A program made the translations under genes and the position numbers. A DNA stretch of 64,000 bases from assembly GCA_947631565.1 (NCBI GenBank), contig CANRLV010000002.1, positions 1 to 64,000 of the forward strand, written 5' to 3'. The notes beneath the pieces are model-generated. The model did not search any database and was not told where the DNA came from. It was given only the letters and a program-made list of their open reading frames with translations. This DNA is from an uncultured Gemmiger sp. (GTDB taxonomy: Bacteria; Bacillota; Clostridia; Oscillospirales; Ruminococcaceae). Positions 1 to 64,000 of this stretch are shown here, piece after piece. Within the stretch, counting starts at the first letter, position 1. Each line of letters opens with the position of its first letter.

Positions 1-90
1 TTCCTCGCTCCACAGCCTTCCTTTTCTCTTGCCCTTTCTGCTTTCCTATCTCTCGAGGGCGTTTTGCTCATCTCTCGAAAGATATATCCC

Positions 91-118
91 ATTTTACCAC
101 ACAATGCGCGTTTTGCAA
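91..118 (-). promoter_or_regulatory. Putative minus-strand sigma-A promoter for a gene left of the window
   Basis: Minus strand TTGCAA (113-118) - 16 bp - TAAAAT (91-96). Confidence 0.4.
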
Positions 119-128
119 AGGGTGCCGC

Positions 129-158
129 TTGCCACGCCCGGCCGGGTCGTGGTATAAT
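129..158 (+). promoter_or_regulatory. Putative sigma-A promoter of acetyltransferase/gpsA
   Basis: TTGCCA (129-134) - 18 bp - TATAAT (153-158). Confidence 0.5.
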
Positions 159-181
159 CACGAAGAAAGAGAGGGACCGCG

Positions 182-790
182 ATGGACCAAAAGGAACGTA
201 TGCTGCAAGGCCTGCCCTACAGGGCGTGGCAGGACGGGCTTGAGGCGGAGCGCGAGGCCTGCAAGGCCAAGGTGTATGCGCTCAACACCCTGCCGCCCGC
301 CGAGCGCCGGCGCATCCCGGCGCTGCTCAAGGACCTGTTCGGCAAAACGGGCGAGAAGCTGTGGCTGGAGCCGCCCTTCCACTGTGACTACGGCTATAAC
401 ATCGAGGTCGGCGAGAACTTTTTTGCCAACTACAACCTGACCGTGCTCGACGTGGGCAAGGTGACCATCGGCGACAATGTGCAGATCGCGCCCAACGTCT
501 CGATCTATGCGGCCGGGCATCCCATCCACCCGGCCAGCCGCAATTCCGGCTATGAATGGGGCGCCCCCGTCACCATCGGCAGCAATGTGTGGATCGGCGG
601 CAGCGTCGTCATCCTGCCCGGCGTCACCATCGGCGACAATGCCGTCATCGGCGCCGGCAGTGTGGTGACAAAGGACATCCCGCCCGACTGCATCGCCGCC
701 GGCAATCCCTGCCGCGTCCTGCGCCCCGTCACCGAGGCGGACCGGCCCTATTATTATAAAGACCGTATGTTCGACGTTACCGACTATTGA
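182..790 (+). CDS. Sugar O-acetyltransferase (maltose/galactoside acetyltransferase, LbH hexapeptide family)
   Basis: Maa/LacA-like N-terminus (MLQGLPYRAW), ENFFANYNLTVLDVG, IGDN/IGSNVWIGG hexapeptide repeats. Confidence 0.9.
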   Translation: MDQKERMLQGLPYRAWQDGLEAEREACKAKVYALNTLPPAERRRIPALLKDLFGKTGEKLWLEPPFHCDYGYNIEVGENFFANYNLTVLDVGKVTIGDNVQIAPNVSIYAAGHPIHPASRNSGYEWGAPVTIGSNVWIGGSVVILPGVTIGDNAVIGAGSVVTKDIPPDCIAAGNPCRVLRPVTEADRPYYYKDRMFDVTDY

Positions 791-810
791 TTTTAAAAGG
801 AGAGACCGCC

Positions 811-1806
811 ATGACCGTTACCGTGCTGGGCGCCGGCACCTGGGGCACTGCGCTGGCCCGCCTGCTGGCCAACAACGGCCACGCCGTCACGCTGTGGAGC
901 GCCCTGCCGCAGGAGCTCGATACCCTGCGCACCGCCCATGTGCACCCCAATCTGCCGGGCATGACGATGCCGGCGGGCATCGCGTATGAGCCGGACCTGG
1001 CCGCTGCCTGCCGCGGCGCCGGGATGGTCGTGTTCGCCGTGCCGTCGGTGTTCGTGCGCAGCACGGCCCGCGCCGCCGCGGCGTATTTGCCGGCCGGCAC
1101 GCTGCTCGTCGATGTGGCCAAGGGCGCCGAGGACGGCACCCTGCTCACGATGGCCGAGGTCATCGAGCAGGAGCTGGCGGCCGCCGGCGTGCAAAGCACA
1201 GTGGCGGCGCTCTCCGGCCCCACCCACGCCGAGGAGGTCGCCTGTGACCTGCCCACCGCCATCGTCGCCGGCTGCGCCGACACCGAGGCGGCCGCGGCCG
1301 TGCAGCGGGCCTTCAACGGGCCGAACTTCCGCGTTTACACCAACCCCGACCGCCGCGGCGTCGAGCTGGGGGGTGCTGTCAAAAACGTGCTGGCGCTGGC
1401 CGTCGGCATGGCCCGCGGCCTTGGCTACGGCGACAACGCCCAGGCGGCGCTCATCACCCGCGGCAGCGCCGAGCTCACGCGGTTGGGGCTGGCGATGGGC
1501 TGCAGGGCGGCCACCTTTGCCGGGCTTTCGGGCATCGGGGACCTCATCGTCACCTGCACCAGCCTGCACAGCCGCAACCTGCGCGCCGGTATGCTGATGG
1601 GGCAGGGCAAAACGGTGGACGAGGCCAGGCGCGAGGTCGGGCAGGTGGTCGAGGGCATCAACGCCCTGCCGGCCGCTTTGCAGCTGGCAAAAAAGTACGG
1701 TGTCGAGATGCCCATCGTGCAGGCGGTGGGACAGATCCTGGCCGGCCGCCTGACCGCCACCGCCGCCGTCGCCGCCCTGATGGGCCGCGAGCTCAAGCCG
1801 GAATAA
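811..1806 (+). CDS. gpsA: NAD(P)-dependent glycerol-3-phosphate dehydrogenase
   Basis: GAGTWGTALARLLANNGH Rossmann motif; KNVLALAVGMARGLGYGDNAQAALITRG; ATG at 811 preceded by AAAGGAGAG. Confidence 0.95.
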   Translation: MTVTVLGAGTWGTALARLLANNGHAVTLWSALPQELDTLRTAHVHPNLPGMTMPAGIAYEPDLAAACRGAGMVVFAVPSVFVRSTARAAAAYLPAGTLLVDVAKGAEDGTLLTMAEVIEQELAAAGVQSTVAALSGPTHAEEVACDLPTAIVAGCADTEAAAAVQRAFNGPNFRVYTNPDRRGVELGGAVKNVLALAVGMARGLGYGDNAQAALITRGSAELTRLGLAMGCRAATFAGLSGIGDLIVTCTSLHSRNLRAGMLMGQGKTVDEARREVGQVVEGINALPAALQLAKKYGVEMPIVQAVGQILAGRLTATAAVAALMGRELKPE

Positions 1807-1829
1807 GCCCAAAGGCGGCCGCGCCCGGC

Positions 1830-1858
1830 TTGACGCGCGCGGCCGTTTGCGCTACAAT
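1830..1858 (+). promoter_or_regulatory. Putative sigma-A promoter of tRNA-Leu
   Basis: TTGACG (1830-1835) - 17 bp - TACAAT (1853-1858). Confidence 0.6.
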
Positions 1859-1877
1859 ACTGCATAGCGCAAAACGT

Positions 1878-1961
1878 GCCGCTGTGGCGGAACTGGCAGA
1901 CGCAAGGGACTTAAAATCCCTCGGTGGCGACACCGTACGGGTTCGATCCCCGTCAGCGGCA
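1878..1961 (+). tRNA. tRNA-Leu (anticodon UAA)
   Basis: Acceptor GCCGCTG/CAGCGGC, TGGCGGAACTGGCAGACG, anticodon loop ..TTAAAAT.., GGTTCGATCCC T-arm; CCA not encoded. Confidence 0.95.
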
Positions 1962-1967
1962 TACGCA

Positions 1968-1999
1968 CAGCCCGGAGAACAAAGCTCTCCGGGCTGTTT
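1968..1999 (+). terminator. Rho-independent terminator after tRNA-Leu
   Basis: cagcccggaga-acaaagc-tctccgggctg followed by tttttg. Confidence 0.85.
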
Positions 2000-2046
2000 T
2001 TGTTGTACTTTCCTTTACAAACTGTAAAAAAATGTGCGCAAACCGC

Positions 2047-2075
2047 TTGTATCTTGGGCGCGTTTCGTATATACT
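2047..2075 (+). promoter_or_regulatory. Putative promoter of aminotransferase gene
   Basis: TTGTAT (2047-2052) - 17 bp - TATACT (2070-2075). Confidence 0.45.
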
Positions 2076-2185
2076 TAATTGTATCTGTGCGGCACTGCTT
2101 ACCCAAGATAGAGGGGTGTTGGCAGCCGGGGCATTGCGGCCCGCCGCACAAGGCTACGTTCTGTATTTTTTCAGGGGGAAAGAGC

Positions 2186-3463
2186 ATGGCGGATTATTTC
2201 AAAATGACCCGCGGCGAGCTGGAGGCCGAGAAGGCAGCGCTCGAACAGGAATATGCCCGCTACAAGGCGAAGGGCCTCAACCTCAACATGGCCCGCGGCA
2301 AGCCGGGTCCCAAGCAGATGAACCTGGCCATGGAGCTGCTCAAGCTGGACGACTACACCGCCGCCGACGGTACCGATGCGCGCAACTACGGCAATCTTGA
2401 AGGCCTGTACGAGGCGCGCACGCTCTTCGGCGAGGTGATGGGCATCCGTCCAGAGGAAGTGTTCATGGGCGGCAATTCCAGCCTGCAGCTGATGTACAAT
2501 CTTGTCAGCATCGGGTACATGTTCGGCTTCCCGGATTCTCCCAAGCCGTGGAGCCAGGTCGAAAACCGCAAGTGGCTGTGCCCGGTCCCGGGCTATGACC
2601 GCCATTTCCGCATCACCGAGGAAATGGGCTTTGAGATGATCAACATCCCGATGAAGGAAGACGGCCCCGACATGGACCTGATCGAAAAGCTCGTCGCCGA
2701 GGATGATACCATCAAGGGCATCTGGTGCGTGCCGCAGTACTCCAACCCCGACGGCATCACCTATTCCGACAGCGTCATCAAGCGCTTTGCCCGCATGGAG
2801 ACGGCCGCCCCGGATTTCAAGATCTTCTGGGACGAGGCCTACATCGTCCACCACCTGACCACCAAGCCCAAGGAGACCGCCGTGCTGCTGCGCGAGTGCG
2901 AGCCCTACGGCCACGAGGACCGGGTGTTCATGTTCACCTCGACCAGCAAGATCACCTTCCCGGGCGCGGGGGTGTCGGCGCTGGGCTGCAGCACCGAGAT
3001 GATGAAATACGTCTGCAAGCGGTTCGAGGCGATGATCATCAGCTATGACAAGATGAACCAGCTGCGCCACGTCCACTTCCTCAAAAACAAGGCCGGGGTG
3101 CTCGCGCATATGCAGCGCCACCGCCGCCGCCTGGTGCCCTGCTTTGACGCCGTCAAGACCGCTTTCCGCGAGGAGCTGGCCCCCTGCGGCGACATCGCCC
3201 GCTGGACCGACCCCAAGGGCGGCTACTTCATCAGCCTGTATGTGCTGCCGGGCTGCGCCAAGCGCGTGGCCAAGCTGTGCAAGAGCTGCGGGCTCATCCT
3301 GACCGGCGCCGGCGCGGCCTACCCTTACGGCCATGACCCCGAGGACAGCCACCTGCGCATCGCTCCCACGTTCCCGAGCCTGTCGGAGGTCGAGGAAGCA
3401 TCCTACCTGCTGACCGTCTGCGTGCGGTTGGCGGTCGTTGAAAAACTGCTGGCCCGGCAATGA
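2186..3463 (+). CDS. PLP-dependent class I aminotransferase (MocR-like/aspartate-alanine aminotransferase type)
   Basis: MADYFKMTRGELEAEKAALEQEYARYKAKGLNLNMARGKPGPKQ; GIWCVPQYSNPDGITYS; FTSTSKITFPGAGVSALG (PLP lysine region). Confidence 0.85.
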   Translation: MADYFKMTRGELEAEKAALEQEYARYKAKGLNLNMARGKPGPKQMNLAMELLKLDDYTAADGTDARNYGNLEGLYEARTLFGEVMGIRPEEVFMGGNSSLQLMYNLVSIGYMFGFPDSPKPWSQVENRKWLCPVPGYDRHFRITEEMGFEMINIPMKEDGPDMDLIEKLVAEDDTIKGIWCVPQYSNPDGITYSDSVIKRFARMETAAPDFKIFWDEAYIVHHLTTKPKETAVLLRECEPYGHEDRVFMFTSTSKITFPGAGVSALGCSTEMMKYVCKRFEAMIISYDKMNQLRHVHFLKNKAGVLAHMQRHRRRLVPCFDAVKTAFREELAPCGDIARWTDPKGGYFISLYVLPGCAKRVAKLCKSCGLILTGAGAAYPYGHDPEDSHLRIAPTFPSLSEVEEASYLLTVCVRLAVVEKLLARQ

Positions 3464-3512
3464 ACCATGGGCATCGCCCGGCGGCGTGCCGGGCGGCAAG
3501 GAGGTCACATCC

Positions 3513-5831
3513 ATGAAAAGAAGAGGCAAGGCCTGGCATTTCGTCGTGCTGGCGGTGCTCATCTTCGCCTTTGCGGCAACGGCGTTCTTCGGCGTCAGCT
3601 CGCAGTACGGCGACACGCGCACCATCTACATCAAGGCTGCGTCCGACATCCGCTTCGGTATCGACATCCGCGGCGGCGTCGACGTCACCTTTATGCCCAC
3701 CGACGGCATCGACGCCACCGATGAGCAGATGACCGCAGCCCAGACCGTTATCGAGGACCGCCTGGTCGGCCTTGGCATCACCGACTACGAGAGCTACGTC
3801 GACTTCAACAAGGACCGTATCATCGTGCGCTTCCCGTGGCGCAGCGACGAGACGGACTTTGACCCGCAGGCCGCCATCGACGAGATCGGCACCACCGCGC
3901 AGATGGTCTTCCGCTACGGCAGCACCGCCGACGGCGAGCAGATCCTGACCGGCGACGACGTGCTGGCCGCCACCCCCAACTACAACACCGAGACCAGCGA
4001 GTATGTCGTCGACCTTGAGTTCAGCCCGGCGGGCGCCGAGGCCTTCGGCAGCGCCACCAGCGAGCTGGCGCCGGATAAGGGCACCATCAGCATCTGGCTG
4101 GACGACGAGAACATCTCCACCGCCACCGTGCAGGAGCCCATTCTCGACGGCCGCGCGATGATCAGCGGCACCTTCACGGCCGAGGACGTGGCCACGCTGG
4201 CCAACCAGATCAACTCCGGCGCGCTGCCTTTCGCCCTCTCGGCCGAGAGCTACTCCACCATCAGCCCCACGCTGGGCGCCCGCAGCCTGGAGGTCATGGT
4301 GCTGGCCGGCATCATCGCCTTTATCGCCGTCGGCCTGCTGATGATCATCCGCTACCGCCTGCCCGGCACCATCGCCACCGTCAGCCTGCTCGGGCAGGTG
4401 GCGGCCACGCTGGCGGTCGTCTCCGGCTACTTTGCCATCATGCCCAGCTCCACGCTGACGCTGCCCGGCATCGCCGGCATCATCCTGGGCATCGGCATGG
4501 GCGTGGACGCCAACGTCATCACGGCCGAGCGCATCCGTGAGGAGCTGGCCAAGAACAAAACGCTGGACGGCGCCATCAGCAGCGGCTTTAAAATGGGCCT
4601 GACCCCCATCATCGACGGCAACGTCACCATCGTCATCGTCGCCGCCGTGCTCATGGGCGCCTTCGGGCCGACCAACGGCTTCTGGGCCAGGGTGTTCACG
4701 CCGGTGTTCTACTGGTTCGGACCGTCCACGGCCGGTACCATCTATTCCTTCGGCTTCACCTTGCTCACCAGCGTGCTGCTCAACTTCGTGTTCGGCGTCT
4801 TCGCCACCCGCGCCATGATCCGCGGCGCCTCCCGCATCGGCGCGCTGCGTGACCCGTGGCTGTACGGCGGCGCCCGCAAGGGCAGGGAGAACACCTTCAA
4901 GGCGCCGAGCATCCCGTTCGTGGCCAACCGCAAGAAGTTCTTCATCGGTTCCGGTGCCGTCATCGCGGCCATCGCGCTGGTGGCGCTCATCGGCGGCGTG
5001 ACGATGGACGTCGAGTTCCGCGGCGGCGCCGTGGTGACGCTGGGCTATCAGGGCGACATCGACACCGCCGCGCTGCAAAGCGCCATCGGCGAGGCGGTCG
5101 GCCAGACCAACATGACGCTGCAGACCGGCACCAACATCGCCGGCAGCCAGACCCTGACCGTGACCCTGCCCGGCTCCGAGACGCTTTCCACCGCGCAGCT
5201 GGACGGTTTGCTCGAAGCCCTCAACACCGCCTGCCCGGACAACGCCTTCACGCAGGACCAGGTCAGCAACGTCAACCCGACCATCGGCGGCGAATTCCTG
5301 GCCAAGAGCGTGGTCGCCATCGCCACCGCGGCCGTGCTCATCATGGTCTATGTGGCCTGGCGTTTCCGCCGCATCGGCGGTCTGTCGGCCGGCGCGATGG
5401 CCATCGTCGCGCTGCTGCACGATATGTTCATCATCTTCGGCGTCTTCGTGGTCCTGCGCATCCCGCTCAACGGCAACTTCATTGCCGCCATGTTGACGAT
5501 CCTGGGCTACTCCATCAACGATACCGTCGTCATCTACGACCGCATCCGCGAAAACACCGCCCTCTACGGCAAAAAGCTGGCGCTGCCCCAGCTGGTGGAC
5601 CTGTCCATCAACCAGAGCTTTGCCCGCACCGTCATGACCACCGTCACCACCTGCGCGGCGCTGGTCGTGGTCTGCGTGGTGTCGCTGGTGTACCGCCTCA
5701 ACAGCATCTTCACCTTCGCGCTGCCGCTGCTGTTCGGCATGATCAGCGGCGTGTACAGCACCATCTGCATCGCCACCCAGCTGTGGGTGGCCTGGCGCCT
5801 GCACCGGCACGCGCCCCGCAAAAAGGCATAA
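3513..5831 (+). CDS. secDF: Fused protein-export membrane protein SecD-SecF
   Basis: FGIDIRGGVDVTF, SecD GIAGIILGIGMGVDANVITAERIREEL, SecF VEFRGGAVV, LTILGYSINDTVVIYDRIREN; 773 aa from ATG 3513. Confidence 0.95.
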   Translation: MKRRGKAWHFVVLAVLIFAFAATAFFGVSSQYGDTRTIYIKAASDIRFGIDIRGGVDVTFMPTDGIDATDEQMTAAQTVIEDRLVGLGITDYESYVDFNKDRIIVRFPWRSDETDFDPQAAIDEIGTTAQMVFRYGSTADGEQILTGDDVLAATPNYNTETSEYVVDLEFSPAGAEAFGSATSELAPDKGTISIWLDDENISTATVQEPILDGRAMISGTFTAEDVATLANQINSGALPFALSAESYSTISPTLGARSLEVMVLAGIIAFIAVGLLMIIRYRLPGTIATVSLLGQVAATLAVVSGYFAIMPSSTLTLPGIAGIILGIGMGVDANVITAERIREELAKNKTLDGAISSGFKMGLTPIIDGNVTIVIVAAVLMGAFGPTNGFWARVFTPVFYWFGPSTAGTIYSFGFTLLTSVLLNFVFGVFATRAMIRGASRIGALRDPWLYGGARKGRENTFKAPSIPFVANRKKFFIGSGAVIAAIALVALIGGVTMDVEFRGGAVVTLGYQGDIDTAALQSAIGEAVGQTNMTLQTGTNIAGSQTLTVTLPGSETLSTAQLDGLLEALNTACPDNAFTQDQVSNVNPTIGGEFLAKSVVAIATAAVLIMVYVAWRFRRIGGLSAGAMAIVALLHDMFIIFGVFVVLRIPLNGNFIAAMLTILGYSINDTVVIYDRIRENTALYGKKLALPQLVDLSINQSFARTVMTTVTTCAALVVVCVVSLVYRLNSIFTFALPLLFGMISGVYSTICIATQLWVAWRLHRHAPRKKA

Positions 5832-5891
5832 CGGCCACAAAAGGGCCTTTTGAAGATTTGAAAACCGGAACAGAAAAAAGGAGGATATACG

Positions 5892-6356
5892 ATGAAATGC
5901 CCCTATTGCGGTGAAGTGGACAGCAAGGTCATAGATTCCCGCCCGACCGAGGACGGCGAAAAGATCCGCCGCCGGCGCGAGTGCCTGGGCTGCAAAAAGC
6001 GCTTTACCACCTACGAGATCGTCGAGACCGTCCCCCTGATGGTGGTCAAGAAGGACCATTCCCGCGAGGTGTTCGACCGCCAGAAGCTGCTCAACGGTAT
6101 GCTGCGTGCCTGCGAGAAGCGCCCGGTCAGCTACCAGCAGCTGGACAGCGCCGTCAGCCGCATCGAGCAGCAGCTGCTCAACAGCTATGACCGCGAGGTC
6201 ACGTCCCAGCACATCGGCGATCTGACGATGGAGGAGCTCAAGAGCATCGACGATGTCGCCTATGTGCGTTTCGCCTCCGTCTACCGCCAGTTCAGCGACG
6301 TGAACACCTTCATGGCAGAGCTCAAGGATATGCTTGACAGCCGCAGCGGGAAATAA
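5892..6356 (+). CDS. nrdR: Transcriptional repressor NrdR
   Basis: [42 protein letters not shown] zinc ribbon + ATP-cone. Confidence 0.97.
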
Positions 6357-6434
6357 CCTACAGCGTTGTAATATTTTAAATCCATCGGCATCGGCGGGCA
6401 TGTACCGACGATGCCGATACTTCTGGAGAAAAAA

Positions 6435-6478
6435 CACCGTGCAAGTCGCCTAAAAGGCATGCGCACGGTGCTTTTTGC
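6435..6478. terminator. Probable bidirectional terminator between nrdR and convergent gene
   Basis: AAAAAA-CACCGTGC...GCACGGTG-CTTTTT. Confidence 0.7.
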
Positions 6479-6491
6479 GACGGTGGGAATC

Positions 6492-6556
6492 CAAAGAGGA
6501 GGCACAGGCGACTTGGCGAAGCGGAGCGCAGCCAACGAAGCCGCGCCTCCTCTTTG
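6492..6556. repeat. Nested inverted repeat (REP-like palindromic element)
   Basis: Outer arms CAAAGAGGAGGC (6492-6503)/GCCTCCTCTTTG (6545-6556); inner TTGGC/GCCAA. Confidence 0.6.
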
Positions 6557-6563
6557 AGTGGGG

Positions 6564-6932
6564 CTACGCCCCGCCAAAGAAAGATGCCTCCATCTGGTCT
6601 ATCAGCGCATACGCCCGCGCCGTCTCCACCGCCAGGTCGGCGGCGTTGTCCCGCAGGGCGTAGTGGGGCAGCACGGCCAGCGTCTCGTCCACCTTGTCCA
6701 CCACCGCGCGGCGCACCAGCAGCCGCAGCAAAAATCCCTGCTGCCGGGCCGCCTGTGCCGTGGCCGCAAAGGCCCGGCGCGCGCCGTCGTAATCCCCCAG
6801 CAGGGCGTCGGCGTGGGCGGTGCCGACCTCGCGGCGCATACGGTCGGCGGTGCCGTGCACATAGGCGGCGGAGCCACTCAAAAAAATCGCCAGCAGCATC
6901 AGCAGCAAAAGGGCGTACCAGTTGCGTTTCAT
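6564..6932 (-). CDS. DUF4363-like small membrane-anchored protein
   Basis: 122 aa, N-terminal TM (WYALLLLMLLAIFLSGSAAY), stop overlaps DUF421 gene start context (ATGA-type overlap). Confidence 0.65.
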   Translation of the reverse strand: MKRNWYALLLLMLLAIFLSGSAAYVHGTADRMRREVGTAHADALLGDYDGARRAFAATAQAARQQGFLLRLLVRRAVVDKVDETLAVLPHYALRDNAADLAVETARAYALIDQMEASFFGGA

Positions 6933-7603
6933 ACCGTATCCTTTCCGGGCCGCTGCGCCGTTTTGGGCGTGCGGCCCGTTCGCATCGTCAGGTAACTCTG
7001 CCGGCCGTTATAAAGCAGCAGCAGCACGTCCTGCCGGCGCACGCCCTGCTGTGCCAAAAAATCCGCCAGCCAGGCTTCGTCATGGCCAAGGGCGGTCAGG
7101 TTGTCGCGGTAGAGCCGCCGGTCGACGAGCAGCGGCAGCATCGGCGGCGCCTCGCCGGCGGCGGGGGCATTTGCCACGCTCAGGCTGCCGTTGGGCTCCA
7201 TCACGCCCCAGGCCACGTCGGCGGGGGAGAACACGCCCTTGCCGCGCAGTGCCTCGGCCAAATCGTCGGCCGAAAGGCGCATACGCGCCAGCGCTTTCTG
7301 GTCCACGACGCCGTCACGGATGACCGTGATGGCCCGCCCGAACAGCGTGCCGCGCCAGCGCGGGAAATACCACGCCGCCGTAGCGTTGAGAACCTCCAGC
7401 GCCGCGATGAGCATGATGGGCGTGATGCTGGCCAGCAGCGGCAGGTCCGGCTCCTCGATGCAGATGGAGGCCACGTTGGAGATGAGCAGCGCCGTCACCA
7501 GCTCCGACGCCTGCAATTCCCCCAGCTGCCGCTTGCCCATGAAGCGCATGGCGGCGATGACGACGATGTACACGATGAGGGTGCGCACCAGTGCCGAAAG
7601 CAT
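6929..7603 (-). CDS. DUF421 (YetF-like) membrane protein
   Basis: TLIVYIVVIAAMRFMGKRQLGELQASELVTALLISNVAS signature of the YetF/DUF421 family. Confidence 0.9.
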   Translation of the reverse strand: MLSALVRTLIVYIVVIAAMRFMGKRQLGELQASELVTALLISNVASICIEEPDLPLLASITPIMLIAALEVLNATAAWYFPRWRGTLFGRAITVIRDGVVDQKALARMRLSADDLAEALRGKGVFSPADVAWGVMEPNGSLSVANAPAAGEAPPMLPLLVDRRLYRDNLTALGHDEAWLADFLAQQGVRRQDVLLLLYNGRQSYLTMRTGRTPKTAQRPGKDTV

Positions 7604-7668
7604 TTTTGCTCTCTCCCTTCATATTTTGCGCCGTGCCCGGCCAAACTATCCGGCAGGAGGGCACGCCG

Positions 7669-9126
7669 ATGGATACCAACGAACCCCTTGCCCCCGACCT
7701 GCAGACCAACCTTGCCTTTCTGCAAGAGATGTTTGGCACCTCGGGGGATTTTTATACCAAACGCCTGCAGTTCGGCCCCGTCAAAGCGGCGGCCGTGCTG
7801 TTCAGCGGCATCTCCTCGCCGGAGAAGCTGACCGTGCTGGCGCTGGACCTTTTGCGCGGCAGCGCCGAGCTGCCCGCCGACGGCGAGGCGTTCGCCGCCT
7901 GGCTGCTCGACCAAAGCCACCTGGCGGCCGAGCCGACACCCATCACCGACCGGCAGGACCTGGTGCGCCGATTGGCCAACGGCATGGCGGTGCTGCTGCT
8001 GGACGGCAGCGCGCAGGCGGTGGCCTTCTCAACACAGGAGATGCCGCAGCGCGGTGTGGGCACGCCGGGCGGCGAGGGCGACATCCGCGGCCCGCAGGAG
8101 GCCTTCACCGAGGCGCTGCGCGGCAATATCGCCCAGCTGCGCCGGCAGTTCCGCACGCCGACCTTTGTGGCCGAGATCGCCACCGCCCAGACCCGCGCCG
8201 CCACCGAGTACGCCCTGTGCTATGACCGCGCGCTGGCCCCCGCCGACGTGGTGGACGAGGTGCGCGCCAAGCTCGCCGCCATCCGCCTGCCCGTGCTGCT
8301 GGACAGCGCCTACTTTGCCTCGTTTTTAAAGCGGGACCGGCTCAACCTGTTCCCGGCCGGGGCCTACACCGAGCGCCCGGCCACCGCCTGTGCCCGCATC
8401 TGTGAGGGCAAGATCGTGATCCTGGTGGCAGGCAGCCCCAACGCCATGGTGGTGCCGAGCTTTTTTGCCGAGCATTTTGAAACGCTGGACGACTATGCCT
8501 CCGGCGCCGTGTTCGCCGGGCTCATCCGCCTGCTCAAGTATCTGGCTTTCCTGCTGGCCGTGTTCGGCCCGGGGCTGTATGTGATGGCGGTGGCCTTTGC
8601 GCCCGAGATCATCCCGGTGCGGATGCTGGCGCGGCTCGCCCGGGCCGAGACCGCCACGCCGCTGCCGCCGATGCTGGAGATGCTGTGCGTGACGCTTCTG
8701 CTCGAGATCGTGCGTGAGGCCGGGCTGCGCGCGCCCAAATCCATCGGGCACACGGTCAGCCTGGTGGGGGCGCTCATCATCGGCGAGACGGCGGTCAGCG
8801 CCGGCATCGTCAGCGTGCCGGTGCTGACGATGGCCGCGGCCGCCACCATCGCCACGCTGGCCGTGCCCAGCCTCTACGAGCAGTCGATCTTGTTCCGCTT
8901 TGCGGTCATCCTGCTGGCCGGGCTGTTCGGCGTGCCGGGCTTTTCCTGCGCGGCGCTCATCATCCTGGCGATGGCCTGCGGCAGCGAGCCGTTCGGCTAC
9001 GATTATCTTTACCCGCTCATGCCGCCCGGCAAGGCGACCTGGCGGGACGGCTTCGTGCGCAGCATCTGGCGCCGTTTGGCCAAAGCAGGGGAGGTGCTTT
9101 CCCGCCGTGGAAACGCCGCGCAATGA
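7669..9126 (+). CDS. Spore germination protein GerA family, A subunit
   Basis: NGMAVLLLDGSAQAVAFSTQ, GAYTERPATACARICEGKIVILVAGSPNAMVVPSFF, C-terminal TM bundle; start ATG 7669 after GGAGGG. Confidence 0.9.
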   Translation: MDTNEPLAPDLQTNLAFLQEMFGTSGDFYTKRLQFGPVKAAAVLFSGISSPEKLTVLALDLLRGSAELPADGEAFAAWLLDQSHLAAEPTPITDRQDLVRRLANGMAVLLLDGSAQAVAFSTQEMPQRGVGTPGGEGDIRGPQEAFTEALRGNIAQLRRQFRTPTFVAEIATAQTRAATEYALCYDRALAPADVVDEVRAKLAAIRLPVLLDSAYFASFLKRDRLNLFPAGAYTERPATACARICEGKIVILVAGSPNAMVVPSFFAEHFETLDDYASGAVFAGLIRLLKYLAFLLAVFGPGLYVMAVAFAPEIIPVRMLARLARAETATPLPPMLEMLCVTLLLEIVREAGLRAPKSIGHTVSLVGALIIGETAVSAGIVSVPVLTMAAAATIATLAVPSLYEQSILFRFAVILLAGLFGVPGFSCAALIILAMACGSEPFGYDYLYPLMPPGKATWRDGFVRSIWRRLAKAGEVLSRRGNAAQ

Positions 9127-10108
9127 GACGCCCAGCCTGTTTGCGGCCCTGCTGACGGGGCTGCTGCTCAACACCATGCTGGCCGACGCTGCCGGCTACG
9201 GGGCCCGCGCCGGGCTGCTGGCGGCGCCCGTCAGCATCGCCGTGCTCACCGCCGTGGGGCTGGTGTTCGCCCACGCCTGGCGCAGCAGCGCCGCACGCCT
9301 GACGCGCGGCCTGTTCGCGGCCCTGCTGGTGCTGAGCTCGGCGCTGGAGCTGCTGCGTATGTGGCAGATGGCCAAGGGCCTGTATGACGGCGCGGTCACG
9401 CTGACCGCCGTCTGCGTGACCGTGCTGCTGCCGGTCATCTACCTGCGCCGCGTCTCGGCCATCGCCCAGACGGCCAATGTGCTGCTCTGTCTGCTGCTGG
9501 CTGTGACCGGCGTGATGGTACTGTCGGTGGCGGGGCGGCTGCGGGTGGTCAACCTGCAAATGCCGGCTGTCACGGCGGGCGTTTGGGCCGAGGCGCTGCG
9601 GGCGCAGACGATGCTCTACCCGGAATTTCTGCTCCCGGCCCTGTGGCGGCAGGAAAAGCGCGGCGATCATACGGCCCTGCGGTTGGCCGGGTACAGCGTG
9701 ATATTCGGCGCGGCGGCGCATCTGCTGTTGGAGCTGTTCTTCGGTGCCGCGCTGCCGCAGCGCTTGTCGCCCCTGCACACGGCGGCACAAAGCGGGACGC
9801 TGTCGGTGTTCAACCGTCTCGAATGGCTGCAGCTGCTGCTGTGGACGATGGCGGTCTCGCTCAAGCTGGCGCTCTACCTGTACGCCGTCATCCGCCTGCT
9901 GGGCGGGCAGAGCAAGGGCGAGGACAGCGCCGTCGGGCTGGACCGGTTCCCGCTGTATCTGGCCGGGATGCTGCTGCTGTGTGTGGTCCTGTGCGGGACG
10001 GATATGCAGGCAGCGCTGCGCCTGCGCACGGCGGGGACCTGGGTATTGGCCGGGCTGGTGACGGCGGAGGGAGGCATACGGCGGCTATGGCCAAAAAAGG
10101 CGGTGTGA
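9107..10108 (+). CDS. Spore germination GerAB-like permease (divergent)
   Basis: Multi-TM protein in gerAB position; GTG start at 9107 overlapping A-subunit 3' end, SD GGGAGG. Confidence 0.65.
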   Translation: METPRNETPSLFAALLTGLLLNTMLADAAGYGARAGLLAAPVSIAVLTAVGLVFAHAWRSSAARLTRGLFAALLVLSSALELLRMWQMAKGLYDGAVTLTAVCVTVLLPVIYLRRVSAIAQTANVLLCLLLAVTGVMVLSVAGRLRVVNLQMPAVTAGVWAEALRAQTMLYPEFLLPALWRQEKRGDHTALRLAGYSVIFGAAAHLLLELFFGAALPQRLSPLHTAAQSGTLSVFNRLEWLQLLLWTMAVSLKLALYLYAVIRLLGGQSKGEDSAVGLDRFPLYLAGMLLLCVVLCGTDMQAALRLRTAGTWVLAGLVTAEGGIRRLWPKKAV

Positions 10109-11028
10109 TGATGCTGTTGTTTTTGCTGGCGGCGCTGGAGGGCTGTGCGGCCCGGTCCTTGGGCGAACGCGCCATCGTGCGGGCGGCGTTTTTTGGCAGC
10201 AGCGGGGAACACAGCACCGTGACCCTGCTGCTGGCGGACCCGCAGGCCGCGGAAGGGGAGGAGGGCTTTGCCACCGCCCAGGGACAGGGCGGCAGCCCGG
10301 CACAGGCGCTGGCGGCGGCGGAGCAGAGCCTGGACGGCACGGCCTTTTATGGCCTGATGGACCTGGTCGGGCTGCCGGCCGACTGCGATTGGGCCGGGGC
10401 GCGCGCCATCGGCGAGGTGCTCTACACGCAGGCCAAGCCGACGCCGGAGCTCTCGCTGTTTCTGCTGCGCGGCGACGAGAGCGCCACCGACGCCGCCGAA
10501 CTGTACGGCGCCCTGCAGGCGGCGGAGAAGCGCTACCGCGTCCACTGCGGCCTGCAGCAGCTGTTCGTGCAGGAGGACCTGTGTGTGCTGCCCGCCCGGC
10601 AGGAGCACGGCTACGGCTTTGCCCTGCTGGCGCGGGACGGCGGCGACAGGCTGTTCCGGGAAGAGCTGCCCGCCCAGCTGGCGGCGGTGCTGTGCGGGCA
10701 GAGCAGCTGCCTCTTGTGCCCCTACGCCGGCGGCAGTGCCTTTTGCAGCGCGCGGGCCAGCGTCACCGTCGGTCCCGAGCAGGATGCCATGACCGTCTGC
10801 CTGCATTTGAAGGATGCCGAGACCCGCAGCCTTGACCCCGCGCTGCTGCCGGGCAAAAGCGATGCCCGGGCCACGCTGCGCGCCGAGCTGCTGGCCGCCT
10901 TTGCCGAGCTGTGCGCGGCGGCGCAGCGGCAGCACACCGACCCGCTGCGCCTGGCTTTCTGGGATGCCGTGCATTACGGTCCCGCCAAGCGCCCCGTGAC
11001 GCCGGTGCTGGAGATCGTGTTTGAATAA
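10087..11028 (+). CDS. Spore germination GerAC-like lipoprotein
   Basis: Lipobox-like LLAALEGC, third gene of AA-AB-AC array; overlaps gerAB 3' end. Confidence 0.65.
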   Translation: MAKKGGVMMLLFLLAALEGCAARSLGERAIVRAAFFGSSGEHSTVTLLLADPQAAEGEEGFATAQGQGGSPAQALAAAEQSLDGTAFYGLMDLVGLPADCDWAGARAIGEVLYTQAKPTPELSLFLLRGDESATDAAELYGALQAAEKRYRVHCGLQQLFVQEDLCVLPARQEHGYGFALLARDGGDRLFREELPAQLAAVLCGQSSCLLCPYAGGSAFCSARASVTVGPEQDAMTVCLHLKDAETRSLDPALLPGKSDARATLRAELLAAFAELCAAAQRQHTDPLRLAFWDAVHYGPAKRPVTPVLEIVFE

Positions 11029-11032
11029 AAAG

Positions 11033-11064
11033 GGAAGCGCCGGCCAGGTCTGGCCGGCGCTTCC
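11033..11064 (+). terminator. Stem-loop after gerAC-like gene
   Basis: GGAAGCGCCGGCCA..TGGCCGGCGCTTCC. Confidence 0.5.
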
Positions 11065-11070
11065 GTATAC

Positions 11071-11105
11071 AAAACGCGGTCCCTGCGCTGCTGCGCAGGG
11101 ACCGC
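11071..11105 (-). terminator. Terminator of fhs (minus strand)
   Basis: GCGGTCCCTGCGC..GCGCAGGGACCGC followed on minus strand by GTTTTG. Confidence 0.6.
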
Positions 11106-11119
11106 AAAGATGTACTTAT

Positions 11120-12781
11120 TCAGAACAGGCCGGTGATCCTGCCGTTCTCGTCACAGTCGATGTCCATGGCCGCGGGGTGTTTGGGCAGACCGGGCATGGT
11201 CATGATACTGCCGCAGATGACCACCACAAAGCCGGCCCCGGCCGAGAGACGCACCTCGCGCACGTTCATGGTAAAGCCGGTGGGCGCGGCCTTGAGCGCC
11301 GCGTCGTCGCTGAAGGAATACTGCGTTTTGGCGATGCAGACCGGCAGCTTGCCGTAGCCCATGGCCTCCAGCTCGTCCAGTGTCTTTTTGGCGGCGGCCG
11401 CATAGCTCACACCGTCGGCGCGGTAGATCTTTTTGGCCACGGCCTCGATCTTTTCGGCCAGCGGCATCTCGAGCGGGTAGGTGAACCGGATGGGCCGGTC
11501 CTCCATAATGGAGAGCACGGTCTGCGCCAGTTCTTTGCCGCCCTCGCCGCCCTTGGCGAACACCTCGGACAACGCGCAGGGCACGCCGGACTTTTCACAC
11601 ACCTCGCGGATGACAGCCATCTCCTCGGCCGTGTCGGTGGGGAAGGCGTTGATGGCCACGCACACCGGCAGGCCGAAGCCGTTCTTCAGGTTGTCGATGT
11701 GGCGCTCCAGGTTCGCCGCGCCGGCCCTGACCGCGGCTGCGTTCGGCTTGCCGAGGTCGGCCTTGGCCACGCCGCCGTGGCTCTTGAGTGCGCGCACGGT
11801 GGCCACCAGCACGACGGCACTGGGCGCGACGCCGGCGTAGCGGCACTTGATGTCGAGGAATTTCTCGGCGCCCAGATCGGCGCCAAAGCCTGCCTCGGTG
11901 ACGACGTAGTCGGCCAGCTTGAGGCTCAATTTGGTGGCGGTGACGCTGTTGCAGCCGTGGGCGATGTTGGCGAACGGCCCGCCGTGGATGATAGCGGGGT
12001 TGTTCTCCAGCGTCTGCACGAGGTTGGGGTCGATGGCATCCTTGAGCAGGGCGGTCATGGCGCCGGCAGCGCCCAGGTCCCCGGCCGTGACCGGCTTGCC
12101 GTCATAGGTGTAAGCGCAGACGATGCGGGAAAGGCGTTCCTTCAGGTCCTTGAGGTCGGTGGCCAGGCAGAAGATGGCCATGATCTCGCTGGCCACCGTG
12201 ATGTCAAAGCCGTCCTCGCGCGGGGTGCCGTTGACCTTGCCGCCCAGCCCGTCGACCAGAAAGCGCAGCTGGCGGTCGTTCATGTCCATGCAGCGCTTCC
12301 AGGTCACGCGGCGCGGGTCGATGTTCAAGGGGTTGCCTTGCTGGATGGAATTGTCGATCATGGCCGCCAACAGGTTGTTGGCGGTGCCGATGGCATGGAT
12401 GTCACCGGTAAAATGCAGGTTGATGTCCTCCATCGGCACGACCTGGGCATAGCCGCCGCCGGCCGCGCCGCCCTTGATGCCGAACACCGGGCCCAGGCTC
12501 GGCTCGCGCAGGCAGAGCATGGTCTTTTTGCCCAAAGCGCACAGCGCGTCCGCCAGGCCGACGCTCGTCGTGGTCTTGCCCTCGCCGGCCGGAGTGGGGG
12601 AGATGGCCGTGACCAAAATCAGCCTGCCGTCCGGGCCGCTGCCGCGGATGAGCTTGTGGTCCAGCTTGGCCTTGTACTTGCCGTAGGGAATGATGGAATC
12701 GGCATCCAGCCCCACGCGCGCGGCGATCTCGGTGATGGGCTTTAAGGTCGCCGCCTGGGCGATCTCGATATCAGTCAGCAT
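11120..12781 (-). CDS. fhs: Formate--tetrahydrofolate ligase
   Basis: [66 protein letters not shown] at 12781. Confidence 0.97.
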
Positions 12782-12888
12782 AGGTCTCGGTTCCTTTCCG
12801 TATACTACATTTTGTATTTGACGGCAGGCTTGCCCTCTAATTGTAGCAGATGGCGGCGGCGAATACAAGCCAAAACCGGCGCCCGCGC

Positions 12889-12928
12889 AAAAAAGGTGGA
12901 AAGCACCAAAAATGGCCTGCTTTCCACC
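12889..12928 (-). terminator. Terminator of minus-strand met/GT operon
   Basis: GGTGGAAAGCA..TGCTTTCCACC followed by T6 on the minus strand. Confidence 0.75.
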
Positions 12929-12952
12929 GCGCGGTTTATCCAAGTTTACCGG

Positions 12953-13750
12953 TTATAAAGCGCCCCGGCCCAGGCCCCATTTGCGGAAATACCGCCCCAT
13001 GCTCTTGAGCTGCAGGGCAAATTTGCGGGCGTCGCGCATGGGGTCGCGGTGCCAGGCATGGATGGCCGCAAACTGCGGCGCCAGCCAGACCGTGCCCTCG
13101 CGCAGGGCCTTTTGGGTGATGTCGGCATCCTCGACGTACAGGAAGTAATCGGGGTCAAAGCCGCCGATTTTTTGAAAGGTGTCGGTGCGCACGGCGCAAA
13201 AGCTGCCGGTGCAGAATTCGATGCGCCGCGGCCGGGTCAGGTCCTCGTCCTGCATCGTGTAGTGCGCGTCCGCCCTGGCGAACACGCCGCCCAGGCGCGG
13301 CGCCAGCTGGCGGGCCAGCAGCAGCCACGGCGTCGGCTTGCGGCGGGGCAGGTGCTGGATGCGCCCGTCCGGGTACCAGAGCTGCGGCGTCGCCATCACG
13401 GCGCCCGGCTGCGCCAAAAGCCAGTCGGCCAGGTCATTCAGCACGTCGCCGTCCCCCTCGCGCAGCAGGATATCGGGGTTGAGGATGCAGTGCACATCGC
13501 TCGCCAGCGCCGGCAGCACCGTGTTGTGCCCCCTGCCGAAGCCGACATTTTCCGGCAAGCAAATGACCTTTACACGCCCGTCGGCGAAGTCGGTGCCGGC
13601 CAATCGCTGCCCGCAGCCGTCGGGGCTGGCGTTGTCGACGAGATACAGCCGGAAATCCGGGCTTTTGGTGTGGGCCAGAACACTGCGCGCGGCGGCGCAG
13701 ACCTCGTCAAGGTCACAGTAGGCGACGATGCTCGCGCTGACGGTGGCCAT
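12953..13750 (-). CDS. Glycosyltransferase family 2
   Basis: SASIVAYCDLDEVCAAARSV, FRLYLVDNASPDG, FGRGHNTVL, CTGSFCAVRTDTFQKIGGFDPDYFLYVEDADI. Confidence 0.9.
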   Translation of the reverse strand: MATVSASIVAYCDLDEVCAAARSVLAHTKSPDFRLYLVDNASPDGCGQRLAGTDFADGRVKVICLPENVGFGRGHNTVLPALASDVHCILNPDILLREGDGDVLNDLADWLLAQPGAVMATPQLWYPDGRIQHLPRRKPTPWLLLARQLAPRLGGVFARADAHYTMQDEDLTRPRRIEFCTGSFCAVRTDTFQKIGGFDPDYFLYVEDADITQKALREGTVWLAPQFAAIHAWHRDPMRDARKFALQLKSMGRYFRKWGLGRGAL

Positions 13751-13754
13751 CGGG

Positions 13755-14690
13755 TCACACCTCCTCGTCCACGGCCGCCAGTTCGCCCAGGTCATAGGGC
13801 GTGTTCTGGTAGACGTAGTAGTTCAGCCAGTTGGTGTAGAGCAGGTGCCCGTGCGCCCGCCAGCGGAAGACCGGCTCCTGCGCCGGGTCGTCGTTGGGAT
13901 AATAGTTGACGGGCGGCAGGATGGGCCTGCCGGCGGCCACGTCGCGGCGGTACTCGGCATCCAGCGTATATTTGTCATATTCCGGGTGGCCGATGACGAA
14001 GATCTGCCGGCCGGAATCGGTCGAGAGCAGCATCGGCCCGGCCACGGCGCTGTCGGCCAGGATGCGCAGGCGATCGCAGGCCTCGATGTCGGCGCGGTCC
14101 ACGCCCGCCCAGCGGCTGTGCGGGGCATAGAATACCTCGTCAAAGCCGCGCACCAAGGGGTTTGCGGGACGTACCACCCTGTGCGGATAAACACCGAACA
14201 GCTTTTGCGCAAAGCTGACCTTGCGGATGCCGAAATGGTAGTAAAGCCCCGCCAGCGCGCCCCAGCACAGGTGGATGGTGGAATATACGTTTTCCTTGCT
14301 GTACTCCATGATATCGCACAGCTCGCGCCAGTAGTCCACCTGCTCGTAGTCCATGTCCTCCAGCGGCGCACCGGTGATGATCATGCCGTCAAAGCGCTCG
14401 CCCTGCACCTCGGCGAAGGTTTTGTAAAAGGCCTTCATGTGCTCCTGCGGGGTGTGGGTGGGCAGGTGGCTGGCCGTCTGCAGAAAGGTCAGCTGCACCT
14501 GCAGCGGGCTGTTCGCCAGCAGGCGGGCCAGCTGCGTCTCGGTGATGATCTTGGACGGCATCAGGTTGAGGATGAGGATGCGCAGCGGTCGGATGTGCTG
14601 GCTCTGCGCGCGCTGCCGGTGCATGACGAACACATTCTCGCTGCTCAAGACCTCATAGGCGGGCAGCTCCCGCGGGATGATGAGGGGCAT
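13755..14690 (-). CDS. metA: Homoserine O-acyltransferase, MetA family (predicted acetyl-CoA type)
   Basis: RPLRILILNLMPSKIITETQ; GMIITGAPLEDMDYEQVDYW; STIHLCWGALAGLYYHFGI; FVIGHPEYDKYTL. Confidence 0.95.
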   Translation of the reverse strand: MPLIIPRELPAYEVLSSENVFVMHRQRAQSQHIRPLRILILNLMPSKIITETQLARLLANSPLQVQLTFLQTASHLPTHTPQEHMKAFYKTFAEVQGERFDGMIITGAPLEDMDYEQVDYWRELCDIMEYSKENVYSTIHLCWGALAGLYYHFGIRKVSFAQKLFGVYPHRVVRPANPLVRGFDEVFYAPHSRWAGVDRADIEACDRLRILADSAVAGPMLLSTDSGRQIFVIGHPEYDKYTLDAEYRRDVAAGRPILPPVNYYPNDDPAQEPVFRWRAHGHLLYTNWLNYYVYQNTPYDLGELAAVDEEV

Positions 14691-14709
14691 GGTCGGCTCC
14701 TTTTACACT

Positions 14710-15999
14710 TCAAATCTTGTCCAGCGCCTGGGCGATGTCGGCGATGAGGTCCTGCTTGTCCTCCAGCCCGCAGCTCATGCGGACCAGATCCGGCTGCACG
14801 CCGGCGGCCAGCAGCTGGGCATCGTTCATCTGGCGGTGGGTGCTGCTGGCCGGGTGCAGGCAGCAGGTGCGGGCGTCGGCCACATGGGTCTCGATGGCGG
14901 CCAGCTTCAGGTGCCCCATGAAGTCGGCGGCGGCCGCGCGCCCGCCCCTGACGCCGAAGCTGACCACGCCGCAGCTGCCGTGGGGCAGGTACTTCTGCGC
15001 CAAAGCGTGGTACTTGTCGCCCGGCAGGCCACAGTAGTTCACATAGCTGATTTTGGGATGGCCGGCCAAAAACTCGGCCACGGCCTGACCGTTCTCACAG
15101 TGGCGGGCCATGCGAACGTGCAGGCTTTCGAGTCCTAAATTGAGCATATAGGCGCTCATCGGGCTCTGCACGCTGCCCAGATCGCGCATGAGCTGGGCGG
15201 TGGCCTTGGTGATGAAGGCACCCTCCTTGCCGAAGCGCTCGGCGTAGGTCACGCCGTGGTAGCTCTCGTCGGGGGTGGTCAGGCCGGGGAACTTGTCGGC
15301 GTGGGCCATCCAGTCAAAGCGGCCGCCGTCGACGATGGCGCCGCCCACGCAGGCGCCGTGGCCGTCCATGTACTTGGTGGTGGAGTGGGTCACGATGTCG
15401 GCGCCCCAGTCAAACGGGCGACAGTTGACCGGCGTCGCGAAAGTATTGTCGACAATAAAAGGCACGCCGTGGGCGTGTGCCGCGGCGGCAAATTTCTCGA
15501 TGTCCAGCACGGTCAGGGCCGGGTTGGCGATGGTCTCGCCGAACACGGCTTTGGTATTGGGCCTGAAAGCCGCGTCCAGCTCCGCCGGCGTGCAGTCCGG
15601 GTCGACAAAGGTGGCGGTGATGCCCATCTTGGCCATCGTGACAGAAATCAGGTTGAAGGTGCCGCCGTAGATGGTGGCGCTGGACACGATGTGGTCCCCG
15701 GCGCTGCAAAGGTTGAACAGCGCGTAGAAGTTGGCTGCCTGGCCGGAGCCGGTCAGCATCGCCGCCGTGCCGCCCTCCAGCGCGGCCAGCTTGGCGGCGA
15801 CGGTATCGCAGGTGGGGTTTTGCAGGCGGGAATAGAAGTAGCCGCTGGCCTCCAGGTCGAACAGCTTGCCCATCTCGTCCGAGGAATCGTATTTAAAGGT
15901 GGTGCTTTGGATGATAGGGATCTGCCGCGGTTCGCCGTTGCCCGGCGTATAACCGCCCTGCACGCACAGGGTATCGACGGAAGGATTCTTGTCTGTCAT
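14710..15999 (-). CDS. metY: O-acetylhomoserine aminocarboxypropyltransferase/cysteine synthase
   Basis: Cys/Met metabolism PLP family: STTFKYDSSDEMGKLFDLEASGYFYSRLQNPT; IVTHSTTKYMDGHGACVGG. Confidence 0.93.
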   Translation of the reverse strand: MTDKNPSVDTLCVQGGYTPGNGEPRQIPIIQSTTFKYDSSDEMGKLFDLEASGYFYSRLQNPTCDTVAAKLAALEGGTAAMLTGSGQAANFYALFNLCSAGDHIVSSATIYGGTFNLISVTMAKMGITATFVDPDCTPAELDAAFRPNTKAVFGETIANPALTVLDIEKFAAAAHAHGVPFIVDNTFATPVNCRPFDWGADIVTHSTTKYMDGHGACVGGAIVDGGRFDWMAHADKFPGLTTPDESYHGVTYAERFGKEGAFITKATAQLMRDLGSVQSPMSAYMLNLGLESLHVRMARHCENGQAVAEFLAGHPKISYVNYCGLPGDKYHALAQKYLPHGSCGVVSFGVRGGRAAAADFMGHLKLAAIETHVADARTCCLHPASSTHRQMNDAQLLAAGVQPDLVRMSCGLEDKQDLIADIAQALDKI

Positions 16000-16123
16000 A
16001 AAAGGGCCCCCTTGCTGTAAAGTGCTTATATTGTAGCGCGTTTTTTGCCTTTGCGCAAGGGCCTGACGGCGGGCAGGTCAACGCCGCGCATTGTGAACGG
16101 TTTGTGAATCTTTTTGGGGGCCC

Positions 16124-16151
16124 TTGACAATTCCCGGGAATATGGTACAAT
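16124..16151 (+). promoter_or_regulatory. Sigma-A promoter of clpB
   Basis: TTGACA (16124-16129) - 16 bp - TACAAT (16146-16151). Confidence 0.75.
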
Positions 16152-16152
16152 A

Positions 16153-16179
16153 TTAGCAGTCAAGGCAATAGAGTGCTAA
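16153..16179 (+). promoter_or_regulatory. CIRCE element (HrcA operator) upstream of clpB
   Basis: TTAGCAGTC-N9-GAGTGCTAA, one mismatch to consensus TTAGCACTC-N9-GAGTGCTAA. Confidence 0.92.
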
Positions 16180-16295
16180 TTATGAAAAATAACCGCGAAC
16201 AAACGCGATAAGAAAGCGGGAAAAACTCAAAAGCTTTGGCTGGCAATATGATTTCCCTTGGCCCTTTGCAAGCGGGGCCGGAAAGGAGATAGAGC

Positions 16296-18905
<2,610 letters not shown>

Positions 18906-18918
18906 GCGAGACATAGTG

Positions 18919-18953
18919 CAGGCCCCCGCCGGGGTTTTCCCGGCGGGGGCCTG
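18919..18953 (+). terminator. Strong stem-loop after clpB
   Basis: CAGGCCCCCGCCGGGG-ttt-CCCGGCGGGGGCCTG. Confidence 0.6.
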
Positions 18954-18959
18954 TTGCGG

Positions 18960-18987
18960 TTGCATTTTGTCGGAATTTTGGTATAAT
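18960..18987 (+). promoter_or_regulatory. Putative promoter of VTC-DUF4956-CotH operon
   Basis: TTGCAT (18960-18965) - 16 bp - TATAAT (18982-18987). Confidence 0.5.
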
Positions 18988-19022
18988 GTTTGGGTAACAG
19001 AAAACGCAAAGCGAGAACAGCT

Positions 19023-19724
19023 ATGAAGCGTTACCGCAACGAATGGAAATATTGCTGTACGGACGGTGAGCTGGCCCTGCTGGAAAGCCGGCTGCGGGCG
19101 CTGCTGCCGCTGGACGGGCACGCCGGACCGCAGGGGCGGTATACCGTGCACAGCCTGTATTTTGACGACTACACCGATACCTGCGCGCGGGACAACAACG
19201 CCGGCGCAGCCGAGCGCTTCAAGTACCGCATCCGCTACTATAACGATGCGCGCGGGCATTTGCAGCTGGAGCGCAAGGACAAGCGGTACAACCTGTGTCA
19301 CAAGAGCAGCTGTCCCGTCAGCCGGGCCGAGTACGAGGACCTGACGGCGGGTCGGGCGGCAGAGGTGTTCTGGCAGACCGGGGACCCGGTGCTGCAGCGC
19401 TTCTGCGTGGCAGCGATGGACCGGCACTTCACGCCCAAGGTCATCGTGGACTATGAACGCACGGCATTCATTGAACCGGTCACCAACATCCGCATCACGC
19501 TGGACCGAAACATTGCGGCCTCGCCGTGGACGGAGGATTTTTTGCGTGAGGGCGGCTACCAGAGCCTGCCGCTGCAGGGCGAGCGCTGCCACATTCTGGA
19601 AGTGAAGTTCGACGATATCCTGCCCGGCTATATCCGTGAAACGGTATGCTCACGGGATTTCCAGCAGACATCGTTTTCCAAGTATTATTTGGGCCGTAAA
19701 ATGATCGAGGAGGTCGTAAAATGA
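19023..19724 (+). CDS. Polyphosphate polymerase (VTC) domain protein
   Basis: YRNEWKYCC, YTVHSLYFDDYTDTCARDNNAGAAERFKYRIRYYN, LERKDKRY, VIVDYERTAFIEP, ILEVKFDDILP. Confidence 0.9.
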   Translation: MKRYRNEWKYCCTDGELALLESRLRALLPLDGHAGPQGRYTVHSLYFDDYTDTCARDNNAGAAERFKYRIRYYNDARGHLQLERKDKRYNLCHKSSCPVSRAEYEDLTAGRAAEVFWQTGDPVLQRFCVAAMDRHFTPKVIVDYERTAFIEPVTNIRITLDRNIAASPWTEDFLREGGYQSLPLQGERCHILEVKFDDILPGYIRETVCSRDFQQTSFSKYYLGRKMIEEVVK

Positions 19725-20387
19725 GCCAATTGCTGTCCTATTTTTTCAGTCTGTACCGACAGGAGGACCTGCCGGCGCGGGTGATCCTGCTGGTACTGCT
19801 GGCGGTGCTGGTGCTGTCGGCGTATGAATTTGCGGTGTACCGTCTGGTATCACACCGGGCTTTCTACAACAAGTCTTTTCACATCAGTGTGGCGGTGCTG
19901 CCGTTTTTCATCGCCACCATCATTTTGTGCCTGCAATCCAACCTTGTCATCACGTTGGGCACCATCGGTGCGCTGGCCATCATCCGCTTCCGCACCGCGG
20001 TCAAGGACCCGGTGGACATGATCTATCTGCTGTGGAGCGTGCACACCGGCATCGTGTGCGGCTGCCAGCTGTATGAGGTGGCGGTGCTGACCTCGCTGGT
20101 GGTGACCGTCGTGCTGCTGGTGCTGGAGAACCTGAGCTTCGGCCGCCGGCCCTTCGTGCTCGTGGTACACAGCGGCGGGAACGTCGAGACGGAGGTCACA
20201 AAACTGCTCGGGGGGGGGGTATACCAGGCATTTTAAGGTAAAGAGCCGCAGCATGACCGGTCAGGGCATGGACCTGACCATCGAATGCACACTCACCGAG
20301 CCGGAAAAGCTGACCGAGGCCCTGCGCACCCTGCAAGGGGTGGAGCGCTTTTCCCTCATCGAATATGACGCCGAGGACATCGTGTGA
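19721..20387 (+). pseudogene. DUF4956 membrane protein, frame interrupted at G10 tract (20210-20219)
   Basis: ORF 19721-20236 stops early; with one G fewer the frame reads ..LGGGYTRHFKVKSRSMTGQGMDLTIECTLTEPEKLTEALRTLQGVERFSLIEYDAEDIV* ending 20387, overlapping the next start (GTGATG). Confidence 0.8.
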
Positions 20388-22028
20388 TGCGCGGGTGGGG
20401 CAACATGGATCGCATCAAGGGCGGTTGGCTGCTGCTGGGGGCTTCTGTGCTGGGGCTGCTGCTCCTGACGGGAGCGCTGTACCCGCCCAAATCGATCTCA
20501 GCGTACAGTGTCGATGCCAAGACCTGGGACGATCTGCGCGCCGTGCGCACGGCGGCGGACGAGCCGCTGCTTGCGGAACTGACTTTCAACGACTACGCGC
20601 TTTGGCAGGATGCCGCTACCGGGCGGTATTACTATTCCCTGATCGAGAACGACCCGAACGCCTATGACCCGCCGGTGACATGGCGTGGCAGCGGCGGCGA
20701 GGTGCGGCTGGCCGTGCAGGAGACGGGCATCACGCCGGAAGGTATCGCGGCGGGGCAGCCACTGCATATGATGGCCTACAATGATACTTCCTACAGCGTG
20801 TATGAGGTAGCTTGTACCACCCTGCCGCTGATGGACATCCGATACCGGAAAAGCGACCCCCCGGTCGATGCGGAGAAATGGCTGGGTGATGATTCGTATA
20901 TTTTTCTGTTTGATAACCGTGCGCAGGCAACGAAGCGGATGCTGCGCAGCATCGGCGTGACGCATATGCGCGGAGCGACCACTCTTTGATTTCCCCAAAA
21001 AGGGATACCGTGTGACGCTGCTGGAAAAATCATTGGGAGAGAACTTTCGCGAATACGACAATGCGCTGTTGGGTATGCGGCAGGACGGCGATTGGCTGCT
21101 GTATGCCGGGTATAACGATCAGGAAAAAATACGCAATGTGTTTTGCAGCAACCTGTGGATGAACTCCTGCGCGGCCAACAATGGATATGGGATCACAGGC
21201 GGTATGGAATATCGCTATGTGGAATTGTTCCGGGAGGGCGAATACTGGGGGTTGTATGCGCTTGGGTTCCCGCTGGACGCCCGCCAGATGGAACTGAAGC
21301 AGGACAGAAACGGAAACCACATTGAATTCCTTTTTAAAAACAATCGCGGCATATCGCCCGAAATGGGAACCACGCCGGAGGAGATATTCCGTTCACAGCA
21401 CGAAGTAAAATTTACGGCACAGACATCCGTACAGGAAAAAGCATGGGATTTGCTGGCAGATTACGAGCGATGCATGAAAAACAGCTCCGATATTGCAGAA
21501 ATTCGCCAAATGAACGATATGGCAAACACAATTGACGTCTATTTGTTTTTGAACCTGATCCAGGGTATCGATAACAGCGATAAAAATATGTATATCACTT
21601 TCAAGGAAAAGGAAGGAACATACCAGGGACTGTATACGCCGTGGGATATGGACTATGCATGGGGAAATGCGTATACGGGAGTGTTGACGGAAAACTATAC
21701 CCGGGAATACAGTATACGGGAAAGCGATAATGTTGTTTTTGAACTAAGTGCCGTACCGCGCCTGCAAGTATTGGGCGATACGGAGATCAACGGGCAGGTC
21801 CGCCAACGGTATGAGCAGCTGCGTAAGGGTGCGTGGAGTGAGGAATCGCTTCGCGCGATGCTGAATGGGTTTGAGAAAGATATTTTTCTTTCCGGGGCAT
21901 TTGTGCGGGACAAACAGCGTTGGCCGCAGGGCAGCTATATTGATGCGGACAAAAGACTGTCGGTTTTCAAAGACTATGTGGCAAAGAGGCTGCAATATAT
22001 GGATGCCTTTGTAGCCGCTTTGCCGTGA
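20387..22028 (+). pseudogene. CotH kinase family protein, split by a +1 frame change at about 20984-20989
   Basis: N-half 20387-20989 (..VTHMRGATTL*) and C-half 21012-22028 (..KNMYITFKEKEGTYQGLYTPWDMDYAWGN); +1 shift at CTT-TGA joins RGATTL to DFPKKGYRVTLLEKSLG. Confidence 0.8.
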
Positions 22029-22080
22029 GGGGGCACTTCTGCACAGGACAGGGAAAAGGCAGCGTTCTTGCTGTGTCGAT

Positions 22081-22117
22081 AAAAAGCGTGCCGTCCGGAA
22101 TTTTCCGGGCGGCACGC
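22081..22117 (-). terminator. Terminator of minus-strand PPIase gene
   Basis: GCGTGCCGTCCGG-aatttt-CCGGGCGGCACGC, T5 on minus strand. Confidence 0.7.
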
Positions 22118-22137
22118 AAACTGTTTGGCAAAGGGGG

Positions 22138-23307
22138 TCAATCCTCCGCGTAGGTGGCGTTCTCCAAAATCTTTTCCATTGCCATATGCTCGAGCACCGA
22201 CATTTTCAGGTACCCCTCGCCGTAGAAATTACGGTAGGCGTCGATGTCGTTGCTGCCAAAGGCGGCGGCAAAGTTTTCCTCCAGGGCGGCGGTGTCACAG
22301 GTGAGCGCAAGGTCCTCGGCCATGGCCTGGGTCAGCAGCACCTGCTTGGCGTTTTCAGCAATGGTCGGCTGCGCCTCCTCCAAAAACTGCTCGACGCTCT
22401 CGTAGCCATTCTGGACCAGAAAATCCTCCAGCCCCATACCGTACATACTGGCGTACTGCCAGGGGTTGTACAGCGCCCAGTCGGTAAAATAATCGGTCAG
22501 GGCCTGCGGCAGCTCGTCGGCATAGGCCACATTGGGCTCCAGTTGGTCATATACGGCGCTGGATTTCTGGCTGAACAGCAGGCGGCCCTTAAAGTATTCG
22601 CGCAGCTCGTCCGCGGTCTGGCAGCCGGTGCTCTCGGCCAGATTCTCGGCCACAAAATCGTCGGTGAACGCGGGCAGCGTTTCCTCCACGATGTAGTTGA
22701 GGGTGGTCACGAACTTTGCCTCTTTGCCGGCAAGGTCGGGGTTGTTCTGGTACGGGTCGGGGAAGGTGACCAGCACGTCAAAGGTCTCGCCGGGGGTATG
22801 GCCGGCGATCTGCTGCTCAAAATCGTCGATGTAGTTGGTGCCGGTCAGCTGCAGCGTGGTGCCGCTGCCGCCGGTGCTGCCGCCCTCGAACTCGACCCCG
22901 TCGACGGAGCCGACGTAATCGATGTTGACGGTATCGCCCATCTCGGCGGCGCGGTCGGTGATCTGTGTGGAATCCATAAAATTGGACAGCACATTCTCGG
23001 TGATGGAGGCCTCGACGTCCTCGTCGCTGATGGTATCGGTGCCGGCGGGCAGCGCGGGCGCGGCGTAGCCCTCGGGCAGCGTGACATAGTCCAGCGCGGT
23101 CACGCCCGGCACATAGCCGTTCTCGTCAAACAGGGCGCTGTAGCTGAAATCCGCCAGGTAAGCGTAGGGGTCATCCGCTTCGTTGGCGCCGGCCGTCTCA
23201 CCGGTGGCGGCATCCGTATCACTGGTATCGGCGGGGGAGCCGCAGCCGGCCAGCAGGGCGGCGGGCAGCAGCAGGGCGAAAACAAGGGCAAGCGTTTTAC
23301 GGCGCAT
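22138..23307 (-). CDS. Trigger-factor-like FKBP-type peptidyl-prolyl isomerase lipoprotein
   Basis: Lipobox LLAGCGS; GDTVNIDYVGSVDGVEFEGGS FKBP motif; trigger factor C-terminal-like region. Confidence 0.85.
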   Translation of the reverse strand: MRRKTLALVFALLLPAALLAGCGSPADTSDTDAATGETAGANEADDPYAYLADFSYSALFDENGYVPGVTALDYVTLPEGYAAPALPAGTDTISDEDVEASITENVLSNFMDSTQITDRAAEMGDTVNIDYVGSVDGVEFEGGSTGGSGTTLQLTGTNYIDDFEQQIAGHTPGETFDVLVTFPDPYQNNPDLAGKEAKFVTTLNYIVEETLPAFTDDFVAENLAESTGCQTADELREYFKGRLLFSQKSSAVYDQLEPNVAYADELPQALTDYFTDWALYNPWQYASMYGMGLEDFLVQNGYESVEQFLEEAQPTIAENAKQVLLTQAMAEDLALTCDTAALEENFAAAFGSNDIDAYRNFYGEGYLKMSVLEHMAMEKILENATYAED

Positions 23308-23556
23308 AAATACTGTTCTCCTGTCGTTTGGTGTTGTTGGGGTTTGGCCCCATGCGTACCTGCCTATTATATACGGCCCGGCGCCAAAATACAAGCCCAA
23401 AGCGGGCAAAAGCGCAAAAAGCGGCAAAATTGCTGCCCGGCGGGGCTTTTATTTTTGCCCCGCCTCTGCTATAATAGCAAGCGGACGGCGGATCCCGCGC
23501 GCAAGGCGGCGGAGAAGGCTTGCAATGTCACACGCAGCCAAAGGAAGGTTTTGCAT

Positions 23557-24846
23557 ATGCTTACAGCCATCACCGGCATCAACTGGGGCGACGAGGGCAA
23601 GGGCCGCATGGTCGACCTGCTCAGCCGCGAGTATGATATCGTCGTGCGCTATCAGGGCGGCGACAACGCCGGCCACACCGTCAAAAACGAGCGCGGCAAG
23701 TTCGTTCTCAACCTCATCCCCTCCGGCATCCTGCGCCCGGAGGTCGTGTGCGTGATGGGCGGCGGCATGGTCATCGACCCCGAGCACCTGGAAAAGGAGA
23801 TCGACGCCTTGCGGCAGCAGGGCGTCGCCATCGGGCCCGGGAACCTCAAGATCTCCGACCGCGCCACCGTGACCATGCCCTTCCATGTGGCGCAGGACGG
23901 GCTTGAGGAGGCGCGCCTTGCCGCCAGCGGGGCGCAGTTCGGCTCCACCAAACGCGGCATCGCCTACACCTACGGCGACAAATACATGAAAAAGACCCTG
24001 CGCATGGGCGACCTCAAGCACCTGGACGCGGGGGTCAAAAAGCGCCTGGCCACCATCGTCGAGAGCAAGAACCTGACCATGGTCAACATCTACGGGCAGG
24101 CCCCGGTCAGCCTGGACGAGATGTGGGCCTGGTGTGAGCGCTACGCGGCGCTCTTCGGCGACTATGTGTGCGACACCGGCGCCTATCTGGCCGCCGCCGA
24201 CGACGCCGGCAAAAAGATCCTGTTCGAGGCCCAGCTCGGCGCCTTGCGTGATATCGACTACGGCATCTACCCCTATACCTCCAGCTCCAACACCATCGGC
24301 GCCTATGCGCCCATCGGCGCCGGCATCCCGGGCCGCCGGCTGGACCGATCCATCGGCATCATGAAGGCGTACTCCTCCTGCGTGGGCGAGGGCCCCTTCA
24401 CCGCCGAGCTGGCCATGACCGAGGCGGAGAAGGACGTTTTGCGCGAGCATGGGCATGAGTACGGCGCCGCCACCGGCCGCCCGCGCCGCGTCGGCCCCTT
24501 TGACGCCGTGGCCAGCCGCTACGGCGTGCGCTGCCAGGGCTGCGACGCCCTGGCCCTGACCCTGCTGGACGTGCTGGATTACAGGGAGGATATCCCCCTC
24601 ATCACCGGCTACCGCCTGACCGACGGCACCGTGACGCAGGAGTTCCCGATGGGCAAGACCCTGGACGATGCCCGGCCGGTGGTGGAGACGCTGCCCGGCT
24701 GGCACTGTGATATCACCGCCGCCCGCCGCTTTGAGGACCTGCCGACTGCCGCCCGCGCCTATGTGGAAAGGCTGGAAGCGCTGGTCGGCTGCCGCATCGC
24801 CTACATCTCGGTCGGGCCGGAGCGCGATGCCTGCATCCTGCGCTGA
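23557..24846 (+). CDS. purA: Adenylosuccinate synthetase
   Basis: MLTAITGINWGDEGKGRMVDLLSREYDIVVRYQGGDNAGHTV; the listed 886-aa ORF is an in-frame upstream extension. Confidence 0.97.
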   Translation: MLTAITGINWGDEGKGRMVDLLSREYDIVVRYQGGDNAGHTVKNERGKFVLNLIPSGILRPEVVCVMGGGMVIDPEHLEKEIDALRQQGVAIGPGNLKISDRATVTMPFHVAQDGLEEARLAASGAQFGSTKRGIAYTYGDKYMKKTLRMGDLKHLDAGVKKRLATIVESKNLTMVNIYGQAPVSLDEMWAWCERYAALFGDYVCDTGAYLAAADDAGKKILFEAQLGALRDIDYGIYPYTSSSNTIGAYAPIGAGIPGRRLDRSIGIMKAYSSCVGEGPFTAELAMTEAEKDVLREHGHEYGAATGRPRRVGPFDAVASRYGVRCQGCDALALTLLDVLDYREDIPLITGYRLTDGTVTQEFPMGKTLDDARPVVETLPGWHCDITAARRFEDLPTAARAYVERLEALVGCRIAYISVGPERDACILR

Positions 24847-24885
24847 ACAGGGCGGTATGCAAAACAACAACGGGAGGGACCCGGA

Positions 24886-25638
24886 ATGAAAAAAGTGGCC
24901 GCTGTCTTTCTGGTGCTGGCGATGCTCGGCTCCTTTGCGATGACGGCATGGAGCCTGAACGAGGCCCAGACGCAGCGCACCGCCGCGCGCGCCGCCGAGG
25001 CGGACTTGGCACGCCTGCAGGCAGAATATGACGCCCTGACCGCTGCCATGCAGGGCGGGGAAGAGCAAACGCCGGCTGTGCCGGCCGACGATACGGCCGG
25101 TGACGTCGTCGATGCCGCCGCGCCCGTGGAGGGCCTTTTGACCCGCGAGGAGGCGGACGCACTGGCGGCCCAGTACAAGACGGGTATCCAGGTCGGCAGC
25201 AGCATCGGCCGCATATGGATCGAGGGGACCAACGTCGACTGCGGCCTGTATTGGGGCGACACGCAGGCCATCTTCAACCTGGGCGGCGGCAGCCGCGCCG
25301 AGGACGGCTGCGTGCTCCCGGGCGAGAACGGCACCGTCTGCGTAGGCGGGCACACCGGCAGCTATTTCAGCGACCTGGGCAGCGCACAGGTGGGGGCCAT
25401 CATCCATCTCGAGACGCCGTGGGGGGACTTCCGGTATAAGATCAGCAGCACCAACGTCGTGCAGGAGACTGATATCGACGCCTTTTACTGGGGTGCCACC
25501 CAGCCGCGCTGCGTGCTGTACACCTGCTACCCGTTCGGTATGCTGGAGCACACGCCCCAGCGCTATGTGGTCTACGGCGACCCGCTGGCCGCCGACGCGC
25601 AGGGTGTGCTGCCCTGCGCGCCCGCCAGCCTTTCCTGA
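24886..25638 (+). CDS. Sortase (class D-like)
   Basis: N-terminal TM; GHTGSYFSDLGSAQVGAIIHLETPWGDFRYKI; RCVLYTCYPFGMLEHTPQRYVVYGD (catalytic His/Cys motifs). Confidence 0.85.
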   Translation: MKKVAAVFLVLAMLGSFAMTAWSLNEAQTQRTAARAAEADLARLQAEYDALTAAMQGGEEQTPAVPADDTAGDVVDAAAPVEGLLTREEADALAAQYKTGIQVGSSIGRIWIEGTNVDCGLYWGDTQAIFNLGGGSRAEDGCVLPGENGTVCVGGHTGSYFSDLGSAQVGAIIHLETPWGDFRYKISSTNVVQETDIDAFYWGATQPRCVLYTCYPFGMLEHTPQRYVVYGDPLAADAQGVLPCAPASLS

Positions 25639-25673
25639 AGGCCGGCCCCGCACCGCCGGGGCTTTGAGGATGC

Positions 25674-25757
25674 GCGGCTATGGCGGAACTGGCAGACGCG
25701 CTGGTTTTAGGGTCCAGTATCTTTGATGTGCAGGTTCGACTCCTGTTAGCCGCACCA
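25674..25757 (+). tRNA. tRNA-Leu (anticodon UAG)
   Basis: GCGGCTA/TAGCCGC acceptor, TGGCGGAACTGGCAGACG, loop TTTAGGG, GGTTCGACTCC, encoded CCA. Confidence 0.95.
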
Positions 25758-25807
25758 GCTTGCGTGGTCACGTTGGAGAACAACGTGTCGTGCAACTCAA
25801 AAAGGAA

Positions 25808-25828
25808 CACCCCCGTTATTTGGGGGTG
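25808..25828 (+). terminator. Terminator downstream of tRNA-Leu
   Basis: CACCCCCgttatttGGGGGTG-cttcttt. Confidence 0.65.
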
Positions 25829-25956
25829 CTTCTTTGTTTCTGCACCAATTTTGCTTATAGCGGGCCGACAAATGGTGCTCAAACTGCACCAATTTTTAAA
25901 CCAACTACCGCGACGGCATGTTTCAGATAAATCTTGAAAATCTCGTTCCGGTTATC

Positions 25957-26208
25957 TCAATGTGAATCTTCTGCCGCTTTTTGCAGTTGTACACGGTGGC
26001 CAGCCAGGCGGTAACCGTACTTAAACACCGTTTCGATCTCTTTTTTTAAGTCCAGCTTGGCGCGCAGGCGGCTGATGTGGACGTCTATTGTGCGGGAACC
26101 GCCGGCGAAATTGTAACCACAAACCAATTCCAAAAGCCGGCAGCAGCTCATTGCCGATCCACGGTTGCGAACCAGCGCTTCCAGCAGGTCGTATTCCATC
26201 GGCGTCAA
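25957..26208 (-). pseudogene. Fragment: C-terminal winged-helix domain of an OmpR/PhoB-type response regulator
   Basis: LTPMEYDLLEALVRNRGSAMSCCRLLELVCGYNFAGGSRTIDVHISRLRAKLD...VFKYGYRL; receiver domain absent. Confidence 0.7.
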
Positions 26209-26219
26209 AGACCTGCCGG

Positions 26220-26244
26220 GTGGCAGAGGGCAGTACCCTCTGCC
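26220..26244. repeat. Inverted repeat at junction of the two fragments
   Basis: TGGCAGAGGG-cagta-CCCTCTGCCA. Confidence 0.6.
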
Positions 26245-26291
26245 AGGTAGACAACACGCTTTCCGTCAGCGCGCTCCGGGGGAATGCGGCT

Positions 26292-26534
26292 GTCATTTCC
26301 TCTCAAAAGGAGTATGAGCGTCTGTGCGCCGGTGCGTTCTTATGGCAGGATGTGCCCATGTTCAACGCTCTGCCACCCAAGCAGGTACAGGCCATGAACT
26401 GTAAGCTGGAATACAGGACGGACAGCAAGGGGTTCCGCCAACCGGTCTACGCCTTCACGCTCTCCGATGAAAACGATGCAGCGCTGCGGGACGGTATGGG
26501 TTGGACGACTTTCGTTCCTGCACTGGCAGGGTAG
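26292..26534 (+). pseudogene. C-terminal fragment of an uncharacterised protein (possible mobile-element cargo)
   Basis: VISSQKEYERLCAGAFLWQDVPMFNALPPKQVQAMNCKLEYRTDSKGFRQPVYAFTLSDENDAAL; no clear 5' end. Confidence 0.35.
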
Positions 26535-26544
26535 CAAGCCCAAA

Positions 26545-26582
26545 CGGCGGCCCCTTTCCGAACGTTCGGAAAGGGGCCGCCG
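26545..26582 (-). terminator. Perfect 38-bp palindrome, probable lacZ terminator
   Basis: CGGCGGCCCCTTTCCGAAC|GTTCGGAAAGGGGCCGCCG, immediately 3' of lacZ. Confidence 0.6.
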
Positions 26583-26594
26583 CGCTGTGCAAGC

Positions 26595-29888
<3,294 letters not shown>

Positions 29889-29939
29889 TTACTGGGAATT
29901 TGTCGCCGTTGCGCGAAACAGAAAGGGCAGGTATACGCT

Positions 29940-31169
29940 TTGGAGACACGGGCAAGCACTCCTTGTAAAATCGCGGTGGTCGGCACCGGATACGTCGGTC
30001 TGTCGCTGTCGGTGCTGCTGGCGCGGCAGCACAAGGTGTATGCGCTGGACATCGTCCCCGAAAAGGTCGCGATGATCAACCGCGGCCAAAGCCCCATTGC
30101 GGATAAAGAATTGGAGGAGGAGCTCGCCGCCGGGCAGCTTGACCTGACCGCCACGCTGGACCCCGCCGAGGCCTACCGGGGCGCCGCGTATATCATCGTA
30201 GCCGCCCCCACCAACTATGACCCCGAGAAAAATTATTTTGACACCTCGGCCGTGGAATCGGTGCTGCGGGCGGCGATGCAGGCCGAGCCCTCGGCGACCA
30301 TCGTCATCAAATCCACCGTGCCGGTCGGTTATGTGGCGCGGGTGCGCAAGGCGCTGGGCTGCCCCAACCTGCTGTTCAGCCCGGAGTTCTTGCGTGAGAG
30401 CCGCGCCTTGTACGATAATCTTTACCCCAGCCGCATCGTGGTCGGCTGTGATATGGCGAGCGATGACCAGCGCGCCCGGGCCGAACGCTTTGCCGCGCTG
30501 CTCCAAAAAGCCGCCGTTAAGCAGGATGTGCCCACGCTCATCATGGGCACGACCGAGGCCGAGGCGGTCAAGCTGTTCGCCAACACCTATCTGGCGCTGC
30601 GCGTGAGCTATTTTAACGAGCTGGACACCTACGCCGAGGTCCGCGGCCTGGACGCCGGCCGCATCATCGAGGGCGTGTGCCTGGACCCGCGCATCGGCGA
30701 CCATTACAACAACCCGAGCTTCGGCTACGGCGGCTACTGCCTGCCCAAGGACACCAAGCAGCTGCGGGCCAACTACGCCGACGTGCCGGAAAACCTGATC
30801 GACGCCATCGTGGCCGCCAACGATACCCGCAAGGCCTATATCGTGGACGCGGTGCTCCGCCGTCTGGCGCTGCTGCCGGGCGATGACCGCACCGTCGGCG
30901 TCTACCGCCTGACGATGAAGACCAACTCCGACAATTTCCGCGAAAGCTCGGTCCAGAGCGTCATCAGGGGCCTGCAGGCCGCCGGCGTCAAGGTCCTGCT
31001 CTATGAGCCGGCGCTGGCCGATACGCCCGAGTTCCTCGGCTGCGAGGTCGAGAAGGATTTCAGCGCCTTTACCGCGCGCAGCGCCCTGATCGTGGCCAAC
31101 CGCTTTGACAAGTGCCTGGTGCCGGTGCGCGGCAAGGTCTACACGCGGGACCTGTTTGGCCGCGACTGA
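29940..31169 (+). CDS. ugd: UDP-glucose 6-dehydrogenase family protein
   Basis: KIAVVGTGYVGLSLSVLLA; KSTVPVGY; LFSPEFLRE; FGYGGYCLPKDTKQL; TTG start at 29940 likely. Confidence 0.9.
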   Translation: METRASTPCKIAVVGTGYVGLSLSVLLARQHKVYALDIVPEKVAMINRGQSPIADKELEEELAAGQLDLTATLDPAEAYRGAAYIIVAAPTNYDPEKNYFDTSAVESVLRAAMQAEPSATIVIKSTVPVGYVARVRKALGCPNLLFSPEFLRESRALYDNLYPSRIVVGCDMASDDQRARAERFAALLQKAAVKQDVPTLIMGTTEAEAVKLFANTYLALRVSYFNELDTYAEVRGLDAGRIIEGVCLDPRIGDHYNNPSFGYGGYCLPKDTKQLRANYADVPENLIDAIVAANDTRKAYIVDAVLRRLALLPGDDRTVGVYRLTMKTNSDNFRESSVQSVIRGLQAAGVKVLLYEPALADTPEFLGCEVEKDFSAFTARSALIVANRFDKCLVPVRGKVYTRDLFGRD

Positions 31170-31199
31170 ACATTTTACCGGGAGGGGGGTGCCATTTGT

Positions 31200-33431
31200 A
31201 TGAGCATTTTGTATGACGCGCAGACCGCCGCCTTTACGCTGCACACCCAAAATACCACTTACCAGATGCAGATCGCCCGCACGGGGCACCTCCTGCACCT
31301 GTATTACGGCCGGCGCACGGGCGGCGACTGTCTCGACTACCAGTATGTGCCGATGGACGCCGGCTTTTCGCCCAACGCCTATGAGCTGCGCTACCAGCGC
31401 ACCGCCTCGGTGGACCTGCAGCCGCAGGAATACAGCTCCGAGAACACCGGCGATTTCCGCCTTTCGGCGCTGGAGGTAACGCTCGAGAACGGTGCCTTCG
31501 GCACCGACCTGCGCTACAAAAGCCATACCGTCCTGCCCGGCAAATACCGCGTCGAGGGGATGCCGGCCGCCTTTGCCGCCAACGGCGAGGCCGAGACGCT
31601 CATCATCACGCTGGAGGACGCCGCCAGCCACCTGCAGGTGGACCTGCTCTACGGCGTGTATGAAAGCAAGGACATCATCACCCGCGCGGCCCGCCTGCGC
31701 AACGCCGGGGCCGGGACCCTCACGCTGCAAAAGGCGGCCTCGATGGTGCTGGACCTGCCGTTCGGGCACTGGGACCTGCTGCACTTCCACGGCCGCCACT
31801 GCATGGAGCGTATGCCCCAGCGGATGCCGCTGATGCGCGGCATCCAGACGGTGGCTTCCCGCCGCGGCGCCTCCAGCCACCACCACAACCCCTTTGTCAT
31901 CCTCTGCGACCACCGCTGTGACGAGAACCACGGCGACTGCATCGGCCTGATGCTGGTCTATTCCGGCAACCACCGCACCGACGTCGAGGTCGACCAGATG
32001 TCCTCAACGCGCGTGGTCATGGGCATCCATGACGAGCAGTTCAACTGGACGCTGGCCCCCGGCGAGGTCTTCCACACGCCGGAGGTGCTGCTGACCTTCA
32101 GCTACCGCGGCCTGACCGCGCTGTCCCACACCTACCACCGTTTTCTCCGCCAGAACATCATCCGCAGCAGATGGAACACGCGGCAGCGCCCGGTGCTCAT
32201 CAACAACTGGGAGGCCACCTACTTCAACTTTACGGCCGAAAAGATCGTGCAGCTGGCCGAGCAGGCGGCCGCCCTGGGCGTCGAGATGCTGGTGCTGGAC
32301 GACGGCTGGTTCGGCAAGCGCAATGACGACAACGCCGGCCTGGGCGACTGGTACGTAAACACCAGCAAGCTGCCCGGCGGCCTGGACCCGCTGATCGAAA
32401 AGATCAACGCGCTGGGCATGAAGTTCGGCATCTGGGTCGAGCCCGAGATGGTCAGCGAGGACTCGGACCTGTACCGCGCCCACCCGGAATGGGCCCTGAC
32501 CGTGCCGGACCGCAAGCCGGTGATGAGCCGCAACCAGCTCGTGCTGGACATGGCCGACCCGGCCGTCATCGAATACCTGTATACCCAGTTTTCGGCCCTG
32601 CTGCGCGAGCATCACATCGAGTATGTCAAGTGGGACATGAACCGCAACATGGCCGACGTGTACAGCCACAGCCTGCCCGCCGCCCGCCAGGGCGAGGTGT
32701 TCCACCGCTACATCTTGGGCGTGTATGGCCTGCTCGAACGCCTGACGAGCGAGTTCCCGGACGTGCTGTTCGAGGGCTGCGCCGGCGGCGGCGGCCGCTA
32801 TGACGCCGGCATGATGTACTATTTCCCGCAGATCTGGTGCAGCGACGATACCGACGCCATCGAGCGCATGACCATCCAGTACGGCACCTCCTTCGGGTAC
32901 CCCATCTCAACGGTGGGGGCGCACGTTTCGGCCTGCCCCAACCACCAGACCGGCCGCACCACACCGCTGGGCACCCGCGCGCTGGTGGCGATGGCCGGGA
33001 CCTTTGGCTATGAGCTGGACCTCAGCAAGCTGAGCGACGGCGAGAAGGACCAGATACGGGAGCAGATCCGGCGCTTCCACCGCCACTATGACCTCATCCA
33101 GAACGGCGACTACTATCGCCTGACCGACCCGCAGGAGCAAAGCTACTTCAATGCCTGGGAGTTCGCGGCGCCGGACGGCAGCAGGGCGCTGCTCAATCTC
33201 GTCGTCACGCACGCCCGCGCCAACCCGACCGGCGTCCATTTCCGGCTCAAGGGGCTGGACCCGGACGCGCGCTACAGCGTCGGGGAGCTGCACTGTGACG
33301 GCTGCGAGCTCACGTTGGAGGGCTGTAAGGACCGCCTCATCTCCGGCAGCAGCCTGATGTATGCGGGCTACACGCTGCCACTGATGCGCGGGGATTACCC
33401 TTGCGTGCAGATGCTGTTCGTGCGCCGGTAG
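31200..33431 (+). CDS. Alpha-galactosidase, glycoside hydrolase family 36
   Basis: RPVLINNWEATYFNFT; LDDGWFGKRNDDNAGLGDW; YVKWDMNRNMADVYS; FEGCAGGGGRYDAGMMYYFPQIWCSDDTD. Confidence 0.95.
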   Translation: MSILYDAQTAAFTLHTQNTTYQMQIARTGHLLHLYYGRRTGGDCLDYQYVPMDAGFSPNAYELRYQRTASVDLQPQEYSSENTGDFRLSALEVTLENGAFGTDLRYKSHTVLPGKYRVEGMPAAFAANGEAETLIITLEDAASHLQVDLLYGVYESKDIITRAARLRNAGAGTLTLQKAASMVLDLPFGHWDLLHFHGRHCMERMPQRMPLMRGIQTVASRRGASSHHHNPFVILCDHRCDENHGDCIGLMLVYSGNHRTDVEVDQMSSTRVVMGIHDEQFNWTLAPGEVFHTPEVLLTFSYRGLTALSHTYHRFLRQNIIRSRWNTRQRPVLINNWEATYFNFTAEKIVQLAEQAAALGVEMLVLDDGWFGKRNDDNAGLGDWYVNTSKLPGGLDPLIEKINALGMKFGIWVEPEMVSEDSDLYRAHPEWALTVPDRKPVMSRNQLVLDMADPAVIEYLYTQFSALLREHHIEYVKWDMNRNMADVYSHSLPAARQGEVFHRYILGVYGLLERLTSEFPDVLFEGCAGGGGRYDAGMMYYFPQIWCSDDTDAIERMTIQYGTSFGYPISTVGAHVSACPNHQTGRTTPLGTRALVAMAGTFGYELDLSKLSDGEKDQIREQIRRFHRHYDLIQNGDYYRLTDPQEQSYFNAWEFAAPDGSRALLNLVVTHARANPTGVHFRLKGLDPDARYSVGELHCDGCELTLEGCKDRLISGSSLMYAGYTLPLMRGDYPCVQMLFVRR

Positions 33432-33487
33432 CGGCGCGTTTTGGGCTATACTACAGGAAGTAAACGCATCACAGGAGGTGCAGAAAA

Positions 33488-33721
33488 ATGGGCATTCTTA
33501 TGGACTTGATCTTGGGCGGCGTCTGCGGTTTTATCGCCGGCAAGCTGATGGGCAAGGAGGGCGGCATGATCCGCAACATCATCCTCGGCCTGCTGGGCGG
33601 CGCCGTCGGCGGCTTTGTGTTCGGCCTGGTCGGCCTGGCCGCCACCGGCTGGATGGGCCGCGCGCTGATCTCCATCGTCGGCGCCTGCCTGTGCCTGTGG
33701 GTGGGCGATAAGTTCTTTTAG
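33488..33721 (+). CDS. GlsB/YeaQ/YmgE family stress-response membrane protein
   Basis: GGVCGFIAGKLMGKEGGMIRNIILGLLGGAVGGFVFGLVG. Confidence 0.9.
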   Translation: MGILMDLILGGVCGFIAGKLMGKEGGMIRNIILGLLGGAVGGFVFGLVGLAATGWMGRALISIVGACLCLWVGDKFF

Positions 33722-33737
33722 ACCACATCCTCTTTTC

Positions 33738-33767
33738 GCGCCCCGCCGCACGGCGGGGCGCTTTTGG
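33738..33767 (+). terminator. Rho-independent terminator
   Basis: GCGCCCCGCC-gcac-GGCGGGGCGC-TTTTGGTTT. Confidence 0.85.
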
Positions 33768-33805
33768 TTTGCCGGGCATAGCATGGCGGGAGAGGGGGGA
33801 CCGCC

Positions 33806-34450
33806 ATGCGCCGCCGCTATACCAAAAAATCCGCGCCGCGCCGGCCTTGGCGTTGGCTGGCCGCGGCAGGGGTGCTTTTGTGGGCGCTGCTCGCCCTGTG
33901 CTGGTATGTCGAGGACCGCTTTGAGCCGATCCTCGACGAGCTGGCCGAGTACGAGGTCCGCGCCGCCGTCACGCAGGCGGTCAATGCCGCCGTCAGCGCC
34001 GAGCTGGCTGCCCACCCGCAGCGCTATGCGCAGGTGTACCGCGTGCAATATAACGGCACAGTGCCCGCCGCCGTGCAGGCGGACGCCGCCGCCATGAACG
34101 CGGCGCGGCTGGCACTGGTGGCGGCGGTGAACGGCGCGCTGCAGGCCATGCCGCGCATCCGTATGCGGGTGCCGTTCGGCACGCTGACCGGGTTTTCGCT
34201 GCTCAACAATCTCGGCCCCGGCTGGCCGCTGAGCTTCACGCCGGAGGCCTTTGCCGAGGGGACCATACAGGAAAGTGCCGCAGCCGTGGGCATCAATTCG
34301 ACACGCTACGCCGCGGCGCTCGACCTGACCGTGACCATCAACATGGTGCTGGACGGCAAGAACCGCGTGCTGTACGCCGCCAGCACCGTGCCGGTCGCCA
34401 GTGTGCTCGTCAGCGGGCAGACGCCGCTGTATTATGCCGCCGGCGGATAA
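33806..34450 (+). CDS. yunB: Sporulation protein YunB-like
   Basis: N-terminal TM; VNAAVSAELAAHP, MPRIRMRVPFGTLTGFSLLNNLGPGWPL typical of YunB. Confidence 0.85.
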   Translation: MRRRYTKKSAPRRPWRWLAAAGVLLWALLALCWYVEDRFEPILDELAEYEVRAAVTQAVNAAVSAELAAHPQRYAQVYRVQYNGTVPAAVQADAAAMNAARLALVAAVNGALQAMPRIRMRVPFGTLTGFSLLNNLGPGWPLSFTPEAFAEGTIQESAAAVGINSTRYAAALDLTVTINMVLDGKNRVLYAASTVPVASVLVSGQTPLYYAAGG

Positions 34451-34489
34451 AAGGGCTGTAAATCCGGCCCGGTTTGTGGTATACTGTGA

Positions 34490-36520
<2,031 letters not shown>

Positions 36521-36535
36521 AAAGGAGTGGCAGCC

Positions 36536-37357
36536 ATGGCAGGCATACAAAATACAAAGCTGAAAAACATCTACACCTGTTTCCCCGGCGGCAGGCACAA
36601 GGTGCTGACCATGAGCTATGACGACGGCAAGCTCGAGGACCGGCGTCTGGTCGAGATCTTCAACCAAAACGGCATCCGCGGCACCTTCAACCTCAACGCC
36701 GGGCTGGAGGGCGATGCCCGCCGCATCCCGATGGCGGAGTGGCCGGCGCTCTACAAGGGCCACGAGATCGCCTGCCACACCTGGACGCACCCCACCATCG
36801 CCCGTATGCCCACCGACCAGGTGGCCCGGCAGATCCTGCAGGACCGGCAGGCGCTGGAGACCGTGACCGGGGCGCCGGTGCGGGGCCTTGCCTACCCGAA
36901 TGGGTCCTGCAGCCAACAGATCATCGACCTGCTGCCGCTGCTCGGCATCCGTTATGCCCGCGTGGTGCCCACGACCGGCGGCTTTGCCATGCCGGACAAC
37001 TGGTTCGCCTGGCAGGCCACCTGCCACCACAACCAGAACCTGCTCGACCGCGGGCGGGAATTTTTGGCCCTGTACAAGACGCAGTACCTGTACATGATGT
37101 ACGTCTGGGGCCACAGCTACCAGTTCCCGGACGACGACAACTGGCAGGTCATCGAGGAATTCTGCAAGATGGCCGGCGGCCGGCCCGACATCTGGTATGC
37201 CACCAACATCGAGATCGTCGATTATATGGAGGCCGCCGCCCGCCTGCAGTTTACCGCCGCCGGCGACAGGGCCTATAATCCCTCGGCCTGCGCGGTCTGG
37301 CTGGAGGTGGACGGGCAAAAGGTCGAGGTGCCCGGCGGGGCGCTGGTCGTGCTGTGA
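36536..37357 (+). CDS. Polysaccharide deacetylase family protein
   Basis: KVLTMSYDDGKLEDRRLVEIFNQNGIRGTFNLNAGL; HEIACHTWTHPTIARM. Confidence 0.9.
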   Translation: MAGIQNTKLKNIYTCFPGGRHKVLTMSYDDGKLEDRRLVEIFNQNGIRGTFNLNAGLEGDARRIPMAEWPALYKGHEIACHTWTHPTIARMPTDQVARQILQDRQALETVTGAPVRGLAYPNGSCSQQIIDLLPLLGIRYARVVPTTGGFAMPDNWFAWQATCHHNQNLLDRGREFLALYKTQYLYMMYVWGHSYQFPDDDNWQVIEEFCKMAGGRPDIWYATNIEIVDYMEAAARLQFTAAGDRAYNPSACAVWLEVDGQKVEVPGGALVVL

Positions 37358-37425
37358 GGGCGGCAGCGAGGAAGCGTATTTTGCTGCCGGCCACCGGCGG
37401 CACCATCCTGTAATATGGGAACGAT

Positions 37426-37463
37426 AGCGAGCAGCGGCTGCCAAAAGGCGGCCGCTGCTCGCT
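37426..37463. repeat. Stem-loop upstream of spoIIIA operon
   Basis: AGCGAGCAGCGGC-TGCC-aaaa-GGCG-GCCGCTGCTCGCT; no T-tract. Confidence 0.5.
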
Positions 37464-37531
37464 GTTGCTGACCGTTGAGGGTCCGGCAGTTCTAGCCGGA
37501 CGCCTGTCCACATACAGTGGGGTGTGAGGTG

Positions 37532-38431
37532 ATGGACGTGGACGAGTATTACGCCGTGGCCCGCTGCCTGCCGGAGCCGTATGCGGCGGAACTGGCCAAG
37601 CTGGACCCGCAGATCGCACCCTTTGTGCAGGAGATCCGCCTGCGCGCGCAGCAGCCGGTGCAGTTTACCCTGCGCGGGCGCCTGACGCCCTGCCGCAAGT
37701 TCCTGCCTGCGGCGCAGGCCTGCACGCTGCTGACCCGGCAGGAATTACAGCGCTGCTTTGCGGTGCTGTGCCGGCATTCGGTCTATGCCTATGAGCAGGA
37801 GCTGCGGCAGGGGTACTTCACCATGCCGGGCGGGAACCGCGTGGGCGTGGCCGGCGTGGCGGGGCCGGGCGGCTTTGCCTGCGTGACCTCGCTGGCACTG
37901 CGGGTGGCGCGGCGCGTGATGTGCCCCTTGCCAATGACGGTGCAGCAAGCGCTCTCGGCGCCAAGCGGCGGCATTCTGGTGGCGGGCGCGCCGGGCAGCG
38001 GCAAGACGACGTTTCTGCGCAGCATGATCGGTTTTTTGGGCCGCGGGGACCGCGTCTTCTGCGTCATCGACGAGCGCGGCGAGCTGCTGGGCGGCGACGC
38101 CGGCGGCGAGGACGGCACCGCCCTGGGGCAGGGGGACGTCTACACCCGCTGGCCCAAGGCCAAGGCCGTCGAGATGGCGCTGCGCTGCATGAACCCGCAG
38201 TTCATCGTCTGTGACGAGCTGGGCACTGCCGCCGACGCCGCGGCGCTGGAGCAGGGGCTGGCCTCCGGCGCGGTGTTTTTGGCCTCGGTCCACTGTGACG
38301 ATGCGGCCGCGCTGGAGCAAAAGCCCAACATCCGGCGCCTGCTGGACACCGGGGCCTTTGCGCAGGCGGTGTTTCTGGACGGGCGCGAGCGACCCGGCAC
38401 GGTAGCCCGTGTGGTGGACCTGGCCCCGTGA
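37532..38431 (+). CDS. spoIIIAA: Stage III sporulation protein AA
   Basis: Walker A AGAPGSGKTTFLRSM, FIVCDELGTAADA; first gene of canonical AA-AH array. Confidence 0.92.
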   Translation: MDVDEYYAVARCLPEPYAAELAKLDPQIAPFVQEIRLRAQQPVQFTLRGRLTPCRKFLPAAQACTLLTRQELQRCFAVLCRHSVYAYEQELRQGYFTMPGGNRVGVAGVAGPGGFACVTSLALRVARRVMCPLPMTVQQALSAPSGGILVAGAPGSGKTTFLRSMIGFLGRGDRVFCVIDERGELLGGDAGGEDGTALGQGDVYTRWPKAKAVEMALRCMNPQFIVCDELGTAADAAALEQGLASGAVFLASVHCDDAAALEQKPNIRRLLDTGAFAQAVFLDGRERPGTVARVVDLAP

Positions 38432-38898
38432 ACGGGCTGCGCCTGCTGGGCGCCGTGCTGTTGACCGGTGCCTGCACCGGCGGCGGGGCACTGCTGGCGG
38501 CCCAAAAGGAGGCCCTCTGGCGGCAGGTACATACCTTCTGCGCGCTGCTCGATTTTTTGCAGGCCGGCATCCGCTACCGCGCTTTACCCTGCGCCGCACT
38601 GCTGGCGCAGGCCGCTGCCGGGGAACGCTTTGCCGGCTTGGCGCTGGAGCACTGCACGGAATTTTCCGCCCTGCCGGTGCCGGCCGCGCTCGGCCCGGAC
38701 CTGGCGGCACAGGCCCGCCAGACTCTGGCAGAGCTGGGCACGGCCCCGCGCCTGCGTGCCTGCGCGCTGTTGGCCCGCCTGCTGGAGCAATGCCGGGAAC
38801 GGGAACGGGCGTGTAATACCGCCGCCGGCGACGCCGTGCGCCTGTACCCGCGGCTGGGCTTTTGCGCGGGGCTGGTGCTGGTTCTGCTCCTGCTTTAG
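38428..38898 (+). CDS. spoIIIAB: Stage III sporulation protein AB
   Basis: Size, N- and C-terminal TM segments, position between AA and AC. Confidence 0.85.
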   Translation: MNGLRLLGAVLLTGACTGGGALLAAQKEALWRQVHTFCALLDFLQAGIRYRALPCAALLAQAAAGERFAGLALEHCTEFSALPVPAALGPDLAAQARQTLAELGTAPRLRACALLARLLEQCRERERACNTAAGDAVRLYPRLGFCAGLVLVLLLL

Positions 38899-38919
38899 AA
38901 AACATAAAGGAAGGGCCGT

Positions 38920-39114
38920 ATGGACATCGATCTGGTATTCAAAATCGCCGCCATCGGCATCATCGTGGCGGTGCTCAACCAACTGCTCATCCGATCCGGA
39001 CGCGAGGACCAGGCGATGATGACGACGCTGGCGGGGCTGATCGTGGTGCTGACCATGCTGGTCCAGCAGATCAGCTCGCTGTTCGTGCTCATCAAGGCCC
39101 TGTTTGACCTGTGA
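38920..39114 (+). CDS. spoIIIAC: Stage III sporulation protein AC
   Basis: MDIDLVFKIAAIGIIVAVLNQLLIRSGREDQAMMTTLAGLIVVL. Confidence 0.95.
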   Translation: MDIDLVFKIAAIGIIVAVLNQLLIRSGREDQAMMTTLAGLIVVLTMLVQQISSLFVLIKALFDL

Positions 39115-39129
39115 TGCCGCGCCGTGCCG

Positions 39130-39504
39130 ATGCTGCAGATCGCCGCGCTGGTGCTGGTGGGCGGCGTGTTGAGCCTTGCTTTGCGGCGGGACCAGCCCGC
39201 CATTGCCTTTCTGCTCTCGGTGGGCGGGGCGGTGCTGGTGCTCACCGTCATGGCCGGGCAGCTGGGCCCGCTGCTGGGCTTTGTGCAAAGCCTGGGCGAC
39301 TACGCACAGGGGCAGAGCGTATCCTGCCTTTTGCGGGTGCTGGGCATCGCGCTGGCGGCACAGTTCGCGTCCGACACCTGCCGCGACGCCGGTATGGCCG
39401 CCGCGGCCTCGGCCGTGGAGCTGTGCGGACGGGTGCTGGCGCTTCTGCAGGCACTGCCCCTTTTGCAAACGCTCATCGATGCCTTTCTGTCCTGCTTGCA
39501 GTAG
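39130..39504 (+). CDS. spoIIIAD: Stage III sporulation protein AD
   Basis: Four-TM protein in AD position; IALAAQFASDTCRDAG. Confidence 0.9.
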   Translation: MLQIAALVLVGGVLSLALRRDQPAIAFLLSVGGAVLVLTVMAGQLGPLLGFVQSLGDYAQGQSVSCLLRVLGIALAAQFASDTCRDAGMAAAASAVELCGRVLALLQALPLLQTLIDAFLSCLQ

Positions 39505-39509
39505 CGGCG

Positions 39510-40535
39510 GTGCTGGTATTTTCGACCACTGCCGCCGCTGAGGGCCTGCCGCCATCCATCGCCGCCGTCCTGCCGCAGGGCACGCAGGACCCGGCCGCGG
39601 CCGGACAGTGGACGCTGACCGCCGTGCTCGAATGGCTGTGGGGCGCGGCGCAGTCCGGCGGCAGCGCGCCGCTGCGCTTTGCGGCCCAAGCGGCGCTCTA
39701 CCTGCTGCTGGCCAGCGCCGTGGCACTCGTCTGCCCGGACGCCGGCTGGAAGCGCTGCCTCGACGCCGTGGCCGTGCTGGGCTTCGGGGCCGTCAGCCTG
39801 AGTGCCATGCTGCCGCTGCTGGAGCGCGTGGGCGCCACCGCAGCCGACTGCCAGACCTGGCTGGCCGGCTTCGTGCCGGTGTACAGCGGCGTGCTGGCGC
39901 TGGGCGGGCAGGGGGCCGGGGCCGCCGCCTACGGCGGGCTGTTCTGGGCGGTGTCGGGCTTTTTGTCCTCGGCCATTGAGCAAATTTTGCTGCCGGTCAT
40001 GCGCATCTATTTCTGCTTTGCCGTCTCGGCGGCGCTGTGGGCGGGGGCTGGGCTCGAACAGGCGGCGGAGCTGTTCGGCAGCTGCCTGCGCTGGCTGCTC
40101 AAAGGCTGCGGCACGGTGTTCGGGCTGGTGCTGGGGCTGCAGAGCATCCTGGCCGGCGCCGGGGACTCGGCCGCCGTGCGCATGGGCGGCAGTGTATTGG
40201 CGGGGGCGGTGCCGGTGGTGGGCACGGCGGCGGCCGCGGCGCTTTCGGGGGCGGCGGCCGCGGTCCAGCTGCTCAAGGGCAGCCTGGCGCTGGCGCTGGT
40301 GCTGGCGATGGGCGCGGCCTTTCTGCCGGCGCTGTGCAGCTGTGTGCTGTATGTGCTGGTCTTTTCCGCGGCCGGTATCCTGGCCGCCGGGTGCGGGCAG
40401 AGCCAGTGCGGGCGCATCTGCAAGCTCTTTGCCGAGGGCGCAAAGCTGTGCGGGTCCATCCTGACGCTCTATTTTTTCATGGTGTTTTTGTCCACGGCGC
40501 TGCTGCTCATCACAGGGAACGGAGGAACGGTATGA
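39510..40535 (+). CDS. spoIIIAE: Stage III sporulation protein AE (start uncertain, non-ATG)
   Basis: Multi-TM in AE position; frame has no ATG near the AD stop; GTG 39510 or CTG 39492 are candidates. Confidence 0.85.
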   Translation: MLVFSTTAAAEGLPPSIAAVLPQGTQDPAAAGQWTLTAVLEWLWGAAQSGGSAPLRFAAQAALYLLLASAVALVCPDAGWKRCLDAVAVLGFGAVSLSAMLPLLERVGATAADCQTWLAGFVPVYSGVLALGGQGAGAAAYGGLFWAVSGFLSSAIEQILLPVMRIYFCFAVSAALWAGAGLEQAAELFGSCLRWLLKGCGTVFGLVLGLQSILAGAGDSAAVRMGGSVLAGAVPVVGTAAAAALSGAAAAVQLLKGSLALALVLAMGAAFLPALCSCVLYVLVFSAAGILAAGCGQSQCGRICKLFAEGAKLCGSILTLYFFMVFLSTALLLITGNGGTV

Positions 40536-40966
40536 CCCAGATCCGGCATTTTGCCCTAAGCTGCTGCCTGGTGTGCGCGCTGGGCGGCATGGTGCGCATC
40601 TTCTGGCCCGAGAACCGCTTCAAGCCAGTCATAAATACCGTGCTGCTTTTGTATATTGTAGCGTCGGTGCTGCCGGTGTGGGCCGGCGCGGACTGGCCCG
40701 GCCTGACCGGGGCGCTGCGCGGCTGGACGCAGGGCACGGCCGCCTATGATTACAGTGCCTGGGCGGCCGAGCTGGGCCGCACAGCCGCGGCGGCGGCCAT
40801 CGGCGCACAGCTGCAGGCGCAGGGCATCACGGCCAACGTCACGGTCAGCGAGACGCTGTGCACGGTAGAGCTGGCGCCCGGCGCGGACGCACAGGCAGCG
40901 GCGGACATCCTGCGCGCGGCCTGCGGCGAGATGCCCTGGCGCATCACAGGGGGTGGGCAGCCATGA
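40532..40966 (+). CDS. spoIIIAF: Stage III sporulation protein AF
   Basis: Two N-terminal TM helices + soluble domain; ATGA overlap with AE. Confidence 0.88.
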   Translation: MTQIRHFALSCCLVCALGGMVRIFWPENRFKPVINTVLLLYIVASVLPVWAGADWPGLTGALRGWTQGTAAYDYSAWAAELGRTAAAAAIGAQLQAQGITANVTVSETLCTVELAPGADAQAAADILRAACGEMPWRITGGGQP

Positions 40967-41511
40967 AGGGAAAACTGCACCTGCCGCCGCGCCTGGCGGC
41001 GCTGTGGGCGGACGAAAAGCGGCGCGCCAACCTGCTGCTGGTGCTGGGCATCGCCGGGATGCTGCTGCTGGCCTTCTCGGAATGGCTGCCGGCAAAACCC
41101 GGGGCGGCGGCCGATACCAAGCCGGCACCGACCGAGCAGCCGGCCGCCGATTACGCCGCCGAGCTGGAGCAGCGTTTGCAGGCGCTGCTGGTCCAGGTCG
41201 AGGGGGCAGGCCGGGTGCAGGTGATGGTCACGCTGTACGCCGGCGAGCAGACCGTCTACGCCAAAAACACCGACGTCGACGCCGACGGCGCCGCGCGCAG
41301 CGAGTATGTGCTGGTCGCCGGCACCGGTGCCCCGGCACTGGTCGAGCAGGTGACCGTGCCGGCCGTGCAGGGGGTGGCGGTGGTGTGTGACGGCGGCGGC
41401 AGCGCCGCCGTGCAGAGCCGCATCACCGACATCGTGGCGGCGCTGACCGGCGTGGGAACGAGCCATATCACCGTGACCCCGATGGTCACACCACAATACA
41501 GGGAGGGCTGA
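40963..41511 (+). CDS. spoIIIAG: Stage III sporulation protein AG
   Basis: YAAELEQRLQALLVQVEGAGRVQVMVTLYAGEQTVYA ring-building domain. Confidence 0.92.
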   Translation: MKGKLHLPPRLAALWADEKRRANLLLVLGIAGMLLLAFSEWLPAKPGAAADTKPAPTEQPAADYAAELEQRLQALLVQVEGAGRVQVMVTLYAGEQTVYAKNTDVDADGAARSEYVLVAGTGAPALVEQVTVPAVQGVAVVCDGGGSAAVQSRITDIVAALTGVGTSHITVTPMVTPQYREG

Positions 41512-41513
41512 GC

Positions 41514-42215
41514 ATGAAAAATCATACTGTCACCAAATCCGCGGCGGCTGCCGCCGCACCGGCCCCGGCGCCAAAGCGCGGCACGAAAAACCGCCGCGGC
41601 ATGACTGTTGCCGCCCTGACGCTGGCGCTGGGTACGGCGGTGTACCTGAACTGGAGCTTTGCCAGACAGGCGCCGCTGGCCGTGCAGACGACGGCGGACG
41701 GCGGCGTGGCCGAGGTGATGGCCGATGCCGGCGTCACCGATACCGATGCCGGCGCGGTGGCGGTGTTCGACGAGCTGCCCTCGGCGGCCGACAGCGACGC
41801 CGCGCCCAACAAAAACTACGGCGAGGCGCAGCTTGTCAGCGTGAACAAGGACCCCGGCAACGAATTTTTTGAGCAAGCGCGCCTTGCCCGCACCAAGGCC
41901 CGGGACGAAGCGCTGGAAAGCATCGAGAAAGCGCTCAAGGGCGCCAATCTCAGCGATGAGGAAAAGGCGGACCTGACCGCCAGGCTCAAGGCGCAGCTGA
42001 GCAATGTGACGGTGGAAAGCGACCTTGAGACCCTCATCAAGGCCAAAGGCTTTGCCGACTGTGTGGTGCTGGTCAATCCTGACAGTGTGGACGTGACGGT
42101 GATGACCGAGAACGACGCCCTGACCGCCGCCGAGGTGACCCGCATCCGTGACCTGGTGCTGGACAAATGCCGCACCGTCACCGCCCGGCAGATCACCGTG
42201 ACCGAGGTCAAGTGA
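41514..42215 (+). CDS. spoIIIAH: Stage III sporulation protein AH
   Basis: TM + FEQARLARTKARDEALESIEKAL...DCVVLVNPDSVDVTV. Confidence 0.92.
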   Translation: MKNHTVTKSAAAAAAPAPAPKRGTKNRRGMTVAALTLALGTAVYLNWSFARQAPLAVQTTADGGVAEVMADAGVTDTDAGAVAVFDELPSAADSDAAPNKNYGEAQLVSVNKDPGNEFFEQARLARTKARDEALESIEKALKGANLSDEEKADLTARLKAQLSNVTVESDLETLIKAKGFADCVVLVNPDSVDVTVMTENDALTAAEVTRIRDLVLDKCRTVTARQITVTEVK

Positions 42216-42243
42216 ATTTGCAAAAATACTTGTGCTGCGCCGG

Positions 42244-42272
42244 TTGTAAAAAATCCGGCTTTGTGGTACAAT
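42244..42272 (+). promoter_or_regulatory. Sigma-A promoter of asp23-nusB operon
   Basis: TTGTAA (42244-42249) - 17 bp - TACAAT (42267-42272). Confidence 0.6.
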
Positions 42273-42315
42273 AGCAGGGCAAATCAAAAGTCCTGACCAG
42301 GGAGGACGCAAAATC

Positions 42316-42666
42316 ATGGATGTGCATACCACAAGCAGCGGCAGCCTGCAGATCTCGACTGAGGCCGTGGCCAAGATCGCCCGGCTGGCGGCGTTGGAGG
42401 TGGACGGCGTGGCGGCGGTGGCCGCCGGCGGCGCCCAGAGCGTGCGCGGCCTGCTGAGCAAGACCAGCCTGCACAACCCGGTCACGGTGGAATTGCAGGA
42501 CGGCATTGCCCGCCTGCGCGTGCATATTCTGGCGGTCTACGGCGCCAAGGTCATGCAGGTTTGCGAAAAGGTGCAGGAGAACGTCAAGCAGACGGTCCAG
42601 AACATGACCGGCATCACGGTGTCCCGCGTCGATGTGGTCGTGGCGGGCCTGGGCGAAGCGCACTGA
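42316..42666 (+). CDS. Asp23/Gls24 family envelope stress response protein
   Basis: GSLQISTEAVAKIARLAALEVDGVAAV...VQENVKQTVQNMTGITVSRVDVVVAGL. Confidence 0.92.
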   Translation: MDVHTTSSGSLQISTEAVAKIARLAALEVDGVAAVAAGGAQSVRGLLSKTSLHNPVTVELQDGIARLRVHILAVYGAKVMQVCEKVQENVKQTVQNMTGITVSRVDVVVAGLGEAH

Positions 42667-42683
42667 AGGGCGGGAGCGCACGG

Positions 42684-43112
42684 ATGAGCAACGCCGCAAA
42701 ACTGCCCCGCCGCCAATCGCGTGAAAACGCCTTTCTGGCCGCTTTCTCGCTGACCTTTCAACCTGAGGCGAGCGCCGAGGCGCTGGAGAACCTGACCGAA
42801 AGCGGCGATGTGGCACTGGATGACTACGCGCAGCGCCTGCTGCGTGACGTCGCCGCACACCGGCCCGAGCTGGACGCCCTGATCGAAAGCCACCTCAAGG
42901 GCTGGACGCTGGGGCGCATCCCGCGCGCCAGCATGACCGCCATGCGCATCGCATTGGCCGAGATGCTCTACGCCGACGAGGATATGACCGCCATCGCCAT
43001 CAACGAGGCGGTGGAGCTGGTCAAAAAATACGGGGCCGACGGCGACCACCAGTTCGTCAACGGCCTGCTGGGCACCGTCGCGCGGGAGCGCGCGGGCGAG
43101 GTCTCATGCTGA
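42684..43112 (+). CDS. nusB: Transcription antitermination factor NusB
   Basis: RRQSRENAFLAAFSLTF; MRIALAEMLYADEDMTAIAINEAVELVKKYG; FVNGLLGTVAR. Confidence 0.93.
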   Translation: MSNAAKLPRRQSRENAFLAAFSLTFQPEASAEALENLTESGDVALDDYAQRLLRDVAAHRPELDALIESHLKGWTLGRIPRASMTAMRIALAEMLYADEDMTAIAINEAVELVKKYGADGDHQFVNGLLGTVARERAGEVSC

Positions 43113-44053
43113 CGCTGGGCTTCGATACGAGCAATTACGCAGCCTCTCTGGCCGTGTTCGACACGGACGCCGGAGAGGTTGTTTGCGATACCAAGCAGCT
43201 TTTGCCGGTGCGGCCGGGCCAGCTGGGGCTGCGCCAGAGCGACGCGCTGTTCCACCAGACCGTGCTGCTGCCGCAGCTGCTGGAAAAGATCGCTGCCGGG
43301 GCGCCGCTTTCCGCCATTGGGGCGGTGGGCGTTTCGGCAAAGCCGCGCCCGGCCGAGAGCTCCTATATGCCCTGCTTTCTGGCCGGGGTGAGCGCCGCCG
43401 CGGCCTTCGCCGCCGCACGCGGCGTGCCGCTTGTAAAGACCACGCACCAGCAGGGGCACGCGGCGGCGGCGCTGTTTGCCGCCGGCGGGGCGGCGTTGTT
43501 CGGCGCGGCGGCGCTGGTGTTCCATGTCTCCGGCGGCACCACCGACCTGCTGCTGTACGGCGCCGACGGCAGCATCGAAACGCTGGGGACCAGCAGCGAC
43601 CTCTACGCCGGGCAGGCGGTGGACAGGCTCGGCGTGCGGCTGGGCTTTGCCTTCCCGGCCGGGGCACAGGTCAGCGCGCTGGCCGCCGAGTGCGACGCGG
43701 ACGTGCGTCCCAGGGCGAGCGTGCAGGGCTTGACGTGCAGCCTTTCGGGGTTGGAAAACCAGTGCATAAAGCTGTTGGAGGAGGGGAAAGACCCCGCCTG
43801 TGTGTGCAGATACTGTCTGCTCTGCGTGGCCGAGACGCTGCTGCGCATGGCAAAGGCGGCGCAGGCGCAGTACCCGGGGCTGCCGGTGGTATTTGCCGGC
43901 GGCGTGATGAGCAGCACCGTCATCCGTGACTATGTGACAAAGCGGCTGCCGGGGGCGTATTTCGTGCCCGGGCGCTTTGCCTCCGACAACGCCATCGGCG
44001 TTGCCATTCTGGCCGCAAAGGGGGTGGGCGCGTGGCCGACTACATCCGCGTGA
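43106..44053 (+). CDS. TsaD/Kae1-family paralog
   Basis: LGFDTSNYAASL; THQQGHAAAAL (HxxGH); FHVSGGTTDLLL; FAGGVMSSTVIRD; RFASDNAIGVAI. Confidence 0.8.
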   Translation: MLTLGFDTSNYAASLAVFDTDAGEVVCDTKQLLPVRPGQLGLRQSDALFHQTVLLPQLLEKIAAGAPLSAIGAVGVSAKPRPAESSYMPCFLAGVSAAAAFAAARGVPLVKTTHQQGHAAAALFAAGGAALFGAAALVFHVSGGTTDLLLYGADGSIETLGTSSDLYAGQAVDRLGVRLGFAFPAGAQVSALAAECDADVRPRASVQGLTCSLSGLENQCIKLLEEGKDPACVCRYCLLCVAETLLRMAKAAQAQYPGLPVVFAGGVMSSTVIRDYVTKRLPGAYFVPGRFASDNAIGVAILAAKGVGAWPTTSA

Positions 44054-45246
44054 GCGAGCTCAACCGCCTGGCCAGACAGGTGCTCGAGCAGTGCGAGCCG
44101 CTTGCAAACCTGGTGCTGCTGGGCGAGATCTCGAACTTTACCCGCCATTACAAAAGCGGCCACTGCTACTTTACCCTCAAGGACGAGAACGCCGCCGTCA
44201 AAACGGTGCTGTTCCGCGACAAGGCCCGCCTGCTGGGCTTTGCGCCGCAGGACGGTATGCAGGTGCTGGCCTGGGGCCGCGCCACGCTGTATGAGAGGGA
44301 CGGCGCTTTCCAGTTTTATGCCGAGTATCTGCGCCCCTTCGGCGCCGGCGCGGCGCAGATGGCGTTCGATGCTCTCAAGCGTAAACTGGAGGCCGAGGGC
44401 CTGTTTGACGCCGCCCGCAAACGCCCGCTGCCGCCGGCGCCGAAATGCATCGGCATCGTGACCTCCAAGACCGGCGCCGCTTTGCAGGACGTGCGCAACG
44501 TCATCGGCCGCCGCTGGCCGCTGGCAACGCTGCTGCTGGCCCCGGTCAGCGTGCAGGGGATGGAGGCGGAGGCGAGCATCGTGGCCGGCATCCGCGCACT
44601 TGATGCCGACCCGCGCCCGGAGCTGATCCTGGTCACCCGCGGCGGCGGCAGCCGGGAGGATCTGTGGGTGTTCAATTCGGAGCGCATCGCCCGCGCCGCG
44701 GCGGCCTGCCGCAAGCCGCTGGTCAGTGCCGTCGGGCATGAGATCGACTATACCATCCTTGACTATGTGGCCGACCTGCGCGCGCCCACGCCCTCGGCGG
44801 CGGCGGAGCTGTGCGTGCCGGACATCGCCGCCGTGCGCCGCAGCTTGCAGGACATACAGGGAAAATTGCAAAAAAGTATACAGTCCTGCCTGAATGTATG
44901 GTATAATAATGCATCCGGGGCCGAAAAAGCGCTGGACCGCTGCCGCCCGACGGCGGCGCTGGCCGCGCGCCGGCAGGCACTGGAGGCAGCACGGGACGCG
45001 GTCCAGAGCGCCGCGGCGGCCCGCCTGCAAAGCGCCGAAGCCCGCCTGCAGGGCGCGGCGGCGGTGGCGGCCACGCTGGACCCCTACGCCGTGCTGGGGC
45101 GCGGGTACGCGCTGGTGACCGACCGTGCCGGCAAGCAGCTGCCGGTCGAGGGATTGGCGCCGGGCCAGCGCATCATCGTGCAGGGGCGGCGCGCCTGGGC
45201 ACAGTGCACGGTGGAAACGACCGGGAAAGGGGACGCACGGCCATGA
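44032..45246 (+). CDS. xseA: Exodeoxyribonuclease VII large subunit
   Basis: OB-fold GEISNFTRHYKSGHCYFTLKDENAAVKTVLFRD; PELILVTRGGGSREDLWVFN; VSAVGHEIDYTI. Confidence 0.96.
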   Translation: MADYIRVSELNRLARQVLEQCEPLANLVLLGEISNFTRHYKSGHCYFTLKDENAAVKTVLFRDKARLLGFAPQDGMQVLAWGRATLYERDGAFQFYAEYLRPFGAGAAQMAFDALKRKLEAEGLFDAARKRPLPPAPKCIGIVTSKTGAALQDVRNVIGRRWPLATLLLAPVSVQGMEAEASIVAGIRALDADPRPELILVTRGGGSREDLWVFNSERIARAAAACRKPLVSAVGHEIDYTILDYVADLRAPTPSAAAELCVPDIAAVRRSLQDIQGKLQKSIQSCLNVWYNNASGAEKALDRCRPTAALAARRQALEAARDAVQSAAAARLQSAEARLQGAAAVAATLDPYAVLGRGYALVTDRAGKQLPVEGLAPGQRIIVQGRRAWAQCTVETTGKGDARP

Positions 45247-45467
45247 GCGAAGCGATGTGCTATGAGCAGGCGATGGACCGCCTGCAAACGCTGTTGGAAA
45301 AATTGCAGGATGAGGCGACGCCGCTGGCCGAGGCCATCCGGCTTTACGCCGAGGCGGCGCAGATGATCGCCGTCTGCCACGCGGCGCTGGAAAACGCCAA
45401 GCTCCAGATCGAGGAGATCGACCTCAAGCTGGCGCAGGCGGCCCCGGCCGCGGAGGACAACGCATGA
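45243..45467 (+). CDS. xseB: Exodeoxyribonuclease VII small subunit
   Basis: YEQAMDRLQTLLEKLQDEATPLAEAIRLYAEAAQMI. Confidence 0.9.
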   Translation: MSEAMCYEQAMDRLQTLLEKLQDEATPLAEAIRLYAEAAQMIAVCHAALENAKLQIEEIDLKLAQAAPAAEDNA

Positions 45468-46354
45468 CGCGGGAACAGTATGACCGCCAGTGCGCCGACT
45501 GGCGCCGCCGGACCGAGGACCGCCTGACCGTTCTGTGTGACGGGGTGTTTGCCCCCGGCGCCCGCATTGGGCAGGCGGCTCGCTACAGCCTGCTGGGCGG
45601 CGGCAAGCGGATACGCGCGCTGCTCACGCTGGCTGCCTGTAACTTGGCCGGCGGCGATACGGCCGCCGCGCTGGACTACGCCTGCGCGCTGGAGATGCTG
45701 CACTGCTATTCCCTCATCCATGACGACCTGCCCTGCATGGACAATGACGATACCCGCCGCGGCCAGCCCAGCTGCCACAGGCAGTTTGACGAGGCAACGG
45801 CCCTTTTGGCCGCCGACGCGCTGGTGACGGCCGCGTTCGAGGTCATCGCAAACGCCCCGGCCGGTGCCGAGAGCCGGGCGCAGGCCGCAGCCGTGCTGGC
45901 CAAGGGCGGCGGCGGGCGCGGTATGCTGTACGGGCAGGAGCTCGACAAGCGCTTTGAGACCGAGACGGCCGACGAGGAACAGCTGCTCGGCCTGCACCGC
46001 CACAAGACGGGGGCGCTGATCCTGGCCGCGGTGCAGCTGGGGCTTGCCGGCGGCGCCGCGGCGGACGAAGATACGCGCCAAGCGCTGGAGGACTATGCGC
46101 GGCACCTGGGGCTGGGCTTCCAGATCGTCGACGATATCCTGGATGTGACGGCCAGCAGCGAGACCCTGGGCAAGCCGGCCGGCAGCGATGCCGCCAACGG
46201 CAAAACGACCTTTGTGACGCTGTACGGGCTGGCGGGCGCAAAAGCGCGCGCCGCCGTCGAGACCCGGGCGGCCCTGCAGGCCCTGGACGGCTTTGGCGAA
46301 AAGGCTGATTTTTTGCGCCGCCTGGCCCGGGAGCTTTTGCGGCGGGAACGGTAA
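45464..46354 (+). CDS. ispA: Polyprenyl (farnesyl/geranyl) diphosphate synthase
   Basis: YSLIHDDLPCMDNDDTRRGQPSCH; GLGFQIVDDILDV. Confidence 0.95.
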   Translation: MTREQYDRQCADWRRRTEDRLTVLCDGVFAPGARIGQAARYSLLGGGKRIRALLTLAACNLAGGDTAAALDYACALEMLHCYSLIHDDLPCMDNDDTRRGQPSCHRQFDEATALLAADALVTAAFEVIANAPAGAESRAQAAAVLAKGGGGRGMLYGQELDKRFETETADEEQLLGLHRHKTGALILAAVQLGLAGGAAADEDTRQALEDYARHLGLGFQIVDDILDVTASSETLGKPAGSDAANGKTTFVTLYGLAGAKARAAVETRAALQALDGFGEKADFLRRLARELLRRER

Positions 46355-46381
46355 TACGGAAAACAAAGGGATGTGAACGGG

Positions 46382-46852
46382 ATGCAATGGCTGCAAATGC
46401 TGCTGCGCTGGAACTTTGTGCTGGTCACGGCGATCACGGCCTCGTTGGCGGCGCAGCTGGCCAAGGTCATCATCAACCTGATACTGGTGCGCAAATTTAT
46501 CCCCGAGCGCCTGTGGGGCGCCGGCGGTATGCCCAGCGCGCATTCCGCCACCGTCTGTGCGATGACGGTGGCCGTGGGGCGCTACTGCGGCATACACGAC
46601 ACGATGTTCGCGCTGGCGCTGATCCTTTCCATCATCGTCATGTATGACGCCATGGGCGTGCGCTGGGAGACCGGCAAGCAGGCCCAGGTGCTCAACCAGC
46701 TGATCGACGAATGGATGGAACAGGGCGCGCAGTTCTGGCCCATTCTGGGCGACAAAAAGCTGAAGGAGATGGTCGGCCATACCCCCATCCAGGTGCTGAC
46801 CGGCGCGGTGCTGGGCATCGGCATCGGCTTTGTGATGCCGATACCGGTCTGA
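46382..46852 (+). CDS. Divergent PAP2 family membrane protein (YuiD-like)
   Basis: GGMPSAHSATVCAMTVAVG; MYDAMGVRWETGKQAQVLN. Confidence 0.9.
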   Translation: MQWLQMLLRWNFVLVTAITASLAAQLAKVIINLILVRKFIPERLWGAGGMPSAHSATVCAMTVAVGRYCGIHDTMFALALILSIIVMYDAMGVRWETGKQAQVLNQLIDEWMEQGAQFWPILGDKKLKEMVGHTPIQVLTGAVLGIGIGFVMPIPV

Positions 46853-46878
46853 TCATGATTCGTTTTTGAGGTCATCGT

Positions 46879-48771
46879 ATGAGTTACCCCCTGCTTGACC
46901 GGCTGGAAGCGCCGGGCGATGTGCGGAACCTGCCCGTCGCTGAGCTGCCCCAGCTGTGTGAGGAGATCCGCAGCTTTCTGATCGAAAGCGTATCCAACAC
47001 CGGCGGCCACCTTGCCTCCAACCTGGGCGTGGTGGAGCTGACGGTGGCGCTGCACCATACGCTGGACCTGCCGCAGGACAAGATCCTGTTCGACGTCGGC
47101 CACCAGTGCTACACCCACAAGCTGCTCACCGGCCGCCGCGCGGGCTTTGCCGCGCTGCGCCAGCTGGAGGGCATCTCCGGCTTCCCGTCCCCGGCCGAGA
47201 GCGAGTACGATACCTTCGTGGCCGGGCACGGCAGCGCCGCGCTGTCGGCGGCCATCGGCATCGCCCGCGCCAAAAAGCTCAAGAATGAGCCGGGGCGCGT
47301 GGTGGTCATCGTCGGCGACGGCGCCTTCACCGGCGGCATGGTCTACGAGGGCATGAACAATATCGCCCTGCTCAACAATCTGGTCGTCATCCTCAACGAC
47401 AACAAGATGTCCATCGGCAAGAACGTCGGCATGATCGCCAACTACCTGACCAAGCTGCGCACCGACCCCGCCTATTTCCACGCCAAGGCGCGCATGGAGA
47501 CCGTGCTCGGGTGCATCCCGCTGGTGGGGCAGGGGCTCGTGCGCCTTTTGCAGAACGGCAAGCAGCTCATCCGCCGCTGGCTGTACCATTCCACCATGTT
47601 TGAGCAGATGGGCTTCCAGTACATAGGCCCGGTAGACGGGCACGACGTGGCCGGGCTCTGCCGCCTGTTTGAAAACATGAAGGAGCAGTTCGCGCCGCTG
47701 TTCATCCACGTCGTCACCCAGAAAGGCAAGGGCCTCAAGCCGGCCGAGGACAACCCCGGCGAGTTCCACAACGTCTCCGCCTTTGACCTTGACCACCTGA
47801 CCAACCCCGAGCTCTCGCCGGAGGATTCCTTCTCGGTGTGCTTCGGGCGCAAGCTGGCCCGCCTCGGCAAGGACGAGCCGCGCCTGTGCGCCATCACGGC
47901 GGCGATGAAATACGGCACCGGGCTGCAGTATTTCAAGCACCGCTTTGCCGACCGCTTTTTTGACGTCGGCATGGCGGAGCAGCACGCCGTCACCTTTGCG
48001 GCCGGGCTGGCCAGCCAGGGCCTTTTGCCGGTGGTGGCTATCTACTCGACCTTTTTCCAGCGCGCCTATGACCAGATCATCCACGATGTGGTGCTCATGC
48101 GCCTGCCGGTCCTGTTCGCCGTGGACCGCGCCGGCTTTGTGCCCGGCGACGGCGAGACGCACCAGGGCATCTATGATGTGGCTTTCTTTGCGCAGGCCGG
48201 CATCCCGGTCTATGCGCCGGCCAACTATCAGGAGCTGGAATACTGGCTGGAGGAGCTCGTCAAAAACCCGGACGGGCCGCGCGCCATCCGCTACCCGCGC
48301 GGCAAGGAGATCTATCCGTTGGCCGCGCTGGGCTGCTCCGGCAAAGCGCTGGACCTGCTGCCTGCCCCCAGGCGGCAGGGGAAGGCCGATCTCCTGCTCA
48401 TCAGCTACGGCGCCATGACCGAGGAGATCCTCTCGGCCGCCGAGACGCTGCGCGCCGACGGTATGGCCGTCGATTGCTGCAAGCTCACGCGGCTGTTCCC
48501 GCTGCCCGAGCCGGAGCTTTTGCCGCTGGTAAGGCAGTATAAGGCCATCCTGCTGGCGGAGGATACCATCGCCGCCGGCGGCATTGGCCGGCAGGTGGCG
48601 GCGCTGCTGCAGGGCGCCGGCTGGCGGGGGCAGTACGTCCCCCTTGCCGCCAACAACATCGACCTGCCGCACGCCACCGTCCAGCAGATGCGCGCTGTGC
48701 AGGGGCTGGACGCCGCCAGCATCCTGGAGATGGTGCACCTGATGATGCCGGACGGGGAGGGTACGCCGTGA
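46879..48771 (+). CDS. dxs: 1-deoxy-D-xylulose-5-phosphate synthase
   Basis: SNLGVVELTVALHH; GDGAFTGGMVYEGMNN; DVGMAEQHAVTFAAGLA. Confidence 0.97.
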   Translation: MSYPLLDRLEAPGDVRNLPVAELPQLCEEIRSFLIESVSNTGGHLASNLGVVELTVALHHTLDLPQDKILFDVGHQCYTHKLLTGRRAGFAALRQLEGISGFPSPAESEYDTFVAGHGSAALSAAIGIARAKKLKNEPGRVVVIVGDGAFTGGMVYEGMNNIALLNNLVVILNDNKMSIGKNVGMIANYLTKLRTDPAYFHAKARMETVLGCIPLVGQGLVRLLQNGKQLIRRWLYHSTMFEQMGFQYIGPVDGHDVAGLCRLFENMKEQFAPLFIHVVTQKGKGLKPAEDNPGEFHNVSAFDLDHLTNPELSPEDSFSVCFGRKLARLGKDEPRLCAITAAMKYGTGLQYFKHRFADRFFDVGMAEQHAVTFAAGLASQGLLPVVAIYSTFFQRAYDQIIHDVVLMRLPVLFAVDRAGFVPGDGETHQGIYDVAFFAQAGIPVYAPANYQELEYWLEELVKNPDGPRAIRYPRGKEIYPLAALGCSGKALDLLPAPRRQGKADLLLISYGAMTEEILSAAETLRADGMAVDCCKLTRLFPLPEPELLPLVRQYKAILLAEDTIAAGGIGRQVAALLQGAGWRGQYVPLAANNIDLPHATVQQMRAVQGLDAASILEMVHLMMPDGEGTP

Positions 48772-49571
48772 AGCAGCGCCTTGACCAGTACCTGTGCCAG
48801 AATGGCCTGGCCCAAAGCCGGGAACGCGCCAAGGCGCTCATCATGGCCGGCATCGTCTATGTGAACGGCCAGAAGGCCGACAAGGCCGGCGACACCGTGC
48901 CCGAGGGCGCCGGCGTTGAGGTGCGCGGGCATGACTTCGGTTACGTTGGGCGCGGCGGGCTCAAGCTGGAGAAGGCGATGCAGGTCTTTCCGCTTGACCT
49001 GGCCGGCAAGGTCTGCATGGACATCGGCGCCGCCACCGGCGGCTTTACCGACTGTATGCTGCAAAACGGCGCCGCCAAGGTCTACGCCGTCGACGTCGGT
49101 TACGGGGAATTGGCCTGGAGCCTGCGCGGCGACGCGCGCGTCGTCAACATGGAGCGCACCAACATCCGCAGCGTCACGCCCGCCGATCTGGCCGAGCCGA
49201 TCGAATTTTTCAGCGTCGATGTGTCGTTTATTTCCTTAAAGCACGTGTTGCCGGTGGCTGATGCCATCTGCACGCAAAGCGCGCAGGGCGTCTGCCTCGT
49301 CAAGCCCCAGTTCGAGGCCGGGCGCGAAAAGGTCGGCAAAAACGGCGTCGTGCGCGAGGCCGCCACCCATCGTGAGGTCCTGCTGGCTGCCGCCGGCTAC
49401 GCCCGGCAAAACCATTTTGCCGTCGCCGGGCTGGACTTTTCGCCCATCAAGGGGCCGGCCGGCAACATCGAGTTCCTGATGCACCTTGTCCATACCGAGG
49501 CGGAGCCGGCCCCGATGCCGGAGCCTTGGGCCGCCCGCGTGACCGCCGCCGCCCATGCGGCGCTGGACTGA
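48768..49571 (+). CDS. tlyA: TlyA family rRNA methyltransferase/putative hemolysin
   Basis: S4 domain RLDQYLCQNGLAQSRERAKALIMAG; DIGAATGGFTDCMLQNGA. Confidence 0.95.
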   Translation: MKQRLDQYLCQNGLAQSRERAKALIMAGIVYVNGQKADKAGDTVPEGAGVEVRGHDFGYVGRGGLKLEKAMQVFPLDLAGKVCMDIGAATGGFTDCMLQNGAAKVYAVDVGYGELAWSLRGDARVVNMERTNIRSVTPADLAEPIEFFSVDVSFISLKHVLPVADAICTQSAQGVCLVKPQFEAGREKVGKNGVVREAATHREVLLAAAGYARQNHFAVAGLDFSPIKGPAGNIEFLMHLVHTEAEPAPMPEPWAARVTAAAHAALD

Positions 49572-49594
49572 AAATACCACACAGGAGAGGTAGT

Positions 49595-50440
49595 ATGCGC
49601 ATACTGCTGTACCCCAACCGCAGCAAGGACACCGGCTTTGCCGTCACGCGGCAGGCCGTAGCGCTATTGCAAAGCAGCGGCGCCGAGGTGCTGGCCGGGC
49701 AGCGCTTCCGGCCGGCGCTGGGCGATATGGACCTGACCTTCCTGCCCCGCGCCGACGCGCTGCGCCAGGCCGACGCCGTGCTGACCGTCGGCGGTGACGG
49801 CACCATGCTGGAGGCGGGCGCCGCCTGCATCGAGCAGGAAAAGCCCATTTTGGGCGTCAACCTCGGGCGCACCGGCTTTCTGGCTACCTGTGAAGTATCC
49901 GAGCTTGCCACCAAGCTGCCGCGGCTGGCGGCGGGGGATTTTGCGCTGGAGCCGCGCAGCCTGCTCGAGGCCGAATGCGCAGCCCACGGATGGCGGCATA
50001 CCGCCATCAACGAGGTGGTGCTCTACGGCAAAAGCCGCCTGCACCCGATGGACTACACGGTCTTTTGTGACGGTGTACCGGTCGGACGCTACCGCTGTGA
50101 CGGCATCATCGCCGCCACGCCCACCGGCTCGACGGCGTATGCGCTCTCGGCCGGGGGACCGGCGCTGGACGCACTGGCACAGGTGCTGGAGATCATCCCC
50201 ATCTGCGCCCACGGCGGGCAGCACGTGCCGCTGGTCTTTTCGGCCGGGCGGAGGCTGACCGTGACGGCGGAGGCTGAGAACCGCGACAACGTGTTTGTCT
50301 GTGCCGACAGCCAGGACCCTTGCGAGTTGGTTCCCGGCGATACGGTAGAAATATCCCTTTCCGCCAGGCGGCTGCCGCTGATCAGCTTTGACCATACCGA
50401 GCAGTTCCGCGCCGTGATCAACAAATTGATGCGAAGGTGA
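49595..50440 (+). CDS. nadK: NAD kinase
   Basis: TVGGDGTMLEA; GVNLGRTGFLA; ATPTGSTAYALSAGGP. Confidence 0.95.
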   Translation: MRILLYPNRSKDTGFAVTRQAVALLQSSGAEVLAGQRFRPALGDMDLTFLPRADALRQADAVLTVGGDGTMLEAGAACIEQEKPILGVNLGRTGFLATCEVSELATKLPRLAAGDFALEPRSLLEAECAAHGWRHTAINEVVLYGKSRLHPMDYTVFCDGVPVGRYRCDGIIAATPTGSTAYALSAGGPALDALAQVLEIIPICAHGGQHVPLVFSAGRRLTVTAEAENRDNVFVCADSQDPCELVPGDTVEISLSARRLPLISFDHTEQFRAVINKLMRR

Positions 50441-50446
50441 TATAAG

Positions 50447-50905
50447 ATGAAAAACAGCCGTCATCAGGCCGTTTTAGAGCTGATCGAGCGCTATCCCATC
50501 GACCGGCAGGAGGATCTGCTCACCCACCTGCGCAGTGCCGGCTACGATGTGACCCAGGCCACCGTCAGCCGCGACATCCGCGCCCTGGGCCTGGTCAAGA
50601 CCGCCACCCCGACCGGGTACCGCTATCTGGCGCCGTCGACCCCGGCCGGCAAATCCGCCCACACGCAGGACCGGTTTGAGACCATCTTCCGGGAATCGGT
50701 CGTCAAGGTGGACTATGCCGGGCACACGGTGCTGGTGCGCTGCTATTCCGGCATGGCCAACGCCGCCTGCGAGGTCTTTGATTCCCAGACCTGGCAGGAC
50801 GTGGTCGGCACGCTTTCCGGTGACGATACGTTTTTTATCCTCATGCGCAGCGAGGCGGCCGCCGCGGCCATCTGCAAGGAGCTGGCCGCCTACGCCCGCA
50901 CCTGA
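50447..50905 (+). CDS. argR: Arginine repressor
   Basis: HQAVLELIERYPIDRQEDLLTHLRSAGYDVTQATVSRDIRALGLVK. Confidence 0.95.
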   Translation: MKNSRHQAVLELIERYPIDRQEDLLTHLRSAGYDVTQATVSRDIRALGLVKTATPTGYRYLAPSTPAGKSAHTQDRFETIFRESVVKVDYAGHTVLVRCYSGMANAACEVFDSQTWQDVVGTLSGDDTFFILMRSEAAAAAICKELAAYART

Positions 50906-50956
50906 GCCCGCCGCCGTTTTACCTGCCATTTTGCCGGGAAAGGGGGACCGCCGCCG

Positions 50957-52624
50957 ATGCTGACGGAGCTGAAAATCGAAAATGTCGCCGTGATCGAAAA
51001 GGCGGAGGTCACCTTTGCCGGAGGCCTCAACGTCCTGACCGGCGAGACCGGGGCCGGCAAATCCATCCTCATCGATTCCATCAACGCGATCCTGGGCAAC
51101 CGGACCTCGCGCGAACTGGTGCGCACCGGCGCGGCCAAGGCCTGCATCCGTGCCACCTTCTGCGGCCTGCCCGCCGCCGTGCGTGCCCGGCTGGCCGACG
51201 GCGGCTACGAGGCCGGGGACGAGCTGCTGCTCTACCGCGAGATATCGGCCGACGGCAAAGGGGCCTGCCGCGTCAACGGTATGCCGGCCACGGCCGCCTT
51301 TCTGCGCGAGCTCTCGGTGGGGCTGCTGACCATCCACGGCCAGCACGACAGCCAAAGCCTGACCAACCCCGCCCTGCACCTGGGTCTGCTCGACCGTTAC
51401 GCCCAAAACGAAGCGCTGCACGCCGCCTACTATGCGCTCTACCGCGAGCTGGTCGCGATCAAGCGCCGCATGGACGCGCTGACGGCGGGGGAGCAGGAAC
51501 GGCAGGCCAGGGTGGCCGCGCTGCAAAACCGCCTGACCGAGCTGGACGACGCCCGCCTGACCGCCGGTGAGGAGGAGGCCCTGCACGAACGCAAGCGGGT
51601 GCTGGACCACGCGCAGGCCATTCTGGACGGCGTCAACGCCGCCCATGCGGCCCTGGCGGGGGACGAGGACGATACCCCCGGCGCCGCCGACCTGCTGGGC
51701 AGCGTGACTGCAGCCCTGGCCGAGAGCGCCCGCCTGGACCCGGCGCTGGCTCCGGCCGCCGAGCAGCTGCAAGCGCTCTATTACAGCGCGCGCGAGCTTG
51801 CCACCGACCTGGCCGACCGCCGGGACGCCTACGATATCGACCCCGGCGAGCAGGAGCAGTTGGAGGCGCGGCTGGACCTTTTGTACCGCCTCGAGAAAAA
51901 ATACGGCGCCGCGGATACGGCGGAGCTGCTCGCCCTGCGCGAAAAAACGGCGCAGGAGCTTGAGCAGTACGCGGGCGGCGCCGCGGACCTGGCCGAGCTG
52001 GGCCGCCGCAAGCAGGAACTCTATACGCAGGCCCGGCAGGCCGCCGAGGTGCTGACCCGGTCCCGCCTCGATGCTTTTGCGGCGATGGAACGCCAGATGG
52101 TCGGCGCGCTGGAATTCTTGAATATGCCGGGCATCCGCTTCGTGCTGCGGCATGAGCGCGGGCCGCTGGCCTCGGCCGGACAGGACAAGGTCGAATTTTT
52201 GATCTCCGCCAACGTCGGCGAGGAGCCAAAGCCCCTGGCCAGGATCGCCTCCGGCGGTGAGCTGTCCCGCATCATGCTGGCCTTCAAGAGTGCGCTGGCC
52301 GAGCGCGACGCCATCCCGACCGTCATTTACGACGAGATCGACAGCGGCGTTTCGGGGCTGGCCGCCGGGCGCATCGGGCAGCTGCTGCGGCAGACGGCCG
52401 CCGGGCACCAGGTGCTGTGCATCACCCACACGCCGCAGGTGGCGGCTTATGCCGACCGGCACCTGCTGATCCAAAAATCCAGCCGCGACGGCCGCACCTA
52501 TACCGAGATAGCGCCGCTGGAGGGCGAGGCCCGCGTGGGCGCGCTGGCGGCGATGATATCGGGCGACAAGGTGAGCGAGGTCAGCCTTGCCAACGCCCGG
52601 GAAATGATCGAAAAGTCACACTGA
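50957..52624 (+). CDS. recN: DNA repair protein RecN
   Basis: GLNVLTGETGAGKSILIDSINAILG; HGQHDSQSL; ASGGELSRIMLAFK; FDEIDSGVSG-like YDEIDSGVSGLAA. Confidence 0.96.
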   Translation: MLTELKIENVAVIEKAEVTFAGGLNVLTGETGAGKSILIDSINAILGNRTSRELVRTGAAKACIRATFCGLPAAVRARLADGGYEAGDELLLYREISADGKGACRVNGMPATAAFLRELSVGLLTIHGQHDSQSLTNPALHLGLLDRYAQNEALHAAYYALYRELVAIKRRMDALTAGEQERQARVAALQNRLTELDDARLTAGEEEALHERKRVLDHAQAILDGVNAAHAALAGDEDDTPGAADLLGSVTAALAESARLDPALAPAAEQLQALYYSARELATDLADRRDAYDIDPGEQEQLEARLDLLYRLEKKYGAADTAELLALREKTAQELEQYAGGAADLAELGRRKQELYTQARQAAEVLTRSRLDAFAAMERQMVGALEFLNMPGIRFVLRHERGPLASAGQDKVEFLISANVGEEPKPLARIASGGELSRIMLAFKSALAERDAIPTVIYDEIDSGVSGLAAGRIGQLLRQTAAGHQVLCITHTPQVAAYADRHLLIQKSSRDGRTYTEIAPLEGEARVGALAAMISGDKVSEVSLANAREMIEKSH

Positions 52625-52650
52625 CCCACCACACAGCAAAGGAGAACACG

Positions 52651-53778
52651 ATGGAACGCTATTTCGGTGAAAGCACCCCCAAGCTGGGCTTTGGTCTGAT
52701 GCGGCTGCCCAAGACCGCCGGGGGCCAGATCGACATCGAGCAGGTCAAGCAGATGGTCGACCTGTTCATGGAGGCGGGGCTGACCTATTTTGACACCGCC
52801 TTTGTGTATGATGACGGCGAATCCGAGAAGGCCGCCAAGGCGGCGCTGGTGGACCGTTACCCGCGCGAGCGCTATACCCTTGCCACCAAGCTGTGCGCCT
52901 GGGCCGGCCCCGCCACCGAGGAATATGCCAAGCAGCAGTTTTATACCAGCCTCGAGCGCACCGGCGCCGGCTACTTTGACTATTATCTGCTCCATGCGTT
53001 GCAGGCCAGCAGCTATAAGATGTACGACGAGTTCGGTATCTGGGATTTCGTCAGGGAGCAGAAGGCCAAGGGCCTGATCAGGCATTGGGGTTTTTCTTTC
53101 CACGCCACGCCGGAGATCCTGGACGAGATCCTGACCGCCCACCCGGACGCCGAGTTCGTGCAGCTGCAGATCAACTACGTCGACTGGGAGGACCCCAAGG
53201 TCGCGGCCCGCGCCTGCTACGAGGTCGCCCGCAAACACGGCAAATCGGTCGTCATCATGGAGCCGGTCAAGGGCGGGGCGCTGGCGGACCCGGTGCCCGC
53301 CGTGCGCGATGTGCTCAAGGCCGCCGATGCGCAGGCCTCCTGCGCTTCCTGGGCCATCCGCTATGCGGCCTCGCTGGACGGCGTCATCACGGTGCTGTCC
53401 GGTATGTCGAACCTCGACCAGATGCGGGACAACATCTCCTACATGAAAGATTTCAAGCCGCTGGATGCGGCCGGGCAGACCGTCATCGCCCGGGCACAGG
53501 CGGCGTTCAAGGCCATCCCGTCCATCCCGTGCACGGCCTGCCACTACTGCACGGCCGGCTGCCCGATGCAGATCCCCATCCCGGAGATCTTTGCCGCCCG
53601 CAACCGTCAGCTCGTCTGGGGCCAGACCGAGCGCGGCCGCGCCGCCTATGAAAAGGCCGTCGCCGAGACGAACCCGGCCTCGGCCTGCGTGGCCTGCGGC
53701 CAGTGCGAGAACGCCTGCCCGCAGCAGATCAACGTGATCGAACAGCTCAAGGCCTGCGCGCAGGTCTTTGGCCGCTGA
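52651..53778 (+). CDS. Aldo/keto reductase with C-terminal 4Fe-4S cluster domain
   Basis: LGFGLMRLPKT; FDTAFVYDDGESEKAAK; CTACHYCTAGCPMQI and CVACGQCENACPQQI. Confidence 0.93.
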   Translation: MERYFGESTPKLGFGLMRLPKTAGGQIDIEQVKQMVDLFMEAGLTYFDTAFVYDDGESEKAAKAALVDRYPRERYTLATKLCAWAGPATEEYAKQQFYTSLERTGAGYFDYYLLHALQASSYKMYDEFGIWDFVREQKAKGLIRHWGFSFHATPEILDEILTAHPDAEFVQLQINYVDWEDPKVAARACYEVARKHGKSVVIMEPVKGGALADPVPAVRDVLKAADAQASCASWAIRYAASLDGVITVLSGMSNLDQMRDNISYMKDFKPLDAAGQTVIARAQAAFKAIPSIPCTACHYCTAGCPMQIPIPEIFAARNRQLVWGQTERGRAAYEKAVAETNPASACVACGQCENACPQQINVIEQLKACAQVFGR

Positions 53779-53800
53779 GCCGTCTGCAGTGGCCCTTCGC

Positions 53801-53843
53801 AAAAAAAGCACGGCGCCCGTCTGCTGTCAGGCGGGCGCCGTGC
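53801..53843 (-). terminator. Terminator of minus-strand HAD gene
   Basis: GCACGGCGCCCG..CGGGCGCCGTGC with T7 on the minus strand. Confidence 0.8.
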
Positions 53844-53861
53844 GCGTATCTTTGTCTGTTG

Positions 53862-54521
53862 TCAGGGCTTGGGCGCATTTGCGGTCGCCTGCGCCACTGT
53901 GGCCGATTTGCGGGGCAGGTGCACGCCGCAGGTCTCCAGCGCGCGGGTGAAGGACTTTGGATTTTTGTACAGGATGCCCGTCATGCCTAAGTTGTAGGCG
54001 GCCTGAGTGTTGAGCTTGTTGTCGTCGATAAAGATCGTCTCGTCGTAGGCAAGGCCATAGCGCTGCATCAGAGTGCGGTAGATGCGGGTATCCGGCTTGT
54101 TGACGCCGATCTCGAACGAGGCGACGCCGCCGTCAAAGATCGGAAAGAAATCCCGTTCCTGGATGTGCGCAAAGGTATCGGCTGCTATATTGGAAAGATA
54201 ATACAGCCGGTACCCGGCCAGCTTGAGCCGGCACATCGTCTTGACGGTGGCGCGGTTGGTGCGCAGCATATCCTCCCAGGCGTCGATGACCGTCTGCACC
54301 TCAAAGGTGCGCCCGCAGCGCGCCGCCTCCTTGAGCATGGCGCGGTTGCCCTCCGCGCGGGTCAGCGCGCCGCGGTCCAGCTCCTGCCAGACCGTGCTGC
54401 CGAAGGTCAGGTCATAGACGATGTCCTCGGTGCGCTTGTTGAGGAAGTAATCCATCAAAAAGTCACGCGGGTTCCATTCCAGCACGACGCCGCCGAAATC
54501 AAAAATGATGTTGCGATACAT
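53862..54521 (-). CDS. HAD family hydrolase (haloacid dehalogenase/YihX-like)
   Basis: NIIFDFGGVVLEWNP; YYLSNIAADTF; NKPDTRIYRTLMQRYGL; IFIDDNKLNTQAA. Confidence 0.9.
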   Translation of the reverse strand: MYRNIIFDFGGVVLEWNPRDFLMDYFLNKRTEDIVYDLTFGSTVWQELDRGALTRAEGNRAMLKEAARCGRTFEVQTVIDAWEDMLRTNRATVKTMCRLKLAGYRLYYLSNIAADTFAHIQERDFFPIFDGGVASFEIGVNKPDTRIYRTLMQRYGLAYDETIFIDDNKLNTQAAYNLGMTGILYKNPKSFTRALETCGVHLPRKSATVAQATANAPKP

Positions 54522-54692
54522 ACTGCTGCTCCCTTGCATATGGCCGGTAGGGCCGCGGCGCTTTTTGGCCGCACTGCTTGTATTATACACGAATCCCGGC
54601 CCGAAAACAACCGCTGTTTTTTGGCACGGCGGCATACAGGCCCGCGTCCTTGGCATACCCTTGACAGATACCATACAGAGGGGGCGGCCGTG

Positions 54693-54965
54693 ATGAACTT
54701 GCGGGAACTGGGCGAGAAGGACGTGATCCAACTGAAAAGCGGCGAAAACCTGGGCCGCATCGACGATATGACCTTCGATGCGGACACCGCGCACATCGAC
54801 GCCGTGATCCTGCGCGGGCGGCGCCGGCTGTTTGGCCTGCTGGGCTGTGACGAGGACCTTGTCATCCCCTGGGCGGCGCTCAAGAGCATCGGCGCCGATG
54901 TGGTGATGGCGGATATCGACGTGCCGCCGCCGGCACCGCGCCGCCGGCGCCGCTGGCTGCTGTAG
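54693..54965 (+). CDS. YlmC/YmxH family PRC-barrel sporulation protein
   Basis: MNLRELGEKDVIQLKSGENLGRIDDMTFD...LFGLLGCDEDLVIPWAALKSIGADVV. Confidence 0.88.
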   Translation: MNLRELGEKDVIQLKSGENLGRIDDMTFDADTAHIDAVILRGRRRLFGLLGCDEDLVIPWAALKSIGADVVMADIDVPPPAPRRRRRWLL

Positions 54966-55095
54966 ATGCCGGGCCGCCCCGCTGCCGGGGCGGCATTTTG
55001 CATTTTTATCCGCCCGTTTCTGCAAGGAAACAGTGGATTTTTTGCCGGTATGTGCTATAATCAAACATAGTATGGCGCACAGGGAGGCAGGGGAG

Positions 55096-55479
55096 ATGGC
55101 GAAACCGTTCTCCAAGCCGCCGCGCATGGCGCTTTGGGCCACGATGGCGGCCGCCGCGGCCATTGCGGCGGGTGCACTCGTCTGCTTTGCCCCGCGCTGG
55201 CAGCCCGACCGGGTGCTGCACACCGACCCTTTGCCGGACCCGGCCGGCGCCGTGCAGACCGCGGCGGAGCCCATCGACATCAACACGGCCGATGCGGCGG
55301 CGCTGACCGCGCTGCCCGGCATCGGCGAAGCTAAGGCGCAGGCCATCATCGACTACCGCACCGCGAACGGTCCCTTTGCGGCGTTGGAGGAGCTGGAGCA
55401 GGTATCCGGCATCTCGGACCGCATGGTGGAAGGCTGGCAGGGCCTGGCCGTGGCCGGGCCGACCGATAAGGAGGCATAA
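55096..55479 (+). CDS. ComEA-like helix-hairpin-helix DNA-binding protein
   Basis: TM then IDINTADAAALTALPGIGEAKAQAIIDYRTANGPFAALEELEQVSGI. Confidence 0.9.
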   Translation: MAKPFSKPPRMALWATMAAAAAIAAGALVCFAPRWQPDRVLHTDPLPDPAGAVQTAAEPIDINTADAAALTALPGIGEAKAQAIIDYRTANGPFAALEELEQVSGISDRMVEGWQGLAVAGPTDKEA

Positions 55480-55482
55480 AAC

Positions 55483-57759
55483 GTGCCCAAACCCGAAAAG
55501 ACCGAGAGCATCTACATCAACCGCGAGCTGAGCTGGCTGGATTTCAACAGCCGCGTGCTGGCCCTGGCCAAGGATAAGAACATCCCGCTGGGCGAGCAGC
55601 TTCGCTTTGCCGCCATCTACGGCAGCAATCTTGACGAGTTTTTCATGGTCCGCGTCGGCTCGCTCTATGACCAGACGCTGCTCAAGAACGCCAAGCCGGA
55701 CAACGTGACCGGCATGACCCCGGCCGCCCAGCTGGCAGCTATCGCGGCGCGGGTGGCCCAGCTGCAGGGCAAGTGCGACAAATACTGCGCGAACCTCGTG
55801 CAGGCGCTGGCGGCGCAGGGCTACCGCAAGGTGGATTTCGAGCATCTGGGCAACAAGCAGGAGCGCTTTTGGAAGACCTGGTTCCAAAAGGAAATTTTGC
55901 CGGTCTTGAGCCCGCAGATCGTCGACGCGCGCCACCCGTTCCCGTTTTTGAACAACAAGCAGATCTATTTTATCGTCCAGCTGTATTCCAAGGCGGACGG
56001 CAGCCATTTTGGCATCATCCCCGTCAGCCCTGCCTTTGAGCGCGTTCTGTGCGTGAAGAACGCGGGCAAGGAGGGCGAGGCGCCCGTCACCCAGTATGCT
56101 TTTGTCGAGGAGCTCATTGCCCACTATGCGGCCAGCGTGTTCGCCAAGCGCACGGTACAGCGATCCTGCCTGTTCCGCGTGACCCGCAACGCCGACATCA
56201 CGGTGGACGAGGGCCTGCTGGACCATGACATCGACTTCCGCGATGCGATGACCGAGCTGCTCAAAAAGCGGCGCAAGCTGGCAGCAGTGCGCCTGCAGTT
56301 CTGGCCGGAGGCCCCGCAGGAGATCGTCAAATTCCTGCGCGACAAGCTGCTGGTCCCGCCCGAGCGCTGCTTTACCCAGTCGGCGCCGCTGGACATGGGC
56401 TGCCTGATGAAGCTGGCCGCCCGCATCGCGGCCGAGGACCGCCCTGACCTGTTTTACCCGGCGGCCCGCCCGCTGCCGGCCCCGGCGCACTACCGGTTGT
56501 ATGAGGAAGCGCAGCGCCGCGACATCCTGCTGGCCTACCCCTACCAGAGCATCCGCCCCTTTATCCGTATGCTGATGCACGCCGGCGTCGACCCCGATGT
56601 GGTGTCGATAAAAATGACGCTGTACCGCATTGCCAGTGATTCCCAGATCGTGCAGGCGCTCATCAACGCGGCCGAGAACGGCAAGCAGGTCGTGGTCATG
56701 GTGGAGCTGCGCGCCCGCTTTGACGAGCAGAACAACATCGACTGGTCCAAGCAGCTCGAGGACGCCGGCTGCACGGTGTTCTACGGCTTTGATGAGTATA
56801 AGGTCCACTCCAAGCTGACCCTCATCACCAGCAAACGTGATGGCAAGTATTATTACTTGACACAAATCGGTACCGGCAACTACAACGAGAAGACGAGCGA
56901 GCAGTATTCCGACCTGTCCTTCATCACGGCCCGGCAGGACATCGGCGAGGAGGCCAACGCCATCTTCAACCATATGGCGATGCAGCACCTGCCCGGCGAG
57001 GAGGCCGACACCCTGCTCGTGGCGCCGCTGCATTTCCGCAGCGTGCTGCTGGAGGAGATGGATGCCCAGATCGCCCGCGCCGCCGAGGGGCTGCCCGCGC
57101 ACATCATCCTCAAAAACAACTCCATCAACGACCCCGTCGTCATTGAAAAGATACGCGCCGCCAGCTGTGCGGGGGTCCGTGTGGACATGATCGTGCGCGG
57201 CATCTGCTGCCTGCGTGCCGGTGTGCCGGGTCAGACCGAGAACGTGCACATCCGCAGCCTGGTCGGGCGATATCTCGAGCACGCGCGCATCTACTGCTTC
57301 GGCGACGGTGAAGCCATGCGTATTTACATCGCCTCCGGCGACTTTTTGACCCGCAACACCGAGCGCCGGGTCGAGGTCGGCGTGCGCATCGACGACAAGC
57401 ACATCGCCAAACAGCTGCGCGATATCCTGGAGATGCAGCTGTGCGATACCGTCAACGCCCGCGAGATGCAGCCCGGCGGTACCTACACCAAGGTCAAGAG
57501 CAGCGGCGCGCCGGTGGACAGCCAGATGGCGATGTACGCCTATTTCCGCGACGGCTGGGCCACGGCCCCCGCACCGGCGCCCAAAAAGGCGCCGAGCCCC
57601 AAGGCGGCCCCAAAGCCGAAAAAGCCCGCCCCGGCGGCCGGGCAGGGGAGTGGCAGTCCGGCATCCAAGCCGGTATCTGCCCAGCGGCAGGCCAGGGTAA
57701 CGGTCCGCACCCGCCGCCCGGCCTGGCTGCGCGCCCTGCTGGGCCGCACCAAACGTTGA
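55483..57759 (+). CDS. ppk1: Polyphosphate kinase 1 with basic Pro/Lys/Ala-rich C-terminal tail
   Basis: YINRELSWLDFNSRVL; GSNLDEFFMVRVG; THAGVDPDVVSIKMTLYR-like MLMHAGVDPDVVSIKMTLYR; VHSKLTLITSKRDGKYYYLTQIGTGNYNEKTS; GTG start. Confidence 0.96.
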   Translation: MPKPEKTESIYINRELSWLDFNSRVLALAKDKNIPLGEQLRFAAIYGSNLDEFFMVRVGSLYDQTLLKNAKPDNVTGMTPAAQLAAIAARVAQLQGKCDKYCANLVQALAAQGYRKVDFEHLGNKQERFWKTWFQKEILPVLSPQIVDARHPFPFLNNKQIYFIVQLYSKADGSHFGIIPVSPAFERVLCVKNAGKEGEAPVTQYAFVEELIAHYAASVFAKRTVQRSCLFRVTRNADITVDEGLLDHDIDFRDAMTELLKKRRKLAAVRLQFWPEAPQEIVKFLRDKLLVPPERCFTQSAPLDMGCLMKLAARIAAEDRPDLFYPAARPLPAPAHYRLYEEAQRRDILLAYPYQSIRPFIRMLMHAGVDPDVVSIKMTLYRIASDSQIVQALINAAENGKQVVVMVELRARFDEQNNIDWSKQLEDAGCTVFYGFDEYKVHSKLTLITSKRDGKYYYLTQIGTGNYNEKTSEQYSDLSFITARQDIGEEANAIFNHMAMQHLPGEEADTLLVAPLHFRSVLLEEMDAQIARAAEGLPAHIILKNNSINDPVVIEKIRAASCAGVRVDMIVRGICCLRAGVPGQTENVHIRSLVGRYLEHARIYCFGDGEAMRIYIASGDFLTRNTERRVEVGVRIDDKHIAKQLRDILEMQLCDTVNAREMQPGGTYTKVKSSGAPVDSQMAMYAYFRDGWATAPAPAPKKAPSPKAAPKPKKPAPAAGQGSGSPASKPVSAQRQARVTVRTRRPAWLRALLGRTKR

Positions 57760-57780
57760 ATGCCCTAAGGAGGTACCACG

Positions 57781-58158
57781 ATGAAAAGCTGTGTTCTGAC
57801 CGCCAATTATGAGTGCGACGCCGCCAAGGTGTGGCTGTACCTGACCAACCCCGTGCTCAACCATTGGCGCACCGACATCACCGAGACCGAGATCGACCCC
57901 GAGGGCGTGCGGCGCACCGACACCCACAAGGACGGCAGCAAGACCCAGATCACCTATACCCGCAGGGAAAAACCGCGCGCCGTCAGCTGCACGTTCAGCC
58001 ACGGGCGGCAGACCGGCACCTTCACGGCCATTTTGCTGGGCGGGCAGGGGAACGCGAGCCTGGAATGCACGTTCGAGATCGATGGCCTTGGTATGTTCGA
58101 CAAGGCCCACAAGCACCTGCAGCCCGTGCTGGATATGCTGGAAAAGGCGCTGGCGTAA
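57781..58158 (+). CDS. SRPBCC (START-like) domain protein
   Basis: 125 aa; DAAKVWLYLTNPVLNHWRTDITETEIDPEGV..; START-like fold pattern. Confidence 0.6.
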   Translation: MKSCVLTANYECDAAKVWLYLTNPVLNHWRTDITETEIDPEGVRRTDTHKDGSKTQITYTRREKPRAVSCTFSHGRQTGTFTAILLGGQGNASLECTFEIDGLGMFDKAHKHLQPVLDMLEKALA

Positions 58159-58166
58159 GCCGGCAC

Positions 58167-58195
58167 TTGACAAAACGCCTGCCAGCCGTTACAAT
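58167..58195 (+). promoter_or_regulatory. Sigma-A promoter of T-box/tyrS
   Basis: TTGACA (58167-58172) - 17 bp - TACAAT (58190-58195). Confidence 0.8.
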
Positions 58196-58204
58196 AGCAG
58201 CAGT

Positions 58205-58510
58205 CAAATGCGAAGAAGGGAACCAGTACCCTTTCCATGCGCAAGCCTCAGAGAGGCCCCGGTCGGTGCAAGGGGCTGGCGGCGCGAAGGGCGAATACAT
58301 CCCCGAGCAGCAGGCTGAACCCCGGGTCCCTGGGATCGCGGGCAGTAGGCTGTGCCGTGCGCGCACGTTACAGCGCTTTGGGTATCGGATGGCAGTACAA
58401 GCCGCCTGTACCCGCAAAGGCCTGCTTTGCCGTGAGGCACGGGCGAACAGAGGTGGTACCGCGTATTTTCGCCCTCTGCCAAATCTCGCATTTGGCGGGG
58501 GCGTTTTGCT
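58205..58510 (+). ncRNA. T-box leader riboswitch, predicted Tyr specifier
   Basis: Conserved AGGTGGTACCGCG (58451-58463); specifier-loop GAATAC with TAC at 58296-58298; terminator CGCCCTCTGCCAAAT..ATTTGGCGGGGGCG-TTTT; upstream of tyrS. Confidence 0.92.
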
Positions 58511-58542
58511 TTGCCCTTGCCGCCCACACAAGGAGGAAACAC

Positions 58543-59763
58543 ATGACCCTGTACGACGAACTGGTGGCCCGCGGGCTGATCGCCCAGGTGACCGACGAGC
58601 CCGAGATCAAGGAGCTCATCAACAACGGCAAGGCGACGTTTTACATCGGCTTTGACTGCACGGCCGACAGCCTGACCGCCGGCCACTTTATGGCCCTGAC
58701 GCTGATGAAGCGGATGCAGCAGGCCGGCAACACGCCCATCGCCCTGATCGGCGGCGGCACCACGATGATCGGCGACCCTTCCGGCCGCACCGATATGCGC
58801 AAGATGCTCACGCGGGAGGACATCGACCACAACGCCGAGTGCTTCAAGCGCCAGATGGAGCGTTTTATTGATTTCGGCCCCGGCAAGGCCATCATGCTCA
58901 ACAATGCCGACTGGCTGCTGGACCTCAATTATGTCGAGCTGCTGCGCGAGGTGGGGGCCTGCTTCAGCGTCAACAATATGCTGCGCGCCGAATGCTACAA
59001 AAACCGTATGGAGCGCGGGCTGTCCTTCCTGGAATTCAACTACATGATCATGCAGAGCTATGACTTCTACCACATGTTCCAGACCCACGGCTGCAATATG
59101 CAGTGCGGCGGCGACGATCAGTGGAGCAATATGCTGGGCGGCACCGAGCTCATCCGCCGCAAGCTGGGCAAGGACGCCTATGCCTTTACCATCACGCTGC
59201 TGACCGATTCCCAAGGCAACAAGATGGGCAAGACTGCCGGCAACGCCGTCTGGCTGGACCCCAACAAGACGAGCCCCTTTGACTTTTACCAGTACTGGCG
59301 CAACGTCGGCGACGCCGATGTGCTCAAGTGCATCCGTATGCTGACCTTCCTGCCGCTGGAGGAGATCGACGCCATGGCCGGCTGGCAGGGCGAGCAGCTC
59401 AACAAGGCCAAGGAGATCCTGGCCTATGAGCTGACGAGCCTTGTGCACGGCAAGGCCGAGGCCGACAAGGCACAGCAGACGGCGCGCGGCCTGTTTGGCG
59501 GCGCCGCGGCGCACGAGAATATGCCCGCCACCGTGCTGGACCGGGCCCTTGTCAGGGACGGCAAGGTCGGCCTGCTGGCGGCGATGGTGGCCGCGGGGCT
59601 GTGTGCCTCCAACGGCGAGGCCCGGCGCCTGGTGCAGCAGGGCGGCATTTTGCTGGACGGCGAGAAGGTCACCGACCCGGCCGCGGCCCTGACCGTCGAG
59701 ACGCTGCAGAAGGGCGTCGTCATCAAAAAAGGCAAGAAGGTCTACCATAAGGTGAGCCTGTAA
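58543..59763 (+). CDS. tyrS: Tyrosyl-tRNA synthetase
   Basis: YIGFDCTADSLTAGHFMAL; GGDDQWSNMLGG; KMGKT motif; C-terminal S4 domain. Confidence 0.97.
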   Translation: MTLYDELVARGLIAQVTDEPEIKELINNGKATFYIGFDCTADSLTAGHFMALTLMKRMQQAGNTPIALIGGGTTMIGDPSGRTDMRKMLTREDIDHNAECFKRQMERFIDFGPGKAIMLNNADWLLDLNYVELLREVGACFSVNNMLRAECYKNRMERGLSFLEFNYMIMQSYDFYHMFQTHGCNMQCGGDDQWSNMLGGTELIRRKLGKDAYAFTITLLTDSQGNKMGKTAGNAVWLDPNKTSPFDFYQYWRNVGDADVLKCIRMLTFLPLEEIDAMAGWQGEQLNKAKEILAYELTSLVHGKAEADKAQQTARGLFGGAAAHENMPATVLDRALVRDGKVGLLAAMVAAGLCASNGEARRLVQQGGILLDGEKVTDPAAALTVETLQKGVVIKKGKKVYHKVSL

Positions 59764-59774
59764 AAACAAAAATC

Positions 59775-59817
59775 GCCGGCGGCGGTCCGATAGCAGGGAC
59801 TGCCGTCGGCCTTTTTG
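59775..59817 (+). terminator. Terminator after tyrS
   Basis: GCCGGCGGCGGTCC-gatagcag-GGACTGCCGTCGGC-CTTTTTG. Confidence 0.8.
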
Positions 59818-59828
59818 TGCCCTGGCGC

Positions 59829-59857
59829 TTGCCTGACCGCAAAATATGGGATATAAT
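59829..59857 (+). promoter_or_regulatory. Sigma-A promoter of radA
   Basis: TTGCCT (59829-59834) - 17 bp - TATAAT (59852-59857). Confidence 0.6.
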
Positions 59858-59888
59858 AAAGAAAAAACCGGCGGAGTGGGGGAGAGAT

Positions 59889-61292
59889 ATGCCCAAAGAA
59901 AAGCTCAAGACCATCTATGTGTGCACCCAGTGCGGCGAGACCAGCCCGCGCTGGCTGGGGCGCTGCCCGTCCTGCGGCGCGTGGAACACGATGGCCGAGG
60001 ACGTGGTGGCGGAGCCGGCCAAGCCCTCCGCCGGCGGCGCCAGGACCGCCGTGCGCACGCCGGGGCAGACAAGCCTGCAGCCACTCAAGCTCAAAAACAT
60101 CTCGACGACCGAGGAAAAGAGCCGCATCGTCACCGGCATCCAGGAGCTGGACCGGGTGCTGGGCGGCGGTATCGTGCTGGGCAGCGTCATCCTCATCGGC
60201 GGCGAGCCGGGCATCGGCAAGTCGACCATCCTTTTGCAGCTGTGCGGCGAGGTCTCGGGCCGCCGCAGCGTGCTCTATGTGACGGGCGAGGAATCGGTGC
60301 GGCAGATCAAGCTGCGCGCGCTGCGCCTCGGCGTGCCGCAGGAGAATATTTCGCTGGTGGCAGACGGCGACGTCGATGAGATTTGCGGCCTGATCGAACA
60401 GACCAAGCCCGGGCTGGTGGTCATCGATTCCATCCAGACCATGCGCTGCACCGACATCGCCTCCTCGTCCGGTACGGTCAGCCAGGTCAAGGAGAGCACC
60501 TCGCGCTTTCTGGCAGTGGCAAAAAGCCTTGAGATACCGATTTTTATCGTCGGCCATGTGAACAAGGACGGCGCCATTGCCGGGCCCAAGGTGATGGAAC
60601 ACATCGTTGACACCGTGCTCTATTTTGAGGGCGACAAGACCCTGCCGTACCGCGTGCTGCGCGCGGTCAAGAACCGCTACGGCTCCACCAACGAGATCGG
60701 TATGTTCGACATGACCGGCAAGGGCCTTGAACAGATCGACAACCCCAGCCAGGTCATGCTGGAGGGGCGGCCGGTGGGCATCAGCGGTACCTGCGTCGCC
60801 TGCGTGATGGAGGGCACCCGCCCGGTGCTGAGCGAGGTGCAGGCCCTGGCCGGCAAGACGGCGGCCCCGGCGCCGCGGCGCACGGCCAGCGGCTTTGACT
60901 ACAACCGTATGTACCTGCTGCTGGCCGTGCTGGAACGCCGGGCCGGGTACGATTTCTCCGGCCGGGACGTGTACGTCAACATCGTCGGCGGCCTGCGCCT
61001 GGACGAGACCGCCTGCGACCTGCCGGTGTGCCTTGCGATGGCCTCCAGCCTGCTCGATCTGCCCATCGACGAAAAGACGGTGGCCATCGGGGAGGTGGGC
61101 CTGGGCGGCGAGATCCGCAGCGTGCCGCACCTGGAGACGCGCCTGCGCGAGGCTCAGCGCGTCGGCTTTACCGCCGCCATCGTGCCCAGGCACAACCTCA
61201 AGCTGCTGGAGGCGCGGGAATTTGCCGGTTTAAAGCTGATTGGCGTATCCTACCTGCGCGAGGCCGTCAACGCCATCAAACTCAAACAGTAA
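59889..61292 (+). CDS. radA: DNA repair protein RadA
   Basis: CTQCGETSPRWLGRCPSCGAWNT zinc finger; GGEPGIGKSTILLQL; KNRYGSTNEIGMFDM. Confidence 0.97.
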   Translation: MPKEKLKTIYVCTQCGETSPRWLGRCPSCGAWNTMAEDVVAEPAKPSAGGARTAVRTPGQTSLQPLKLKNISTTEEKSRIVTGIQELDRVLGGGIVLGSVILIGGEPGIGKSTILLQLCGEVSGRRSVLYVTGEESVRQIKLRALRLGVPQENISLVADGDVDEICGLIEQTKPGLVVIDSIQTMRCTDIASSSGTVSQVKESTSRFLAVAKSLEIPIFIVGHVNKDGAIAGPKVMEHIVDTVLYFEGDKTLPYRVLRAVKNRYGSTNEIGMFDMTGKGLEQIDNPSQVMLEGRPVGISGTCVACVMEGTRPVLSEVQALAGKTAAPAPRRTASGFDYNRMYLLLAVLERRAGYDFSGRDVYVNIVGGLRLDETACDLPVCLAMASSLLDLPIDEKTVAIGEVGLGGEIRSVPHLETRLREAQRVGFTAAIVPRHNLKLLEAREFAGLKLIGVSYLREAVNAIKLKQ

Positions 61293-61307
61293 GGGAGGGT
61301 CCATACC

Positions 61308-62234
61308 ATGGTCAAACGTCTGCTGGACTGCACCGCCGCCGAGCTGGCCGCCTACACCAAGCCCCAGCTGCTCGAAGCCATCCGTGGCTGCGAGGGGCGC
61401 GTGCTGGCTGCCGAGAGCATCGGCACGCTGACGCCGCTTTTGGGCGACGTCACCAACGCCGAGTTTGCCGCCGCGCTCGGGGCCGACATCCTGCTGCTCA
61501 ATATGTTTGACGTGATAACGCCAAATATACAGGGCCTGCCGCCGTGCGCGGCGGAAGACACCGTGCGGGCGCTCAAGCGCCTGACCGGGCGCGCGGTGGG
61601 CATCAACCTCGAGCCGGTGGATCCGGATTACGCCAAAAACAACGACGGTACGCTGTGGCAGCTCTCACAGGGGCGGCTGGCAACGGCCGGGAACGCCCGG
61701 CGCGCCGCCGCCATGGGCGTGGACCTGGTACTGCTGACCGGCAACCCCGGCAACGGCGTGACCAACGATGCCATCCTGGCCAGCCTGCGCGCGATGCGCG
61801 CCGCGGTGGGGGAGGGACTGCTGCTGGCGGCCGGCAAGATGCACGCCGCCGGCATCGTATCGGCGACCGGTGCGCCGCTGCTGACGCCGCAGGAGGTGGA
61901 CGCCTTTGCCGATGCCGGCGCTGATATCATCCTGCTGCCGGCGCCCGGCACCGTGCCCGGCATGACGTTGGCGGCTGCCCAGACGCTGGTGGAGGCCGCG
62001 CACCGCCGCGGCAAGCTGGGGATGACCGCCATCGGTACCTCACAGGAGGGGGCGGACGCCGACACCGTGCGCCGCATCGCGCTGATGAGCAAGATGGCCG
62101 GAGCGGACATCCACCACATCGGCGATACCGGTATGCCGGGCATGGCCTGGCCGGAAAACATCCTGGCGTACTCCATTGCCATCCGCGGCCGCCGCCATAC
62201 CTACCGCACGATGGCCCGCAGCATCAACCGTTGA
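61308..62234 (+). CDS. Conserved protein of unknown function (TIM-barrel-like; DUF7916-type, often misnamed HAD-like)
   Basis: FAAALGADILLLNMFDVITPNIQGLP, GVDLVLLTGNPGNGVTNDAI, ADIHHIGDTGMPGMAWPENILAYSIAIRG. Confidence 0.6.
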   Translation: MVKRLLDCTAAELAAYTKPQLLEAIRGCEGRVLAAESIGTLTPLLGDVTNAEFAAALGADILLLNMFDVITPNIQGLPPCAAEDTVRALKRLTGRAVGINLEPVDPDYAKNNDGTLWQLSQGRLATAGNARRAAAMGVDLVLLTGNPGNGVTNDAILASLRAMRAAVGEGLLLAAGKMHAAGIVSATGAPLLTPQEVDAFADAGADIILLPAPGTVPGMTLAAAQTLVEAAHRRGKLGMTAIGTSQEGADADTVRRIALMSKMAGADIHHIGDTGMPGMAWPENILAYSIAIRGRRHTYRTMARSINR

Positions 62235-62417
62235 GTGCGCCTGCCGTGCGGCGGCAAAAGTCTGTTAAAGGCCGCGGGGGACTGCCGACAAGGACGGCGC
62301 GCCGCAGACCGTTGGCCCGGGCGATACGCTGCCGGTAAAGCATTTTTCTCCGCGCAGTCTTGACAGGGAAGCCCGTGCCGTGCAGCCCGTGCTGTGTTAT
62401 GGATTTCCGTATACATA

Positions 62418-62445
62418 ATTTCGCTAAAGATAAGTTTAGCGAAAT
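62418..62445. repeat. Perfect 28-bp inverted repeat with dif-like 11-6-11 architecture
   Basis: ATTTCGCTAAA-GATAAG-TTTAGCGAAAT. Confidence 0.85.
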
Positions 62446-62885
62446 ATAGGGGAGGGCAAAGGGCCTTGTTTTGCGGCGTTCCGGGGGCCTCGGCGTGCTC
62501 CGGCTGCCGCGCTCTGGCAGCGGGCGCATATATTACCATATAAATAAGTGACCTTATGGGGCACATTGGTTTTTGCAGCAGCGCTTTCCTTTGCCCGCAA
62601 GTTCGAATGGCTTATGCATCGATGCCAATACGGATCTCTTGCCTTATGATTGGCCGGTACGCTGCCGTACGGTTGTCAGTAGCATCGATGGCAGCCTCGG
62701 TGTATTTGTTCCTGCAGCGGGCTGCCGTGCAGCTGTACGCGGCTGGTTCGGTAATATATACTTGCCGAGACAGGCAGTTGGCTGGCTATGTTTCGCGGTC
62801 GACCAATGACTTGGTTTCCTGCCGCAAAGGTGTCCAGTTTACACGCTGACAGGCAAAACCGCGGCAAGGCAGTCCGCCACGCGCA

Positions 62886-62896
62886 ATTTCGCTAAA
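62886..62896 (+). repeat. Third copy of the 11-bp arm in the recombinase 5' leader
   Basis: ATTTCGCTAAA identical to left arm at 62418-62428. Confidence 0.8.
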
Positions 62897-62916
62897 TTTT
62901 GTTGGAGGGTCCCCCT

Positions 62917-63966
62917 ATGAGCAGCTACATCGATGTGGCCCACCCGGACCGCCATGCGCCGTACCTGGATATTCCGGACGACGTCATTGAGTACCTGCAC
63001 TATCTTGATTTTGTCAAGCAGCGCTCGCCGCGCACCGTCAACGGGTATTATCTTGACCTGCGCGGCTTTTTCCGCTATATGGCGCAGGAATGGGGCCTTG
63101 TCCCCCGCGGCACCGACCCGGAAAAGATCGACCTGACAGGCATTACCACACAGGATATCGCGAAGATACGCAAAAAAGATATTTTCGGCTATCTCGAATA
63201 TGCCCGCACCAACGACAACGGCCCCAAGGCACGGGCACGGAAATTATCGGCACTGCGCGGATTTTTTGGCTATTTATGCAATCAGGTCAATCGTTTGCAG
63301 CAAAACCCGACCGAGAACATCAGCCTCGGCGCGCCCAAAAAGACGCTGCCCAAGTACCTGACGCTGGAGGAATCCGTCCGCCTGCTCGAAAATATCCAAA
63401 GCGATTTCCATGAGAGGGATTATTGCATATTGACGCTGTTTTTGAACTGCGGTATGCGCTTGGCGGAGCTTGTCACCATCGATTTGTCCAGCTTCCGGGA
63501 CGATACCATCCGAATCATGGGCAAGGGCGGCAAGGAACGGCTCGTCTACCTGAACGATGCCTGCCAGAGCGCGCTGGAGCCCTATTGCAAGGCGCGGGCG
63601 GCGCTGCCGAATCTTGTCGACAAGGAGGCGCTGTTCGTCTCGAAAAAGACCGGCAAGCGGCTGACGGCGCGGCGCGTGGAGCAGATCGTGGCCCGCTGCC
63701 TGCAGTCGGCCGGTCTGTCGGGGCGCGGCTACAGCCCGCACAAGCTGCGCCACACCGCCGCCACGCTGATGTACCAGCACGGCAACGTCGATATGCTGGC
63801 GCTCAAAGAGATCCTGGGCCATGAAAACGTATCGACCACGCAGATCTACACCCACATCAACCAGCGGCAGTTGAAGGCGGCGGTGGCCTCCTCCCCGTTG
63901 GCCGGCATCAAGGCCCCGCCGCCGCCAAGCGCCTCAAAGCAGGACGCCGGCGAAGAAGACGGCTGA
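62917..63966 (+). CDS. Tyrosine recombinase, XerC/XerD-like
   Basis: N-terminal SAM-like domain; GMRLAELVTIDLSSF (catalytic R); HKLRHTAATLMYQHGNVDMLALKEILGHENVSTTQIYTHI (HxLRH, H, Tyr). Confidence 0.93.
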   Translation: MSSYIDVAHPDRHAPYLDIPDDVIEYLHYLDFVKQRSPRTVNGYYLDLRGFFRYMAQEWGLVPRGTDPEKIDLTGITTQDIAKIRKKDIFGYLEYARTNDNGPKARARKLSALRGFFGYLCNQVNRLQQNPTENISLGAPKKTLPKYLTLEESVRLLENIQSDFHERDYCILTLFLNCGMRLAELVTIDLSSFRDDTIRIMGKGGKERLVYLNDACQSALEPYCKARAALPNLVDKEALFVSKKTGKRLTARRVEQIVARCLQSAGLSGRGYSPHKLRHTAATLMYQHGNVDMLALKEILGHENVSTTQIYTHINQRQLKAAVASSPLAGIKAPPPPSASKQDAGEEDG

Positions 63967-64000
63967 CCCGGCCCCCAGCGCGCAGCAGACGGCACTGCCC

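Follow-up and report, generated by a model that had tools for sequence, protein, structure and literature searches.

A probable dif site with identical arms beside a distinct Xer recombinase gene in the Gemmiger group

The window analyzed here is a stretch of 64,000 nucleotides from a bacterium whose genus has Gemmiger as its nearest named records. In this study, we found that a 28-bp palindrome within it is very probably, with a probability of about 92%, the chromosome-dimer resolution site (dif) of this Gemmiger-group bacterium, and that the gene starting 471 bp downstream encodes its recombinase. The polarity of a short motif around the site, the position of the site at the terminus, its conservation and its flank all point to dif. 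New in this work are the spread of such sites across the order Oscillospirales, a covariation showing that identical arms are selected, a polar flank, and copies of the site in phages. The features of the locus are the following.

62418..62428, + strand: left half-site of dif, an 11-bp arm, ATTTCGCTAAA; across the order it changes in concert with the right arm
62429..62434, + strand: core GATAAG, 6 bp, asymmetric; its consensus is TGNAAA once oriented by the flank
62435..62445, + strand: right half-site of dif, an 11-bp arm, TTTAGCGAAAT; identical to the left arm when reverse-complemented
62448..62454, + strand: asymmetric flank AGGGGAG, a KOPS-like polar motif 2 bp outside the right arm
62885..62896, + strand: isolated half-site, AATTTCGCTAAA, the third copy of the arm, just before the ATG of xer
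62917..63966, + strand: xer gene, coding for a 349-aa Xer-type tyrosine recombinase; catalytic residues invariant in 22 orthologues

The original prediction described a mismatch-free 28-bp inverted repeat of 11-6-11 architecture with a Xer-type gene downstream, and this description is exact. The sequence ATTTCGCTAAA-GATAAG-TTTAGCGAAAT occupies positions 62418-62445 of the + strand with no mismatch, its two arms of 11 bp are completely complementary, the symmetry extends neither beyond the outer bases nor into the core, and the ATG of the gene is confirmed at 62917. Neither the third arm copy at 62885-62896 nor the flank at 62448-62454 had been mentioned in it. Even allowing up to three mismatches, the 28-mer occurs only once in the window, and shuffled sequences contained none. 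Perfect 11-6-11 palindromes are expected at 0.025 per window under a first-order Markov model of the window make-up, and four were observed, dif site included. Hence, symmetry by itself is not decisive, and copy number and conservation have to decide. The other three palindromes (11035-11062, 11077-11104 and 26550-26577) have different, mostly GC-rich sequences, the first two being 42 bp apart, and are probably hairpins or terminators. The isolated half-site close to the xer start is kept in three close species only (G000, G017 and G028), the remaining intergenic DNA having diverged; it might serve autoregulation or be left over from a second dif. Upstream of dif, a TTGACA box is conserved in many relatives (window positions 62360-62400). 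In the window species, a near-perfect 13-bp tandem repeat (62370-62396) lies between this box and a -10-like region, and perhaps breaks the promoter.

Copy number and conservation agree with a dif site. In its own 2.47-Mb assembly (89% complete, 140 contigs), the 28-mer is found once with up to three mismatches allowed. The same arms are present in 29 of the 35 genomes of the genus, nearly always in one copy each, so the anticipated single copy was borne out and the site is not REP-like. These arms are nearly invariant, the left one having a single substitution, in G003, and the cores vary (TGTAAA, TGCAAA, TGTAAG, GATAAG and others). Of the six genomes without the site, five are incomplete assemblies from which xer is missing too, and the contig of the remaining one, G022, stops 91 bp upstream of xer. 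Moreover, the adjacency of site and gene holds in all 28 genus genomes with a measurable distance, where the site lies upstream of xer by 17-520 bp; in G036, site and xer are on separate contigs. The intergenic DNA between them is largely diverged, unlike the arms. An exception to the single copy is G027, which has two additional full sites away from xer (L187:9660-9687 and L188:9023-9050). The cores of these extra sites are TCGGAG and TCGATG, their flank is of the AGGG type, and they may come from an integrated element, a second replicon or a binning error.

The position of the site at the replication terminus, as foreseen in the original prediction, holds in the two complete genomes of the genus. 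In G004 (single contig, 3,244,954 bp), dnaA is at 1,481,077 and the site at 3,130,526; in G026 (single contig, 2,991,239 bp), dnaA is at 2,701,646 and the site at 1,121,857. The distance from dnaA to the site is thus about half-way round the chromosome (50.8% and 47-53%). A site of the same kind lies at 1,538,859 in G044, a member of another family with a genome of 3,008,576 bp and dnaA at 352. In two further single-contig genomes, dnaA was not found within the first 10 kb, and both were left out of the position analysis. GC skew in G004 and G026 is positive as far as the site, and crosses zero about 15-45 kb beyond it instead of on it, a displacement that speaks against the dif reading.

In addition, the orientation of the hexamer GGGGAG flips at the site. 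In the window's own contig, the two orientations count 13:0 to the left of the site and 0:7 to its right; in seven relatives, they count 114:17 and 16:115, respectively. This flip alone places the terminus in the window's own genome, whose contig is not placeable on a chromosome. None of the remaining strongly biased hexamers of this contig, which are coding-strand-like words, flips equally cleanly at the site. In five further contigs, GC skew was too weak to place the terminus, and the polarity of AGGGGAG placed it. The known KOPS/SRS octamers GGGCAGGG and GAGAAGGG were discarded as polar motifs, their polarity being inconsistent in these genomes. The idea that dif keeps one orientation with respect to the replichores was likewise dropped because contig orientation is arbitrary.

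Sites of this architecture extend across the order. The consensus MYYDYRCWAAA-N6-TTTWGYRHRRK, which allows both arms to vary at seven positions but would miss other arm types, had matches in 155 of the 396 order genomes, nearly always a single one; the reversed consensus, used as a control, matched only a handful. When the flank was added to the consensus, a single genome outside the order was matched among about 140 sampled from the class. The arm types found include ATTTCGCTAAA, ATTATACAAAA, ATTTCGCAAAA, CTTGCACAAAA, ACCGCACTAAA and ACTTCGCAAAA, among more, and the second arm usually matches the first. Among 24 distinct sites, 7 of the 11 arm positions covary, with 48 double arm changes against 14.7 in shuffles. 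The covariation score was equalled by none of 500 shuffles, and pairings slid out of register fail. Since both arms change together across the Oscillospirales, identical half-sites are under selection. Near xer, 46 of 48 sites are symmetric. Of the order-wide sites with an arm off the commonest type, 11 of 22 are fully symmetric, and several of the remainder are secondary copies. None of the 32 core types is palindromic.

Some matches in the order fall outside this pattern. Transposase-like genes of G226 are flanked by two imperfect dif-like sites (L348:169-196 and 3322-3349) at a distance of 3.1 kb, an arrangement similar to the dif modules known from Acinetobacter plasmids. In G193, from a family with XerD (f14), locus L360 (C6:144159-144186) carries the near-symmetric TGTTCGTATAA-TTCAAA-TTATACGAACT, then TTGGGGAA; it seems to be a variant whose inner ends are the canonical ATAA. 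The dif consensus matches seven times in G279 and three times in G154, possibly reflecting a site-multiplying element.

The product of xer has the catalytic set of the tyrosine recombinases. R181, H275, R278, H302 and Y311, together with the hairpin lysines K203/K206, are invariant in the 22 orthologues. The protein matches the structures of XerD, XerA and XerH by sequence, the XerH match being weak and C-terminal (64 bits). It stays below the equivalog cut-offs for XerC (214.8 against 335.15 bits) and XerD (191 against 329.6 bits), below that of the XerS model (139.7 bits, cut-off 267), and below the curated cut-off for archaeal XerA. In a tree built without XerS, XerH and XerA sequences, the 22 members of the order form one clade (100/100), apart from the XerD of the order and from E. 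coli XerC and XerD; XerS and XerA were judged by HMM cut-offs, and XerH through the PDB match only. By these curated cut-offs, the recombinase belongs to a distinct Xer clade and is not classified as XerC, XerD, XerS or XerA.

Does this protein act with a partner? A dif served by Xer and a second, divergent recombinase that the searches missed is unlikely, though the least improbable of the alternatives. Clear XerD proteins exist in 50 of the 108 genomes sampled from the order, and sometimes their genes are convergent with xer at the site, as in family f24 (L343, L344 and L349), where dif, then xer and then the convergent xerD form a cluster; in G076 (L351), dif adjoins xerD and not xer. On the other hand, no XerD was detected at E<=1e-75 among the listed members of the window's family (f1), and the other tyrosine recombinases of the complete genus genomes score well below. 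The best-conserved group of these was considered as a Xer partner and rejected: its members are 63-77% identical even between families, whereas xer reaches only 51% (to G044), which marks the group as mobile. One core Xer was found in the genus. Nor was a better canonical dif with a separate XerC/XerD pair found in the genus: there is none in G000 or G004, and elsewhere only single two-mismatch matches occur. The identical, co-evolving arms are also what one protein needs.

The suggestion that such perfect symmetry suits one recombinase stands in part. The arms are indeed identical and covary, but the Oscillospirales families that have retained XerD contain symmetric sites too, even adjacent to its gene. 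Symmetry is thus independent of XerD loss and only partly diagnostic, and it does not prove a single recombinase. The single-recombinase state of the window's family is firm only as a gene count; homomeric action at its dif is predicted.

With sites oriented by their core, the flank nnAGGGGAG stands just outside the right arm. Of 84 distinct sites, 71 have it on a single side, 1 on both sides and 12 on neither, against a background of 2.4%; this is the fair figure, because the information profile is biased at the AGGG columns by the choice of rows for the motif. AGGGGAG is biased to the leading strand by 47:5 and 51:5 in the two complete genomes, as expected of a KOPS/AIMS motif, and we infer that it may act on FtsK. 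The FtsK gamma domain is present in all six genomes tested. KOPS-type polar motifs are normally scattered along the chromosome, where they steer FtsK.

A mechanism for the dif reading can be proposed. Two protomers of one Xer protein would bind the two identical 11-bp arms, and FtsK would join the two sites of a dimeric chromosome at the septum, steered there by polar GGGGAG-type motifs converging on the site. Xer would then cut at the borders of the asymmetric 6-bp core and exchange strands, yielding two monomers. Binding, homomeric action, dependence on FtsK and the recombination reaction are predictions drawn from sequence. Given identical arms, direction could only come from the TGNAAA-like core and from the AGGGGAG outside one arm. 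We tentatively suggest, as a possibility with less than even chances, that a polar AGGGGAG built into dif at a fixed distance of 2 bp from one arm replaces, together with the core, the asymmetry of the arms: with one recombinase occupying two identical arms, it would tell which protomer is the first to be activated by FtsK.

The location of the site upstream of xer in every genus genome measured, the TTGACA-type promoter that ends just before it in several relatives, and the third half-site near the ribosome-binding region could also be explained if the palindrome were only an operator, through which Xer or another dimeric repressor controls xer transcription. We consider this very improbable, because single-copy sites persist away from xer. 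The distance is 6.5 kb in G044 and tens of kb in G258 and G323, site and gene lie on separate contigs in G036, and the site of G076 is the one beside xerD. The flank, moreover, stays with the site and not with xer, being present in G044 and in the extra copies of G027. In some species the site is inverted relative to xer, and flank and core turn together. Neither the flip of motif polarity at the site nor the presence of the arms in phages that have no xer fits an operator.

These phage copies are numerous. Nine viral contigs carry the ATTTCGCTAAA version of the site and 27 the ATTATACAAAA version. Three of these are pieces of chromosome and include xer as well as the AGGG-type flank, both of which are missing from the others. 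In L276, L278, L281, L282, L284 and most of L285-L311, the arms are exactly those of the host dif, the cores differ and the AGGGGAG flank is absent. The phage site of the inspected contigs is in or near head-packaging genes, either between terS and terL (L278, L284, L276 and L294) or downstream of the portal gene (L307, L309 and L292); the genes of L276 and the portal gene of L292 were assigned by sequence similarity to scanned contigs. This pattern looks as if tailed phages had repeatedly captured the dif arms of their hosts, and the dif-bearing viral contigs are likely Xer-exploiting tailed phages. Such capture constitutes independent evidence that the arms form a recombination site. The lack of the flank in the phage copies is expected if the flank serves FtsK control and not recombinase binding.

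Since the gene product is a tyrosine recombinase and phage genomes have the same arms, the site could in turn serve a mobile element as att, with the gene encoding the integrase of that element. The original prediction had left room for the att site of a Xer-exploiting element; for this copy the idea found no support, though phages carry mimics, and we regard it as highly improbable. The recombinase orthologue is present in 355 of the 396 genomes of the order, nearly always once. Around xer, no element boundary or phage gene was seen; the neighbors, named from sequence as a radA-like gene, a 308-aa gene and a tgt-like gene, appear to be chromosomal genes, and relatives also have the first two next to the site. 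The terminus position in complete relatives also argues against an att site. No strain with an empty site, lacking gene and site as one excised unit, was seen. Finally, an RNA hairpin or terminator in the xer leader, for which an 11-bp stem and a 6-nt loop would fold, can be dismissed almost entirely, as no U-tract follows the repeat, the spacing is exactly 6 bp, the repeat is conserved away from xer and in both orientations, and the AGGGGAG flank belongs to the site and not to the gene.

As dif, the site combines features of several known systems. The single-recombinase systems described in the open papers found are XerS/difSL and XerH/difH (both PMC5357621), XerL/dif of the Legionellales (PMC9765430), and XerA. 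XerS/difSL of streptococci and lactococci resembles the present case in having one recombinase (356 aa against 349 aa), a gene beside the site, a terminus location and a Gram-positive host; difSL, however, has unequal arms around a centre of 11 bp and a total length of 31 bp (PMC5357621), unlike the 11-6-11 design with identical arms found here. XerH/difH of Helicobacter and Campylobacter likewise has a single recombinase and a site near the gene, but imperfect arms of 11 and 10 bp instead of equal arms of 11 bp (PMC5357621). According to the available text on XerL/dif, that system shares with ours a single recombinase, perfectly symmetric arms and mimicry by a mobile element; its arms are 10 bp long (12 in Coxiella) and unlike any known Xer-binding motif, whereas ours have 11 bp, and the Legionella XerL gene is more than 400 kb from dif instead of adjacent (PMC9765430). 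The same text mentions no polar flank beside the XerL dif, and the likeness to XerL lies in site features and description. XerCD/dif of E. coli and B. subtilis has the same 28 bp arranged as 11-6-11, a single copy at the terminus and the FtsK gamma domain, but uses two recombinases on unequal arms, whereas here no XerD was found and the arms are identical. The inner ends of the arms also differ, being ATAA..TTAT in canonical dif and WAAA..TTTW here. A dif or Xer assignment for the Oscillospirales was not found in the open literature, which was the scope of the search, and the main text of Kono et al. 2011 does not mention the Ruminococcaceae.

The Oscillospirales, with Gemmiger, Faecalibacterium relatives, Anaerotruncus and Ruminococcus-like bacteria, are among the most abundant bacteria of the gut. 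In their genomes, the site marks the terminus in an assembly. Furthermore, the order offers a natural series from two recombinases to one, along which arm symmetry, XerD loss and FtsK signaling can be compared. Altogether, identical arms combined with a polar flank make it testable what orders strand exchange when the half-sites and the enzymes are the same.
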